The translations under genes and the position numbers were made by a program. Shown piece by piece: positions 1 to 44,389 of a DNA stretch of 44,389 nucleotides. The notes under the pieces are model-generated. The model saw only the letters and a program-made list of their open reading frames with translations, made no database searches and was not told where the DNA came from. The DNA comes from Acidobacteriota bacterium (GTDB lineage Bacteria > Acidobacteriota > UBA6911). The stretch lies in contig JAAYCX010000009.1 in the NCBI GenBank assembly GCA_012729555.1, positions 1 through 44,389 on the forward strand, given 5' to 3'. The stretch's first letter is position 1; each line of letters opens with the position of its first letter.

Positions 1-278
1 AAACGCTGGTCATGAATTCGGATCTGCGCGGCACCCTCCACTCCGACGTCGTCGACGAGGGCCCTTCGAGGAGCCGCCGGTGCCTGCGCCTGATCGACTG
101 GGGCCGGATGGAAAACCGGATGTCGCCGCGCGTGTGGCGCCGGGAGGATTTCGATATTCTCGCGTCCTCCGACTGCCTCTTCGCGCGCAAGTTCGACCCG
201 CAGGTCGACGCGGCCGTCATCGACCGGTGGATCCGCCGCCTCGATCGGGCGACCGATGGAGCGGACGCGGCGTCATGA
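1..278 (+). CDS. Core-2/I-branching-type glycosyltransferase, C-terminal fragment
   Basis: Only the last 91 or so residues are in the window; the gene begins upstream and its first complete codon is at position 3. The fragment contains 'LRLIDWGR' followed by 'SSDCLFARKFDPQVD' near the end. Both are typical of the C-terminus of bacterial core-2/I-branching enzyme-like proteins (beta-1,6-N-acetylglucosaminyltransferase fold, GT14-like). These transfer a sugar onto a glycan, usually for surface polysaccharide, but the substrate cannot be inferred from this piece. Its stop codon overlaps the start of the next gene by 4 bases (ATGA), so the two are probably translated together. An internal ATG at 12 is not a plausible start because the conserved fold extends upstream of it. 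Confidence 0.72.
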   Translation, partial: TLVMNSDLRGTLHSDVVDEGPSRSRRCLRLIDWGRMENRMSPRVWRREDFDILASSDCLFARKFDPQVDAAVIDRWIRRLDRATDGADAAS

Positions 279-1516
279 CGAGGACCCCGCAACGAAGGCT
301 GGAATCCCTTGTACTGGTGGCCCTGGCCCTTTATTACGCCGCGAAAATCGTCCTGATTCTTGGCTCCCCCCAGGTGTGCGGCAATTTCGGCATGGATTAC
401 TGCGCATACTGGAGCGCGGGCAGGATCATCGACGAACACGGCATGGCGGCCGCCTATTCCCCCGACCTGCTGGAACTCTACCAGGGCCGCGCCCACCCCG
501 GGGGAACCGTCCCGGGATCCGGGGTCCTGGGGATCCTGTACCCCCCCGCGTTTCTCCTCCCCTTCCGCTGTCTGTCCCTGATCGGACCATCCGCCAGCTT
601 CCTGGTCTGGACCCTTGTCAACCTGGCCGCCTTCCTTCTCTATCTCCGCTTTTTTGCGGAGAAGATGACCGGGAATCCCTCCTCCCCCCGCCTGCTGCTA
701 TGGATGCTGCTGTCGCTGCCGGCGTTCGTGAATTTTCGCGAAGGGCAGGTGAACGTCTGGCTGGCCGTCTGTGCGGGGGAATTCCTGCGGGCCATCGTCT
801 CGGACAGACCCTGGCGGGCAGGGTTCTGGGTGGGCGGATGGCTGCTGAAACCACAGCTCCTCGTTCTGATCCTGCCCCTGCTCGCGATCCGGAAGGCCTG
901 GAGGGTCCTGGGGGGGTTCGGTGTATCCGCCGGTGCGGTCCTGGCCGTCTCGGTGGCACTCGCAGGCGCGGAAGGGATGATCAACCTGGCCCGCATCGTG
1001 GAGCTGGCGGCCCGGGGCGGCGTGTCCAGCAACCCCTCCGCCATGACGAACTGGCGCATGGCGGGAGCCCTGGCCTCCTGCTTCGGCGTCCCGGGCGCCG
1101 GATGGGGAGTCATCATCGCCGGAAGCGTTCTGACCACCGCCGCGGCCCTGTATGTCCTCGGGAAACGCCCGGCCGGCGACCGCAGCGCGGCCGCGACCGC
1201 CCTGATCGGGCTTTCGGCGGCCACGGGCCTCGTCGCCTGGCACGCCCACCTGCACATGGCGCTGATCCTGATCCCCCCCATGCTCTACCTGGTCAGCGAG
1301 CGGCGCATGAGCCGGAGAATGTTCCTGCTCTGGGTCCTTCTACCCGTGGCGTTCCAGGTTCTGGGGTACGCGGCCGCTTACGGAATCAATCCCGGCGATC
1401 GTCCGGACCATTTCAGCCCGACGCTGGCGTTCGCGCGCGGAATGCCCGGCTTTCTCCTGAACCTGACGTTGTTCGGCTGGACGGCGGTCCGGCTTCCCCG
1501 GCCGGCGGAGGGCTAG
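275..1516 (+). CDS. GT87-type (DUF2029) integral membrane glycosyltransferase
   Basis: A 413-residue protein with about ten hydrophobic segments. After the first membrane helix comes 'MDYCAYWSAGRII' and then 'YPPAFLLPF', the usual pattern of the DUF2029/GT87 family. These enzymes take a polyprenyl-phosphate sugar and add it to an extracytoplasmic glycan; mycobacterial PimE is the best-known relative. The acidic residue early in the first periplasmic loop is present in the 'MDY' motif. The start at 275 gives a 4-base overlap with the upstream glycosyltransferase, which is preferred over a start about 195 bases earlier that would add an Arg/Pro-rich shadow sequence. The substrate is unknown. 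The stop shares a CTAG tetranucleotide with the convergent leuB stop. Confidence 0.8.
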   Translation: MTRTPQRRLESLVLVALALYYAAKIVLILGSPQVCGNFGMDYCAYWSAGRIIDEHGMAAAYSPDLLELYQGRAHPGGTVPGSGVLGILYPPAFLLPFRCLSLIGPSASFLVWTLVNLAAFLLYLRFFAEKMTGNPSSPRLLLWMLLSLPAFVNFREGQVNVWLAVCAGEFLRAIVSDRPWRAGFWVGGWLLKPQLLVLILPLLAIRKAWRVLGGFGVSAGAVLAVSVALAGAEGMINLARIVELAARGGVSSNPSAMTNWRMAGALASCFGVPGAGWGVIIAGSVLTTAAALYVLGKRPAGDRSAAATALIGLSAATGLVAWHAHLHMALILIPPMLYLVSERRMSRRMFLLWVLLPVAFQVLGYAAAYGINPGDRPDHFSPTLAFARGMPGFLLNLTLFGWTAVRLPRPAEG

Positions 1517-2601
1517 ACCTTCTCCGCCACCCGGTCGCCGAACTGGCTGGTGGTCAGGACCCTGGCCGCGTCGTAGCCCGGTGGGGCCAGCTCCACGGTG
1601 CGGTATCCCTCCTCGAAAACATCGAAGAGGGCGTTCCAGATCGCCTCCGATTCCGCGTGCAGGCCGAAGCACTTTTCGTACAGGAAGGCCACGCTGCCGA
1701 TCATGGAGTAGGGGTTGGCCTTGTTCTGTCCGGCGATGTCGGGGGCGGAACCGTGGGCGGGCTCCACGTATCCCTTCTCGGACCCGATGCAGGCCGACGG
1801 CATCAGCCCCAGCGATCCCAGCACCCCGCCCGCCTGGTCGGTCAGGATGTCCCCCTGCATGTTCTCGAGCAGGACCACGCCGTTGAACTGGGTCGGGTTG
1901 CGCACCAGCTGGAACGCCGCGTTGTCGACCAGCATGGAGCGGTACTCCACGTCGGGGTAGGAGCGGGCCACGTCCTCGACCACCTCCACCCAGAAGCGGG
2001 AGGTGGCGAGCACGTTGGCCTTGTGGATATCGGTCATGGGGGAGCGCCGCTTGCGCGCCTCCTCGAAGGCGACGACGGCCACGCGCCGCACCTGTTCGTG
2101 GGTGTAGCGGCAGTCGTCGGCCGCGTACTTCATCCCGGTCGCGCTCCCTTCGGTCTTGGCGCCGAAGTAGATCCCCCCCACCAGTTCACGGATCATCAGG
2201 ATATCGAGCCCCTCCCCGATCAGGCTCTCCTTCAGGGGCGAAAAGGAGGCCAGCGCCTTGGGGAGCCGGACCGGGCGGTAGTTGGCGAAGGTGTCGTAGC
2301 GCTCGCGCAGGGGGAGGATGGCCGCGATCTCGGGCCGCATCTCCTGCGGGATCCTGCTCATCTTGTCGACCGCCAGCCCCACGGGCCCCTTGATGATGGC
2401 GTCCGCCTCGTCGCAGGCCCGGACCGTCTTTTCCGGGAAGGGGGACCCGTCGGTAAAATAGGCTTCCGCCCCGAACGGGGCGTACCGCAGCTCGAACTCG
2501 TGCCCGTACTTCCTCTCCACCGCCCTGAGCACCTTGATCGATTCGGCCACGATTTCCGGACCGATCCCGTCCCCTTCCAGCACCGCAATGGTCTTCTTCA
2601 T
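1513..2601 (-). CDS. leuB: 3-isopropylmalate dehydrogenase
   Basis: A 362-residue NAD-dependent decarboxylating dehydrogenase for the third step of leucine synthesis in the cytoplasm. It begins 'IAVLEGDGIGPEI', has the substrate arginines in 'LRERYDTFANYRPVR', the IPMDH signature 'IRELVGGIYFG', the lysine in 'TDIHKANVL', the metal aspartates in 'ENMQGDILTDQAGG' and the NAD segment 'PAHGSAPDIAG'. The REL-x-GGIYFG signature separates it from isocitrate and tartrate dehydrogenases. A His sits where many family members have Asp just before the catalytic Lys. No other leucine genes are adjacent, so it stands alone here, transcribed away from the NSS transporter. Its stop overlaps the convergent GT87 stop. 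Confidence 0.93.
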   Translation of the reverse strand: MKKTIAVLEGDGIGPEIVAESIKVLRAVERKYGHEFELRYAPFGAEAYFTDGSPFPEKTVRACDEADAIIKGPVGLAVDKMSRIPQEMRPEIAAILPLRERYDTFANYRPVRLPKALASFSPLKESLIGEGLDILMIRELVGGIYFGAKTEGSATGMKYAADDCRYTHEQVRRVAVVAFEEARKRRSPMTDIHKANVLATSRFWVEVVEDVARSYPDVEYRSMLVDNAAFQLVRNPTQFNGVVLLENMQGDILTDQAGGVLGSLGLMPSACIGSEKGYVEPAHGSAPDIAGQNKANPYSMIGSVAFLYEKCFGLHAESEAIWNALFDVFEEGYRTVELAPPGYDAARVLTTSQFGDRVAEKV

Positions 2602-2655
2602 CGTCCCGTCCTCCGCCTCCCGGCGCCGCCCCCCGGCGGCAGCCCGAAAAGGGGA

Positions 2656-2683
2656 ATGTTACACCGAAACCGCGTCATTTGAA
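2656..2683 (-). promoter_or_regulatory. Candidate sigma-70-type promoter for leuB
   Basis: On the minus strand TTCAAA and TAACAT are separated by 16 bases. This places the transcript start near 2649, about 50 bases before the leuB start. The leader contains a GC-rich hairpin around 2623-2640. Found by eye only. Confidence 0.4.
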
Positions 2684-2723
2684 GGGGAGCGCCCGAAAAA
2701 GAGGAGAAAACGGCTCGAGCGTG

Positions 2724-2753
2724 TTGTCACGGGCCGCCCCGATGGTCCATAAT
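2724..2753 (+). promoter_or_regulatory. Candidate sigma-70-type promoter for the NSS transporter
   Basis: TTGTCA and CATAAT are separated by 18 bases, predicting a start near 2760. The transcript would open with an 8-bp hairpin, GCCGCGGC at 2759-2766 pairing with the same palindromic word at 2774-2781. The ribosome site GGGGAG precedes the ATG at 2806. Confidence 0.5.
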
Positions 2754-2805
2754 CGACAGCCGCGGCCGCAGGCGCCGCGGCCGGAAACCATCCACGGGGA
2801 GAACA

Positions 2806-4377
2806 ATGGGGGCGGGAAAGCGCGACAGCTGGGCCAGCCGGATCGGCATCATCATGGCCGTCGCCGGCTCGGCCATCGGGCTGGGGAACTTCCTGCGCTT
2901 CCCGGCCAAGGCGGCGGCCAACGGCGGGGGCGCCTTCATGATCCCCTACCTCGTCGCCCTCCTCCTGCTGGGCCTCCCCCTGATGTGGGTGGAATGGACC
3001 CTGGGACGCTACGGGGGCGGGTTCGGGCACGGGACGGCGCCCGGGATCTTTCACAGCCTGTGGCGCAAGAACCGGTTCATCAAATATTTCGGCGTCATCG
3101 GCATCTTCGGCCCCCTCGTCATCTTCATCTACTACGCCTACATCGAGTCGTGGACCCTGGCCTACAGCTTCTTTTCCCTGACCGGCCGGCTTTCGGCCGT
3201 CACGGACCAGCAGGGGATGCAGAGCTTCCTGCGCGGGTACCAGGGGCTCGAGGCCAACGCTTTTTTCACGAGCATCTGGCCCGCCTACCTCTTTTTCGTC
3301 GTCACCTTTTTCATCAATTTCACCGTCACCTGGCACGGGATCAAGGGGGGAGTGGAACGCGTCTGCCGCATCGCGGTCCCGGTGCTGTTCGCCTGCGCGC
3401 TGATCCTGATGCTCCGCGTGCTGACCCTCGGCACGCCCGACCCGGCCGAACCCACCTGGAGCATCTCGAGCGGTTTCGGCTTTTTGTGGAACCCCGATTT
3501 CAGCACCCTCCGCTCGGGCAAAATCTGGATCGAGGCGGCGGGACAGATCTTTTTCACCCTGAGCGTCGGCATCGGCGCCATCCTCACCTACGCCAGCTAC
3601 CTCTCCAAGGGAGACGACGTGACGCTGTCGGGCCTGTCCGCCACCAGCATGAACGAGACCGCCGAGGTCATCCTCGGCGCCAGCATCATCATCCCGGCGG
3701 CCTTCGTCTTCTTCGGGCCCGCCAATGTCCGGTCCATCGCCGAGTCGGGCGTGTTCAACCTCGGCTTCGTGACCATGCCCCTGATCCTCAACCAGTTGGT
3801 GGCCCCCTGGTTTTTCGGCTTCCTCTGGTTTTTCCTCCTCTTCCTCGCCGGGGTCACCTCGTCGGTCTCCCTGGTCCAGCCCGCCATCGCCTTCCTGGAG
3901 GACGAATTCCAGATCGGCCGGAAGAAGGCGGTCTGGATCTTCGGATCGTTCGCCTTCGTCCTCTGCCATTTCCCGGTGTTCCTCCTCCGCCACGGGGTCG
4001 TGGACGAGCTCGATTTCTGGGGCGGCACCTTCTTCCTGGTCGTGTTCGCCACCATCGAGGTGATCCTGTTCGCCTGGGTGTTCGGCATCCACAACGCCTG
4101 GGACGAAATGCACCGCGGGGCCGACCTGAGGGTGCCCGTCATCTACAAGTTCATCATCAAGTACGTGACGCCGCTCTTTCTGCTCGTCATCCTGTCGGTC
4201 TGGCTGTGGCAGGAATGGATGCCCGTCATCCTGATGGAAAACGTGAGCGCCGAGAACCGGCCCTACGTGCTCGGCACCCGGATCGTGCTCGCGCTGATGC
4301 TGGCGGCACTGGCGCTGGCGGTGAAACTGGCCTGGCGGCGGCGCCGCGCCCGCGGGGAGGATGCCCATGCGGCCTGA
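2806..4377 (+). CDS. Sodium-dependent neurotransmitter-symporter-family (NSS/SNF) transporter
   Basis: A 523-residue inner-membrane protein of the NSS family (LeuT, MhsT, MetP), which imports amino acids or related solutes with Na+. The first helix carries the family hallmark 'GSAIGLGNFLRFP' followed by 'NGGGAFMIPYL'; the unwound part of this helix forms the Na+ and substrate sites. About twelve membrane segments follow and the length is normal. A central 'IWIEAAGQIFFTLSVGIGAILTYAS' stretch (given here in pieces: AAGQIFFTLS and GAILTYAS) corresponds to TM6. The substrate cannot be read from the sequence. The next gene, a one-helix peptide, overlaps its end by 11 bases and is probably a partner subunit. 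Confidence 0.93.
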   Translation: MGAGKRDSWASRIGIIMAVAGSAIGLGNFLRFPAKAAANGGGAFMIPYLVALLLLGLPLMWVEWTLGRYGGGFGHGTAPGIFHSLWRKNRFIKYFGVIGIFGPLVIFIYYAYIESWTLAYSFFSLTGRLSAVTDQQGMQSFLRGYQGLEANAFFTSIWPAYLFFVVTFFINFTVTWHGIKGGVERVCRIAVPVLFACALILMLRVLTLGTPDPAEPTWSISSGFGFLWNPDFSTLRSGKIWIEAAGQIFFTLSVGIGAILTYASYLSKGDDVTLSGLSATSMNETAEVILGASIIIPAAFVFFGPANVRSIAESGVFNLGFVTMPLILNQLVAPWFFGFLWFFLLFLAGVTSSVSLVQPAIAFLEDEFQIGRKKAVWIFGSFAFVLCHFPVFLLRHGVVDELDFWGGTFFLVVFATIEVILFAWVFGIHNAWDEMHRGADLRVPVIYKFIIKYVTPLFLLVILSVWLWQEWMPVILMENVSAENRPYVLGTRIVLALMLAALALAVKLAWRRRRARGEDAHAA

Positions 4378-4471
4378 AGGGTGGTGCCTGCTGATTCTCT
4401 TCTGGGGGCTGATCCTCGCCCTGGCGGTTTTCTGCTTCCGCCGGATCTTCGGCAAGAAGGAGATCCGGTAA
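4367..4471 (+). CDS. MetS-like small subunit of the NSS transporter (34 aa)
   Basis: A very short gene: MRPEGWCLLILFWGLILA begins it, and it ends in a basic tail RRIFGKKEIR. It is one hydrophobic helix with Trp residues near the ends and a positively charged cytoplasmic tail. It overlaps the end of the transporter gene by 11 bases. The ribosome site GGGGAGG at 4354-4360 lies 6 bases before the ATG at 4367, which decides this start over the ATG at 4361. Known family: MetS is a small subunit that several bacterial NSS transporters need for activity, first described with Corynebacterium MetP. The assignment rests on size, topology and position, not on a strong sequence motif. Confidence 0.7.
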   Translation: MRPEGWCLLILFWGLILALAVFCFRRIFGKKEIR

Positions 4472-4485
4472 GGGGGGAGGGGTTT

Positions 4486-4518
4486 CCGGCCGGACCCGGG
4501 AATACCGTGTCCGGCCGG
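4486..4518. terminator. Bidirectional terminator-like hairpin between convergent genes
   Basis: A perfect 10-bp inverted repeat, CCGGCCGGAC at 4486-4495 and GTCCGGCCGG at 4509-4518, with a 13-base loop. It sits in the 54-base gap between the NSS small subunit and the convergent minus-strand gene. There is no clear T-tract, so it may be a pause or 3' stabilising stem rather than a full intrinsic terminator. Confidence 0.5.
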
Positions 4519-4525
4519 GAGATCA

Positions 4526-5998
4526 TCAGGCTTCGGGGGCGGCGAGGTCGGCCGGGCCGATGACGTTGACATTCATCGCCGTAAGCGCCTCGTCGATCTC
4601 TTTCCGGTAGCTCCCGGCGACCATGACGTGGTGGATCCCGCCGATGCTCTGCACGAAACGGTCGACGTCCTTGATCCCGACCTCCAGGTGGTTCGAGCAG
4701 TAGCGCCGCATCTTGCTGTCGGTGCCGGGGAAGGAGGGGCGGTCGGTGTCGCTCTTGCGCGAGCGGGTGCGGCCGGGCCACCACACGAAGCTTTTGAGAT
4801 CCTTGCTGAAAACACCCATCGTCACCTCGATCCCGGCCGGGAACTCCACCTCCGGGGTCACACCCTTCCCGAAGCCGTGATAGTCGCGCAGGTTGTAGCG
4901 CAGCGGCGGGGCTTCCTTTCCCATCAGGCGCACCGGGGCGACGCAGTGGCGCAGCACGGTGCTCGAAGCCTCGTTGTCCACCGAGGAAACGTTGCAGAAA
5001 TAGGAGGGCTTGCGGCTGACCGTCTCGAGAAACATCGAGGAGAGCGAGGCGTACACGTCCGCCTCGCAGGGGGCCGCGATCCCCTCGTCCCGCAGCCGGG
5101 TGAACGCCAGGCAGGGGAGGGGGATGGTGGATTTGGCGTCGAAGCTGAAACTCAGGCAGTCGATCGAAATCGCCGACAGCCCCTCCCGGTCGACGATCGA
5201 ACGGAGCAGGACGTACATCCGGGCGCTCTCGAGCAGGTCATGCTCGGTGGGTTCCACCACGGCGGCCGCTTCCCGCCTCCAGCGCTCCATTTCCTCCCGG
5301 GCGCTTTCGGGCCGCACCTCCTCGAGCCGGCGCCGCAGTTCCTCGATCGGGCGGTATTCGATACGCACCCCCGTGCGGGCGTAGACGTAGTCGGCGTCGA
5401 GGTTGGGCGCCGGCACGCTGGTGCTGTCGAACGGGCGGCCGTAGATGAGGGCCTTCTTCCCCTCGAGGATGCGGGGGGAGGTCAGCGTCCGGACCAGCTC
5501 CAGGGCCTGGGCCTCGGAGTTGGCCAGCCGGGCGTAGGTCCCCCTCATCCGGAAGGCGGCGGCCAGGTCGGCTTCCAGCATGATCAGGTCGAAGTTGACG
5601 GGCAGGATCACCACCGGCACGTCGACCTCCCCCATCGCGGCGGGCAGGTTGCCCGAAATCGTGGTGACCCGGGCCAGGACCATGAACAGGATGTCCGGGT
5701 CCTCCCGGCGGAAAGCCTCACCGAGTTCCTCCGGCTTCTGGTAGTTGACCTTGGCCACCGTCACTGCGAGGTCCGCCCCCTTGAGGGACTTGAGCGCGTC
5801 GATGATCTTCGCGTACGTCTCCGGGGCGTCGGTCATGAAAAGCAGCCGGCTCTTGCCCCCGCGCGTCCTGGCCTTCGGCGCCGTCGCCGCGGCCCGGCCC
5901 GGCAGGACCGTTCCCGGCAGCGCCGTGGCGACACCGGCGATGGCGGTGGTTTTCAGAAAATCGCGCCGGCCGAACCGGGCGCCCTCGTTCTCCTTCAT
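4526..5998 (-). CDS. Tat-exported L-fucose/L-arabinose-isomerase-like protein
   Basis: A 490-residue protein. Residues 11-16 are RRDFLK followed by a hydrophobic stretch ending 'PGRAAA', a twin-arginine export signal. The mature part resembles the L-fucose isomerase-like fold: an N-terminal alpha/beta region with 'DILFMVLARVTT' and 'VPVVILPVNFD', a middle region with 'ISIDCLSF', and a C-terminal domain with 'HHVMVAGSY' close to the end. True L-fucose isomerases are cytoplasmic, so an exported relative probably acts on a periplasmic sugar or has a different activity. The start at 5998 follows AGGAGAGAG; the reading frame stays open upstream but that part is shadow of treT. It is the last gene of the kamA-DUF5752-treT operon, 53 bases after treT. 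Confidence 0.62.
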   Translation of the reverse strand: MKENEGARFGRRDFLKTTAIAGVATALPGTVLPGRAAATAPKARTRGGKSRLLFMTDAPETYAKIIDALKSLKGADLAVTVAKVNYQKPEELGEAFRREDPDILFMVLARVTTISGNLPAAMGEVDVPVVILPVNFDLIMLEADLAAAFRMRGTYARLANSEAQALELVRTLTSPRILEGKKALIYGRPFDSTSVPAPNLDADYVYARTGVRIEYRPIEELRRRLEEVRPESAREEMERWRREAAAVVEPTEHDLLESARMYVLLRSIVDREGLSAISIDCLSFSFDAKSTIPLPCLAFTRLRDEGIAAPCEADVYASLSSMFLETVSRKPSYFCNVSSVDNEASSTVLRHCVAPVRLMGKEAPPLRYNLRDYHGFGKGVTPEVEFPAGIEVTMGVFSKDLKSFVWWPGRTRSRKSDTDRPSFPGTDSKMRRYCSNHLEVGIKDVDRFVQSIGGIHHVMVAGSYRKEIDEALTAMNVNVIGPADLAAPEA

Positions 5999-6051
5999 CT
6001 CTCTCTCCTTATGACGGTATGTCCCGCGGCGGGCCAAGGGGGCCGCCCGGT

Positions 6052-7287
6052 CTAAATCCCCGCCAGTTGTACCACGCGCTCCCCGGGATGGTCCAGGGCC
6101 AGCATCAGCAGCAGGTAGTCCTTCACGTGCCGGGTTATGAGAAAATTCTCCCTGACGTAGCGCTGTCCGTTCTCCCCCAGCTTCCGGCACAGTTCCGGGT
6201 TGGACAGCAGCTCCACCGCCCGGTTGGCGGCCCCTTCCGGGGAATGGATCAGAAACCCGGTCACCCCGTTGATGATCTGGAGCCGGATCCCGCCCACGGC
6301 CCCCCCGATCACGGGCTTCCCTTTCCAGAGCCCCTCGCTGACCGTCAACCCGAACCCCTCCCGGATCGACTTCTGGAAAACGATCGTGGAGCCGCGCACC
6401 AGGGCGTTGATCTCCAGGTCGCTGAACGGGGGGAGGAGCAGGACATGGATGTCGGGATCCTTCGCCGCGGCCTCCTCGACCTCCCGGAGCACCTCCGCCC
6501 CTTCGGGATCGTCGTCGGCGCCGCCGCCGGCGAGCACCAGCTGGCAGTCGCAGTGCCGCCGGACCATCCGGTAGGACTCGATCACGCCCAGGGGGTCCTT
6601 GAGCCGGTCGAAGCGCGAAATCTGGGTCAGGACGGGGCGCTCCGGGTCGATCCCGAACCGCTCCAGCACCCCGCGGACGACCTCCGGCTCCAGCTCCCGG
6701 TTCTTGTCGCTCAGCGGGTCGATCGAGGGGGCGATCCGGTACTGGGGAACCGGCATGTCCCGGGCGAAATCGGGCATCGAAAACACGGCGGCGTCGTACC
6801 TTTCCACCCAGGGCCTCAGGAATTCCCAGACGGCGGGGTCCGGGTTGGACACGTCGATATGGCAGCGCCAGATCCACTGGCGCCCGATGGCCGCCTTCTT
6901 TTCGATGAGGCCCGCGGGCTGGGGGTCGTGGACGAAAAGGACGTCCCCCTCGAGCTTCATCTCCTCGAGGTTCATCGCCGTGTTTTCCCGAAAGACCTCC
7001 AGCATCTTGGGCGTGATCGTTTCGGGATGCCCGTGAAGCGCGTTATGGAAGGCCTTGGTCACGGCGTAGAACGCCTCGTTCCCCTTGATGACGTCCCAGG
7101 TGGCGTCCACGCCCAGTTCCCGCAGGAGCGGGATCATGCGGGTGAGGATCTCCGCCACCCCGCCCCCCACGGGGGTTGAATTGATGTTCTGCAGCGACTT
7201 GTGGCACACGTACCCGGCGAGCATCCGGATCTCGTCCATGACCTCCGGGCCCACGACCTTCTCGTAATCCGCAAGCGTGACCGCCAT
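6052..7287 (-). CDS. treT: Trehalose glycosyltransferring synthase (GT4)
   Basis: A 411-residue cytoplasmic GT4 glycosyltransferase of the TreT type, which makes trehalose reversibly from NDP-glucose and glucose. Diagnostic features are 'NINSTPVGGGVAEIL' near residue 35, the donor region 'QISRFDRLKDPLGVI', 'LVLAGGGADDDPE', and the C-terminal nucleotide-sugar motif 'REGFGLTVSEGLWKG', where the two glutamates form the EX7E pair. Length is as expected. A strong ribosome site (GGGAGGGAGG) adjoins the ATG. The gene lies 11 bases downstream of a DUF5752 gene, a common companion of treT. A second trehalose pathway (OtsA-OtsB) is encoded on the other strand of this island. Confidence 0.9.
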   Translation of the reverse strand: MAVTLADYEKVVGPEVMDEIRMLAGYVCHKSLQNINSTPVGGGVAEILTRMIPLLRELGVDATWDVIKGNEAFYAVTKAFHNALHGHPETITPKMLEVFRENTAMNLEEMKLEGDVLFVHDPQPAGLIEKKAAIGRQWIWRCHIDVSNPDPAVWEFLRPWVERYDAAVFSMPDFARDMPVPQYRIAPSIDPLSDKNRELEPEVVRGVLERFGIDPERPVLTQISRFDRLKDPLGVIESYRMVRRHCDCQLVLAGGGADDDPEGAEVLREVEEAAAKDPDIHVLLLPPFSDLEINALVRGSTIVFQKSIREGFGLTVSEGLWKGKPVIGGAVGGIRLQIINGVTGFLIHSPEGAANRAVELLSNPELCRKLGENGQRYVRENFLITRHVKDYLLLMLALDHPGERVVQLAGI

Positions 7288-7298
7288 CCTCCCTCCCC

Positions 7299-7937
7299 TT
7301 ATTTCCCGAGCCTCGCGATCCTGTCCCGGAGTTCATCGAGCGACATGCGATAGGGGTTGAGCCTGTCGATGGCGCGCGCCAGCTCCTCCGCTCCCCGGTA
7401 GGCGAGCCAGGCGGAGAAATCGTTCGTCTCCCGCCCGAGCCGGAGCCGGGCCTCGAAAAAGTGGAAGTAGAGCGAAGTGTTGGCCACCCCCGGCAGCTTG
7501 GCGAAAAAATCGGGGATGTCCTCCGCCACGATGCCGCTCGGCATGACGAAGCTCTTCGACTCGCTGAAGTGAAACTCCTGCCCCGGCATGCACTCCTGCC
7601 GCCGCCCGTTCCCCTTCGCGTACGGTTGGATCGTGGCGATGATGGCCTCCCGGAGCTGGCGGATGGAGCTGAACGCCAGCAGGTCGATGGCCGCGAGTTT
7701 CTCCGCCAGCGCCTCCTCGAGCAGCGCCAGCGAGGCCCAGCGGGAGAAATCGCTGTGAAAGACGGGGGTCTCGAAATGGTGCGCCAGGTACTGGTGGTGC
7801 GTGTGGTGGAAGATGGAGGAGCCGGACACCTCTCCCAGGTGCGCGAGCAGCTCCTCCAGGTTCCGCGCCTTCCGGCCGGTCAGCACGACCAGCCGGCGTT
7901 CCGTGTGGAAGGCGAAGGGCGCCAGGTTATGCGTCAT
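7299..7937 (-). CDS. DUF5752 family protein
   Basis: A 212-residue soluble protein without signal peptide or membrane segment. It contains 'SSIFHHTHHQYLAHH', 'DFSRWA', 'FHFFEARLRLG', 'NDFSAWL' and 'LNPYRMSLDELR', a pattern I recognise as the DUF5752 family, often encoded beside treT. The His-rich motif near residues 44-54 could bind a metal, but no activity has been assigned to the family as far as I know. It sits between the KamA-like gene (35 bases upstream) and treT (11 bases downstream), so a role in trehalose or osmolyte metabolism, perhaps as a regulator or sensor, is inferred from context only. Confidence 0.72.
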   Translation of the reverse strand: MTHNLAPFAFHTERRLVVLTGRKARNLEELLAHLGEVSGSSIFHHTHHQYLAHHFETPVFHSDFSRWASLALLEEALAEKLAAIDLLAFSSIRQLREAIIATIQPYAKGNGRRQECMPGQEFHFSESKSFVMPSGIVAEDIPDFFAKLPGVANTSLYFHFFEARLRLGRETNDFSAWLAYRGAEELARAIDRLNPYRMSLDELRDRIARLGK

Positions 7938-7972
7938 ACCTCCTCCCGGTCATCGGGCGGGCCGGCCCCCGA

Positions 7973-9769
7973 TCAATAGTAGTACCAGATGCTTTCATAG
8001 TCGTCGGCGTTCTCCCCGACCTCCTCCAGCCGCGACAGGTATTCCAGGAGCGGGATGTCGTGTCCCACGTAGGACGCCCGGTCCGATATCCCCTTTTCCC
8101 AGGGGTGGAAGTCGTAGACGCGGGAGCCGTCGGGGAGGATGGCCAGCAGGTCCCGGTGCTGCATGGCGCGCAGGTAGTTCTTCCCCAGCCCGGGGACGTT
8201 GTAGACCATCTCGTCGGTCCGCCGCGAGCCCGGCAGGAGCCGCGCCTCCTCCTTCTGTTCCTGCAGCAGGCGCGCCAGCGGGACCCGGTAGGCGTTGGTC
8301 TCCTCCTTCCCCTTGGCCATGAAGGTGTAGTAGGGGTCGATCCCGGACCGGCGCAGCATCATCCGCAGCTTGGCGGTCTCGAAGCGCCGGGAAACGAAGA
8401 AGGTGTAGACCTGCTGGTTGAACACGGAGATCCCCCGGCGCTTGAGCCGGTCGACGGCGGCGACCAGCTCGGGGGTGATCTCGTAGGGGTGCTCGACGTG
8501 GGTCACCACGCACACCTCGCGCCGGCCGGGGTCGCGCAGCCGGCCGAGCGCCGAGGCGAGCTGCGGCGTGATCCGCATCGGGACCGTCACCGGGGTGCGC
8601 GTGCCGATACGGATCACCTCGATGTGGGGGATGGCGGCCAGGCGCTCGAGGATGTCGAGGAGCGGCCGGTCGGCCATCCCCAGCGGGTCCCCCCCGGTGA
8701 CCAGGATTTCGCGCAGGGCGGGGTGCCGGGCGATGAAATCGACGGCGGCGGCGATCTCGGCGCCGGAGGCCATCGCCCCCGGCGCCATGGCTTCGTCGAT
8801 CTCCCAGTTGCGCTGGCAGTAGACGCAGATCTGGGGACAGGTGTTGTACGGCTTGAGGATGGCGATCGCGGGATACCGGCGCGTTACGAGATCGACCGGG
8901 GAGGTGTCCCGCTCCAGCATGAAATCGAAGGCGCACTCGCGGTCCCCGCGGTGCTCGAGCATCCGGTCGACATACTCCGGCGGGGGAATCACCTGGGCCC
9001 GCAGCGCCCGGTCGCGCCCCGCCTCCGCGTCGTCGTCGAGCAGGCTGGCGTAATAGGGCGTTACCCCGAACGGCAGCCGGCCGGCCGCGGCCTTCCGGAT
9101 CGCCTCCCGTTCGACCGGCAGCAGGTTCACCATCCGGCCGAGTTCCTCCTCGTTGCGGGCGATGTGCTTCACCTGCCAGTGCCAGTCGGCGAACTGGGCG
9201 GCGGTCGCTCCCAGGGCCTTGAGGATCCTGCGGCGCCTTCCCGCGCGGCGGCGGCGCTCCTCCTTCCCGAGCCCGTCGCCGTAGCGCTCCATCAGCTCAT
9301 CCACGTGCCCCCAGAGCCGGTCCAGCTCCGCGGAACGCACGACGGCCGCCTCCCGCCCCGAGAGCTTCACCGGGGATTCGACCTCCTCCGAGTGCAGGGT
9401 CACGGCCTTCCCCTCCAGCCCCAGCGCCAGGTGGATCATCTCCCCGTAGAAGCCCGGCCCGAGGTCGGGGCGCGCGCCTCCCCGGGCCAGGTCCCAGAGC
9501 GCCTGGATGTTGCTGAAGCCCGCCTTCTGGTCGGAGATGGGGGTCAGCATGGCGCGCCAGGCCCGCGCGCAGTCCCGGACGATGTACAGGCGCGACCCGA
9601 AGGAGAGGGTGGTCTCGCTGAACCGCTCGTAGTGCTCGTCGGACACGTGGGTGAAGAGCGCGCGCCGGGCTTCCTCCACCGTGCCCGCCGCCCGCACGAT
9701 TTCCATGATCCTGGTCGAGACCGCCAGGAAGCGTTCCCGGGTATAGCGTCCGGCTATCGGTTGTCCCAT
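7973..9769 (-). CDS. KamA-family radical-SAM amino acid 2,3-aminomutase, probably not lysine-specific
   Basis: A 598-residue member of the lysine 2,3-aminomutase family, longer than the roughly 420-residue Clostridium enzyme because of an N-terminal extension of about 200 residues. The radical-SAM cluster cysteines are C311, C315 and C318 in 'CPQICVYC'. 'TGGDPL' (residues 358-363) and 'RIGTRTPV' follow, and 'PGLGK' supplies the PLP lysine, K530. Aligning by eye to the clostridial enzyme, the two aspartates that hold the lysine side chain (D293, D330) fall at R461 and K486. Basic residues there suggest an acidic substrate such as glutamate; glutamate 2,3-aminomutases also lose these aspartates. 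Beta-glutamate and beta-lysine derivatives are known compatible solutes, which fits the trehalose neighbours. Start chosen at 9769 behind GAGGGGGCGA; an ATG at 9808 is possible. Confidence 0.82.
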   Translation of the reverse strand: MGQPIAGRYTRERFLAVSTRIMEIVRAAGTVEEARRALFTHVSDEHYERFSETTLSFGSRLYIVRDCARAWRAMLTPISDQKAGFSNIQALWDLARGGARPDLGPGFYGEMIHLALGLEGKAVTLHSEEVESPVKLSGREAAVVRSAELDRLWGHVDELMERYGDGLGKEERRRRAGRRRRILKALGATAAQFADWHWQVKHIARNEEELGRMVNLLPVEREAIRKAAAGRLPFGVTPYYASLLDDDAEAGRDRALRAQVIPPPEYVDRMLEHRGDRECAFDFMLERDTSPVDLVTRRYPAIAILKPYNTCPQICVYCQRNWEIDEAMAPGAMASGAEIAAAVDFIARHPALREILVTGGDPLGMADRPLLDILERLAAIPHIEVIRIGTRTPVTVPMRITPQLASALGRLRDPGRREVCVVTHVEHPYEITPELVAAVDRLKRRGISVFNQQVYTFFVSRRFETAKLRMMLRRSGIDPYYTFMAKGKEETNAYRVPLARLLQEQKEEARLLPGSRRTDEMVYNVPGLGKNYLRAMQHRDLLAILPDGSRVYDFHPWEKGISDRASYVGHDIPLLEYLSRLEEVGENADDYESIWYYY

Positions 9770-9829
9770 GTAGCGTCGCCCCCTCGTTCGGATCGGCCGG
9801 AAGAACATCCCCGCGGCCATGATGGCTGT

Positions 9830-9851
9830 TACATCAGCATAACATGATGTA
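9830..9851. promoter_or_regulatory. Inverted repeat, possible shared operator of two diverging operons
   Basis: A perfect 7-bp inverted repeat, TACATCA at 9830-9836 and TGATGTA at 9845-9851, with an 8-base spacer. It lies in the 263-base gap between the kamA-treT operon (minus) and the ATPase-mscS-otsAB run (plus). Symmetry and placement suggest a repressor or activator site acting on both. A CATAAT at 9937-9942 could be the -10 box for the ATPase gene; I could not find a convincing -35 for it. The rest of the gap shows no gene. Confidence 0.38.
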
Positions 9852-10032
9852 TCGGGGATCCGGAACCCCGTATCGCCCCCCGCCCGCGCCGGGCGCCCCC
9901 GGACTAAATCACTGGTATTCTCCCGGAAGAATGGATCATAATCAGACGGGTTCCATCCATTCCGGGCGTAAGAAGGGGCACCACGAGACGATCCGCGCCG
10001 GGCGCGGATTTTTGCGAGGCGGCGACTGGCGC

Positions 10033-12822
10033 ATGGAAACAAGCGATTTTCCCTCCCTCTGGCGCGGGTTCACCGAAGAGCTGGAAGCCCGCAACCGGGT
10101 TCTCCAGGCCGAGCTCGCCGCGGCATGGGAACAGCTGGACTCCCTGCTCGGGCGGCACTCGGAGAAGATCGCGCGCGCGGAGGGGGTGCGCCCCCCGGAA
10201 GGGTCGCTCGAATCGATCCGGGAGCTGGCGACAACCCGGGCCGCACCGTATTTGTCCGACCCCCTGCAGGCCCTGAAGAGGATCCACCCGCAGGAGAGGG
10301 CGCTCCGCGCCCTCGAGACCTTCCAGACCGGCCTGGAGGATCTCCTCGGCCTCCTGCCGCAGACCCTCACGGTCCCGCGCGGGGAGCTGGCGGCGGAGTT
10401 GTGCCGCGACGGCCGGCCCCTCCGGCGGCTGGCGCTCCGCCTGGGGCGCAAACCCCGGGTGCTCCAGCCCCGCCCGGTCCTCCGCCAGGCGCTGTGGGCG
10501 CACTCGGCCCGGCGGGTGGAGCCGGACGGCGATCTCCTGCTCCTGCTGGCCCGCGCGAGCCTGGCGCTCCTCATCCCCTGGCAACTGCTGCGCAACGACA
10601 CGCTCCGGGCCATGGCCGGCAACCCCTCCGATCCCCGGACGCTGGACAAGGCCCGGGCGGAGTGGCTGGAGATGGTGGGATCGATCCGGAGGGACGCGGC
10701 GCGGGCCCTCGAGGCCCAGGGCGACAGGTGCCGCCGGCTGCGGGGGGAGCTGGAAGCCGCCCTGCTGGCCGGGGAGCGGCGCCTCGCCGACCGGCGCCTC
10801 GGCCGCGCCATGAACCGCTGGCAACGGTGTTTCCGCTACTGGGCCGGCCGCCAGCGGGCCATCCTGGCACAGCTGGAACTGGAAGCCTCCTCCCGCAGCC
10901 TGCTGGAGGGCTCGGTGGGGGTCTCCGAAGACGCGGTGCGCTCCGTCGACGAGGAGCATGCCCTTCTCCTCGGCGAACTCGACAAGGTCGGCCGATGGTT
11001 GTCGGGCTGGCGGGAGGGGGAGACCGAATCCCCGTTCCCGCCGCCCGGGGCGCACCTGGTCTCCTCCGCCGACCGGGCGTCCGATTGGAAGCGGCGGCTG
11101 GAAGCCGCGGGCAGGGGCGCGCTGCCGGCTTCCATCGAATCGGTGGACCTCGGGCGTCCCCTCCCCGGCCGCCGGCCGCGGTCCCGCTCCGTCCCGGCCG
11201 AAGCCCGCTTCACCCGGTCGCTCGCCGGCACCGGGCGCGAACTGGCCCTCGCCGGCTTCGGGGAGGCGGAGGAAGGGCATCGCGCCATCATCCAGCAGAT
11301 AGAACGCGCCCGCGAAGTCGCCGCCTACAGCCTGGAAGCGGGGCGCGAGGAAGGAGGGAGCGAGGAGGGGCGTCAGGTCGTCCGCGACGGCATCTCCAAC
11401 GCGCTGAAGCTGCTCGAACACCAGAGGAAATCGACCCGCGACCATCACCCCGTCATCGGGCGGAAACTCGCGGAGGCGCTGTCCGGCGTCTTCTTCCAGT
11501 TTCACATCCGGATGGAGGAAAGCCGGCTGGGGCTTTTCCGGCACCTGGCACGGCAGAAGAGCCGCCAGGCGCTGCGCGCGGGCGCCCTGACGGTCATGGA
11601 GAGGGTCGGGAGCGGTTCGGACTGGCTTGGCGACCACCTCGCCCTTGCCAATCAGTATGTCCTCGCCAAGCTCGGCTGGGCCCCCCCTTCCACCATCGCC
11701 GTGCAGCCGGTCTCCCGCCGTCCCTACCTCGGGGAGGTCCTGCACCTGAAAGCGGGGCCGAGGGAACTCCCCGCGATCTACCGGCGCCTCTTCCGGCTGG
11801 CCCCCCTGGAGGACACCCGGTTCCTGGTGGGGCGCGAGACCGAAATGGCCGCCGCCGCCGAGGCGCGGCAGCGCTGGGAGGAGGGGCGCGCGGTCGCCAT
11901 CCTCGTGGCCGGGGCGCGCGGGAGCGGGAAGACCAGCTTCCTGAACTGCGCCCGCGCGGGCGTCTTCGGCGATCTCCCCCTCTCGAGCGGACAGTTCGGC
12001 GAAAGGATCACCACCGCCCCCGCGATGCGCTCCTTCCTCTCCGCCCTGCTCGCGATCGAGGACGCCGAGCTCGAATCGCGGCTGAAATCGGAAAGGCGGC
12101 TGGTGATCCTGGAAGAGGTCGAACGCACCTTCATCCGCCGCATCGGCGGGTTCGAGGGGCTGCGGGCCCTGCTCGACCTGATCTCCACCACCTGCCGGAA
12201 CACCCTCTGGATCCTCAGCCTGAACGAGTCGGCGCTCGGGTACCTCCGGCAGGTGGTCGGGATGGAGGAGTACTTCTCCCACCGGATCAACGCCATGGCC
12301 GTTTCGCCGCGGCACCTCAAGAGCGCCATCCTGCAGAGGCACAACCTCTCCGGCCTCCGCCTCCACTTCGCCCAGCCTCCACCCGAGGAATCGCGCCGGG
12401 GCAGGATCGGGAAGCTGCTGGGACTCCGCCGGGAGCCCGAACAGAACTATTTCGATTCGCTCTACCGGCAGTCGGAGGGGATCTTCCGTTCGGCCTTCGA
12501 GCTGTGGCAGGAGTCGGTGGACAGGGTGGAAGGGGGCGTGCTCTACATGCGGCACCCGGTCGAACCCTCCTACGAGGGGATCATCTCGCGCCTTACCCTG
12601 GAGGACTCCTTCATCCTGCAGGCGATCCTGCAGCACGGGGGGCTGACGCCGGGGGAGATCGCGCGGGTCTTCGACTATTCCGAGCGGCGGAGCGACAGCT
12701 GCATCGAGAAACTGATCTCCTGGGAAATCATCGAGCCGGACCCCTCGAATCCCGGTTTCCGCGTCTGCCCGGAGGCCGGGCGCCTGGTGCGCCAGGCCCT
12801 GTACCGGCAGAACCTGCTATAG
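10033..12822 (+). CDS. Large STAND/AAA_16-like ATPase with helical N-terminus and C-terminal winged helix, paired with MscS
   Basis: A 929-residue protein I cannot assign to a named family. Residues 1-590 are mostly charged and helical, with coiled-coil-like stretches and a short hydrophobic patch ('LLLLLARASLALLIPW', about 170-185). The ATPase core starts with 'FLVGRETEM' (597-605), the usual entry to AAA_16/STAND domains. Walker A is 'GARGSGKTS' (627-635, K633) and Walker B 'LVILEEVER' (690-698). A Walker-B-like Glu replaces the usual Asp. The last 75 residues ('LTPGEIARVFDYSERR', then 'LISWEIIEPDP') look like a winged helix, as in Orc1/STAND proteins. MscS starts 3-9 bases after its stop, so the two are translationally coupled. 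It may gate or assemble the channel, or transduce an osmotic signal; both are inference. An ATG at 9931 is an alternative start. Confidence 0.8.
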   Translation: METSDFPSLWRGFTEELEARNRVLQAELAAAWEQLDSLLGRHSEKIARAEGVRPPEGSLESIRELATTRAAPYLSDPLQALKRIHPQERALRALETFQTGLEDLLGLLPQTLTVPRGELAAELCRDGRPLRRLALRLGRKPRVLQPRPVLRQALWAHSARRVEPDGDLLLLLARASLALLIPWQLLRNDTLRAMAGNPSDPRTLDKARAEWLEMVGSIRRDAARALEAQGDRCRRLRGELEAALLAGERRLADRRLGRAMNRWQRCFRYWAGRQRAILAQLELEASSRSLLEGSVGVSEDAVRSVDEEHALLLGELDKVGRWLSGWREGETESPFPPPGAHLVSSADRASDWKRRLEAAGRGALPASIESVDLGRPLPGRRPRSRSVPAEARFTRSLAGTGRELALAGFGEAEEGHRAIIQQIERAREVAAYSLEAGREEGGSEEGRQVVRDGISNALKLLEHQRKSTRDHHPVIGRKLAEALSGVFFQFHIRMEESRLGLFRHLARQKSRQALRAGALTVMERVGSGSDWLGDHLALANQYVLAKLGWAPPSTIAVQPVSRRPYLGEVLHLKAGPRELPAIYRRLFRLAPLEDTRFLVGRETEMAAAAEARQRWEEGRAVAILVAGARGSGKTSFLNCARAGVFGDLPLSSGQFGERITTAPAMRSFLSALLAIEDAELESRLKSERRLVILEEVERTFIRRIGGFEGLRALLDLISTTCRNTLWILSLNESALGYLRQVVGMEEYFSHRINAMAVSPRHLKSAILQRHNLSGLRLHFAQPPPEESRRGRIGKLLGLRREPEQNYFDSLYRQSEGIFRSAFELWQESVDRVEGGVLYMRHPVEPSYEGIISRLTLEDSFILQAILQHGGLTPGEIARVFDYSERRSDSCIEKLISWEIIEPDPSNPGFRVCPEAGRLVRQALYRQNLL

Positions 12823-12831
12823 GGGATGACC

Positions 12832-13677
12832 ATGCCCGCGTTTGCGCACCCTCCCTTTGTCGCCATCGAGCTCGACCGGATTTCCCTCCCGGGAGAGGTC
12901 ACCCCGGGAAAGATCCTGGAAATCATAGTCCTGGTGGTCGCCGCGTGGGCCGTCATCCGCTGGCTCTCGAAGCTGTTCCAGCTCCTGGGCGGGAAGATCC
13001 CCCGTTCGCGCTTCCTGATGAAGCTCCTCGAGCCCGCCGCGCGGATCGGGATCTGGTTCGCCGCCATCTTCATCTCCATCCGGATCCTGGCCCCCTCGCA
13101 CGAGGCGTTCCTGGCCTCGCTCGCATCCATGGGCCTGGCCATAGGCCTCGGCGCCCAGGACCTCATCAAGAACGTCATCGGCGGCCTCGTCGTCCTCGTC
13201 GACCGCCCCTACCAGCTCGGCGACCGCGTGAGGATCGGCGACGCCTACGGGGAGATCGACCACGTGGGGCTCAGGAGCACGAAGCTGACGACGCCCGACG
13301 ACACCCGGGTGACGATCCCGAACCTGGACATCCTGACCCAGCAGGTCCACAACGCGAACTCGGGGGTGCCCGACTGCCAGGTCGTCACCGACCTCTACCT
13401 TCCCCCCGGCACCGACCCGGAAACCGCCATCGGGATCGGCTACGAAGCGGCCGCCTGTTCCCCCTACCTGCTGGCGGAGAAACCGATCGTGGCCCTGGTG
13501 TCGCAGGGGTTCGACCAGCAGGCCTACCTGCGCCTCCGGGTCAAGGCCTACGTCTACGACCACCGTTACGAACCCCGCATGATGAGCGACGTCACCAGCC
13601 GCGCCACCAGCGAGTTTCTGCGCCTGGGGCTCCTCGAGGGCTGGAAAAGCCGCCCCCCCGGGGGCTCGCGCGCCTGA
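12832..13677 (+). CDS. MscS-family small-conductance mechanosensitive channel
   Basis: A 281-residue inner-membrane channel that opens under membrane tension to release solutes on hypo-osmotic shock. It has about three helices, the pore-lining third helix rich in Ala/Gly ('SMGLAIGLGAQDLIKNVIGG'), then the conserved beta domain 'VLVDRPYQLGDRVRIG', 'GEIDHVGLRSTKL' and 'VTIPN'. The length matches E. coli MscS. The ribosome site AGGGG at 12821-12825 is well spaced for the ATG at 12832 and touches the alternative ATG at 12826, so the later start is preferred. It lies directly behind the large ATPase gene and ahead of a universal stress protein and trehalose genes. Confidence 0.92.
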   Translation: MPAFAHPPFVAIELDRISLPGEVTPGKILEIIVLVVAAWAVIRWLSKLFQLLGGKIPRSRFLMKLLEPAARIGIWFAAIFISIRILAPSHEAFLASLASMGLAIGLGAQDLIKNVIGGLVVLVDRPYQLGDRVRIGDAYGEIDHVGLRSTKLTTPDDTRVTIPNLDILTQQVHNANSGVPDCQVVTDLYLPPGTDPETAIGIGYEAAACSPYLLAEKPIVALVSQGFDQQAYLRLRVKAYVYDHRYEPRMMSDVTSRATSEFLRLGLLEGWKSRPPGGSRA

Positions 13678-13732
13678 TCCGTGGTATGGTATGGGTAGAA
13701 GCCTAACCGTTCACCCGAGAAAGGAGACCCCC

Positions 13733-14605
13733 ATGTTCCGTACCACCGGCCCCGTTTTTGCCGCCGTAAGGCTGGACGAATCCGCCGACGAGGTGCTCCG
13801 CCAGGCCGTGGAGATCGCCCGGCATTACGGCGTGAAGCTCTACGTCTGCCACGTCCTCCCCGATGTCGGGGCGGTGCGCCCCCTCTTCCCCCAGCTGCAG
13901 ATGGAGGACGCCCTCCGGACGACCGATTTCGAGGCCGGGGTGTATCGCGCCCTCTCGGAGCGGGTCGCCGCCTTCACGCCCCCCCGGGGGAAGGAGTGCG
14001 AACTCAAGATCGAGTACGGAACCGAGCACGCGGCCATCATCGACGCCGCGGAGCAGGTCGGCGCGGGGATGATCGTCGTGGGCCACGGTTCCGAGAAGCA
14101 CCGCCTGGGCGGGATCTCGGAGCGCGTCGTCCGCCACGCCCACTGCCCGGTCCTGGTCGCGCGCCCCCCGGAGAAGGGGGGGGTGCTGGCGGCCACCGAC
14201 TTCTCCGACCCCTCGACCCCCGCCGTGGATGCCGCCGCGAGCGAAGCCGGAAGGAGAGGGCGCGAACTCCGCGTCGTCCACGCCTTCGACATCCTCCGCT
14301 ACGGCATGGTGACCGACCCGACCATGCCCGGCCTGCTGCCGCTCGATTTCTCCGCCGAAATCGAGGAGGCGCTCCGGGGCCACCTCGACGAGTGCGTCCG
14401 CCGGGTCGGGGCCGCCGAGGGGCTCCTGGTGCGCGGGGCCGCGGACCGGGCCGTCGTGGAGACGGCCGAAAAGCTCGAAGCGGACCTGGTCGTGGTCGCC
14501 ACGCGGGGACGGACCGGGCTCGCCCACCTGGCGCTCGGGAGCGTGGCCGAGGCGGTCGTGCGCGGGGCCGCCTGCTCGGTCCTCGTCGTCCGGATGAAGG
14601 CTTGA
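13733..14605 (+). CDS. Tandem-domain universal stress protein
   Basis: A 290-residue cytoplasmic protein with two UspA domains, residues about 5-145 and 150-290. Each ends in the nucleotide-binding pattern: '[18 protein letters not shown]' in the first and '[17 protein letters not shown]' in the second. UspA-type proteins bind ATP and help cells survive starvation and other stress; their molecular targets are usually unknown. The ATG at 13733 follows a perfect AAGGAG six bases upstream, which rules out the longer frame starting at 13691. A TGGTATGGT extended -10-like element around 13682-13690 could give it its own promoter. The next gene, glgB, begins 28 bases later. Confidence 0.92.
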
Positions 14606-14633
14606 CCGCCGCGACGTCGGAGGAAAGCGAGCG

Positions 14634-16538
14634 ATGACGAGCGACCGCCTGACCGATTTCGACCTCCACCTGATCGGCGAGGGGACCCACTACCGCACCT
14701 GGGAAAAGCTGGGGGCCCACCCGGGCCGCCTCGACGGGGCCCCGGGAACCTTTTTCCGGGTATGGGCGCCCAACGCCCGGCGCGTTTCCGTCATCGGCGA
14801 TTTCAACGGGTGGGACCGGGAGGCGGCCCCCCTCCAGCCGCGGGGTTCCTCCGGAATCTGGGACGGGTTCGCGCCCGGGGTGAAGTCCGGAGACCTCTAC
14901 AAGTACTTCATCGAGTCGCGCTACGGCGGCTACGCCGTCGAAAAGGCCGACCCTTACGGCTTCGCGGCCGAAATCCGCCCCCGGACCGCCTCCAAGGTGT
15001 GGGACCTGTCGGCCTACGACTGGCAGGACGGTGAGTGGATGCGCGCCCGCCCGGGGCGCCGCCCCCACGAGGAGGCGCTCTCGATCTACGAAGTCCATCT
15101 CGGCTCCTGGATGCGCGCGCCGGAGGAGGGGGACCGCTGGCTCACCTACCGCGAGCTCGCGCCCCGGCTCGCCGACCACGTGTGCAGGCTGGGCTTCACC
15201 CACGTGGAGATGATGCCGGTTTCGGAGCACCCCTTCGATGGCTCCTGGGGCTACCAGACCGTGGGCTACTTCGCCCCCACCAGCCGTTTCGGGACCCCCG
15301 ACGATTTCATGCACCTCGTCGACGTTCTGCACCGGAGCGGCATCGGCGTCATCCTCGACTGGGTCCCCGCCCACTTCCCCCGGGACGAGCACGGGCTGGG
15401 CTACTTCGACGGCACCCACCTGTACGAGCACGCCGACCGGCGCCAGGGGCTGCACCCGGACTGGGACACCCTGGTGTTCAACTACGGCCGCACCGAGGTG
15501 CAGAACTTCCTGATCAGCAACGCCGTCTTCTGGTTCGACCGCTACCACATCGACGCCCTGCGCGTCGACGCCGTCGCCTCGATGATCTATCTCGACTACG
15601 GCCGCGGGGAGGGGGAATGGGTCCCCAACCGTCACGGCGGCCGGGAAAACCTGGAAGCGGTCGATTTCCTGAAAAAGCTCAACGAGCGCGTGCACGCCGA
15701 AGCCCCCGGGGCCATGGTCATCGCCGAGGAATCGACCGCCTGGCCGATGGTCTCGCGCCCCACCTGGCTGGGAGGCCTGGGGTTCGGGTTCAAGTGGAAC
15801 ATGGGATGGATGCACGACATGCTCGAGTACATGCGTCACGACCCCGTGCACCGCAGCTGGCACCACAACAAGATCACCTTCAGCCTGCTCTACGCCTTCA
15901 CGGAGAATTTCGTCCTCCCCTTTTCCCACGACGAGGTCGTGCACGGGAAGGGATCGATGATCGGGAAGATGCCGGGGGACCCGTGGCAGAAATTCGCCAA
16001 CCTGCGCCTCCTCTACGGCTACATGTTCGGGCATCCCGGCAAGAAACTCCTCTTCATGGGGGGCGAATTCGGCCAGTGGGCCGAATGGGACCACGACCGG
16101 AGCCTCGACTGGCACCTGCTCCAGTACCCGCTCCACTCGGGGCTCGAGCGGTGGGTGGGGGATCTGAACGCCTTCTACCGTTCGGAACCGGCCATGTATG
16201 AACTCGACGCGGAACCGGCCGGGTTCGAGTGGATCGACTGCGACGACGGCCAGAACAGCTGCGTCAGCCTGCTCCGCTTCGGCCGGCGGCGCGAACTCCC
16301 GGTGGCCGTGGTCTGCAATTTCACCCCGGTGCCGCGCCATGACTACCGCATCGGCGTCCCTTCGGGCGGCGTGTGGGTCGAAGCCCTCAACAGCGACGCC
16401 TCCGTCTACGGCGGGAGCGGGATGGGCAACCTCGGGAGGATAGAGGCCTCCCCCCACGGGATGCACGGCCGCCCCTGCTCGCTCGGCCTCACCCTCCCCC
16501 CCCTGTCCACCCTGGTCCTCAGGAGGGAGGGGGCATGA
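14634..16538 (+). CDS. glgB: 1,4-alpha-glucan branching enzyme
   Basis: A 634-residue GH13 enzyme that cuts an alpha-1,4-glucan and rejoins the piece through an alpha-1,6 bond, making branches in glycogen. An N-terminal CBM48-like domain ('[19 protein letters not shown]') precedes the barrel. The catalytic residues are visible: nucleophile D312 in 'LRVDAV', acid/base E365 or E366 in 'IAEEST', and D433 in '[13 protein letters not shown]'. '[13 protein letters not shown]' is the branching-enzyme form of region I. It lacks the extra N-terminal domain of the E. coli enzyme and is of the shorter kind. It overlaps otsAB by 4 bases, so glycogen and trehalose synthesis are co-expressed here; no glgA or glgC is present in the window. 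Confidence 0.95.
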
Positions 16539-18778
16539 AACGCGGCAGGATGCCGACCGCGGGACGGCTGATCGTGGTCTCCAACCGGCTCCCGTTCACG
16601 GCGAGGGAACGGGAGGGGGGGCTCGAGTTCACCCCGAGCGTGGGGGGGCTCGCGACCGGGTTGGCCTCCTACCGGGAATCGCTGCAGGAGCGGCCGCAGG
16701 GCCCCCGGCGTTTCCTCTGGGTCGGCTGGCCCGGGAGCACCGTGTCGGAGGAGCGCCAGCGGGAGGTACGGGCAAGATCGCTCGACGAATTCAGCGCGGT
16801 CCCCGTCTTCCTTTCCGAAGCCGAGATCGACAAGTTCTACCAGGGGTTCTGCAACAAGACCATCTGGCCCCTTTTTCACTGCTTCCAGGTCTACACGAAC
16901 TACGACGAGGAGCACTGGGAGCGCTACGTCGAGGTCAACCGCACCTTCTGCCGGACGCTCGCCGGGCTGCTCCGCCCCGGGGACACCCTCTGGATCCACG
17001 ACTACCACCTGATGCTCCTGCCCGGGATGGTCCGGGAGATCGCCCCGGCGGCCACCATCGGGTTCTTCCTGCACATCCCCTTCCCCAACTACGAGCTCTT
17101 CCGCCTCCTCCCCAGCCGGTGGAGGCACGACATCCTGAAAGGGCTGCTCGGCGCCGATCTCGTGGGATTCCACACCAACGACTACCGGCAGGACTTCCTG
17201 AAATGCGTCCTGCGCATCCTGGGACACGACTCCCAGATCGGCGAACTGCTGGTGGGGGACCGGGTCGTGAGGGCCGAGGCCTTCCCCATGGGGATCGACT
17301 ACGCGAAATACCGCGACGGGGCCGGCGCCCCGGAGGTGCGGGCCGAAAGCCTCGACCTCAGGCGGCGGATGGACGGGGCCAGGATCATTCTCTCCATCGA
17401 CCGCCTGGACTACACCAAGGGGATCGTCAACCGGCTGGAGGGGTTCGAAACCTTCCTGGACCACCACCCCGACCGGCGCGGCGGGGTGGTGCTGGTCATG
17501 GTCGTCGTCCCCTCGCGCGTGGCCGTCGAGCATTACGAGATGATGAAGGGGCAGATCGAGGCCCTGGTGGGCAGGATCAACGGGAGATTCGGCAGGCCGG
17601 GCTGGACCCCCGTGGTCTACATGTACCGGAGCCTTCCCTTCGCCCCCCTCGCGGCCCTGTACGCCGCGAGCGACATCGCGCTGGTCACCCCCCTGCGCGA
17701 CGGCATGAACCTGGTCGCCAAGGAGTACATCGCCTGCCGCACCGACCGGACGGGGGTGTTGATCCTGAGCGAGATGGCGGGAGCGGCCCAGGAGCTGCTC
17801 GAGGCCGTCACCATCAACCCGAACAGCCGCCACGAGATCGCCGAGGCCATCGACGGGGCCCTCCGCATGCCCGAACCGGAGCAGGTCCGGCGCAATACGG
17901 CGATGCAGGGCAGAATCGAACGTTACGACGTGGTCCGCTGGGTGGCCGATTTCATGGAGGAGCTTTCGGGCGTCAAGGGGAAGAGCCGGATGTATCTCGC
18001 CAGGCGGCTGACCGGACCGGTCCGTGCCACCGTCGCCGAAGCGTGGCGCGCGGGCCGCCGCAGGCTCCTCCTCCTCGACTACGACGGGACCCTCGTCCCC
18101 TTCGCCGCCGACCCCGGGGCGGCCGTTCCCGCACCCCCCCTGCTCGCCCTGATCGGCGATCTCTGCGGCCAGCCCGGCACCGACGTCGTCATCGTCAGCG
18201 GCCGGGACAAGGCTTTCCTCGAGCACTGGTTCGCCGACACCGTCACCGGACTGGTGGCGGAGCACGGCGCCTGGATCCGGGAAAAGGGGCGCACGTGGAG
18301 GAAGACGGCCAAGCGGACCGGCGCCTGGAAGTCGAAACTGAAACCGATGTTCGAACGGTACGCCGAGCGCGTCCCGGGGGCGTTCGTGGAGGAGAAGGAT
18401 TTCGCCCTGGTGTGGCACTACCGGGCCGCGGAGCGGGGGCCGGCCAAGCTGGCGGCCCAGGAGCTGAAGGACCAGCTGCTGGCCCTGACGGCCAACATCG
18501 ACGTCCACGTCCTGCAGGGGAACAAGACCGTGGAAGCCCGGGTCGCGGGGGTGAACAAGGGGACCGCGGGCCTCCATTTCCTCGCCCGCAAGTCCTACGA
18601 CTTCGTCCTCTCGATCGGGGACGACGCCACCGACGAGGACCTGTTCGCGGTCCTGCCCGAGACCGCGTGGTCGATCCGCGTGGGGATGGGCGCCACCCTG
18701 GCCAGATACAACATCGCCGGGGTGGAGGAGGTGCTCCGGCTGCTCGCGGAACTGGCTACTCCGAAAAACGCTCCATGA
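16535..18778 (+). CDS. otsAB: Bifunctional trehalose-6-phosphate synthase/phosphatase (OtsA-OtsB fusion)
   Basis: A 747-residue fusion. Residues about 10-480 are OtsA (GT20), which joins UDP-glucose and glucose-6-phosphate: 'VVSNRLPF', 'WPLFHCF', '[11 protein letters not shown]', '[11 protein letters not shown]' and '[14 protein letters not shown]' are all present. Residues about 505-745 are OtsB, a HAD phosphatase with nucleophile D515 and acid D517 in 'DYDGTL', and '[12 protein letters not shown]' near the end. The one protein therefore turns sugar phosphates into trehalose. Such fusions are standard in eukaryotes and found in scattered bacteria. The start is set by a 4-base overlap with glgB and the GGAGGGAGG site ahead of it. 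Its last 23 bases overlap the convergent ClC gene. Confidence 0.95.
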
Positions 18779-21614
18779 CGAGGCCGAGCGCCTCGTCCGC
18801 GGGGGGGCCGGGGCACCGCATCCGCTCCCGCCAGAGCTCCGCCGCGAGCGCCAGGTTCTCCTCCACGGCGTCCCCGTAGGACCGGGGCCTCCCCCGGCGG
18901 TCGAGCGACCGGCGGGCGGTTTCGAGGCGGCCGCGGAGGGCTTCCGCGGGGGTTCGTCCTTCGCGCTCGAGGCACCCGTCGAGCGAGGCGAGGACCGCCT
19001 CCAGGAGGGCCCGGCTTCTCGCGTATTTTTCCGCCGCTCTCAGCCCGCGCGCCCCCGGGTCGAGGGCCAGGACCCTCTCCACCACCTGGAGCCGGGCTTC
19101 GGACGCGGCGTCGCCGGGATTCTGGAGCAGGGCGGAGCGGAAGGAATCGCGGGCCGCCGCGTAATTACCGAGTTCGAATTCCGCCCGGCCCAGCCCGGCA
19201 TGGGCGGCGCCGTCCCGGGGGCTCCCCGCCAGGATTTCGCGGTACATCGCGGCCGCCTCGGCGGCGAGCGCGTGATCGAGCAGGAGGCCGGCCGTCTCCC
19301 TGCGGGCGCCGGGGTCGTCGGGACACTCCGCCGCCAGGGCCAGCAGCTCCGCCCGCACCCGGGCCGCCTGTCCCGACCGGCCGAGGAAGTCCACCAGCTC
19401 CCTGCGGATCTCCAGGCCGCGCAGGGGGGATTCCTCGGGCCAGGTCCCGTACACCGCCCTGCGGTAGAAACCGACGGCCTCGCCCACATTCCCCTTCTGC
19501 GCCGCAATCCTCCCCAGGCCCAGGTTTACCGGGCCGCTCCCCGGTTGCTCGCGCCCCAGCTCGCGGAAGTAGATCTCCGCCTCGTTCCAGCGCCGGGCGG
19601 TCACGAGGGCCGAGGCCAGCGCCAGCCGGTCCCGGAAGCTGTGGGATATGGAAAGGGCGCTGCGGAACTGCTCCACCGCCTCCGCCGGGCGCCCCGCCGC
19701 CATCAGGCTCTCCCCCCGGACCGCATGCTCCTCGGCCCGGTCCGTGCGCCGGGAACGGTAGAACCAGCTCAAAAACCCCCCCAGCGCGATCATCAGGGCG
19801 ATAACGACGGCCATGCGCCCCATGGAGGCGGTCCGCCGCGCCGCGGCCGGTGCGGCGGGTTCCCCCGCTTTTTCCCCCCGGTAGGCGGCCATGGCGTCCT
19901 CGAGGCCGAGCGAGGCGATCATCTTCCTCGGGTCGGTGCGGCTGACAACCGGGAGCTCGTCGAGCCCGCTCTCGGCCATCCGCCTCAGCGCCGCTTCCAG
20001 GGACTGGTCCGGGTGGAGATGGGGGAAATTCGCTGCCGTCGGGACTTTCTGCGGCTCGAATCCGGGGAGGAGTTCGGCCAGGGTTTTCCCCCCCCCTCCC
20101 GATTCCGCCGCCTCGAGGAGGCGCCGCCGCGTGACCATCCCCATGAGCCCCCCCCTGTTGACGACGGCCCAGGCGGAGTCACCGGGCGGAAGCGCGGGCA
20201 GGACGTCGGCGACCCGGTCGGTCCCCTGCAGCACCCTTTCGGGCGCCCGCATCCCCTGGCTGACGCTGGTCTCCTCGTCCCGCGCCCGTGGGGCCGTGGG
20301 CAGGTGGATCCCGTCCTGGTGCATCAGGGCCTCGTAGATCGGCTTCTTCTGCATCCGGCTCGAAAGGAAATAGCTGGTGAGGTTGGCCACCATCAGCGGG
20401 ACGATGATGGAATAGTCGCGCGTGATCTCGAAGATCATGAAGACCGACGTCATCGGCGCGCGGACGATGCCGGCGAACGCCACCCCCATCCCGACCAGGG
20501 CGTAGGCGCCGACGCTCCCGGTGTAGTCGGGCATGAGCATGTGGGCCCCCGCCCCGAAGGCGCCCCCCAGCATGGCCCCGATGAAGAGGCTGGGGCCGAA
20601 GATGCCCCCGGCGTTCCCCGACGAGTAACAGGAAGCCGTGGCGACGACCTTCAGAACGACCAGCAGCGCCATGGTGCCGAGCGCCATCCGGCTGTTGAGC
20701 GCCTCGCTGACATGGCCGTAACCGACGCCGAGCACGGCGGGAACGAACAACCCCAGGATTCCCACCACCAGGCCCCCGGCCGACGGCTGCAGCCAGGTCG
20801 TCCACGCCGGCATCCTCGAGAAATAATGGCGCAGCCGGAGCAGCAGCCTGATGAAGAGCGTGCTCACCAGCGCTCCCAGGGCGCCCAGGGCCGCGTAGAG
20901 GATGAACTCCACCGGGTGCACCAGCTGGTAGGCGGGCACGTGGAAGAGCGGCTCGTCACCGAGCAGGAGGTGGAGCACCATCCAGGAAGTCGCCGAACTG
21001 ATCACGATGGCACCCAGGACCCGGGCGTGCAGGTCCCCGATGACCTCCTCGAGCGTGAAGAGGACGGCGGCGATCGGCGTGTTGAAGGCGGCGGCCAGGG
21101 CGGCCGAGGCGCCGATCGGCACCAGGGTCCGGGTCTTTTCGGGGCCGAGCCCGAACTGGCGCCCCATGGCCGAGGCGATCCCCGCGCCGATCTGGACCGA
21201 AGGCCCCTCGCGTCCCAGGGCGATGCCGCTCGCCAGCGAAATCGAGGAGCAGAGGAATTTGCCGATGACGGTCCGGAGCCGGATCACCCCGGAGTGCAAA
21301 AAGAGGGCGACCTTGGTCTGGGGGATGCCGCTGCCGCGGGCGTCGCGGAAATAGCGCACCAGAAGGAACCCGGTGAGGAGCGACCCCGCCGTCGGCACCA
21401 GGACCCGCCTCCAGGCGGCCCCGCCGGCGGGGTACATCCTCGAACCCAGGTTTTCGGTCAGGACGATGAAGGCGACGATGACGAGCCCCACCGCGGCCCC
21501 GATCATGAGGGTCAGGATGAAGAGGACCTTTTCCTCGTGCTGCTCCAGCTGGCGGACGTCCATCCGTCCGAAAAGCGTTTTCCAGCCCTGCCTGCGGTGG
21601 ATCGAACGATTCAT
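18756..21614 (-). CDS. ClC chloride channel/antiporter fused to CBS pair, extra membrane helix and TPR domain
   Basis: A 952-residue single reading frame. Residues about 30-425 are a ClC transporter with 'GSGIP' (94-98), 'GREGPS' (134-139, gating Glu136), 'LEE' (188-190, position of the internal proton glutamate) and 'GNAGGIFGPS' (333-342); both glutamates suggest a Cl-/H+ exchanger. Residues about 455-575 look like a CBS pair, commonly a nucleotide sensor. Unusually, another hydrophobic helix follows at about 599-618, then TPR-like repeats from about 625 to 820 ('AEEHAVRGESLMAAGRPAEA', 'AHAGLGRAEFELGNYAAA') and a helical tail. An even number of ClC helices plus this extra one would place the TPR part outside the cytoplasm. 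Convergent with otsAB, overlapping it by 23 bases. Confidence 0.9.
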   Translation of the reverse strand: MNRSIHRRQGWKTLFGRMDVRQLEQHEEKVLFILTLMIGAAVGLVIVAFIVLTENLGSRMYPAGGAAWRRVLVPTAGSLLTGFLLVRYFRDARGSGIPQTKVALFLHSGVIRLRTVIGKFLCSSISLASGIALGREGPSVQIGAGIASAMGRQFGLGPEKTRTLVPIGASAALAAAFNTPIAAVLFTLEEVIGDLHARVLGAIVISSATSWMVLHLLLGDEPLFHVPAYQLVHPVEFILYAALGALGALVSTLFIRLLLRLRHYFSRMPAWTTWLQPSAGGLVVGILGLFVPAVLGVGYGHVSEALNSRMALGTMALLVVLKVVATASCYSSGNAGGIFGPSLFIGAMLGGAFGAGAHMLMPDYTGSVGAYALVGMGVAFAGIVRAPMTSVFMIFEITRDYSIIVPLMVANLTSYFLSSRMQKKPIYEALMHQDGIHLPTAPRARDEETSVSQGMRAPERVLQGTDRVADVLPALPPGDSAWAVVNRGGLMGMVTRRRLLEAAESGGGGKTLAELLPGFEPQKVPTAANFPHLHPDQSLEAALRRMAESGLDELPVVSRTDPRKMIASLGLEDAMAAYRGEKAGEPAAPAAARRTASMGRMAVVIALMIALGGFLSWFYRSRRTDRAEEHAVRGESLMAAGRPAEAVEQFRSALSISHSFRDRLALASALVTARRWNEAEIYFRELGREQPGSGPVNLGLGRIAAQKGNVGEAVGFYRRAVYGTWPEESPLRGLEIRRELVDFLGRSGQAARVRAELLALAAECPDDPGARRETAGLLLDHALAAEAAAMYREILAGSPRDGAAHAGLGRAEFELGNYAAARDSFRSALLQNPGDAASEARLQVVERVLALDPGARGLRAAEKYARSRALLEAVLASLDGCLEREGRTPAEALRGRLETARRSLDRRGRPRSYGDAVEENLALAAELWRERMRCPGPPADEALGLVMERFSE

Positions 21615-21647
21615 CTCTTTCCCGGTTTTACCGCGTTGTCCCCACCA

Positions 21648-21676
21648 AAACTAGGCACTGGGGCCGGAGATTTCAA
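21648..21676 (-). promoter_or_regulatory. Candidate sigma-70-type promoter for the ClC gene
   Basis: On the minus strand TTGAAA and TAGTTT are spaced by 17 bases, predicting a transcript start near 21640, about 27 bases before the ATG. It fits with the AAAGAG ribosome site just ahead of the start. Confidence 0.45.
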
Positions 21677-21800
21677 GTACGAATTGACCGCCGCCGCGTC
21701 CGGGCGGCACCCCCTTTGCTACACATATGTCCCATCGTCGACGCCTGTACTACATTATTGTAATATCCGGGCAAGAGGGGCGCCGGGGGAGATCTTCCCT

Positions 21801-21828
21801 ATCTAGATGATTTTAGATCATTTATGAT
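21801..21828. repeat. Overlapping AT-rich inverted repeats upstream of glnN
   Basis: ATCTAGAT (21801-21808) is a palindrome. ATGAT (21807-21811), ATCAT (21817-21821) and ATGAT (21824-21828) form two nested inverted repeats sharing the middle arm. The cluster lies 24 bases upstream of the sigma-54 site, closer than typical enhancer spacing, so it may be a repressor or IHF-like site instead. Confidence 0.4.
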
Positions 21829-21851
21829 TATATCGCCAGGAAGACCGACTC

Positions 21852-21867
21852 TGGGCTTCAAGTTGCA
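21852..21867 (+). promoter_or_regulatory. Candidate sigma-54 promoter of glnN
   Basis: TGGGCTTCAAGTTGCA matches the sigma-54 consensus TGGCACG-N4-TTGCA at TGG and at all of TTGCA, with the GG and GC doublets at the required distance. A start about 12 bases downstream would leave a leader of roughly 85 bases before the glnN ATG. Glutamine synthetase genes are classic NtrC/sigma-54 targets, which supports the reading. Confidence 0.6.
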
Positions 21868-21965
21868 TGTATCCCCCTCGAAGGATCTGAACGGGATCTG
21901 TTCTTCCCCGCGCCGAGAAGCATCGCTTCCGGCGGCGGGCCGGACCAAGAAAGGGAAGGAAACCG

Positions 21966-24140
21966 ATGAGTATTTCGCGCCTGAATGCGATCGCCGCCGT
22001 CACCAGCTACAAGCCTATTGAGAAACCGCTGAGTTTTTCGGAAACGCCCTCGAAGGACCTCTTCGGCGTCAACGTCTTCAGCGACGCCGTCATGAAGGAG
22101 CGTTTGCCCAAGCAGGTGTACCAGGCGATGCGCCGGACGATCGACCAGGGGGAAAAACTGGACATCTCCGTGGCGGACGCCGTGGCCGTGGCCATGCGGG
22201 ACTGGGCCATCGAAAAAGGGGCCACCCATTACGCCCACGTGTTTTACCCGCTGACGGGGCTGACGGCCGAGAAGCACGACAGCTTCCTGGAGCCGGACGG
22301 CAAGGGGGGCGTGCTGGCCGAGTTTTCGGCGAAACAGCTGATCCAGGGGGAGCCGGACGCCTCGAGCTTCCCCTCGGGCGGGCTGCGGGCGACGTTCGAG
22401 GCCCGCGGCTACACGGCCTGGGACATCACCAGCCCGGCCTACATCCTGGAGAACCCGAACGGAACCACCCTGTGCATCCCGACGGTCTTCTGCTCCTGGA
22501 CGGGAGAGGCGCTCGACAAGAAAACGCCGCTGCTCCGCTCCATGCAGGCGCTGAACCTCGAGGCCCGGCGGATCCTGAAGCTCTTCGGCGACGCCGACCC
22601 CGGCCTGGTGTTTTCGACCGCCGGGTGCGAGCAGGAGTACTTCCTCATCGACCGGAATTTCTACTTCGCCCGGCCCGACCTGGTCACCGCCGGCCGCACC
22701 CTGTTCGGGGCCAAGCCCCCGAAGGGGCAGGAGCTGGAGGACCAGTATTTCGGCGCCATCCCGGAGCGGGTCCTGGCCTGCATGCTGGAGACCGAGCAGG
22801 AGCTGTACAAGCTGGGAGTCCCCGTCAAAACGCGGCACAATGAGGTCGCCCCGGCCCAGTACGAAATCGCGCCCGTGTACGAGAACGCCAACCTGGCGAC
22901 CGACCACCAGTACCTCATGATGCGCACGCTGCAGCGCGTGGCGCTCAAGTACGGCATGGCGTGTCTGCTCCACGAGAAGCCCTTCGCCGGCATCAACGGC
23001 TCGGGCAAGCACCTGAACTGGTCGCTCGGCACCTCGAGCGCCAACCTCCTGGAGCCCGGCACCACGCCCCACAGCAACATGCAGTTCCTGGTCTTCTGCG
23101 CCGCCGCCATCCGGGCGGTCCACCTCTACGGGGACCTGCTGCGGGCCACCGTGGCGCACTCGGGCAACGACCATCGCCTGGGGGCCAACGAGGCGCCCCC
23201 GGCCATCATCTCGGTCTACCTGGGGGAACAGCTGACCGACATCTTCGAACAGATCGCCAACGGCGGGGCGAGCCGGTCCAAGGAACCGGGCTACCTGAAC
23301 GTGGGGGTGGACACGCTCCCGGCCTTCCCCAAGGACGCCGGGGACCGCAACCGCACCAGCCCCTTCGCCTTCACCGGCAACAAGTTCGAGTTCCGGGCGG
23401 TCGGTTCGAGCCAGAGCGTATCGGGGCCGCTGGTCGCCTTGAACACGATCATGGCCGATTCGCTCGAGTACATCGCATCGGCCCTCGAGAAAAAGACCGG
23501 CGGGGACGCGGCCGGGCTCAGCGCCGCGGTCCAGGAAGTGCTCCAGCAGATCGTGCGGGACCACGGGGCCATCATCTTCAACGGCGACAACTACTGCGAA
23601 TCCTGGCAGAAGGAGGCCGCCCGGCGCGGCCTTCCGAACCTCTCCAATTCCGTGGACGCCCTGGCGGCGCTGGCCGACGGCAAGAACGTGGAGCTCATGG
23701 CGAAATACCACGTCCTCTCGCCGCGCGAGATGGAGAGCCGCCACGAAATCTACCTGGAGCGGTACGTGAAGGACATCGCGGTGGAAAGCCGGCTCACGCG
23801 GATGATCGCCCGGACCATGGTCTTCCCGATGGCGGTCCAGTACCAGCACCAGCTGGCCACGACGGCGCTGGCGCTCGAGCAGCTGGGCAAGACCCACTGC
23901 ACCTCCACCCTCGACGAGCTGAATGAACAGGTGAAGGAGTTGCAGGAAGCCATGCAGGAACTGGAAAAGACGCTCGCGGAGCCGGTGGAGGGCTCCACCC
24001 TGGACCACGCGGTCCATGCGCGCGACAAAATTGTACCCGCCATGGCCGCCGTCCGGGAGATCGCCGACCGGCTCGAGTGCCTGGTGTCGGACGAGATCTG
24101 GTCGCTGCCGACCTACCAGGAGATGCTGTTCATCAAATAG
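21966..24140 (+). CDS. glnN: Glutamine synthetase type III
   Basis: A 724-residue GSIII, the large dodecameric form that joins ammonia and glutamate with ATP in the cytoplasm. The length (type I is about 470 residues) and the sequence '[17 protein letters not shown]' near the N-terminus are diagnostic. The catalytic core carries '[10 protein letters not shown]', '[15 protein letters not shown]', '[14 protein letters not shown]' and the C-terminal '[19 protein letters not shown]'. The last 150 residues are the GSIII-specific helical extension. GSIII lacks the adenylylation control of type I enzymes. The sigma-54 promoter candidate upstream suggests nitrogen-limitation control. No glnB or amtB is adjacent. 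A strong hairpin directly after the stop ends the unit. Confidence 0.96.
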
Positions 24141-24146
24141 GGGAAG

Positions 24147-24172
24147 GGGGCCGGAGCCTCAGCTCCGGCCCC
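24147..24172. terminator. Bidirectional hairpin terminator between glnN and yqeB
   Basis: A perfect 11-bp stem, GGGGCCGGAGC at 24147-24157 and GCTCCGGCCCC at 24162-24172, with a CTCA loop. It begins 6 bases after the glnN stop and contains the stop codon of the convergent gene (24159-24161). There is no T-run, but stem strength and position between convergent genes suit termination. Confidence 0.65.
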
Positions 24173-24950
24173 GCACCGCCTCGAGCGCCCCCCGGGCGAT
24201 CCGCCCGGGCCGCTCCCCTATGCCGCGGATCGGCGCCTCCGCCCCGCGCGGGTCCACCTCGATCACCTTCGCCCTCACCCCCACCCTCGCCCCGTCGCGT
24301 GTCAGCCCGCGCAGCGCCCCGTCGATCGGGGCGCGCAGCACCTCGTCCCCGATGCGGGCGACCTCCTGCCCCGCCGTCACCATCTCCCCGATGGCGAGCG
24401 CCGTCCGGAAAGCCCCCGCCGCCGGGGCATAGACGTAGCGGTCGCGCGCGTGCCCCGCGATCGTCTGCGGCTCCCCCGCGAGCGTCCGCGTCCCGCCGCG
24501 GCGGATCACCCTGCCGAGGTCGTCGCCCCACCCCGTCTCGACCGCGACGTCGACCGTCTCCCCGGCGGTGAACCCGGGTCCCAGGCCGACGGTGAAGGGG
24601 GCGAGGCCGATCTGGACCTCGGGCTGCACGTGCTTGCGCATGCGCGCGTCGACGAGGACCCCGGGGCGGAGCCCCCGGAGCAGCTCCCCCAGCTCGAGCG
24701 TCGTGACCACCACTTCCCCGTGCGTGTCCGCGGCCGCCGCGATCTCCGCGAGCGTCCGGCGCATCCGGGCGGCGACCCCCTCGAGGACCGCCTCCCCGTC
24801 GAAGAAGGCGTCGCAGAATGCCATGGCGCGCCGCGTGGCCGCGGGACGCTCGACGTCGTGCATTACAATTTTGTAACCTTCCCGGAAAAAGAGGTGGGCC
24901 ACGGCCGACGCCACGTCCCCGCTCCCCCGCACCAGCACCGTCCCCTCCAT
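24159..24950 (-). CDS. yqeB: YqeB/EF2563-type selenium-dependent molybdenum hydroxylase maturation protein
   Basis: A 263-residue protein starting 'LVRGSGDVASAVAHLFFREG', an NAD-binding-like glycine motif, then 'CDAFFDGEAVLEGV', 'VDARMRKHVQPEVQIG' and 'VETGWGDDLGRVIR'. This is the YqeB/EF2563 family, which travels with selenium-dependent molybdenum hydroxylases (xanthine dehydrogenase and relatives carrying a labile selenium on the cofactor) and depends on SelD for selenophosphate. Its exact reaction is not settled. The start at 24950 follows GGGAGGGATC; the frame extends upstream without similarity. It lies 47 bases downstream of the metal pump gene on the same strand. The selD-yedF cluster at 38.9-40.6 kb fits a selenium-using cell. 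Confidence 0.82.
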   Translation of the reverse strand: MEGTVLVRGSGDVASAVAHLFFREGYKIVMHDVERPAATRRAMAFCDAFFDGEAVLEGVAARMRRTLAEIAAAADTHGEVVVTTLELGELLRGLRPGVLVDARMRKHVQPEVQIGLAPFTVGLGPGFTAGETVDVAVETGWGDDLGRVIRRGGTRTLAGEPQTIAGHARDRYVYAPAAGAFRTALAIGEMVTAGQEVARIGDEVLRAPIDGALRGLTRDGARVGVRAKVIEVDPRGAEAPIRGIGERPGRIARGALEAVRGRS

Positions 24951-24997
24951 GATCCCTCCCCGAACGGTATCGCGCCGCGCCCGGCCCCGCCCTGCTA

Positions 24998-27900
24998 TCA
25001 TAGAAGCTTCGTTCCCGAAATCGAAGGGAAATGGTTCCCCCCGGAAGGTAGAGGCCCTTCCCGCGGCCCGCGCGCGAACCACCCGTAGAGCGCCGGCAGC
25101 AGGACGAGGGTGAGGACGGTCGAGGTCACCAGTCCGCCGACCACCACGACCGCCAGCGGCCGCTGGACCTCGGAGCCGGGACCGGCCGCGGCCAGCATCG
25201 GGATCAGGCTGAAAATGGCGATCGAGGCCGTCATCAACACAGGCCGGAGCCGGGAGCGGCTTCCACTGAAAACGGCCTCCTCCACCGAGAGCCCCGCCTG
25301 CCGCAGCTGCGTGATGCGCGACACGAGGACGACCCCGTTGAGTACCGCCACGCCGAACAGGACGATGAAACCGATCGAGGCGGGGACCGACAGGTAGAGG
25401 CCCGCGAGCTGCAAGCCGAAGACCCCCCCGATGAGGGCGAAGGGGAGGTTGCAGAGCACCAGGAGCGCCAGGCGGACGGACCCGAAGGTCACGAACAGCA
25501 GGAACAGGATCAGCCCCACGCCCAGCGGGCCGACGATCATCATCCGGCGCATGGCCCGCTGCTGGTTTTCAAACTGCCCGCCCCAGCTGGTATGGAACCC
25601 GGGCGGCAAAACCACCTTCTCCCGGATCGCCTCCCGGGCCTCGGCCACGTAGGAGCCGATGTCGCGGCCATGGATGTTGACCTCGACACCGATCCGGCGC
25701 AACCCGTTTTCCCGGCTGATCTGCACCGGCCCCGGCGCCACCGAGATGGCGGCCAGCTGGCTGAGGGGCAGGTTGTAACCCCCCGGGGCGGGCACCAGGG
25801 CGTTGCCGATGGCGGCCGCCGACTCGCGGTACCGGCCCGGATACCGGACCACCACGTCGAACGCCCGGTTTTCCTCGTACAGGGTTCCCGCCGACATCCC
25901 GGCGACCGACATTTCCACGATGCCGAGCACGTCGCCGGCGTCCAGGGCGTGCCGTGCGATCGCCCCCCGGTCGATGTCGATCGAAAGGTAAGGCTGTCCG
26001 TCGATCCTTTCGACGACCAGGTCGGCGGTCCCCGGGATCCCTCCCAGCACGGCGCCGATCTCCCCGGCCTTGGCCTCGAGGATCTCCAGGTCCTCCCCGA
26101 AGAGCTTCACGATCAACTGCGCGCGGGTGCCGGCGACCAGTTCGTCGATCCGGCACTGGATGGGCTGGCTGAAGCTGAAGTCCATCCCCGGGATTCCGGA
26201 GAGGGCGGCCCGCATTCTCCCGGTCAACTCCGCGCGGCTGGAAGCCGTCTCCCACTCCGACCGGGGCTTGAGCATCCCGGTGAAACCCGTTTTGTCCACG
26301 CCGCGCGCCTCGAGCGCGATCCCCGTCTGTCCGGTCCTCGATATGAGGGTGGTCAGCTCGGGAAACGCCCGGAGCCGCTCATGGACCAGCCCGGTGATGT
26401 CGAGGGCCTTGTCCAGGGTGATTCCGGGCATGAGCTGCACATCCATATCGAAGGCCCCTTCGTCCATCACCGGGATGAATTCCGTCCCGAGCCGCAACGA
26501 GAGGAACACGGCCGCGAGCAGCGCCGCGCAGGCCCCGGAGAGGATCCAGCGCTTACGGCGCAGGGCCCAGCCGAGCAGCGGTTCGTATACCGCCCCCGCC
26601 CCCCGCATCACGGCGCTCTCCTTCTCCGGTCCGGGGCGCAAAACCAGCGCGCACATCGCGGGAATGACGAAGATCGACAGGAGGAGGGAGGCCAGCAGCG
26701 CGACGACGACCGTGAGCGCCAGGGGGCCGAACATCTTCCCTTCCAGCCCCTGCAGGGAAAGGATCGGCAGGAAGGTGGTCGCGATGATGAGTTCGCCGAA
26801 GATGCTGGGCTTGCGCACTTCCAGCACCGCCTTCAATACGGTCCGGTGACGCGCCCCGGGTCCCGGGTTTTCGCCGAGGCGGCGCTGGACGTTTTCGACC
26901 TGGATGATGGTCGCGTCGATGATCATCCCGATCGAAATCGCCAGCCCCCCGAGCGACATGAGGTTGGCGTCGATCCCCGCCTGCCGCATGACGATGAAGG
27001 TGAGCAGGAGCGAAAGGGGGAGCGCGAGGATGACGACGGCCGCGCTGCGCAGGCTGCCGAGGAGCAGGAAGAGAACGACCAGGACCAGCGCCGACCCTTC
27101 CGCGAGCGCACGGGTCACGGTGCCGACGCTGGCGGACACCATGTCGGACCGGTCGTAATAGGGGGCCAGGCGGACCCCGGCGGGAAGGATGCCGCTCTCG
27201 TTGATCTCCCTCACCTTCGCCTTGACGCGCCCCACCACCTCCCGGCCGTTTTCTCCCCGGAGCATCATGACGATGCCCCCCACGGTCTCCCCCTCGCCGC
27301 CGAGCAGCGCGGCCCCCTGGCGGACCGCCTCTCCCACCCGCACCTCGGCGACGTCCCTGATCGAGACCGGGGTACCGCGGTGCGCGGCCAGGACGATGTT
27401 TCCGATATCCTCCACGCTCCGCAACAACCCGACGCCGCGCACGATATACTGCTCGTCGAAACGGTCGAGGGTCCCGCCCCCCGCGTTCCGGTTGTTCCGC
27501 TCGATGGCGCGGCGCACCGCATCGAGAGACAGGTCGTGGGCCACCAGCTTCGCGGGATCGACCAGCACCTGGTACTGCTTGAAATAGCCCCCGAAGGAGT
27601 TGATCTCGCTGACGCCCGCCACCCCCTTGAGCAGCGGCGCGACGACCCATTCCTGAAGGGTGCGCAGTTCGGTCAGGCGCCGGACCCGCCCGGCCGGGTC
27701 CGAGGGCGCCGGACCCTGGAGGGTGTACTGGTAAATCTCCCCCATCGCCGTGGCGATCGGGCCCATGCCGACCGACACGCTCCCGGGCATGCCGGCCCTG
27801 GCCTCCTCGAGGCGCTCGAAGACCAGTTGACGCGCGAAGTAGATGTCGACGTCGTCGGCGAACACCAGGGTCACCACCGAGAGGCCGAACTTGGTCACCG

Positions 27901-28150
27901 ACCGCATCTGCACGACACCCGGGAGCCCCCGCAGGGCGCTCTCCACCGGGTAGGTGACGAAGCGCTCGACCTCCAGCGCCGAAAGGCCCGGGGCGTCGCC
28001 CAGGATCTCCACCTGCACGTTGGTGACGTCGGGAAAGGCGTCCATCGGCAGGTTCATGCCCGCATGCACCCCGAAGACCGCCAGCAGCGCGACCCCCAGG
28101 AGCACGAGTCCCCTCTGCTTCAACGTCCACCCGATCACCCGTTCCAGCAT
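24998..28150 (-). CDS. Heavy-metal efflux RND pump, CzcA/CusA family
   Basis: A 1050-residue inner-membrane proton-driven pump. It has the RND layout of two membrane bundles and two large periplasmic loops. Seen are 'MDAFPDVTNVQVEIL' near the N-terminus, 'FPEL' loops, and the TM4 acidic motif in 'GMIIDATIIQVENVQRRL', which matches the heavy-metal (HME) branch rather than the drug (HAE) branch. It would work with the two downstream-named partners encoded just before it in the operon to expel divalent or monovalent metal ions across both membranes. Sequence alone does not separate Zn/Co/Cd from Cu/Ag. The start at 28150, 8 bases after the adaptor gene, is preferred; longer frames upstream are shadow. 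Confidence 0.93.
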   Translation of the reverse strand: MLERVIGWTLKQRGLVLLGVALLAVFGVHAGMNLPMDAFPDVTNVQVEILGDAPGLSALEVERFVTYPVESALRGLPGVVQMRSVTKFGLSVVTLVFADDVDIYFARQLVFERLEEARAGMPGSVSVGMGPIATAMGEIYQYTLQGPAPSDPAGRVRRLTELRTLQEWVVAPLLKGVAGVSEINSFGGYFKQYQVLVDPAKLVAHDLSLDAVRRAIERNNRNAGGGTLDRFDEQYIVRGVGLLRSVEDIGNIVLAAHRGTPVSIRDVAEVRVGEAVRQGAALLGGEGETVGGIVMMLRGENGREVVGRVKAKVREINESGILPAGVRLAPYYDRSDMVSASVGTVTRALAEGSALVLVVLFLLLGSLRSAAVVILALPLSLLLTFIVMRQAGIDANLMSLGGLAISIGMIIDATIIQVENVQRRLGENPGPGARHRTVLKAVLEVRKPSIFGELIIATTFLPILSLQGLEGKMFGPLALTVVVALLASLLLSIFVIPAMCALVLRPGPEKESAVMRGAGAVYEPLLGWALRRKRWILSGACAALLAAVFLSLRLGTEFIPVMDEGAFDMDVQLMPGITLDKALDITGLVHERLRAFPELTTLISRTGQTGIALEARGVDKTGFTGMLKPRSEWETASSRAELTGRMRAALSGIPGMDFSFSQPIQCRIDELVAGTRAQLIVKLFGEDLEILEAKAGEIGAVLGGIPGTADLVVERIDGQPYLSIDIDRGAIARHALDAGDVLGIVEMSVAGMSAGTLYEENRAFDVVVRYPGRYRESAAAIGNALVPAPGGYNLPLSQLAAISVAPGPVQISRENGLRRIGVEVNIHGRDIGSYVAEAREAIREKVVLPPGFHTSWGGQFENQQRAMRRMMIVGPLGVGLILFLLFVTFGSVRLALLVLCNLPFALIGGVFGLQLAGLYLSVPASIGFIVLFGVAVLNGVVLVSRITQLRQAGLSVEEAVFSGSRSRLRPVLMTASIAIFSLIPMLAAAGPGSEVQRPLAVVVVGGLVTSTVLTLVLLPALYGWFARGPREGPLPSGGNHFPSISGTKLL

Positions 28151-28158
28151 CGCCCCCC

Positions 28159-29430
28159 CTAGTGCTCGTGCGCCTCGATGAGGTCCTTCAGAAAGGCGCT
28201 CTTGACCACGAAGCTCCCCCGGCTCACCACCCGCTCCCCGGCGGCGAGCCCCGCCACGATTTCCGTGAATCCCCCGCTCGCGATCCCGGTCCGCACCGGG
28301 CGGCGCTCGAATTCCGTTTCGGTGACTCCGACGAAAACGACGGTGGAGCCGTCGATCCGCTGCAGCGCGTCGTCCCTCACCGCCAGGACGGAGGTCATGC
28401 GATCGACCGGAATCCGGACGTCGGCGAACATCTGCACCTTCAGCAGCGCGTCGCGGTTGGGGACGCGGCAGCGCACCTTCACGGTGCGCGTCCCGGGGTC
28501 GAGGATGTCGTCGACGGAGACGACGGTCCCGCCGAAGGTCCTGCCGGGATAGGCCGCCACCCTGACCCGCACCGGCTTGCCGGGCCGGACCTGCGCCAGG
28601 TCCTTTTCGAACACGTCGGCCAGGACCCAGAGGGACGAGAGGTCGGCGATCGTCACCAGCTCGGTCGAGGGGTCCACCGTTTCCCCCACCGAGGCGTGAA
28701 GTGCCGTAACGGTTCCGGCGATGGGGGCGGCCAGAACGCTGTGCGACGCCGAGGGGGACAGGGCCCGGCCCGATTCCAGGTCGGCGATCCGCCGGTCGGT
28801 CCACCCGAAGCGGCGGATCTCGGCCGAGAGCGCGGCCGCCCGGGCCCGCGCTCCCTCCGCCCGGGCCCGGGCATCCCGAAGCTCGGCCTCCCTAAGGTCG
28901 AAGGCGGTGCGGGCGATCGCTCCCACGGCCAGCATCTCCCGGCTCCGCTCGAGGATCGTCTCCTTCACCCCGATATCCGCCAGGGCCCTCCGCAGCTCGG
29001 AGTGGACCGACAGGTACTCCCCCAGCGCCCGCCCCAGGTCGATGTTGTCGTAGGCCAGCAGCGGATCCCCGGCGGCGACGCGGTCGCCGAGCTGGACATG
29101 CACCTCCCGGATGAGACCACCGGCCAGGGGACGGATGTGGGCCACCCGCCCGGGGTCCTCCCGGACCGTCCCCGTCACGGCCAGGACATCCCGGACCGTC
29201 CGGACGGCGGCGGCTTCGAGCTCGATCCCCATCTCCCGCTGCACATCCGCCGCAATGCGGACCCTTTCCCCTTCTTCCGCCCCGTGAGAGGCCTCCGGGG
29301 CCCGATGCTCCCCGGGCGCGCCCGGCGGCCCGCCCCCGGAAAACCGGGAATAGAGGAAAGCCCCCAGCGCCAGGCCTATCGCCAGGGGGACCAGGCTTCG
29401 GATCCAGCCGGCGGTTCCGTTCTGCTTCAT
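28159..29430 (-). CDS. RND efflux periplasmic adaptor (CzcB/CusB type)
   Basis: A 423-residue membrane-fusion protein with one N-terminal helix ('SLVPLAIGLALGAFLYS') and a periplasmic body. 'GTVREDPGRVAHIRPLAGG' starts the barrel-sandwich domain, 'VQLGDRVAAGDPLLAY' is its lipoyl-like half, a helical hairpin follows, and 'GTVTALHASVGETVDPS' is the returning half. It bridges the inner-membrane pump and the outer-membrane channel. The ATG at 29430 has GGAGGGG six bases upstream and is preferred to the two ATGs at 29448/29445 that overlap the stop of the preceding gene. Some CzcB relatives carry an N-terminal metal-binding His-rich region; here only 'HRAPEASHGAEEGE' hints at one. Confidence 0.92.
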   Translation of the reverse strand: MKQNGTAGWIRSLVPLAIGLALGAFLYSRFSGGGPPGAPGEHRAPEASHGAEEGERVRIAADVQREMGIELEAAAVRTVRDVLAVTGTVREDPGRVAHIRPLAGGLIREVHVQLGDRVAAGDPLLAYDNIDLGRALGEYLSVHSELRRALADIGVKETILERSREMLAVGAIARTAFDLREAELRDARARAEGARARAAALSAEIRRFGWTDRRIADLESGRALSPSASHSVLAAPIAGTVTALHASVGETVDPSTELVTIADLSSLWVLADVFEKDLAQVRPGKPVRVRVAAYPGRTFGGTVVSVDDILDPGTRTVKVRCRVPNRDALLKVQMFADVRIPVDRMTSVLAVRDDALQRIDGSTVVFVGVTETEFERRPVRTGIASGGFTEIVAGLAAGERVVSRGSFVVKSAFLKDLIEAHEH

Positions 29431-29444
29431 GCCGTTCCCCTCCA

Positions 29445-30725
29445 TCATTCGCCCCCCGTCCCCGTGGCAGCCGCCAGTTCGTGCAGGCTGACGCGCTCGT
29501 CGTGGAGCGCCTGGTGATAGAGCCGGAGCGTGTCGTAGTAGGTCCTCTGCGCGTCGAGGTAGTCAATGAGGGTGGCCCCGCCCAGGTTGTAGGCCGCCAG
29601 GGTGACACGCCCCGATTCCTCCGCCTTGACGAGGTGCTCCCGGCGGATGTAGTCCACCCTCGCGCGGTGAACCGCGGCCGCGTTCGCAGCCTGCCGCACC
29701 TCCAGCTCGACCTGCCCGCTCCTGGCGGCCGCGAGGTGCTCCGCCCGCGCCCGCCCTGCCTCCGCCCGGAGGATCCCCCCCTCGTTCCGGTCGAAGAGCC
29801 TGAGCGGCAGGCTCACCCCCAGCACGAAGCTGTGGTCCACGTCGTTGCGCCGGTACCCTCCCCCCACCGTGATGTTCGGGGATCGAAGCGAGCGCTCCAG
29901 CTGCGCCTCGGCCGCGGCCCGCTGTTCCTCCCGGCGCCCCATCCGGAAATCCGGGCGGCGCTCCCGGGCGATCCGGACCAGCTCCGGCAGGGAGGCCTCG
30001 GGCAGCCGACCGGGCGCCGCCCCGGCGCGCACCTCGTCGAGCGCACCCACGATTTCGGGCTCCGGAGCCGATGCCGGGGCGGAGAGCAACGTCATCAGGG
30101 CGCTTTTGGCGTTGCGCAGCAGGAGCTCCGCCCGAAAGGCCTCGTCCCGGTAACGCAGCTTTTCCGCCTCGATGCGGTGCAACTCGATCAGCGAGATTTC
30201 CCCCTGCTCCAGCCGCACCCGGTTCAGCGAAATCACCCCTTCGGTCCGATCGAGGAGCGACCGGGACGCCGCCAGGTCCGCCTGCGCCAGCACCGCATCG
30301 GCGAAGACCCGCGCGACCTCGAGCCGCAGCAGCCGCACGCTGTCCTCGTAATCAAGGCGTCCGGCCGCGACCGCATGGTCCGCCGCCTCCGTGCGCCAGC
30401 GTCGCCGGTCCCCCCTTTCGATCTCGAAATCGAGCCGCAGCGTCAGCGACAGGTTCTCGAGCAGCGGACCCGGATGGGAGGCGATGGGGTAGTCCTCGGC
30501 CTCGAAGCCGAGCAGGGGATTCGGCCTCTTCCCCGCCGCGATCCGGTCCCCTTCGAGAACCCGGAGCCCTTCCCGGGCCGCGGCGAGTCCGGGGTTTCGT
30601 TCGACGGCCAGGCGGACGGCATCCTCCAGGGTCAGAGTCCGGGGGATCTCCCGGGGCCATGCGGGGGAAGCCGCCAGTCCGGCGATGCAGAAGAGGGTGC
30701 CGAGGCACGCGCGTTTGATGAACAT
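29445..30725 (-). CDS. Outer-membrane efflux channel (CzcC/TolC family)
   Basis: A 426-residue protein with a Sec signal peptide ('CLGTLFCIAGLAASPAWP') and two TolC repeats. 'LTLEDAVRLAVERNPGL' opens the first repeat and 'SLPELVRIARERRPDF' the second, each followed by long amphipathic helices; 'GGGYRRNDVDHSFVLGVSLPL' (here read as GGGYRRND and SFVLGVSLPL) is a beta strand pair. It forms the outer-membrane duct of the metal pump. It has no lipobox, unlike some CusC proteins. It is the second gene of the operon, 56 bases after the small Cys/His protein, and overlaps the region of the adaptor start. Confidence 0.9.
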   Translation of the reverse strand: MFIKRACLGTLFCIAGLAASPAWPREIPRTLTLEDAVRLAVERNPGLAAAREGLRVLEGDRIAAGKRPNPLLGFEAEDYPIASHPGPLLENLSLTLRLDFEIERGDRRRWRTEAADHAVAAGRLDYEDSVRLLRLEVARVFADAVLAQADLAASRSLLDRTEGVISLNRVRLEQGEISLIELHRIEAEKLRYRDEAFRAELLLRNAKSALMTLLSAPASAPEPEIVGALDEVRAGAAPGRLPEASLPELVRIARERRPDFRMGRREEQRAAAEAQLERSLRSPNITVGGGYRRNDVDHSFVLGVSLPLRLFDRNEGGILRAEAGRARAEHLAAARSGQVELEVRQAANAAAVHRARVDYIRREHLVKAEESGRVTLAAYNLGGATLIDYLDAQRTYYDTLRLYHQALHDERVSLHELAAATGTGGE

Positions 30726-30781
30726 CTCAGACTCCTGAATCAAGAGAGGGATCGGGGGGGGAGGCGGACGGGGGGAGGTTT

Positions 30782-31210
30782 CTAGCAGAGCAGGGGGAGG
30801 GCCGACGGGGGGCAGGAAAGCCCGGGAGCGTCCGGCGGTGCGGGGAGCCTCCGGCCGCCGCCGGGGGCCGCGGGCGGGGGAACCAGGGCGGCCTCGGCGG
30901 CGAAGGCCGCAAGGGCCGCGGGCGCCCCGGGCCTCTCGATCCTGCCCGGTTCCCCGGTCAGCAGATAGAGATCGGTGCAGCCGGGCCGCCCGACGGCGGA
31001 CGGGGATCCACCCCCTGGAAAGAGCGCACCGGCCTGGGCATGTTCCCCGGATGCGCAGCACTCCTCTCCCGGTTTCTCCATTGCGATATGGCTGCCCGGG
31101 GCGATGCAGAGAACGGCGAAGGAGGTCGGAAGCGCCAGGAGCAGGGCGGTGACGACCAGCAGGAGCCTGCCGCCCGACCCGATTCCCGATACCCCGACGA
31201 TCGATTTCAT
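30782..31210 (-). CDS. Small exported Cys/His protein heading the metal-efflux operon
   Basis: A 142-residue protein with an N-terminal hydrophobic signal ('LLLVVTALLLALPTSFAVL'). It is followed by 'CIAPGSHIAMEKPGEECC' and a second Cys region, then a long Pro/Ala-rich tail ending 'CPPSALPLLC'. The Cys-His-Glu-CysCys spacing looks like a soft-metal site, and similar short proteins with C-x-G-x-H-x-A/V-x-E motifs occur ahead of czcCBA operons. A periplasmic metal buffer or sensor is a reasonable guess, not a known function. The start at 31210 is set by AGGGTGG four bases upstream; the longer frame to 31582 is not used because it runs through the divergent promoter region. Confidence 0.6.
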   Translation of the reverse strand: MKSIVGVSGIGSGGRLLLVVTALLLALPTSFAVLCIAPGSHIAMEKPGEECCASGEHAQAGALFPGGGSPSAVGRPGCTDLYLLTGEPGRIERPGAPAALAAFAAEAALVPPPAAPGGGRRLPAPPDAPGLSCPPSALPLLC

Positions 31211-31291
31211 ATATCCACCCTGCCTACCATGATAGAAAACGGCGGCGTAGCGATCCAGACCAAAATTCGATCCGCGGTATATAGTCGGGAG

Positions 31292-31320
31292 TTTACGCGA
31301 GCGCGGAATTGTCATATCTT
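31292..31320 (+). promoter_or_regulatory. Candidate promoter of efpL
   Basis: TTTACG and TATCTT spaced by 17 bases predict a start near 31327. The leader then has a small hairpin, CGCCGG-TTCA-CCGGCG at 31338-31353, just ahead of the GGGAGG ribosome site. A TATATA at about 31279-31284 on the opposite strand may be the -10 of the metal operon. Confidence 0.35.
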
Positions 31321-31370
31321 TATGGCTTTCATGATCCCGCCGGTTCACCGGCGCGGGAGGAAACATCATC

Positions 31371-31943
31371 ATGGCCCTGATCGGAGCGAACGAACTCAAG
31401 CGCAAGATGTTCATCACGGTGGACAACCAGCCGTGCGCCGTCCTCGAGGTCTTCTTCGCCTCGCCGAGCGCGCGCGGCGCCTCGACCATGGTGCGCACGA
31501 AGTTGCGCAACCTGATCACGGACGCGGTCATGGAAAAGACCTTCCGGACCGGCGAAAAGTTCGCCGAGGCGGACGTTACCATGGCCCCGGCCTCCTACAT
31601 GTACGCCGACGGGGAGCAGTGCCACTTCATGGACGAGGCCACCTACGAGCAGTTCGCCTTCACCCCGGAGCAGCTGGGGGACGACCGGAACTACCTCACC
31701 GAGGGGCTGTCGCTCCAGGTGCTCAAGTACAACGGCAACGCGATCGCGGTGGAGCTCCCCCCCTTCGTCGAACTGACGGTGACCGCGACCGAGCCGGGGG
31801 GGCGCTCCGACGCGGGGTCGGGCGGGGCGACCAAGCCCGCCACCCTGGAGACGGGACTCGAGATCCGCGTCCCTCTCTTCATCAAGGAGGGGGAGCGGGT
31901 GCGCGTCAGCACCCAGACGGGGGAGTTCGCCTCGCGCGCCTGA
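31371..31943 (+). CDS. efpL: EF-P-like translation factor, EfpL/YeiP subfamily
   Basis: A 190-residue three-domain protein of the elongation factor P family, which binds the ribosome between the P and E sites and relieves stalling at proline-rich motifs. The domain I tip loop reads 'SPSARGAST', two residues longer than the usual EF-P loop (PGKG) and matching E. coli YeiP 'SPTARGAAT'. The C-terminal part 'TKPATLETGLEIRVPLFI' also follows YeiP. The tip residue is therefore Arg, not the Lys modified by EpmAB, or the Arg rhamnosylated by EarP in a canonical-length loop. No modification enzyme for it is needed or seen here. Annotation pipelines will often call it plain efp. The canonical efp is presumably elsewhere. 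Confidence 0.85.
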   Translation: MALIGANELKRKMFITVDNQPCAVLEVFFASPSARGASTMVRTKLRNLITDAVMEKTFRTGEKFAEADVTMAPASYMYADGEQCHFMDEATYEQFAFTPEQLGDDRNYLTEGLSLQVLKYNGNAIAVELPPFVELTVTATEPGGRSDAGSGGATKPATLETGLEIRVPLFIKEGERVRVSTQTGEFASRA

Positions 31944-31977
31944 AAGGGGGCCGGATGCATCCCGAGGACCGAAACCC

Positions 31978-32883
31978 GTGAGCCTTCTCGAGCCCTTCAC
32001 CTTCCCCGTCTCGGGCGTGCATACCTGGCTCTGGCTCCCGCCGCTGGTGGCCTTCTGCGTCTCGGCCGTCACCTCCACGGCCGGGATCACGGGCGCCTTC
32101 CTCCTCCTCCCCTTCCAGATCAGCGTGCTGGGGTTCGCGAGCCCCGCCGTCAGCGCGACCAACCTGGTCTACAACATCGTCTCCACCCCGGGGGGGATTT
32201 TCCGCTTCCTGCGGGAGAGGCGCCTCCTCTGGCCCCTGGCGGGCGTCGTCGTCCTCGGCACCCTCCCGGGCGTCGTCATCGGCGGCCTCGTCCGGCTGCA
32301 CTGGCTCCCCGACCCGGCCCGCTTCCGGGTCTTCGTCGGCTGCGTGATGCTCTACATCGGCGCCCGGCTGCTGCTGGGGCTCCGCCGGAAGGGGGCCGCC
32401 GGGCGGCCCGCAGGCGGCAACGGAGACTTCAACGTGGAACTCCTCTCCGTCTCCTGGCCCGCGCTCTCCTACCGATTCCAGGAGGAGGAGTACCACTGCG
32501 GTTTCCGGAGCCTCTTTCTCCTCTCCTTCGTGGTAGGCATCGTCGGGAGCATCTACGGGATCGGCGGCGGGGCCATCATCGCCCCCTTCCTGGTCTCCTT
32601 CTACCGCCTCCCGGTCCACACCATAGCCGGCGCCACCCTGGTGGGCACCCTGGCTTCCTCCGTGGCCGGCGTCCTCTTCTACGCCCTGGCCGCCCCCTTC
32701 CACCCCGACCTCGTCATCACCCCCGACTGGCTGCTGGGCGCCCTTTTCGGGCTGGGGGGGCTGGCGGGCACCTACCTGGGCGCCCGCATGCAGCGGCGCA
32801 TCCCCGCCTTCCGGCTGAAGCTCCTGCTCGGCCTGATCGTCTTCGCGGTCGCCCTGAAATACCTGGCCGGCGCCTTCGGATAG
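31978..32883 (+). CDS. TauE/SafE family (sulfite exporter-like) permease
   Basis: A 301-residue protein with about eight membrane segments in two repeats, the TauE/SafE (TSUP) layout. The repeats carry 'STAGITGAFLLLPFQ' and 'GIGGGAIIAPFLVSF', glycine-rich re-entrant motifs of this family. A hydrophilic loop at about residues 140-175 separates the halves. Members move organosulfur compounds, sulfite or other small anions; the substrate is unknown. The start is a GTG at 31978, with GAGGA nine bases upstream; no in-frame ATG fits. It lies 34 bases after efpL, and the two may be co-transcribed. Confidence 0.82.
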   Translation: MSLLEPFTFPVSGVHTWLWLPPLVAFCVSAVTSTAGITGAFLLLPFQISVLGFASPAVSATNLVYNIVSTPGGIFRFLRERRLLWPLAGVVVLGTLPGVVIGGLVRLHWLPDPARFRVFVGCVMLYIGARLLLGLRRKGAAGRPAGGNGDFNVELLSVSWPALSYRFQEEEYHCGFRSLFLLSFVVGIVGSIYGIGGGAIIAPFLVSFYRLPVHTIAGATLVGTLASSVAGVLFYALAAPFHPDLVITPDWLLGALFGLGGLAGTYLGARMQRRIPAFRLKLLLGLIVFAVALKYLAGAFG

Positions 32884-32953
32884 CGCCGGGCCGGGGGAAA
32901 TATCCTGGAACATTTACCGCCCGTTGCGTATTCCGTTTTTCGGAGGGAAGGAC

Positions 32954-34087
32954 ATGACTTTGCGCAAAACCCTGTTCTGGATCCATCTCGTCTGCGGCAT
33001 CGCCGCCGGAATCCTCATCTTCATCATGTCGGCCACCGGGGTGGCCCTGACCTACCAGAAGCAGCTGACCGCCTGGGCGGACAAGCGGGCGTGCCGCGTC
33101 GAGCGGCCGGCGGGCGCCGATCCGCTCCCCGCCTCGGAACTGGTCGAGCGCTTCCGCCGGGCAGAGCCCGGCCGGGTGCCCGTCGCCCTGTCGCTCTCCT
33201 CCGACCCCGACATGCCCGCGAGCGTGACCGCGGCGCCGGGCGGGACGATCTTCGTCAACCCGTACACCGGGGAGGTCCTGGGGCCCGGGGCGACGGGGGT
33301 GCGCTCCTTCTTCCGGGTCATGACCGGGTGGCACCGCTGGCTGGCCCTCTCGGGCGACAACCTCCGCTGGGGGCGCGCCGCGACCGGGGCCGGCAACCTC
33401 CTCTTCCTCTTCCTGGCCCTCGGCGGCCTCTACCTCTGGTGGCCCCGGCGCTGGAAGCGCGCGGCGCTTCGCCCCCTCCTCTGGTTCCGCACAGGGATCG
33501 GGGGAAAGGCGCGGGACGGCAACTGGCACAACGTCTTCGGCTTCTGGTGCCTGGTCCCCCTGGTCCTGATTATCCTCAGCGGGGTGGTCATCTCCTACGC
33601 GTGGGCCAGCCGGCTGGTGTTCCAGTTCGCGGGGAGCACGATGTCGATGCCCGCGCGCCGGGGGGCTCCCGCCCCCCCGCCAGGCGCCCTCGAGGCGCCC
33701 CTTCGGCTCGAGGGCGCCGACGCCGCCATCAGATCCGTCCGCGAACGGGTCCCCGGGTGGAAGACGCTGAATCTCGATCTCCCCGCGCCGGAAGCCGCCA
33801 CCCTTTCCCTCGCGGTCGAAGAGGGGTACGGGGGGCAGCCGCAGCTGCGCTCCACGGTGACGGCCGACCGGGAATCGGGGAAGATCCTCAAGACGGAACA
33901 CTTCGCCGGGATGGACCGCGGGGTGCGGGCGCGGATCTGGATGCGTTTCGTCCACACCGGGGAGTACTACGGCCTCGCGGGGCAGACCGTCGCCGGGATC
34001 GCCTCCCTGGCCGGGCTGGTCCTGGTCTGGACCGGCTTCGCCCTGGCGTTGCGCCGCTACGCCGCCTGGCTCGGGCGCAGGAACTGA
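32954..34087 (+). CDS. PepSY-associated transmembrane protein
   Basis: A 377-residue protein with four membrane helices, at about residues 10-32, 145-170, 195-215 and 345-370. The helices carry conserved histidines: 'WIHLVCGIAAG', 'TGWHRWLALSG' and 'NWHNVFGFW'. Periplasmic PepSY-like segments lie between them ('GGTIFVNPYTGEVLG'). This is the PepSY_TM/PiuB-like family, whose best-studied members are involved in siderophore-iron reduction or uptake, with the His residues possibly binding haem. The substrate is not clear here. The ATG at 32954 has GGAGGGAAGG upstream; the TTG start 30 bases earlier is less likely. Confidence 0.82.
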   Translation: MTLRKTLFWIHLVCGIAAGILIFIMSATGVALTYQKQLTAWADKRACRVERPAGADPLPASELVERFRRAEPGRVPVALSLSSDPDMPASVTAAPGGTIFVNPYTGEVLGPGATGVRSFFRVMTGWHRWLALSGDNLRWGRAATGAGNLLFLFLALGGLYLWWPRRWKRAALRPLLWFRTGIGGKARDGNWHNVFGFWCLVPLVLIILSGVVISYAWASRLVFQFAGSTMSMPARRGAPAPPPGALEAPLRLEGADAAIRSVRERVPGWKTLNLDLPAPEAATLSLAVEEGYGGQPQLRSTVTADRESGKILKTEHFAGMDRGVRARIWMRFVHTGEYYGLAGQTVAGIASLAGLVLVWTGFALALRRYAAWLGRRN

Positions 34088-34115
34088 AGCGCCGCGCCCG
34101 GAGCCGCCCGCCCGC

Positions 34116-35474
34116 TCAGGCGCCGTCGGAAGGCGGCTTGCGGGAGTAGAGCGGGGCGAAGTGGAAGTCGTACTGCCTCCCGGCCAGCCAGCAGAGGAGG
34201 GCGGCGGCGGCAAGAGGGATGGCGGCCACCCCGAGCAGGGTCTCCATCGGCAGGCTGGTATCGAGCAGGTACCCCCCGATCGGGGGGCCGAGGATGGCGC
34301 CGATCCGGCCGGCGGCGACGGCGGCCCCGGCCCCCTTGTTCCGGCAGCCGGGCGGGTAGACGATGGGGGCGAGGATGGTGACGGCCATGTGGGCGGAGTT
34401 GATGAAGAACGCGCTCGCCATCAGCAGGAGGACGAAGCCGGCCGACTGCATCCCCCCGGTGACGAGGACGGCCGCGGCGGCGACGGCGTGGAGCCAGGCC
34501 CCGCTGCGGAAGCCGAACCGGTCGAAGTAGAACCCGCTCAGGAGGCAGCCCGCGGCGACCAGGACGTTGATGCTCCCGGTGATGTAGGCCGCCGTCGATG
34601 CCCCGAACCCCTTCAGGACCAGGAGCTGGGGGGACCAGGAGCCGATGAAGAAAACCGCGATGGAGCTGACCAGGTAATAGGCCCACAGGGCCGGGGTGAC
34701 CCACCGAAGCCGGCCGGCGAACAGCTCCCGCAGGGCGCCCCTGGCGCCGCCCGAGCCCGCGGAGACGAAGCGCGCCTCCCCGGTGAGGACGACGCCGGGC
34801 CGGATCTTCGCGACCAGCCGCGAGAGCGTGCGCCGCTCCCGCTCCCCCTGCGGCCGCGCGGCCAGCCAGCGGGCCGATTCGGGGAGCTTGAGCCCGACCA
34901 GCACGATCGCCGCGAGCGGGGCGAAGAAACCGACCAGGAAGAGGGGGCGCCAGCCGAGGCGCTCGAGCATGAAGCCCGCGAGATACCCCCCGAGGACGAT
35001 GCCGACGAGGAAACCCGAATACATGACCGAGACGTACTTCCCCCTCCCTTTCAGGGGGGAGTACTCGCTCGTCAGGGTGATGGCGCAGGGGACGGCCCCG
35101 CCGATGCCGATCCCGGTGAAGACCCGGATGGCGATGAGGCTCTCGAGCGAATGGGAGAAATAGACCAGCAGCGTCCCGGTGCTGAAGACGCAGGAGGCGA
35201 GCATGAGGGTGCGCTTGCGCCCGATCCGGTCGGAGAGGACGCCGAAGCCGACGGCCCCGAACAGGTAGCCGAAAAATGCGGCGGAGAAGGCCCAGCTGAA
35301 GGCCCCGGGCCCGACGCCCCACTCCTTCATGATCACGGGGGCCGCGACCGTGATGATCGTGTAGTCGTACCCGTCCATGAGCATGACGAGCCCGCACAGC
35401 AGGATGACGCTCACGGAGACCCGGTTCAGCCTGGAGTCGTCGATCAGTCGACCGACGTCGATGTCAGCAGCCAC
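34116..35474 (-). CDS. MFS transporter, aromatic-acid:H+ symporter (AAHS)-like
   Basis: A 452-residue carrier with twelve predicted membrane helices. The first helix has 'MDGYDYTIITVAAP', like the DGxD motif of AAHS transporters such as PcaK, and the loop after TM2 has the MFS motif A 'GVLSDRIGRKRTLM'. 'RVFTGIGIGGAVP' and 'LPESARWLA' are further family marks. AAHS members import aromatic acids with a proton, but some are sugar or organic acid carriers, so the substrate is open. The start is a GTG at 35474 with AGGA about eight bases upstream. It is convergent with the PepSY gene, with 28 bases between them. Confidence 0.85.
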   Translation of the reverse strand: MAADIDVGRLIDDSRLNRVSVSVILLCGLVMLMDGYDYTIITVAAPVIMKEWGVGPGAFSWAFSAAFFGYLFGAVGFGVLSDRIGRKRTLMLASCVFSTGTLLVYFSHSLESLIAIRVFTGIGIGGAVPCAITLTSEYSPLKGRGKYVSVMYSGFLVGIVLGGYLAGFMLERLGWRPLFLVGFFAPLAAIVLVGLKLPESARWLAARPQGERERRTLSRLVAKIRPGVVLTGEARFVSAGSGGARGALRELFAGRLRWVTPALWAYYLVSSIAVFFIGSWSPQLLVLKGFGASTAAYITGSINVLVAAGCLLSGFYFDRFGFRSGAWLHAVAAAAVLVTGGMQSAGFVLLLMASAFFINSAHMAVTILAPIVYPPGCRNKGAGAAVAAGRIGAILGPPIGGYLLDTSLPMETLLGVAAIPLAAAALLCWLAGRQYDFHFAPLYSRKPPSDGA

Positions 35475-35491
35475 TCCCGTGATCCTGTCCT

Positions 35492-35521
35492 GGGGGCGCC
35501 GGGCCCGGCCCCGGCGCCCCC
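35492..35521. terminator. Strong hairpin between flavodoxin and MFS genes
   Basis: A perfect 12-bp stem, 35492-35503 with 35510-35521, and a 6-base loop. It directly follows the stop of the minus-strand flavodoxin gene (35532) and precedes the MFS start (35474). It lacks a T-tract. It likely separates the two genes' expression. Confidence 0.55.
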
Positions 35522-35531
35522 TGAAGCAAAA

Positions 35532-36140
35532 CTACGCCCGGGGGGGACGGATTCCGGCCCCGAATTTCATGCACGCCACGCGGGAGAGGTTGTCGAAATC
35601 GTCCTTCGGCCCCCCCATCCGCGCGTAGAGCTCGGTCACCATCTTGTACTGGTCCGGCTCCATCAGCGCCCGCGTGATGCGCCCGCCGAAGATGGCACCG
35701 GGGACGGCCCCCGCCCCCGTGATCCCGCCGAGGTAGCCCTCGACATAGTCCTTGACCTGCTGCGGCCCCGGCTGCTTCCCCAGGTTGCCGCACACCGCGA
35801 ACAGCCCCCGGGTCTTCGCCTTGACCTGGGACGCGTGGGCCTTGAGGTAGTCCTCGAGCGCCTTCGGCCCCTTCCCCCCCTGGATCGCGGTCCCGATCAC
35901 GAGGTGGTCGAAGCTGCCGAGGTCGGCCGGCGCCTGCCGCGCGTCGAAGACGGGGGCGATCCCCCCCATCCCTTCCGAGACCCAGACGGCGGCGTCGCGC
36001 GCCGTCCCGTACCAGGTCCCGAAGATCACGGCCCATTTCTCATCAGACGGCATGGGGATGAAGTGCGCGGCGGCCGGGCCGGCCACCGCCAGCGTTCCCA
36101 GTCCCGCAAGCCCCACGTTCAAGAAGGTCCTTCTTTCCAT
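35532..36140 (-). CDS. Tat-exported flavodoxin-like protein
   Basis: A 202-residue protein. It starts MERRTFLNVGLAGLG, a twin-arginine-type signal that continues to 'VAGPAAAH'. The mature part has the flavodoxin fold: 'AVIFGTWYGTARDAAVWV' matches the phosphate loop (T/S-x-T-G-x-T position, here GTWYGTAR), followed by 'FDARQAPADLGSFDHLVIGTAIQGGK', read as DLGSFDHLVIGTAI, which matches the FMN-loop layout of HemG-like flavodoxins. Export of a flavodoxin-fold protein is uncommon, because flavodoxins are normally cytoplasmic electron carriers. Two Cys remain in the mature part (CGN, ACM). Its role may be periplasmic redox; that is inference. Confidence 0.72.
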   Translation of the reverse strand: MERRTFLNVGLAGLGTLAVAGPAAAHFIPMPSDEKWAVIFGTWYGTARDAAVWVSEGMGGIAPVFDARQAPADLGSFDHLVIGTAIQGGKGPKALEDYLKAHASQVKAKTRGLFAVCGNLGKQPGPQQVKDYVEGYLGGITGAGAVPGAIFGGRITRALMEPDQYKMVTELYARMGGPKDDFDNLSRVACMKFGAGIRPPRA

Positions 36141-36263
36141 TCATTCCTCCCGTTGAAAATCCAAGGCCGGGCGGGCACGAGGCCCGTCCGGCTCTCCTCC
36201 ATTTGTATGATGAATCGGGTCCGGCGACAAGCTCAATCGACAGGGGCGCCCGCCGGGGGAGTC

Positions 36264-36291
36264 TTGCATCCCGCCCCGGCGATGGCATAAT
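36264..36291 (+). promoter_or_regulatory. Candidate promoter giving a leaderless GGDEF transcript
   Basis: TTGCAT (36264-36269) and CATAAT (36286-36291) are spaced by 16 bases. The expected start is 36297-36298, the ATG itself. No Shine-Dalgarno sequence precedes the ATG, which agrees with a leaderless message. Confidence 0.5.
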
Positions 36292-36296
36292 GCGGC

Positions 36297-37259
36297 ATGG
36301 CCCAGACACCCGATGTTCCCCCGAACCTGTACCACGACCTGCTCGAGGCGATCGCCGACGGCGTCTACTTCACCGACCGCGAGCGCCGCATCGCCTACTG
36401 GAACCGGGGGGCGGAGGCCCTGACCGGGTACGGGCGCGCCGAAGTGGTCGGCCGCCGCTGCATGGACAACCTGCTGGTCCACATCGACGACGCGGGCACC
36501 CGGCTCTGCCTCGGGCACTGCCCGCTTGCCGCCACCCTCGAGGACGGCGAGCCGCGCGAGGCCGACGTGTATCTCCACCACCGGGAGGGCCACCGCGTCC
36601 CGGTGCGCGTGCGCGTTTTTCCCATCCGGGACGCCGGCGGCGCCGTCACCGGGGCGGTCGAGGTGTTCAACGACAACACCGCCGCGCGCCGGGCGGCCGA
36701 GCACCTGGAGCGGATGGAGCGGCTGGCGCTGCTCGACCACCTGACCGGGATCGCCAACCGCCGCCGGGCCGAGTCGGCCCTCCGCTCGCGCCTGGAGGAG
36801 CTGCGGCGCAACGGCTGGGGCTTCGGGGTGCTGATGATGGACATCGACGATTTCAAGGCGGTCAACGACACCTACGGGCACGAGACCGGGGACCGGGTGC
36901 TGCGGCTGGTGGGGCGGACGCTCGAGGCCGGGGCGCGCTCCTTCGACCTGGTCGGCCGCTGGGGGGGGGAGGAGTTCGTGGCCGTCGTCGCCGGCGCCGA
37001 CCGCGGCGCGCTCCACGAGGCGGGGGAGCGCTTGCGCATGCTGGTGGCGCACTCCTCGCTCGACGGGGACCTGCCGCTGGCGGTCACCCTCTCCGTCGGG
37101 TGCGCCGAAGCCCGGCCCGGGGACACCCCCGAGAGCCTGGTGGCTCGTGCGGACCGGATGCTGTACGAGGCCAAGCGGTCGGGGAAGAATCAGGTCTGCA
37201 GCCTTGAAAACAGGGGTCTGCCGCCGGGCGGACCCGAAAACGGAGACCCGTATCCATGA
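36297..37259 (+). CDS. PAS-GGDEF diguanylate cyclase
   Basis: A 320-residue cytoplasmic sensor enzyme that makes cyclic di-GMP from GTP. An N-terminal PAS domain (about 10-130) has 'DGVYFTDRERRIAYWNRGAE' split by the usual 'W-N' motif and contains two nearby Cys ('RLCLGHCPLA'). The GGDEF domain (about 150-305) has 'DHLTGIANRR', 'MMDIDDFKAVND', the active-site GGEEF at 223-227 and the inhibitory I-site R214-x-x-D217, so the enzyme should be active and feedback-controlled. No membrane segment is present. It overlaps the next gene by 4 bases. The ATG is preceded by a -10 box at a distance that implies a leaderless transcript. Confidence 0.92.
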   Translation: MAQTPDVPPNLYHDLLEAIADGVYFTDRERRIAYWNRGAEALTGYGRAEVVGRRCMDNLLVHIDDAGTRLCLGHCPLAATLEDGEPREADVYLHHREGHRVPVRVRVFPIRDAGGAVTGAVEVFNDNTAARRAAEHLERMERLALLDHLTGIANRRRAESALRSRLEELRRNGWGFGVLMMDIDDFKAVNDTYGHETGDRVLRLVGRTLEAGARSFDLVGRWGGEEFVAVVAGADRGALHEAGERLRMLVAHSSLDGDLPLAVTLSVGCAEARPGDTPESLVARADRMLYEAKRSGKNQVCSLENRGLPPGGPENGDPYP

Positions 37260-38182
37260 AGAAGATCCTGCCTATCCTGGCCGTTCTTGCCCTGGCGGGC
37301 TGCGCCCGTTCCGGGCGGGAACCGGCGGCGCAGCCGGTCCCGCTCGACCCCGCGGCGGCGCAATCGGTCATCGGGGAGATCGAGCGGGAACGCGCCGAAA
37401 CCCTCGAGTGGCTGCGCGCGAGCCCCCGCTCCTACCTGGCCGCCGTCGACCGGGTGGATTTCGGCGGGAAAGGGTCCCTGACCGTGGGAAGCGACCCGGC
37501 CGCGGACCTGACCCTCAAGGACGCGGCAATCCGGCCGCGCCATCTCAGGATCACCGTCGAGGGGGACCTCTTCCGGGTCGAGGCGCTCGACGACGGCGCC
37601 CGGTTCCGGCTCGGGGACAGGGAGATGCGCGAGGGGGTCACCGGCCCCGCCTACATCCAGGCCGGGCGCTTCCACCTGCGGTTGTCGCACCAGCGCTTCC
37701 CCGCCCTGATCGTCTTCGATCCGGAGAGCCCCCGCTTCGCCGCGTACAAGGGACTCCGGTGGTTTCCGGTCGACCTCGCCTGGCGCTACGAACTGCCGCT
37801 CGAGCGCGACCCGGCGGCCGAAAAAACCGTCATCCTTTCCACCCGCGGCCACCGCCGGACGGCGGAGCGCGCCGGCTGGTTCCGTTTCTCCGCCGGGGGA
37901 GAGGAGTGCCGCCTCGAGGCCACCCGCCTCCTGGAGCCGGGAAGCGGCGGGGAAATCCTCGGCATCTACTTCCGCGACGCCACCAGCGGCCGCGAAACCT
38001 ATTCCCTCGGCCGCTACGTCGACGCGGTGCCGCTCGAGAACGGAAACTACCTCCTGGATTTCAACCAGGCCTACAACCCGGCCTGCGCCGTCTCGGAGTT
38101 CTACAACTGCCCGGTGCCGCCGAAGGCCAACACCCTCACCGTGCCGGTGCGCGCGGGGGAGATGGACGCGCATTATCACTAG
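37256..38182 (+). CDS. DUF1684 lipoprotein
   Basis: A 308-residue protein with a lipoprotein signal, 'ILAVLALAGC', cysteine at about residue 16. The rest is the DUF1684 domain: 'ERERAETLEWLRASPRSYLA' (N-terminal pattern), 'YKGLRWFPVD', then the C-terminal 'LDFNQAYNPACAVSEFYNCP' core, here given as FNQAYNPACA and FYNCPVPPKAN. The function of DUF1684 is unknown. A forkhead-associated-like beta region may lie between. The overlap with the diguanylate cyclase (ATGA) suggests linked expression, but no functional tie is known. A weak C5/G5 hairpin follows the stop (38183-38201). Confidence 0.85.
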   Translation: MKKILPILAVLALAGCARSGREPAAQPVPLDPAAAQSVIGEIERERAETLEWLRASPRSYLAAVDRVDFGGKGSLTVGSDPAADLTLKDAAIRPRHLRITVEGDLFRVEALDDGARFRLGDREMREGVTGPAYIQAGRFHLRLSHQRFPALIVFDPESPRFAAYKGLRWFPVDLAWRYELPLERDPAAEKTVILSTRGHRRTAERAGWFRFSAGGEECRLEATRLLEPGSGGEILGIYFRDATSGRETYSLGRYVDAVPLENGNYLLDFNQAYNPACAVSEFYNCPVPPKANTLTVPVRAGEMDAHYH

Positions 38183-38443
38183 CCCCCATGCCGGCCGGGG
38201 GAAGCCCTGTTCCATTTTTGGCCGCCCCTGTGGTAGAGTGGGAGCGAGGAGTGTGATGAAACCGTACCAGAGAAAAACCTGAACCCGGCATCGATTGCAC
38301 GGCGTGCAACCGATGCGCATCCGCAGAGCCGGCCGACCGGCCGCCCGTCCGGACAGGGCACCCGGGTTTTCTCTTCCCTCCTAGCCCCTCCCGACGGGAA
38401 CCGGCGGCCATGCCTCTGCCGCCGATCCTGGAGGGAGAACCCC
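38183..38443. other. 261-base intergenic region upstream of the Mop cluster
   Basis: After the DUF1684 stop there is a CCCCC/GGGGG hairpin (38183-38201) with a short T-run, a weak terminator. A possible -10 (TAGAGT at about 38234) precedes a structured element at 38269-38374, described separately. A tiny frame, MKPYQRKT at 38254, has a GAGGAG ribosome-site-like sequence ahead and might be a leader peptide. No known gene is visible. Confidence 0.5.
38269..38374 (+). ncRNA. Unidentified structured RNA leader (candidate riboswitch or attenuator)
   Basis: A closing helix joins AGAGAAA (38269-38275) with TTTCTCT (38368-38374), and ACCCGG (38283-38288) with CCGGGT (38362-38367), with a 7-base bulge between on the 5' side. 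Inside lies a long hairpin, 38289-38315, with arms CATCG-x-TTGCAC and GTGCAA-x-CGATG around a GGC loop, and a GC-rich arm around 38328-38342. The 3' strand runs into TTTTCTCTT, so the helix could also act as an intrinsic terminator. I do not recognise the consensus of any known riboswitch. It precedes the small exported-peptide frame and mop. Confidence 0.35.
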
Positions 38444-38674
38444 ATGCCGACAAATTTCCGTCCGCCTGTCTGTCCCCGTCGAAGACCGCTTGCGTTCCTG
38501 CTGCCCGGAGCGTTCCTGCTGGCGCTGATCCTTCCAGCCGCGAAGCCCGCAAAGGCCCGGGACGGCTCCGTGAGCAAGGTGCTGCAGGGTCCGGAAAATC
38601 TTCCTTCCCCTGGGATTGACCGTTGCGGGGAGCGGGGCCACAATGGCATAAATCAAAGCGTACGAGTCTATTAA
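38444..38674 (+). CDS. Possible small exported protein (76 aa), doubtful
   Basis: The frame starts with an ATG behind GGAGGGAGAACCCC, which resembles the leader of the next gene (GGGAGAACCCCC before 38694). It begins basic, then has a hydrophobic stretch 'LAFLLPGAFLLALILPAA' followed by 'KAKARDG'-like residues, a plausible signal peptide, at about residues 15-38. The remaining 38 residues have no recognisable pattern, and the promoter candidate of mop lies inside it. It could be a short secreted protein, a leader peptide, or chance. I know no homologue. Confidence 0.35.
   Translation: MPTNFRPPVCPRRRPLAFLLPGAFLLALILPAAKPAKARDGSVSKVLQGPENLPSPGIDRCGERGHNGINQSVRVY
38616..38644 (+). promoter_or_regulatory. 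Candidate sigma-70-type promoter of mop-yedF-selD
   Basis: TTGACC (38616-38621) and CACAAT (38639-38644) are spaced by exactly 17 bases. A start near 38651 gives a leader of about 43 bases with the GAAAGGGAG ribosome site before the ATG at 38694. Confidence 0.55.
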
Positions 38675-38693
38675 ACGAAAGGGAGAACCCCCG

Positions 38694-38903
38694 ATGAAAA
38701 CAGGAGCGCGCAACAAGCTGCAGGCGAAGGTCACCTCCATCCAGAGCGACAACATCATGTCGCTCGTCAAATTCGAGGCCACGGCCCCGCAGGGGATGGC
38801 CTCGGTCATCACCACCGAGTCGGTCGAGGAGATGGGCCTCAAGGTCGGCGACACCGTGACATTGGTGGTCAAGGCCATTCACGTGCTGCCCGTGAAGGAA
38901 TAG
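38694..38903 (+). CDS. Mop-like molybdate/molybdopterin-binding protein (TOBE domain)
   Basis: A 69-residue single-domain protein: 'SARNKLQAKV' type opening (here ARNKLQAKVTSI), 'GMASVITTESVEEMGLKVGD' read as ITTESVEEMGL, and 'VTLVVKAIHVLPVKE'. This is the TOBE/Mop fold, which assembles as a hexamer and stores molybdate or tungstate in the cytoplasm. The start follows GAAAGGGAGAACCCCCG. It heads the selenium cluster, 51 bases before yedF. Molybdate handling next to selenium genes suits molybdenum-selenium enzymes, as does YqeB elsewhere in the window. Confidence 0.9.
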   Translation: MKTGARNKLQAKVTSIQSDNIMSLVKFEATAPQGMASVITTESVEEMGLKVGDTVTLVVKAIHVLPVKE

Positions 38904-38954
38904 GTCCCGGATCCGCGCAGGCGTTCGGGAAGAGGTTCAAAGCAGGGGGAAGGT

Positions 38955-39548
38955 ATGTCCAGAGTGATCGATGCGCGTGGCCTCGCGTGTCCGCAGCCGG
39001 TGCTGCTGACGAAGAAGGCGATCGCGGAAGAGAACCGGGTGACGGCCATCGTCGACGGCGAAACGGCGCGGCAGAACGTCACCCGGATGGCGGAAAAGCA
39101 AGGGTGCCGCGTCCAGGCCGAAGAGCGGGAGGACGGGATCTACCTCAGCATCACCCGGGAGGGGGAAGCGGCGGAGCAGGCCCGGATCGCGCCGGGCACC
39201 CTGCCTGCGGGGGGACCGCTGGTCGTCTCCGTCGCGAGCGAATTCATGGGGCGGGGGGACGACGTCCTGGGCAACATCCTGATCCGGGCGTTTTTTCACA
39301 CCCTGGGGGAGGTGGAGCCGCGGCCCGACGTCCTCGTGTTTTACAACAGCGGCGTCAAGCTCGCCGTGGAAGGGTCCCCCGTGCTCGAGGATCTGCGCGA
39401 CCTCGAGGAGGGGGGGGTCCGGCTCCTGATCTGCGGGACCTGCCTGGGACATTACGAACTGAAGGACAAGGTGGCCGTGGGCGAGGTTTCCAACATGTAT
39501 TCGATCGCCGAGACCCTGCTCGGCGCCGGGAAGGTGGTGAGCGTATGA
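38955..39548 (+). CDS. yedF: Sulfurtransferase-like selenium metabolism protein YedF
   Basis: A 197-residue protein of two parts. Residues 1-75 are a TusA/SirA domain with the active-site Cys in 'DARGLACPQPV'. Residues 85-197 are a DsrE-like domain with 'LLICGTCLGHYELKD' and 'GEVSNMYSIAETLLGAGKV', the YedF hallmark. It is believed to deliver selenium for selenophosphate synthesis or for selenium cofactors; the direct role is not firmly proven. The stop overlaps the real selD start by 4 bases (ATGA at 39545-39548), a coupling that supports both the function and the upstream SelD start. The ATG has GGGGGAAGG upstream. Confidence 0.93.
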   Translation: MSRVIDARGLACPQPVLLTKKAIAEENRVTAIVDGETARQNVTRMAEKQGCRVQAEEREDGIYLSITREGEAAEQARIAPGTLPAGGPLVVSVASEFMGRGDDVLGNILIRAFFHTLGEVEPRPDVLVFYNSGVKLAVEGSPVLEDLRDLEEGGVRLLICGTCLGHYELKDKVAVGEVSNMYSIAETLLGAGKVVSV

Positions 39549-40606
39549 GCCCCGGGAACCCTGAAGAGCCGATCCGGCTCACGCAGCTGACGACGGCGGC
39601 CGGTTGAGCGGCCAAAATGGGTCCCGAGACCCTGGCGCAGGTGCTGCGCCCGCTCGCCGGCATCTTCCTGGCGAAAGACCATCCCGACCTGCTGGTCGGG
39701 CTCGACATCAGCGACGACGCGGCCGTCTATAAAATCAGCGACGAGCTAGCGCTGATCCAGACGCTCGATTTTTTCACCCCGATCGTGGACGACCCCTACG
39801 ACTACGGGGCGATCGCCGCGGCCAACTCCATGAGCGACGTCTATGCCATGGGGGGGGAGGTCATCCTCGCGCTCAACATCTGCGGCTTCCCCTGCGGCCT
39901 CGAGCCGGAGGTGATCACCGGGGTCCTGCGCGGGGGTGCGGAAAAAGTGCGCGAGGCGGGCGGGGTGATCGCCGGCGGCCACACCGTCGACGACCGCGAA
40001 CCGAAATACGGGCTCTCGGTGCTCGGGCGGGTCCACCCGGAGCGCTTCTGGACCAAGGCGGCCGCCCGGCCGGGCGATGTCCTCGTCCTGACCAAGCCGC
40101 TGGGGGTGGGCATCATCACCACCGCCGGCAAGGCCGACGCGGCCGACCCCGCGCATGTCGCCGGTGCGGTGGAGAGCATGAAGAAGCTCAACCGCGGGGC
40201 CGCCCGGCTGCTCATGGAGACCGGGATTCGCGCGGCCACCGACATCACCGGCTTCGCCCTGCTCGGGCACGGATCGGAAATGGCCGAAAAGAGCGGCGTG
40301 CGGCTCCGGTTTTCGCTCGAACACCTCCCCTTCCTGCCCGGGGCGCGGGAGTACGCCGCGGAGTGGCTCTTCCCGGGCGGCTCGGGCCGGAACCGGAAAT
40401 GCTACGGCGGCGGGGTGGACTTCACCCCCGGCGTCCCGGAAGAGATGCGCGAACTCCTCTTCACCCCGGAAACCTCCGGGGGCCTGCTCGCGGCCGTCCC
40501 CCCCGACCGGATCGAGCGGGCGCGGGCGCTCTTCGCCGCGGCCCGGCACCCCTTCTGGATCGTCGGGGAGGTCGGGGAAGGCTCCGGCATCGAGATCGGG
40601 GTGTAG
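39545..40606 (+). CDS. selD: Selenide, water dikinase SelD, a selenocysteine-containing form
   Basis: A 353-residue enzyme that makes selenophosphate from selenide and ATP, the selenium donor for Sec-tRNA and other selenium products. The frame opens at 39545 with MSPGNPEEPIRLTQLT, the normal SelD beginning (compare IRLTQYSHGAGCGCK in E. coli). Residue 21 is encoded by an in-frame TGA (39605-39607) exactly where the catalytic Cys17 stands, and the essential lysine follows at K24 (U-A-A-K against C-G-C-K). A SECIS-like hairpin begins at once after the TGA. The rest has 'DDAAVYKI', 'NSMSDVYAMGG', 'GGHTVDDREPKYG' and 'TPETSGGLLAA'. A start at 39617 would drop the catalytic Sec and Lys. It abuts the convergent hycI stop (TAGCTA). 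Confidence 0.93.
39608..39638 (+). promoter_or_regulatory. SECIS-like hairpin for Sec21 of SelD
   Basis: Directly behind the TGA a stem forms: G39608-C39638 and C39609-G39637, a bulged G39610, GCCA (39611-39614) with TGGC (39633-39636), a bulged AAAU (39615-39618), then GGGTC (39619-39623) with GACCC (39628-39632) around the loop CCGA. The distance from the TGA and the bulged U below the upper stem recall the E. coli fdhF element. The loop lacks a G in its first two positions, which many bacterial SECIS elements have. Confidence 0.7.
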
Positions 40607-41089
40607 CTACCGGGGACCGAGCGCCGCACGGCAGAGCGCCGTCAGGGACTCGAGGGTTTTCTGAAGCCTGGGGGATAGGGGGGCCAGCTCCTCGCTCGAG
40701 CGGATGCCGATCCCGAGAAAGTGGACCCCGAGGCCCGGGACCTCGTTTTTCCAGAAGGAGAAGAGGAGAGAGAGCGGCACGGAGTGGGCCGTGTGGCAGA
40801 CCGAATCGAGCCGTTCGGCCGGGTAGAGGGCCCACTCCCCTTCGGGGAGGGCCTCGTCGAAGACGGCGTCGGCCACGAGCACCGTCCCGCCCGACTCCTC
40901 GCGCACCCACCGGAGCGCGTTCTCGATGGAGACCCCGACCGCGCGGGCGCGGAATCCGTCCCCGCTTTCCGGCTCGAGCGCCTCGGCCAGGGCGTGGCCG
41001 ATCGCGTCGTCCCCCCGCAGGGGGTTCCCCATCCCCAGGAGGAGGAGCGGGCGGACGCGCAGGATGTCGGAAAGCGCGGCACCTCTCAT
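40607..41089 (-). CDS. hycI: Hydrogenase maturation protease, HycI/HybD family
   Basis: A 160-residue nickel-dependent endopeptidase that removes the C-terminal tail of the [NiFe] hydrogenase large subunit after nickel insertion. It has 'LLLGMGNPLRGDDAIGHAL' read as GMGNPLRGDDAIG, whose acidic residue helps bind nickel, 'VLVADAVFDEALPEG' for the second ligand, and 'CHTAHSVPLSLLF' for the histidine ligand. The gene is 17 bases downstream of the hydrogenase subunits, and the large subunit here keeps an uncleaved tail of 36 residues after its DPCFSCTDR motif, the substrate this protease would cut. Confidence 0.9.
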   Translation of the reverse strand: MRGAALSDILRVRPLLLLGMGNPLRGDDAIGHALAEALEPESGDGFRARAVGVSIENALRWVREESGGTVLVADAVFDEALPEGEWALYPAERLDSVCHTAHSVPLSLLFSFWKNEVPGLGVHFLGIGIRSSEELAPLSPRLQKTLESLTALCRAALGPR

Positions 41090-41106
41090 GAAGACGGGCG
41101 CCCCGG

Positions 41107-41502
41107 CTATTCCATCTCCAGGCGCAGGGCGTCCCGGGTGAAGTTCGCCATTTCGTACTCCTCGTCGAGGTAGATGGCGTCCTTGGGGCAGACATCGGCG
41201 CAGCGGGCGCAGTGCACGCAGCGGTCGAGGTAGAGGATCATCTTGAACTTCTTACCGGCGTTCTTCGTCCCCGGTTCCGGAGGCGGCGCGTTGGGGTCGG
41301 GGGGGATCTGCACGATCTCGATCGCCTCCGCCGTGCAGTCGCGCACGCACGCCTTGCACCCGACGCAGAGGCCCGGCCGCAGGCGCGGGGTGCCCCGGAA
41401 TCCCGGCGGGACCGGCGTCTTGACAAAAGGATATTCGCGGGTGGCCGGGGCGTTCCCCAGGTTCCCCAGAAGTTCGGGAATGAAGATGCCTGCCTTCAAC
41501 AT
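41107..41502 (-). CDS. 2[4Fe-4S] ferredoxin-type subunit of group 4 [NiFe] hydrogenase (MbhN/EchF/NuoI-like)
   Basis: A 131-residue electron-transfer subunit with two ferredoxin motifs: 'CVGCKACVRDC' near residue 45 and 'CVHCARCADVCP' near residue 95. It passes electrons between soluble ferredoxin and the small subunit of the membrane hydrogenase, as NuoI does in complex I. It is the last structural subunit in the order seen here and starts one base after the NuoH-like gene ends. The first 40 residues lack an obvious domain and should contact the membrane arm. Confidence 0.9.
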   Translation of the reverse strand: MLKAGIFIPELLGNLGNAPATREYPFVKTPVPPGFRGTPRLRPGLCVGCKACVRDCTAEAIEIVQIPPDPNAPPPEPGTKNAGKKFKMILYLDRCVHCARCADVCPKDAIYLDEEYEMANFTRDALRLEME

Positions 41503-41503
41503 G

Positions 41504-42472
41504 CTATAAAACTCCGTTTCCTTTGAGGATGAGCACGACCAGGAGCTGGACCAGGCTCGCGGGCGCGAGGTACTTCCAGCTGAAGGTCACGATCTGGTCG
41601 ATGCGGATCCGGGCGAAGGAGGCGCGGATCACGCTGAGCAGAAACACGACGATCGAAGTCTTGACCAGCAGCCACAGCCCGCCGATCCAGAGCCCCCCGG
41701 GGAACCCGCCCAGAAAGAGGGCGGCGATGAAGGCCGACCCCACCAGCATGAGGATGTCCTTCTGGATGCGGAACATCGCCAGTTTTTTCCCGCTGTACTC
41801 GGTGAGCGGCCCGCCCACCACTTCCGTTTCCGCCTCGGGGATGTCGAAGGGCACCCGCTCCAGCTTCGCCTGCAGCGTCAGGAGCGCCACCAGGAAGGCC
41901 AGGAGCTGGATCCCGATCACCCACCAGGAGCCGCTGGTCCAGGGGTAGACCGCGATCGTCCGGATCTGCCAGCTCCCGGCGACCACGGCCGGGGTCAGCA
42001 GGGCCAGGAAGAAGGGGACCTCGTAGGCGAACAGCTGCGTCAGCACCCGCGTCGCACCGATCAGGCTGTAGGGACTGACCGAAAACCACCCGGCCAGAAA
42101 GAGCACCAGCGAGGGGAGGGAGAGCAGGTACAGCACCACGATCAGGTCCCCCTCGAAGGAGTTGTAGGGGGTGAAGAGCCAGACCGGCAGGTAGAGCCCG
42201 GCGGTGACCACGGCCGCCAGCCCCAGGATCGGCATGAGGCTGAACATGAAGCGGTCGGCCCGGGCCGGCACGATATCCTCCTTGAAGAAGAGCTTCAGGA
42301 TATCGGCCACCGGCTGAAGCAGCCCGGCGTAGCCCGTGTAGAGCGGCCCCCGGCGGTTCTGCATGCGCGCGTAGAATTTCCGGTCCATCCACTCCAGGTA
42401 GGTCGAAAAGACGAACTGGAAGAGAAAACCGGGGAACACCAGGATATAGAGCAGCGGTTTGACGACGTCCAT
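41504..42472 (-). CDS. NuoH/MbhM/EchB-like membrane subunit of group 4 hydrogenase
   Basis: A 322-residue protein with about eight membrane helices, the NuoH homologue that links the hydrogenase arm to the ion-translocating membrane arm. 'YLEWMDRKFYARMQNRRGP' read as ARMQNRRGPLYTGYAGLLQP is the conserved first cytoplasmic loop, and 'LERVPFDIPEAETEVVGGP' read as PFDIPEAETEVVGG is the acidic loop of quinone/ion coupling. The start at 42472 is preferred over 42484 because GGGGG stands five bases ahead, inside what would be the extra residues. It lies between the NuoD- and NuoI-like genes. Confidence 0.9.
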   Translation of the reverse strand: MDVVKPLLYILVFPGFLFQFVFSTYLEWMDRKFYARMQNRRGPLYTGYAGLLQPVADILKLFFKEDIVPARADRFMFSLMPILGLAAVVTAGLYLPVWLFTPYNSFEGDLIVVLYLLSLPSLVLFLAGWFSVSPYSLIGATRVLTQLFAYEVPFFLALLTPAVVAGSWQIRTIAVYPWTSGSWWVIGIQLLAFLVALLTLQAKLERVPFDIPEAETEVVGGPLTEYSGKKLAMFRIQKDILMLVGSAFIAALFLGGFPGGLWIGGLWLLVKTSIVVFLLSVIRASFARIRIDQIVTFSWKYLAPASLVQLLVVLILKGNGVL

Positions 42473-42487
42473 CCGATCCCCCATGAA

Positions 42488-43687
42488 TCAGAAACGAATT
42501 CCCTTGTTCTTGCCGTACCATTCGATGCCGCGGCGGCGCAGATCCTCCCACGTCGTCACCTGGACCCCCTTCTTCCGGTCGCGCAGCACGATGGCCATGC
42601 GGTCGGTGCAGGAAAAGCAGGGATCGATCGAGGCGATGGCGATCGGGATGTCGGCGACATAGGCGCCGATCACCGATTCCGTGGCAGCCTCCAGGTTCGC
42701 CAGCGTGGGGGCGCGCACCCGCACCCTCTCCGGCTTGTCGGTGCCGTTGCTGCGGACGAAGTGGACGTCCTCGCCGCGGGGCGCCTCGTAGCGGCTCAAC
42801 GCGGCCCCCTCGGGAACCCGGCGCGACACCTTGGCCAGGGCGATCTCCCCCTCGGGCATGGTATCGAGCAGCTGCTCGATGATGTTGCACGACTCGATCA
42901 TCTCGTAAACGCGCACGATGACGCGCCCCATGATGTCGCAGAGGTCGGAGGTGACCAGCTTGAAGTCCATTTCGGCGTAGCAGGCGTACGGGTCGTTCTT
43001 CCGGACGTCGGTCGCCACGTTGCTCGCCCGGGCGAACGGCCCCACGGCGCACATCTCCGCCGCCCGCTCGGCCGACAGGGTGCCCACCCCCTGGATCCGG
43101 GCGACGAAGCTCGGCTCGTTGGTGCCGATCTTGGCGTAGTAATCGAGCCGCTGCCGGAGCGTCTTCAGGATGCCCAGGATCTCCTTGCGCTGCGCGTCGG
43201 TGATGTCGCGCCGCACCCCGCCGATGGTGTTGATGGCGTAGTTGACCCGGTTCCCGCTGATCTTCTCCAGGATGTCCATGACCAGCTCGCGGTCGCGCCA
43301 GACCAGCATGAAGAGGGAGTCGAAACCGACCTCGTGGGCGGCGACCCCGAGCCAGAGGAGGTGGCTGTGGAGCCTCTCCAGCTCGCAGTCCACCATGCGC
43401 AGGTAGAGCCCCCGTTTGGGGACCTCGAGCTTCATGATCTCCTCGACCGCCTGGACGAAGGCGGTGGTGTGCGAATGCGAACAGATGCCGCACACCCGCT
43501 CCAGGAGGTACATGGCCTGGTAATAGTTCCGGGCCTCGCACCCTTTCTCGATCCCCCGGTGGTTGTATCCGAAATTCATCCGGGCGCCGACGATCTCCTC
43601 GCCCTGGATGTCGAAATCGAATTTCGCCGGCTCCTTGAGGAACGGGTGCTGCGGACCTACGGGTAAACGAAAGACCGATTCTTCCAT
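42488..43687 (-). CDS. [NiFe] hydrogenase group 4 large (catalytic) subunit (MbhL/EchE/HycE-like)
   Basis: A 399-residue protein holding the nickel-iron site. The four cysteine ligands are C66 and C69 in 'RVCGICSHSH' and C357 and C360 in 'DPCFSCTDR'. This L1/L2 pair shows it is a hydrogenase and not a complex I NuoD, which has lost the cysteines. A 36-residue tail follows R363, the expected HycI cleavage point, as in E. coli HycE. The large and NuoC-like subunits are separate genes here, unlike fused HycE. The complex would interconvert H2 and protons with ferredoxin while pumping ions. The start at 43687 is supported by the conserved 'GPQHPFL' that follows. Confidence 0.95.
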   Translation of the reverse strand: MEESVFRLPVGPQHPFLKEPAKFDFDIQGEEIVGARMNFGYNHRGIEKGCEARNYYQAMYLLERVCGICSHSHTTAFVQAVEEIMKLEVPKRGLYLRMVDCELERLHSHLLWLGVAAHEVGFDSLFMLVWRDRELVMDILEKISGNRVNYAINTIGGVRRDITDAQRKEILGILKTLRQRLDYYAKIGTNEPSFVARIQGVGTLSAERAAEMCAVGPFARASNVATDVRKNDPYACYAEMDFKLVTSDLCDIMGRVIVRVYEMIESCNIIEQLLDTMPEGEIALAKVSRRVPEGAALSRYEAPRGEDVHFVRSNGTDKPERVRVRAPTLANLEAATESVIGAYVADIPIAIASIDPCFSCTDRMAIVLRDRKKGVQVTTWEDLRRRGIEWYGKNKGIRF

Positions 43688-43688
43688 G

Positions 43689-44156
43689 CTATGCTCCCTC
43701 CTGTGCAGCTTCTTCCTCCGGGCGGGGAATCTGCACGTCCTTGCGCAAGGGGTAGACGCCCTCGGGCCAGTCCTCGGGGACCGCCTGGCGCCGCAGGTCC
43801 GGGTGCCCGACCGGAACGATGCCGAGCAGGTCCTTCATCTCCCGCTCGTACACCGCCGCCCCCGGGATGCGCCCGGCCAGCGAGGGGACCTCGGGCTTGT
43901 CGTGGTCCAGGCGGACCTGCAGGATGATCACCCGCTCGCCGGTAAAGACGTAATTCGCCTGGAAGGCGTCCCGCAGGTCCTCGCCGACGATGACGGCCAG
44001 CTGCCTGAGCGAAAAACGCTCCCACAGGGTGCCGACCGCGGGGATCAGCTGCTCGGGGGTCAGGGTGACCCACAGCCTCCCCTTCGCGCCCGCCGTTACC
44101 GTGGAATCGGGGAACGCCTCCCTCACCCTGGATTCGTAATCGTCTGTCATGGACAT
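43689..44156 (-). CDS. NuoC/MbhK/EchD-like subunit of group 4 hydrogenase
   Basis: A 155-residue soluble subunit. 'DAFQANYVFTGERVIILQVRL' read as FTGERVIILQVRLD and the C-terminal 'PGAAVYEREMKDLLGIVPVGHPDLRR', read as YEREMKDLLGI and GHPDLRRQAVPEDWP, match the 30-kDa NuoC pattern ('ERE..DL.GI...GHPDLRRILMPEDWEG'). It packs between the NuoB- and NuoD-like subunits. It ends one base from the large-subunit start. The C-terminal tail beyond the motif is acidic. Confidence 0.9.
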   Translation of the reverse strand: MSMTDDYESRVREAFPDSTVTAGAKGRLWVTLTPEQLIPAVGTLWERFSLRQLAVIVGEDLRDAFQANYVFTGERVIILQVRLDHDKPEVPSLAGRIPGAAVYEREMKDLLGIVPVGHPDLRRQAVPEDWPEGVYPLRKDVQIPRPEEEAAQEGA

Positions 44157-44165
44157 CTCCTCCCT

Positions 44166-44389
44166 TTACGCCGATTTAGTCTGCAGGCTGCCGAGCAGCT
44201 TGGCCACGCCGTCGATGATCGCCTCGGGGCGCACCGGGCACCCGGGAATGTAGGCGGACACCGGGACGACCTTGTCGATCCCCTCCAGGACATTATAGCA
44301 TCCCCGGAAGGCTCCGCCACTGCAGGCACATGCGCCGACCGCGACAACGAATTTCGGTTCCGGCATCTGGTCGTAGATGCGCTTGAGCC
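44166..44389 (-). CDS. NuoB/MbhJ/EchC-like small subunit of group 4 hydrogenase, partial
   Basis: Only the last 73 residues or so are in the window; the gene starts beyond 44389. '[11 protein letters not shown]' and '[15 protein letters not shown]' contain [4Fe-4S] cluster ligands of the NuoB/small-subunit family, which carries the cluster nearest the nickel site. The frame continues beyond the ATG at 44366 ('LKRIYDQ'), so that ATG is internal. The gene order small, NuoC, large, NuoH, NuoI equals mbhJ-K-L-M-N of Mbh hydrogenases, so Mrp-antiporter-like subunits may lie upstream. Confidence 0.9.

Follow-up and report, generated by a model that had tools for sequence, protein, structure and literature searches.

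The window, which is the whole 44,389-nt stretch of DNA analysed here, comes from an Acidobacteriota bacterium (contig JAAYCX010000009.1) and carries a gene for a large ATPase immediately followed by an mscS gene (Table 1). The gap between the two genes is 3 nt when mscS is read from its first ATG and 9 nt when it is read from the second, which agrees with the earlier note, where the ATPase frame was described as ending a few bases before an MscS gene. Judged from the letters, the second ATG is the likelier start because the AGGGG motif lies 6 nt upstream of it. A terminator-like site between the ATPase gene and mscS was looked for in the window, and none was seen.

Table 1 Features of the ATPase–mscS locus and its surroundings, in positions of the window
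Feature	Position	Strand	Remark
TreT_GT1 trehalose synthase, glycogen branching enzyme, fused trehalose-phosphate synthase/phosphatase	6052-7287, 14634-18778		
ATPase partner gene, 929 aa	10033..12822	+	helical bundle 1-546, AAA+ about 580-840, winged helix 848-929
N-terminal helical bundle coding region, residues 1-575	10033..11757	+	replaced by other modules in relatives
Core: AAA+ (ORC/Cdc6-STAND type) and winged helix	11755..12819	+	common to all family members
AGGGG, sharing bases with the ATPase stop codon; probable ribosome-binding site of ATG 12832	12821..12825	+	letters read directly; role inferred
mscS, partnered subfamily	12826..13677	+	283 aa from ATG 12826, 281 aa from ATG 12832
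Universal stress protein, two Usp domains	13691..14605	+	13 nt 3' of mscS
ClC-type channel with CBS domains and C-terminal TPR region, 952 aa	18756-21614		

Both frames can be regarded as real proteins, because codon statistics show purifying selection on both genes (dN/dS 0.16–0.30 against a 92%-identical relative and 0.07–0.19 against a relative of 61% identity, with 0.07 for the ATPase core and for MscS in the latter comparison). The start codon of the ATPase is kept in two relatives (METSDF/MDTSEF). The closest relative (L016, 92% identity), an Acidobacteria MAG and apparently contig JAFGSS010000017.1, is the only other locus at which the Usp gene adjoins the pair. The neighbours of the pair in the window include trehalose synthesis genes and the ClC channel, that is, osmolyte and chloride functions.

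Within the ATPase, LVGRE is found at residues 598–602, a Walker A motif (GARGSGKT) at 627–634 and a Walker B-like motif (LVILEEVER) at 690–698. The earlier note had listed VGRE together with Walker A and B motifs; the first two hold as described, while the third is present in the form hhhhEE and not as the classic hhhhD[D/E]. An AlphaFold model of the protein (mean pLDDT 81.7) gave the three regions listed in Table 1, and the long helical N-terminus and C-terminal winged helix proposed for this protein are both present in it. Against Pfam AAA_16 the window protein scored 29.3 bits, under the 32.6-bit cut-off, which was passed by two relatives (L019 and L020); the nSTAND1 cut-off was passed by a third (L066) and not by the window protein. 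The match of L019 to TIGR02928 was far below its cut-off, and a search of the PDB by sequence with the single window ATPase returned no match. The fold of the modelled core is closest to ORC/Cdc6, with 1w5t as the best Foldseek hit (E 1.1e-7), and VIA-align over residues about 577–928 gave Z scores of 14.2–15.6. The core matches ORC/Cdc6 and PABY2304 (2qen) at 13–18% identity. The model presents the core as an AAA+ domain of the ORC/Cdc6-STAND type followed by a winged helix, and the label "STAND-like" is fair in a loose sense, although the nearest fold is that of ORC/Cdc6 and the window protein stays under the nSTAND1 cut-off.

The N-terminal bundle had no Pfam match, and Foldseek with the bundle alone gave none at E ≤ 0.001. 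A known unrelated family was therefore not recovered for the N-terminus by Pfam or Foldseek, and the proposal of a dedicated pair stands on this point. The top PDB alignments of the bundle (designed bundles, Tsr, vinculin and, at Z 8.7, a bacterial dynamin) were dismissed, since scores of this level are expected for helical bundles. No match to sensor repeats (TPR, WD, LRR or HEAT) was found in the window ATPase, which has the helical bundle instead. An internal repeat suspected within the bundle was unsupported on checking, and a candidate transmembrane segment at residues 168–186 was not kept beyond the closest relative.

The association of the two genes was then followed across genomes. Of 31 ATPase family members, 30 are followed directly by an mscS gene in the same orientation. 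The members come from Acidobacteriota, Novosphingobium and Caulobacter plasmids and a haloarchaeal plasmid and represent fewer than 31 independent lineages. The dedicated pairing suggested in the earlier note is well borne out by this count, as homologues lying mostly away from mscS had been named there as the contrary outcome. In 100 related genomes, the source genome among them, a protein search located the ATPase at ten sites, all with an MscS-domain gene directly 3' on the same strand. When 396 genomes of the phylum were scanned with a profile built from the 355-aa conserved core, 19 members were recovered at E ≤ 5e-25, followed by a gap down to ≤ 5e-9 for generic ATPases; mscS is directly 3' in 18 of the 19. 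The same arrangement was seen in a Blastocatellia MAG (L031), and seven further members, each adjoining mscS, came from a subsequent search within one class. For comparison, loci matched weakly by generic AAA models were inspected; of 13 such loci, none or one had mscS (one doubtful match, domain E 0.0066).

All four units found on plasmids are paired, two in Novosphingobium and one each in Salinirubellus and Caulobacter (carriers: Novosphingobium pentaromativorans US6-1, Caulobacter sp. NIBR2454 and Salinirubellus sp. SYNS196). The type B core (described below) and the window MscS, used as separate plasmid queries, led to the same three records (two of Novosphingobium and one of Salinirubellus), in which the two genes are neighbours; plasmid searches with the window ATPase and with L061 gave no match. 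A scan of genome contigs by a loose pattern gave at least three loci, with JAFGSS010000017.1 again among them, and the counts outside Acidobacteriota rest mainly on plasmids and do not amount to a systematic survey. Of 15 measured pairs, 12 have a gap of ≤ 14 nt or overlap by 4 nt, and 4-nt overlaps are also present in the archaeon (Salinirubellus) and in Caulobacter.

The pairing also holds in the reverse direction. Carrier genomes have 2–10 mscS genes each, and among the 396 genomes 15 of the 16 MscS matches at E ≤ 1e-40 adjoin the ATPase. The exceptions are an ATPase-like gene (L069) without adjacent mscS and a partnered-type mscS of genome G333 without adjacent ATPase. This genome holds both halves, namely the partial core match L069 (4305-7016) and, elsewhere, the partnered-type mscS in a 664-aa frame (L100, 4519-6510), and possibly represents a unit that was split apart.

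Comparison of the family members showed that the AAA+/winged-helix core is the only part common to all of them, while the module ahead of it is exchanged. In type A, which includes the window protein and most members, the core is preceded by a helical bundle that is soluble and about 570 aa long. Type B (L021, L065 and L066) has a CPA2 cation:proton antiporter and a long linker, with TrkH and TrkA beside L021 and another antiporter beside L065 and L066. Type C is a fusion with a K-Cl cotransporter (L024, TIGR00930, 5.9e-108), with a second case, L110, in which the contig ends. Type D (L023, L067 and L068, Novosphingobium) carries a coiled-coil region on the periplasmic side along with several membrane helices. 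Shorter soluble N-termini are found in L022 and L109, and the minimal form, in Salinirubellus, is a 331-aa core alone together with its MscS. Homology among the N-termini of types A, B, C and D was not demonstrable, apart from a weak resemblance between the linkers of B and C. Near the type C unit, the protein encoded at L024 85-1872 has a histone-deacetylase domain and matches GNAT weakly.

The window MscS matches PF00924 with 75.8 bits (cut-off 20.2; 2.8e-21), and its pore helix TM3 is rich in Gly and Ala (GLAIGLGAQDLIKNVIGG). It had no match to the C-terminal domain PF21082 at E ≤ 1, and this region is conserved among the partnered MscS proteins. The Gly/Ala pore pattern is intact in all type A members (window, GLAIGLGAQDLIKN) and gone in types B and C, where the helix is bulky (e.g., LAMLFIWFVLRD in L024). 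The MscS partners of the transporter-fused units L021, L024, L065 and L066 have lost the usual small-residue pore pattern. Judging by these pore helices, the type B and C partners may differ from ordinary channels and might not conduct as MscS does.

In the phylogenetic analysis, all 18 sampled partnered MscS proteins grouped apart from 28 unpartnered ones (support 94). The ATPase and MscS trees were congruent, with a Spearman rho of 0.76 that none of 5000 permutations reached and 7 of 15 splits in common; this comparison used partnered MscS only, from an earlier alignment, and the tree with support 94 came from a separate corrected alignment. Genomes G026 and G273 have two units apiece; these differ in type, and each is paired with an MscS of the corresponding type.

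Given these results, we consider the ATPase and mscS to be one functional unit, in which an ATP-binding regulatory protein has an MscS-type channel under its control, with a probability of roughly 55%. Conserved gene order is evidence of co-function and not of gating. Several other readings of the pair were weighed against this one.

The AAA+/winged-helix layout is shared with STAND transcription factors and DNA-binding ORC proteins, so the ATPase might be a MalT-type regulator that acts on mscS and its neighbours through DNA binding by its winged helix. The domain is mostly acidic, with a net charge of -1 to -4 in every type A member, and it is tied to membrane segments in types B–D. DNA binding by this domain is unlikely on these grounds, its acidity suggests a protein-binding role instead, and we regard a transcription regulator as very improbable. 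The acidity likewise speaks against a role as replication initiator with binding to origin DNA. Most members end in an (Q/R)NLL-like C-terminal tail, which is RQNLL in the window ATPase.

The transporter fusions, together with the degenerate MscS pore helices of types B and C and the presence of TrkH/TrkA and a second antiporter as neighbours, would fit an energised or coupled transport complex. The ATPase, the transporter part and the MscS homologue would then form one machine, with MscS serving as a scaffold or regulated valve and not as a tension channel. This appears unlikely, as type A, to which the window belongs, retains the Gly/Ala pore pattern and has a soluble N-terminus.

Some immune systems are known to combine an ATPase of STAND-like type with an effector at the membrane, and the earlier note had raised a sensor-effector module with the channel as output, as in some immune systems. 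On this reading, the ATPase would detect infection and channel opening would kill or arrest the cell. Besides this layout, the patchy spread of the family (19 matches in 396 genomes of the phylum) and a faint RdrA match could be cited for it. The latter scored 12.4 bits against a cut-off of 600, PADLOC gave nothing convincing in the members and the sample of neighbours scanned, and a search of viral contigs returned no relatives. A match of 19.9 bits in L020 falls in the response-regulator part of this member. Ion transporters are not immune inputs, and the low dN/dS of both genes at 61% identity also speaks against this reading. An immune function is therefore disfavoured by the comparisons made, and we rate it as improbable.

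The nucleotide site varies within the family. The GxP motif is absent in the window ATPase, which has SEGIFR instead, and in type A; GxP-like GNP, GIP or GLP occurs in type C, type D and L065 only. In type D the second Walker B acid is absent, and L065 has GKR at Walker A. In the Salinirubellus core (L103, 8959-9954) GRE replaces the Walker A GK[ST], and the Walker lysine is absent. The archaeal site and the GKR of L065 suggest that in some members nucleotide binding may be weak or not followed by hydrolysis. With type D included, these variants point to possibly weak or missing ATP hydrolysis in some members. The haloarchaeal core is a possible natural pseudo-ATPase that still overlaps its mscS by 4 nt.

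These degraded sites bear on the reading of the ATPase as an assembly or quality-control factor, which would insert, assemble, localise or remove the MscS heptamer without gating it. A dedicated chaperone would suit the strict pairing, and at the level of fold Clp-type AAA+ remodellers are among the non-ORC profile matches and the model aligns with NSF D2. However, the ordinary MscS homologues of the same genomes have no such partner, a chaperone leaves the antiporter and K-Cl cotransporter fusions unexplained, and the nucleotide sites are degraded in several members; this reading too is unlikely.

Several known systems resemble parts of this unit. TrkA-TrkH and KtrA-KtrB are two-gene units in which an ion pathway opens under the control of a cytoplasmic nucleotide-binding protein, and TrkA/TrkH even adjoin one type B locus; their ring is of the RCK type and not AAA+, the pathway is that of TrkH and not MscS, and they have no swapped transporter N-termini. 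MgtE is modulated by ATP bound in its own CBS domain (PMC5529423). Like KATP (SUR-Kir), it is a channel tuned by an ATP-binding protein or domain, but the domains are ABC or CBS and the channels are unrelated to MscS. The partnered channel here is an MscS homologue (PF00924), and the MscS superfamily includes ligand-regulated variants such as bCNG channels; here it would be a separate AAA+ protein that exerts the control, and the partnered MscS proteins form a separate group. ORC/Cdc6 and the Walker-type ATPase PABY2304 are the closest solved folds, AAA+ followed by a winged helix, but in this family the winged helix is mostly acidic and the tie is to mscS and not to replication. STAND NTPases (nSTAND1, AAA_16) share Walker A and a winged helix after the ATPase, and differ in that the window ATPase has an hhhhEE Walker B, with no GxP in type A and no repeat sensor found. 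With RADAR RdrA the likeness is a faint P-loop similarity, and the partner here is mscS and not a deaminase.

CPA2 and KCC families move K+, cations or Cl-, and MscS releases solutes. In types B and C such transporters precede the core, and a solute-releasing channel follows it. The ATPase is most likely a nucleotide-state switch that links the opening of its MscS to nucleotide state and to the N-terminal input. The AAA+/winged-helix core would alternate between nucleotide states and dock on or near the cytoplasmic cage of its partner MscS, with the winged helix and the conserved C-terminal tail as possible contact sites; we infer both this contact and the direction of control. The docked core would set the readiness of MscS to open, and the module ahead of it, whether soluble bundle, cation:proton antiporter, K-Cl cotransporter or periplasmic/membrane region, would act as the input. 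Provided that the partnered MscS conducts, the release of solutes and K+ would depend on energy state, on ion load or on the state of the envelope, beyond membrane tension alone. Because the core is fused to antiporter or K-Cl cotransporter modules, the family points to ion and volume homeostasis as its function, and not to immunity.

Textbooks describe MscS as a passive valve that opens under membrane tension and needs no source of energy. No published ATPase-MscS system was found among the openly accessible papers searched. We tentatively propose, at somewhat less than even odds, an undescribed modular system of bacteria and archaea in which a nucleotide-switching AAA+ protein with interchangeable inputs takes over the gating of a dedicated MscS subfamily, which would make it the first ATP-controlled MscS. 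Both components belong to known superfamilies, and what would be new is the system, that is, AAA+ control of a dedicated MscS. If this is true, cells could arm or hold an MscS valve by ATP and ion state.

A second, unpartnered mscS is often found close to the unit (L017, L019, L104, L106, L107 and L108). In two distant genomes, the pair and a second mscS are followed by the gene of a membrane protein that starts with MAHVSHKL and has a Usp domain at its C-terminus (L017, 11936-14152; L019, 13118-15391).
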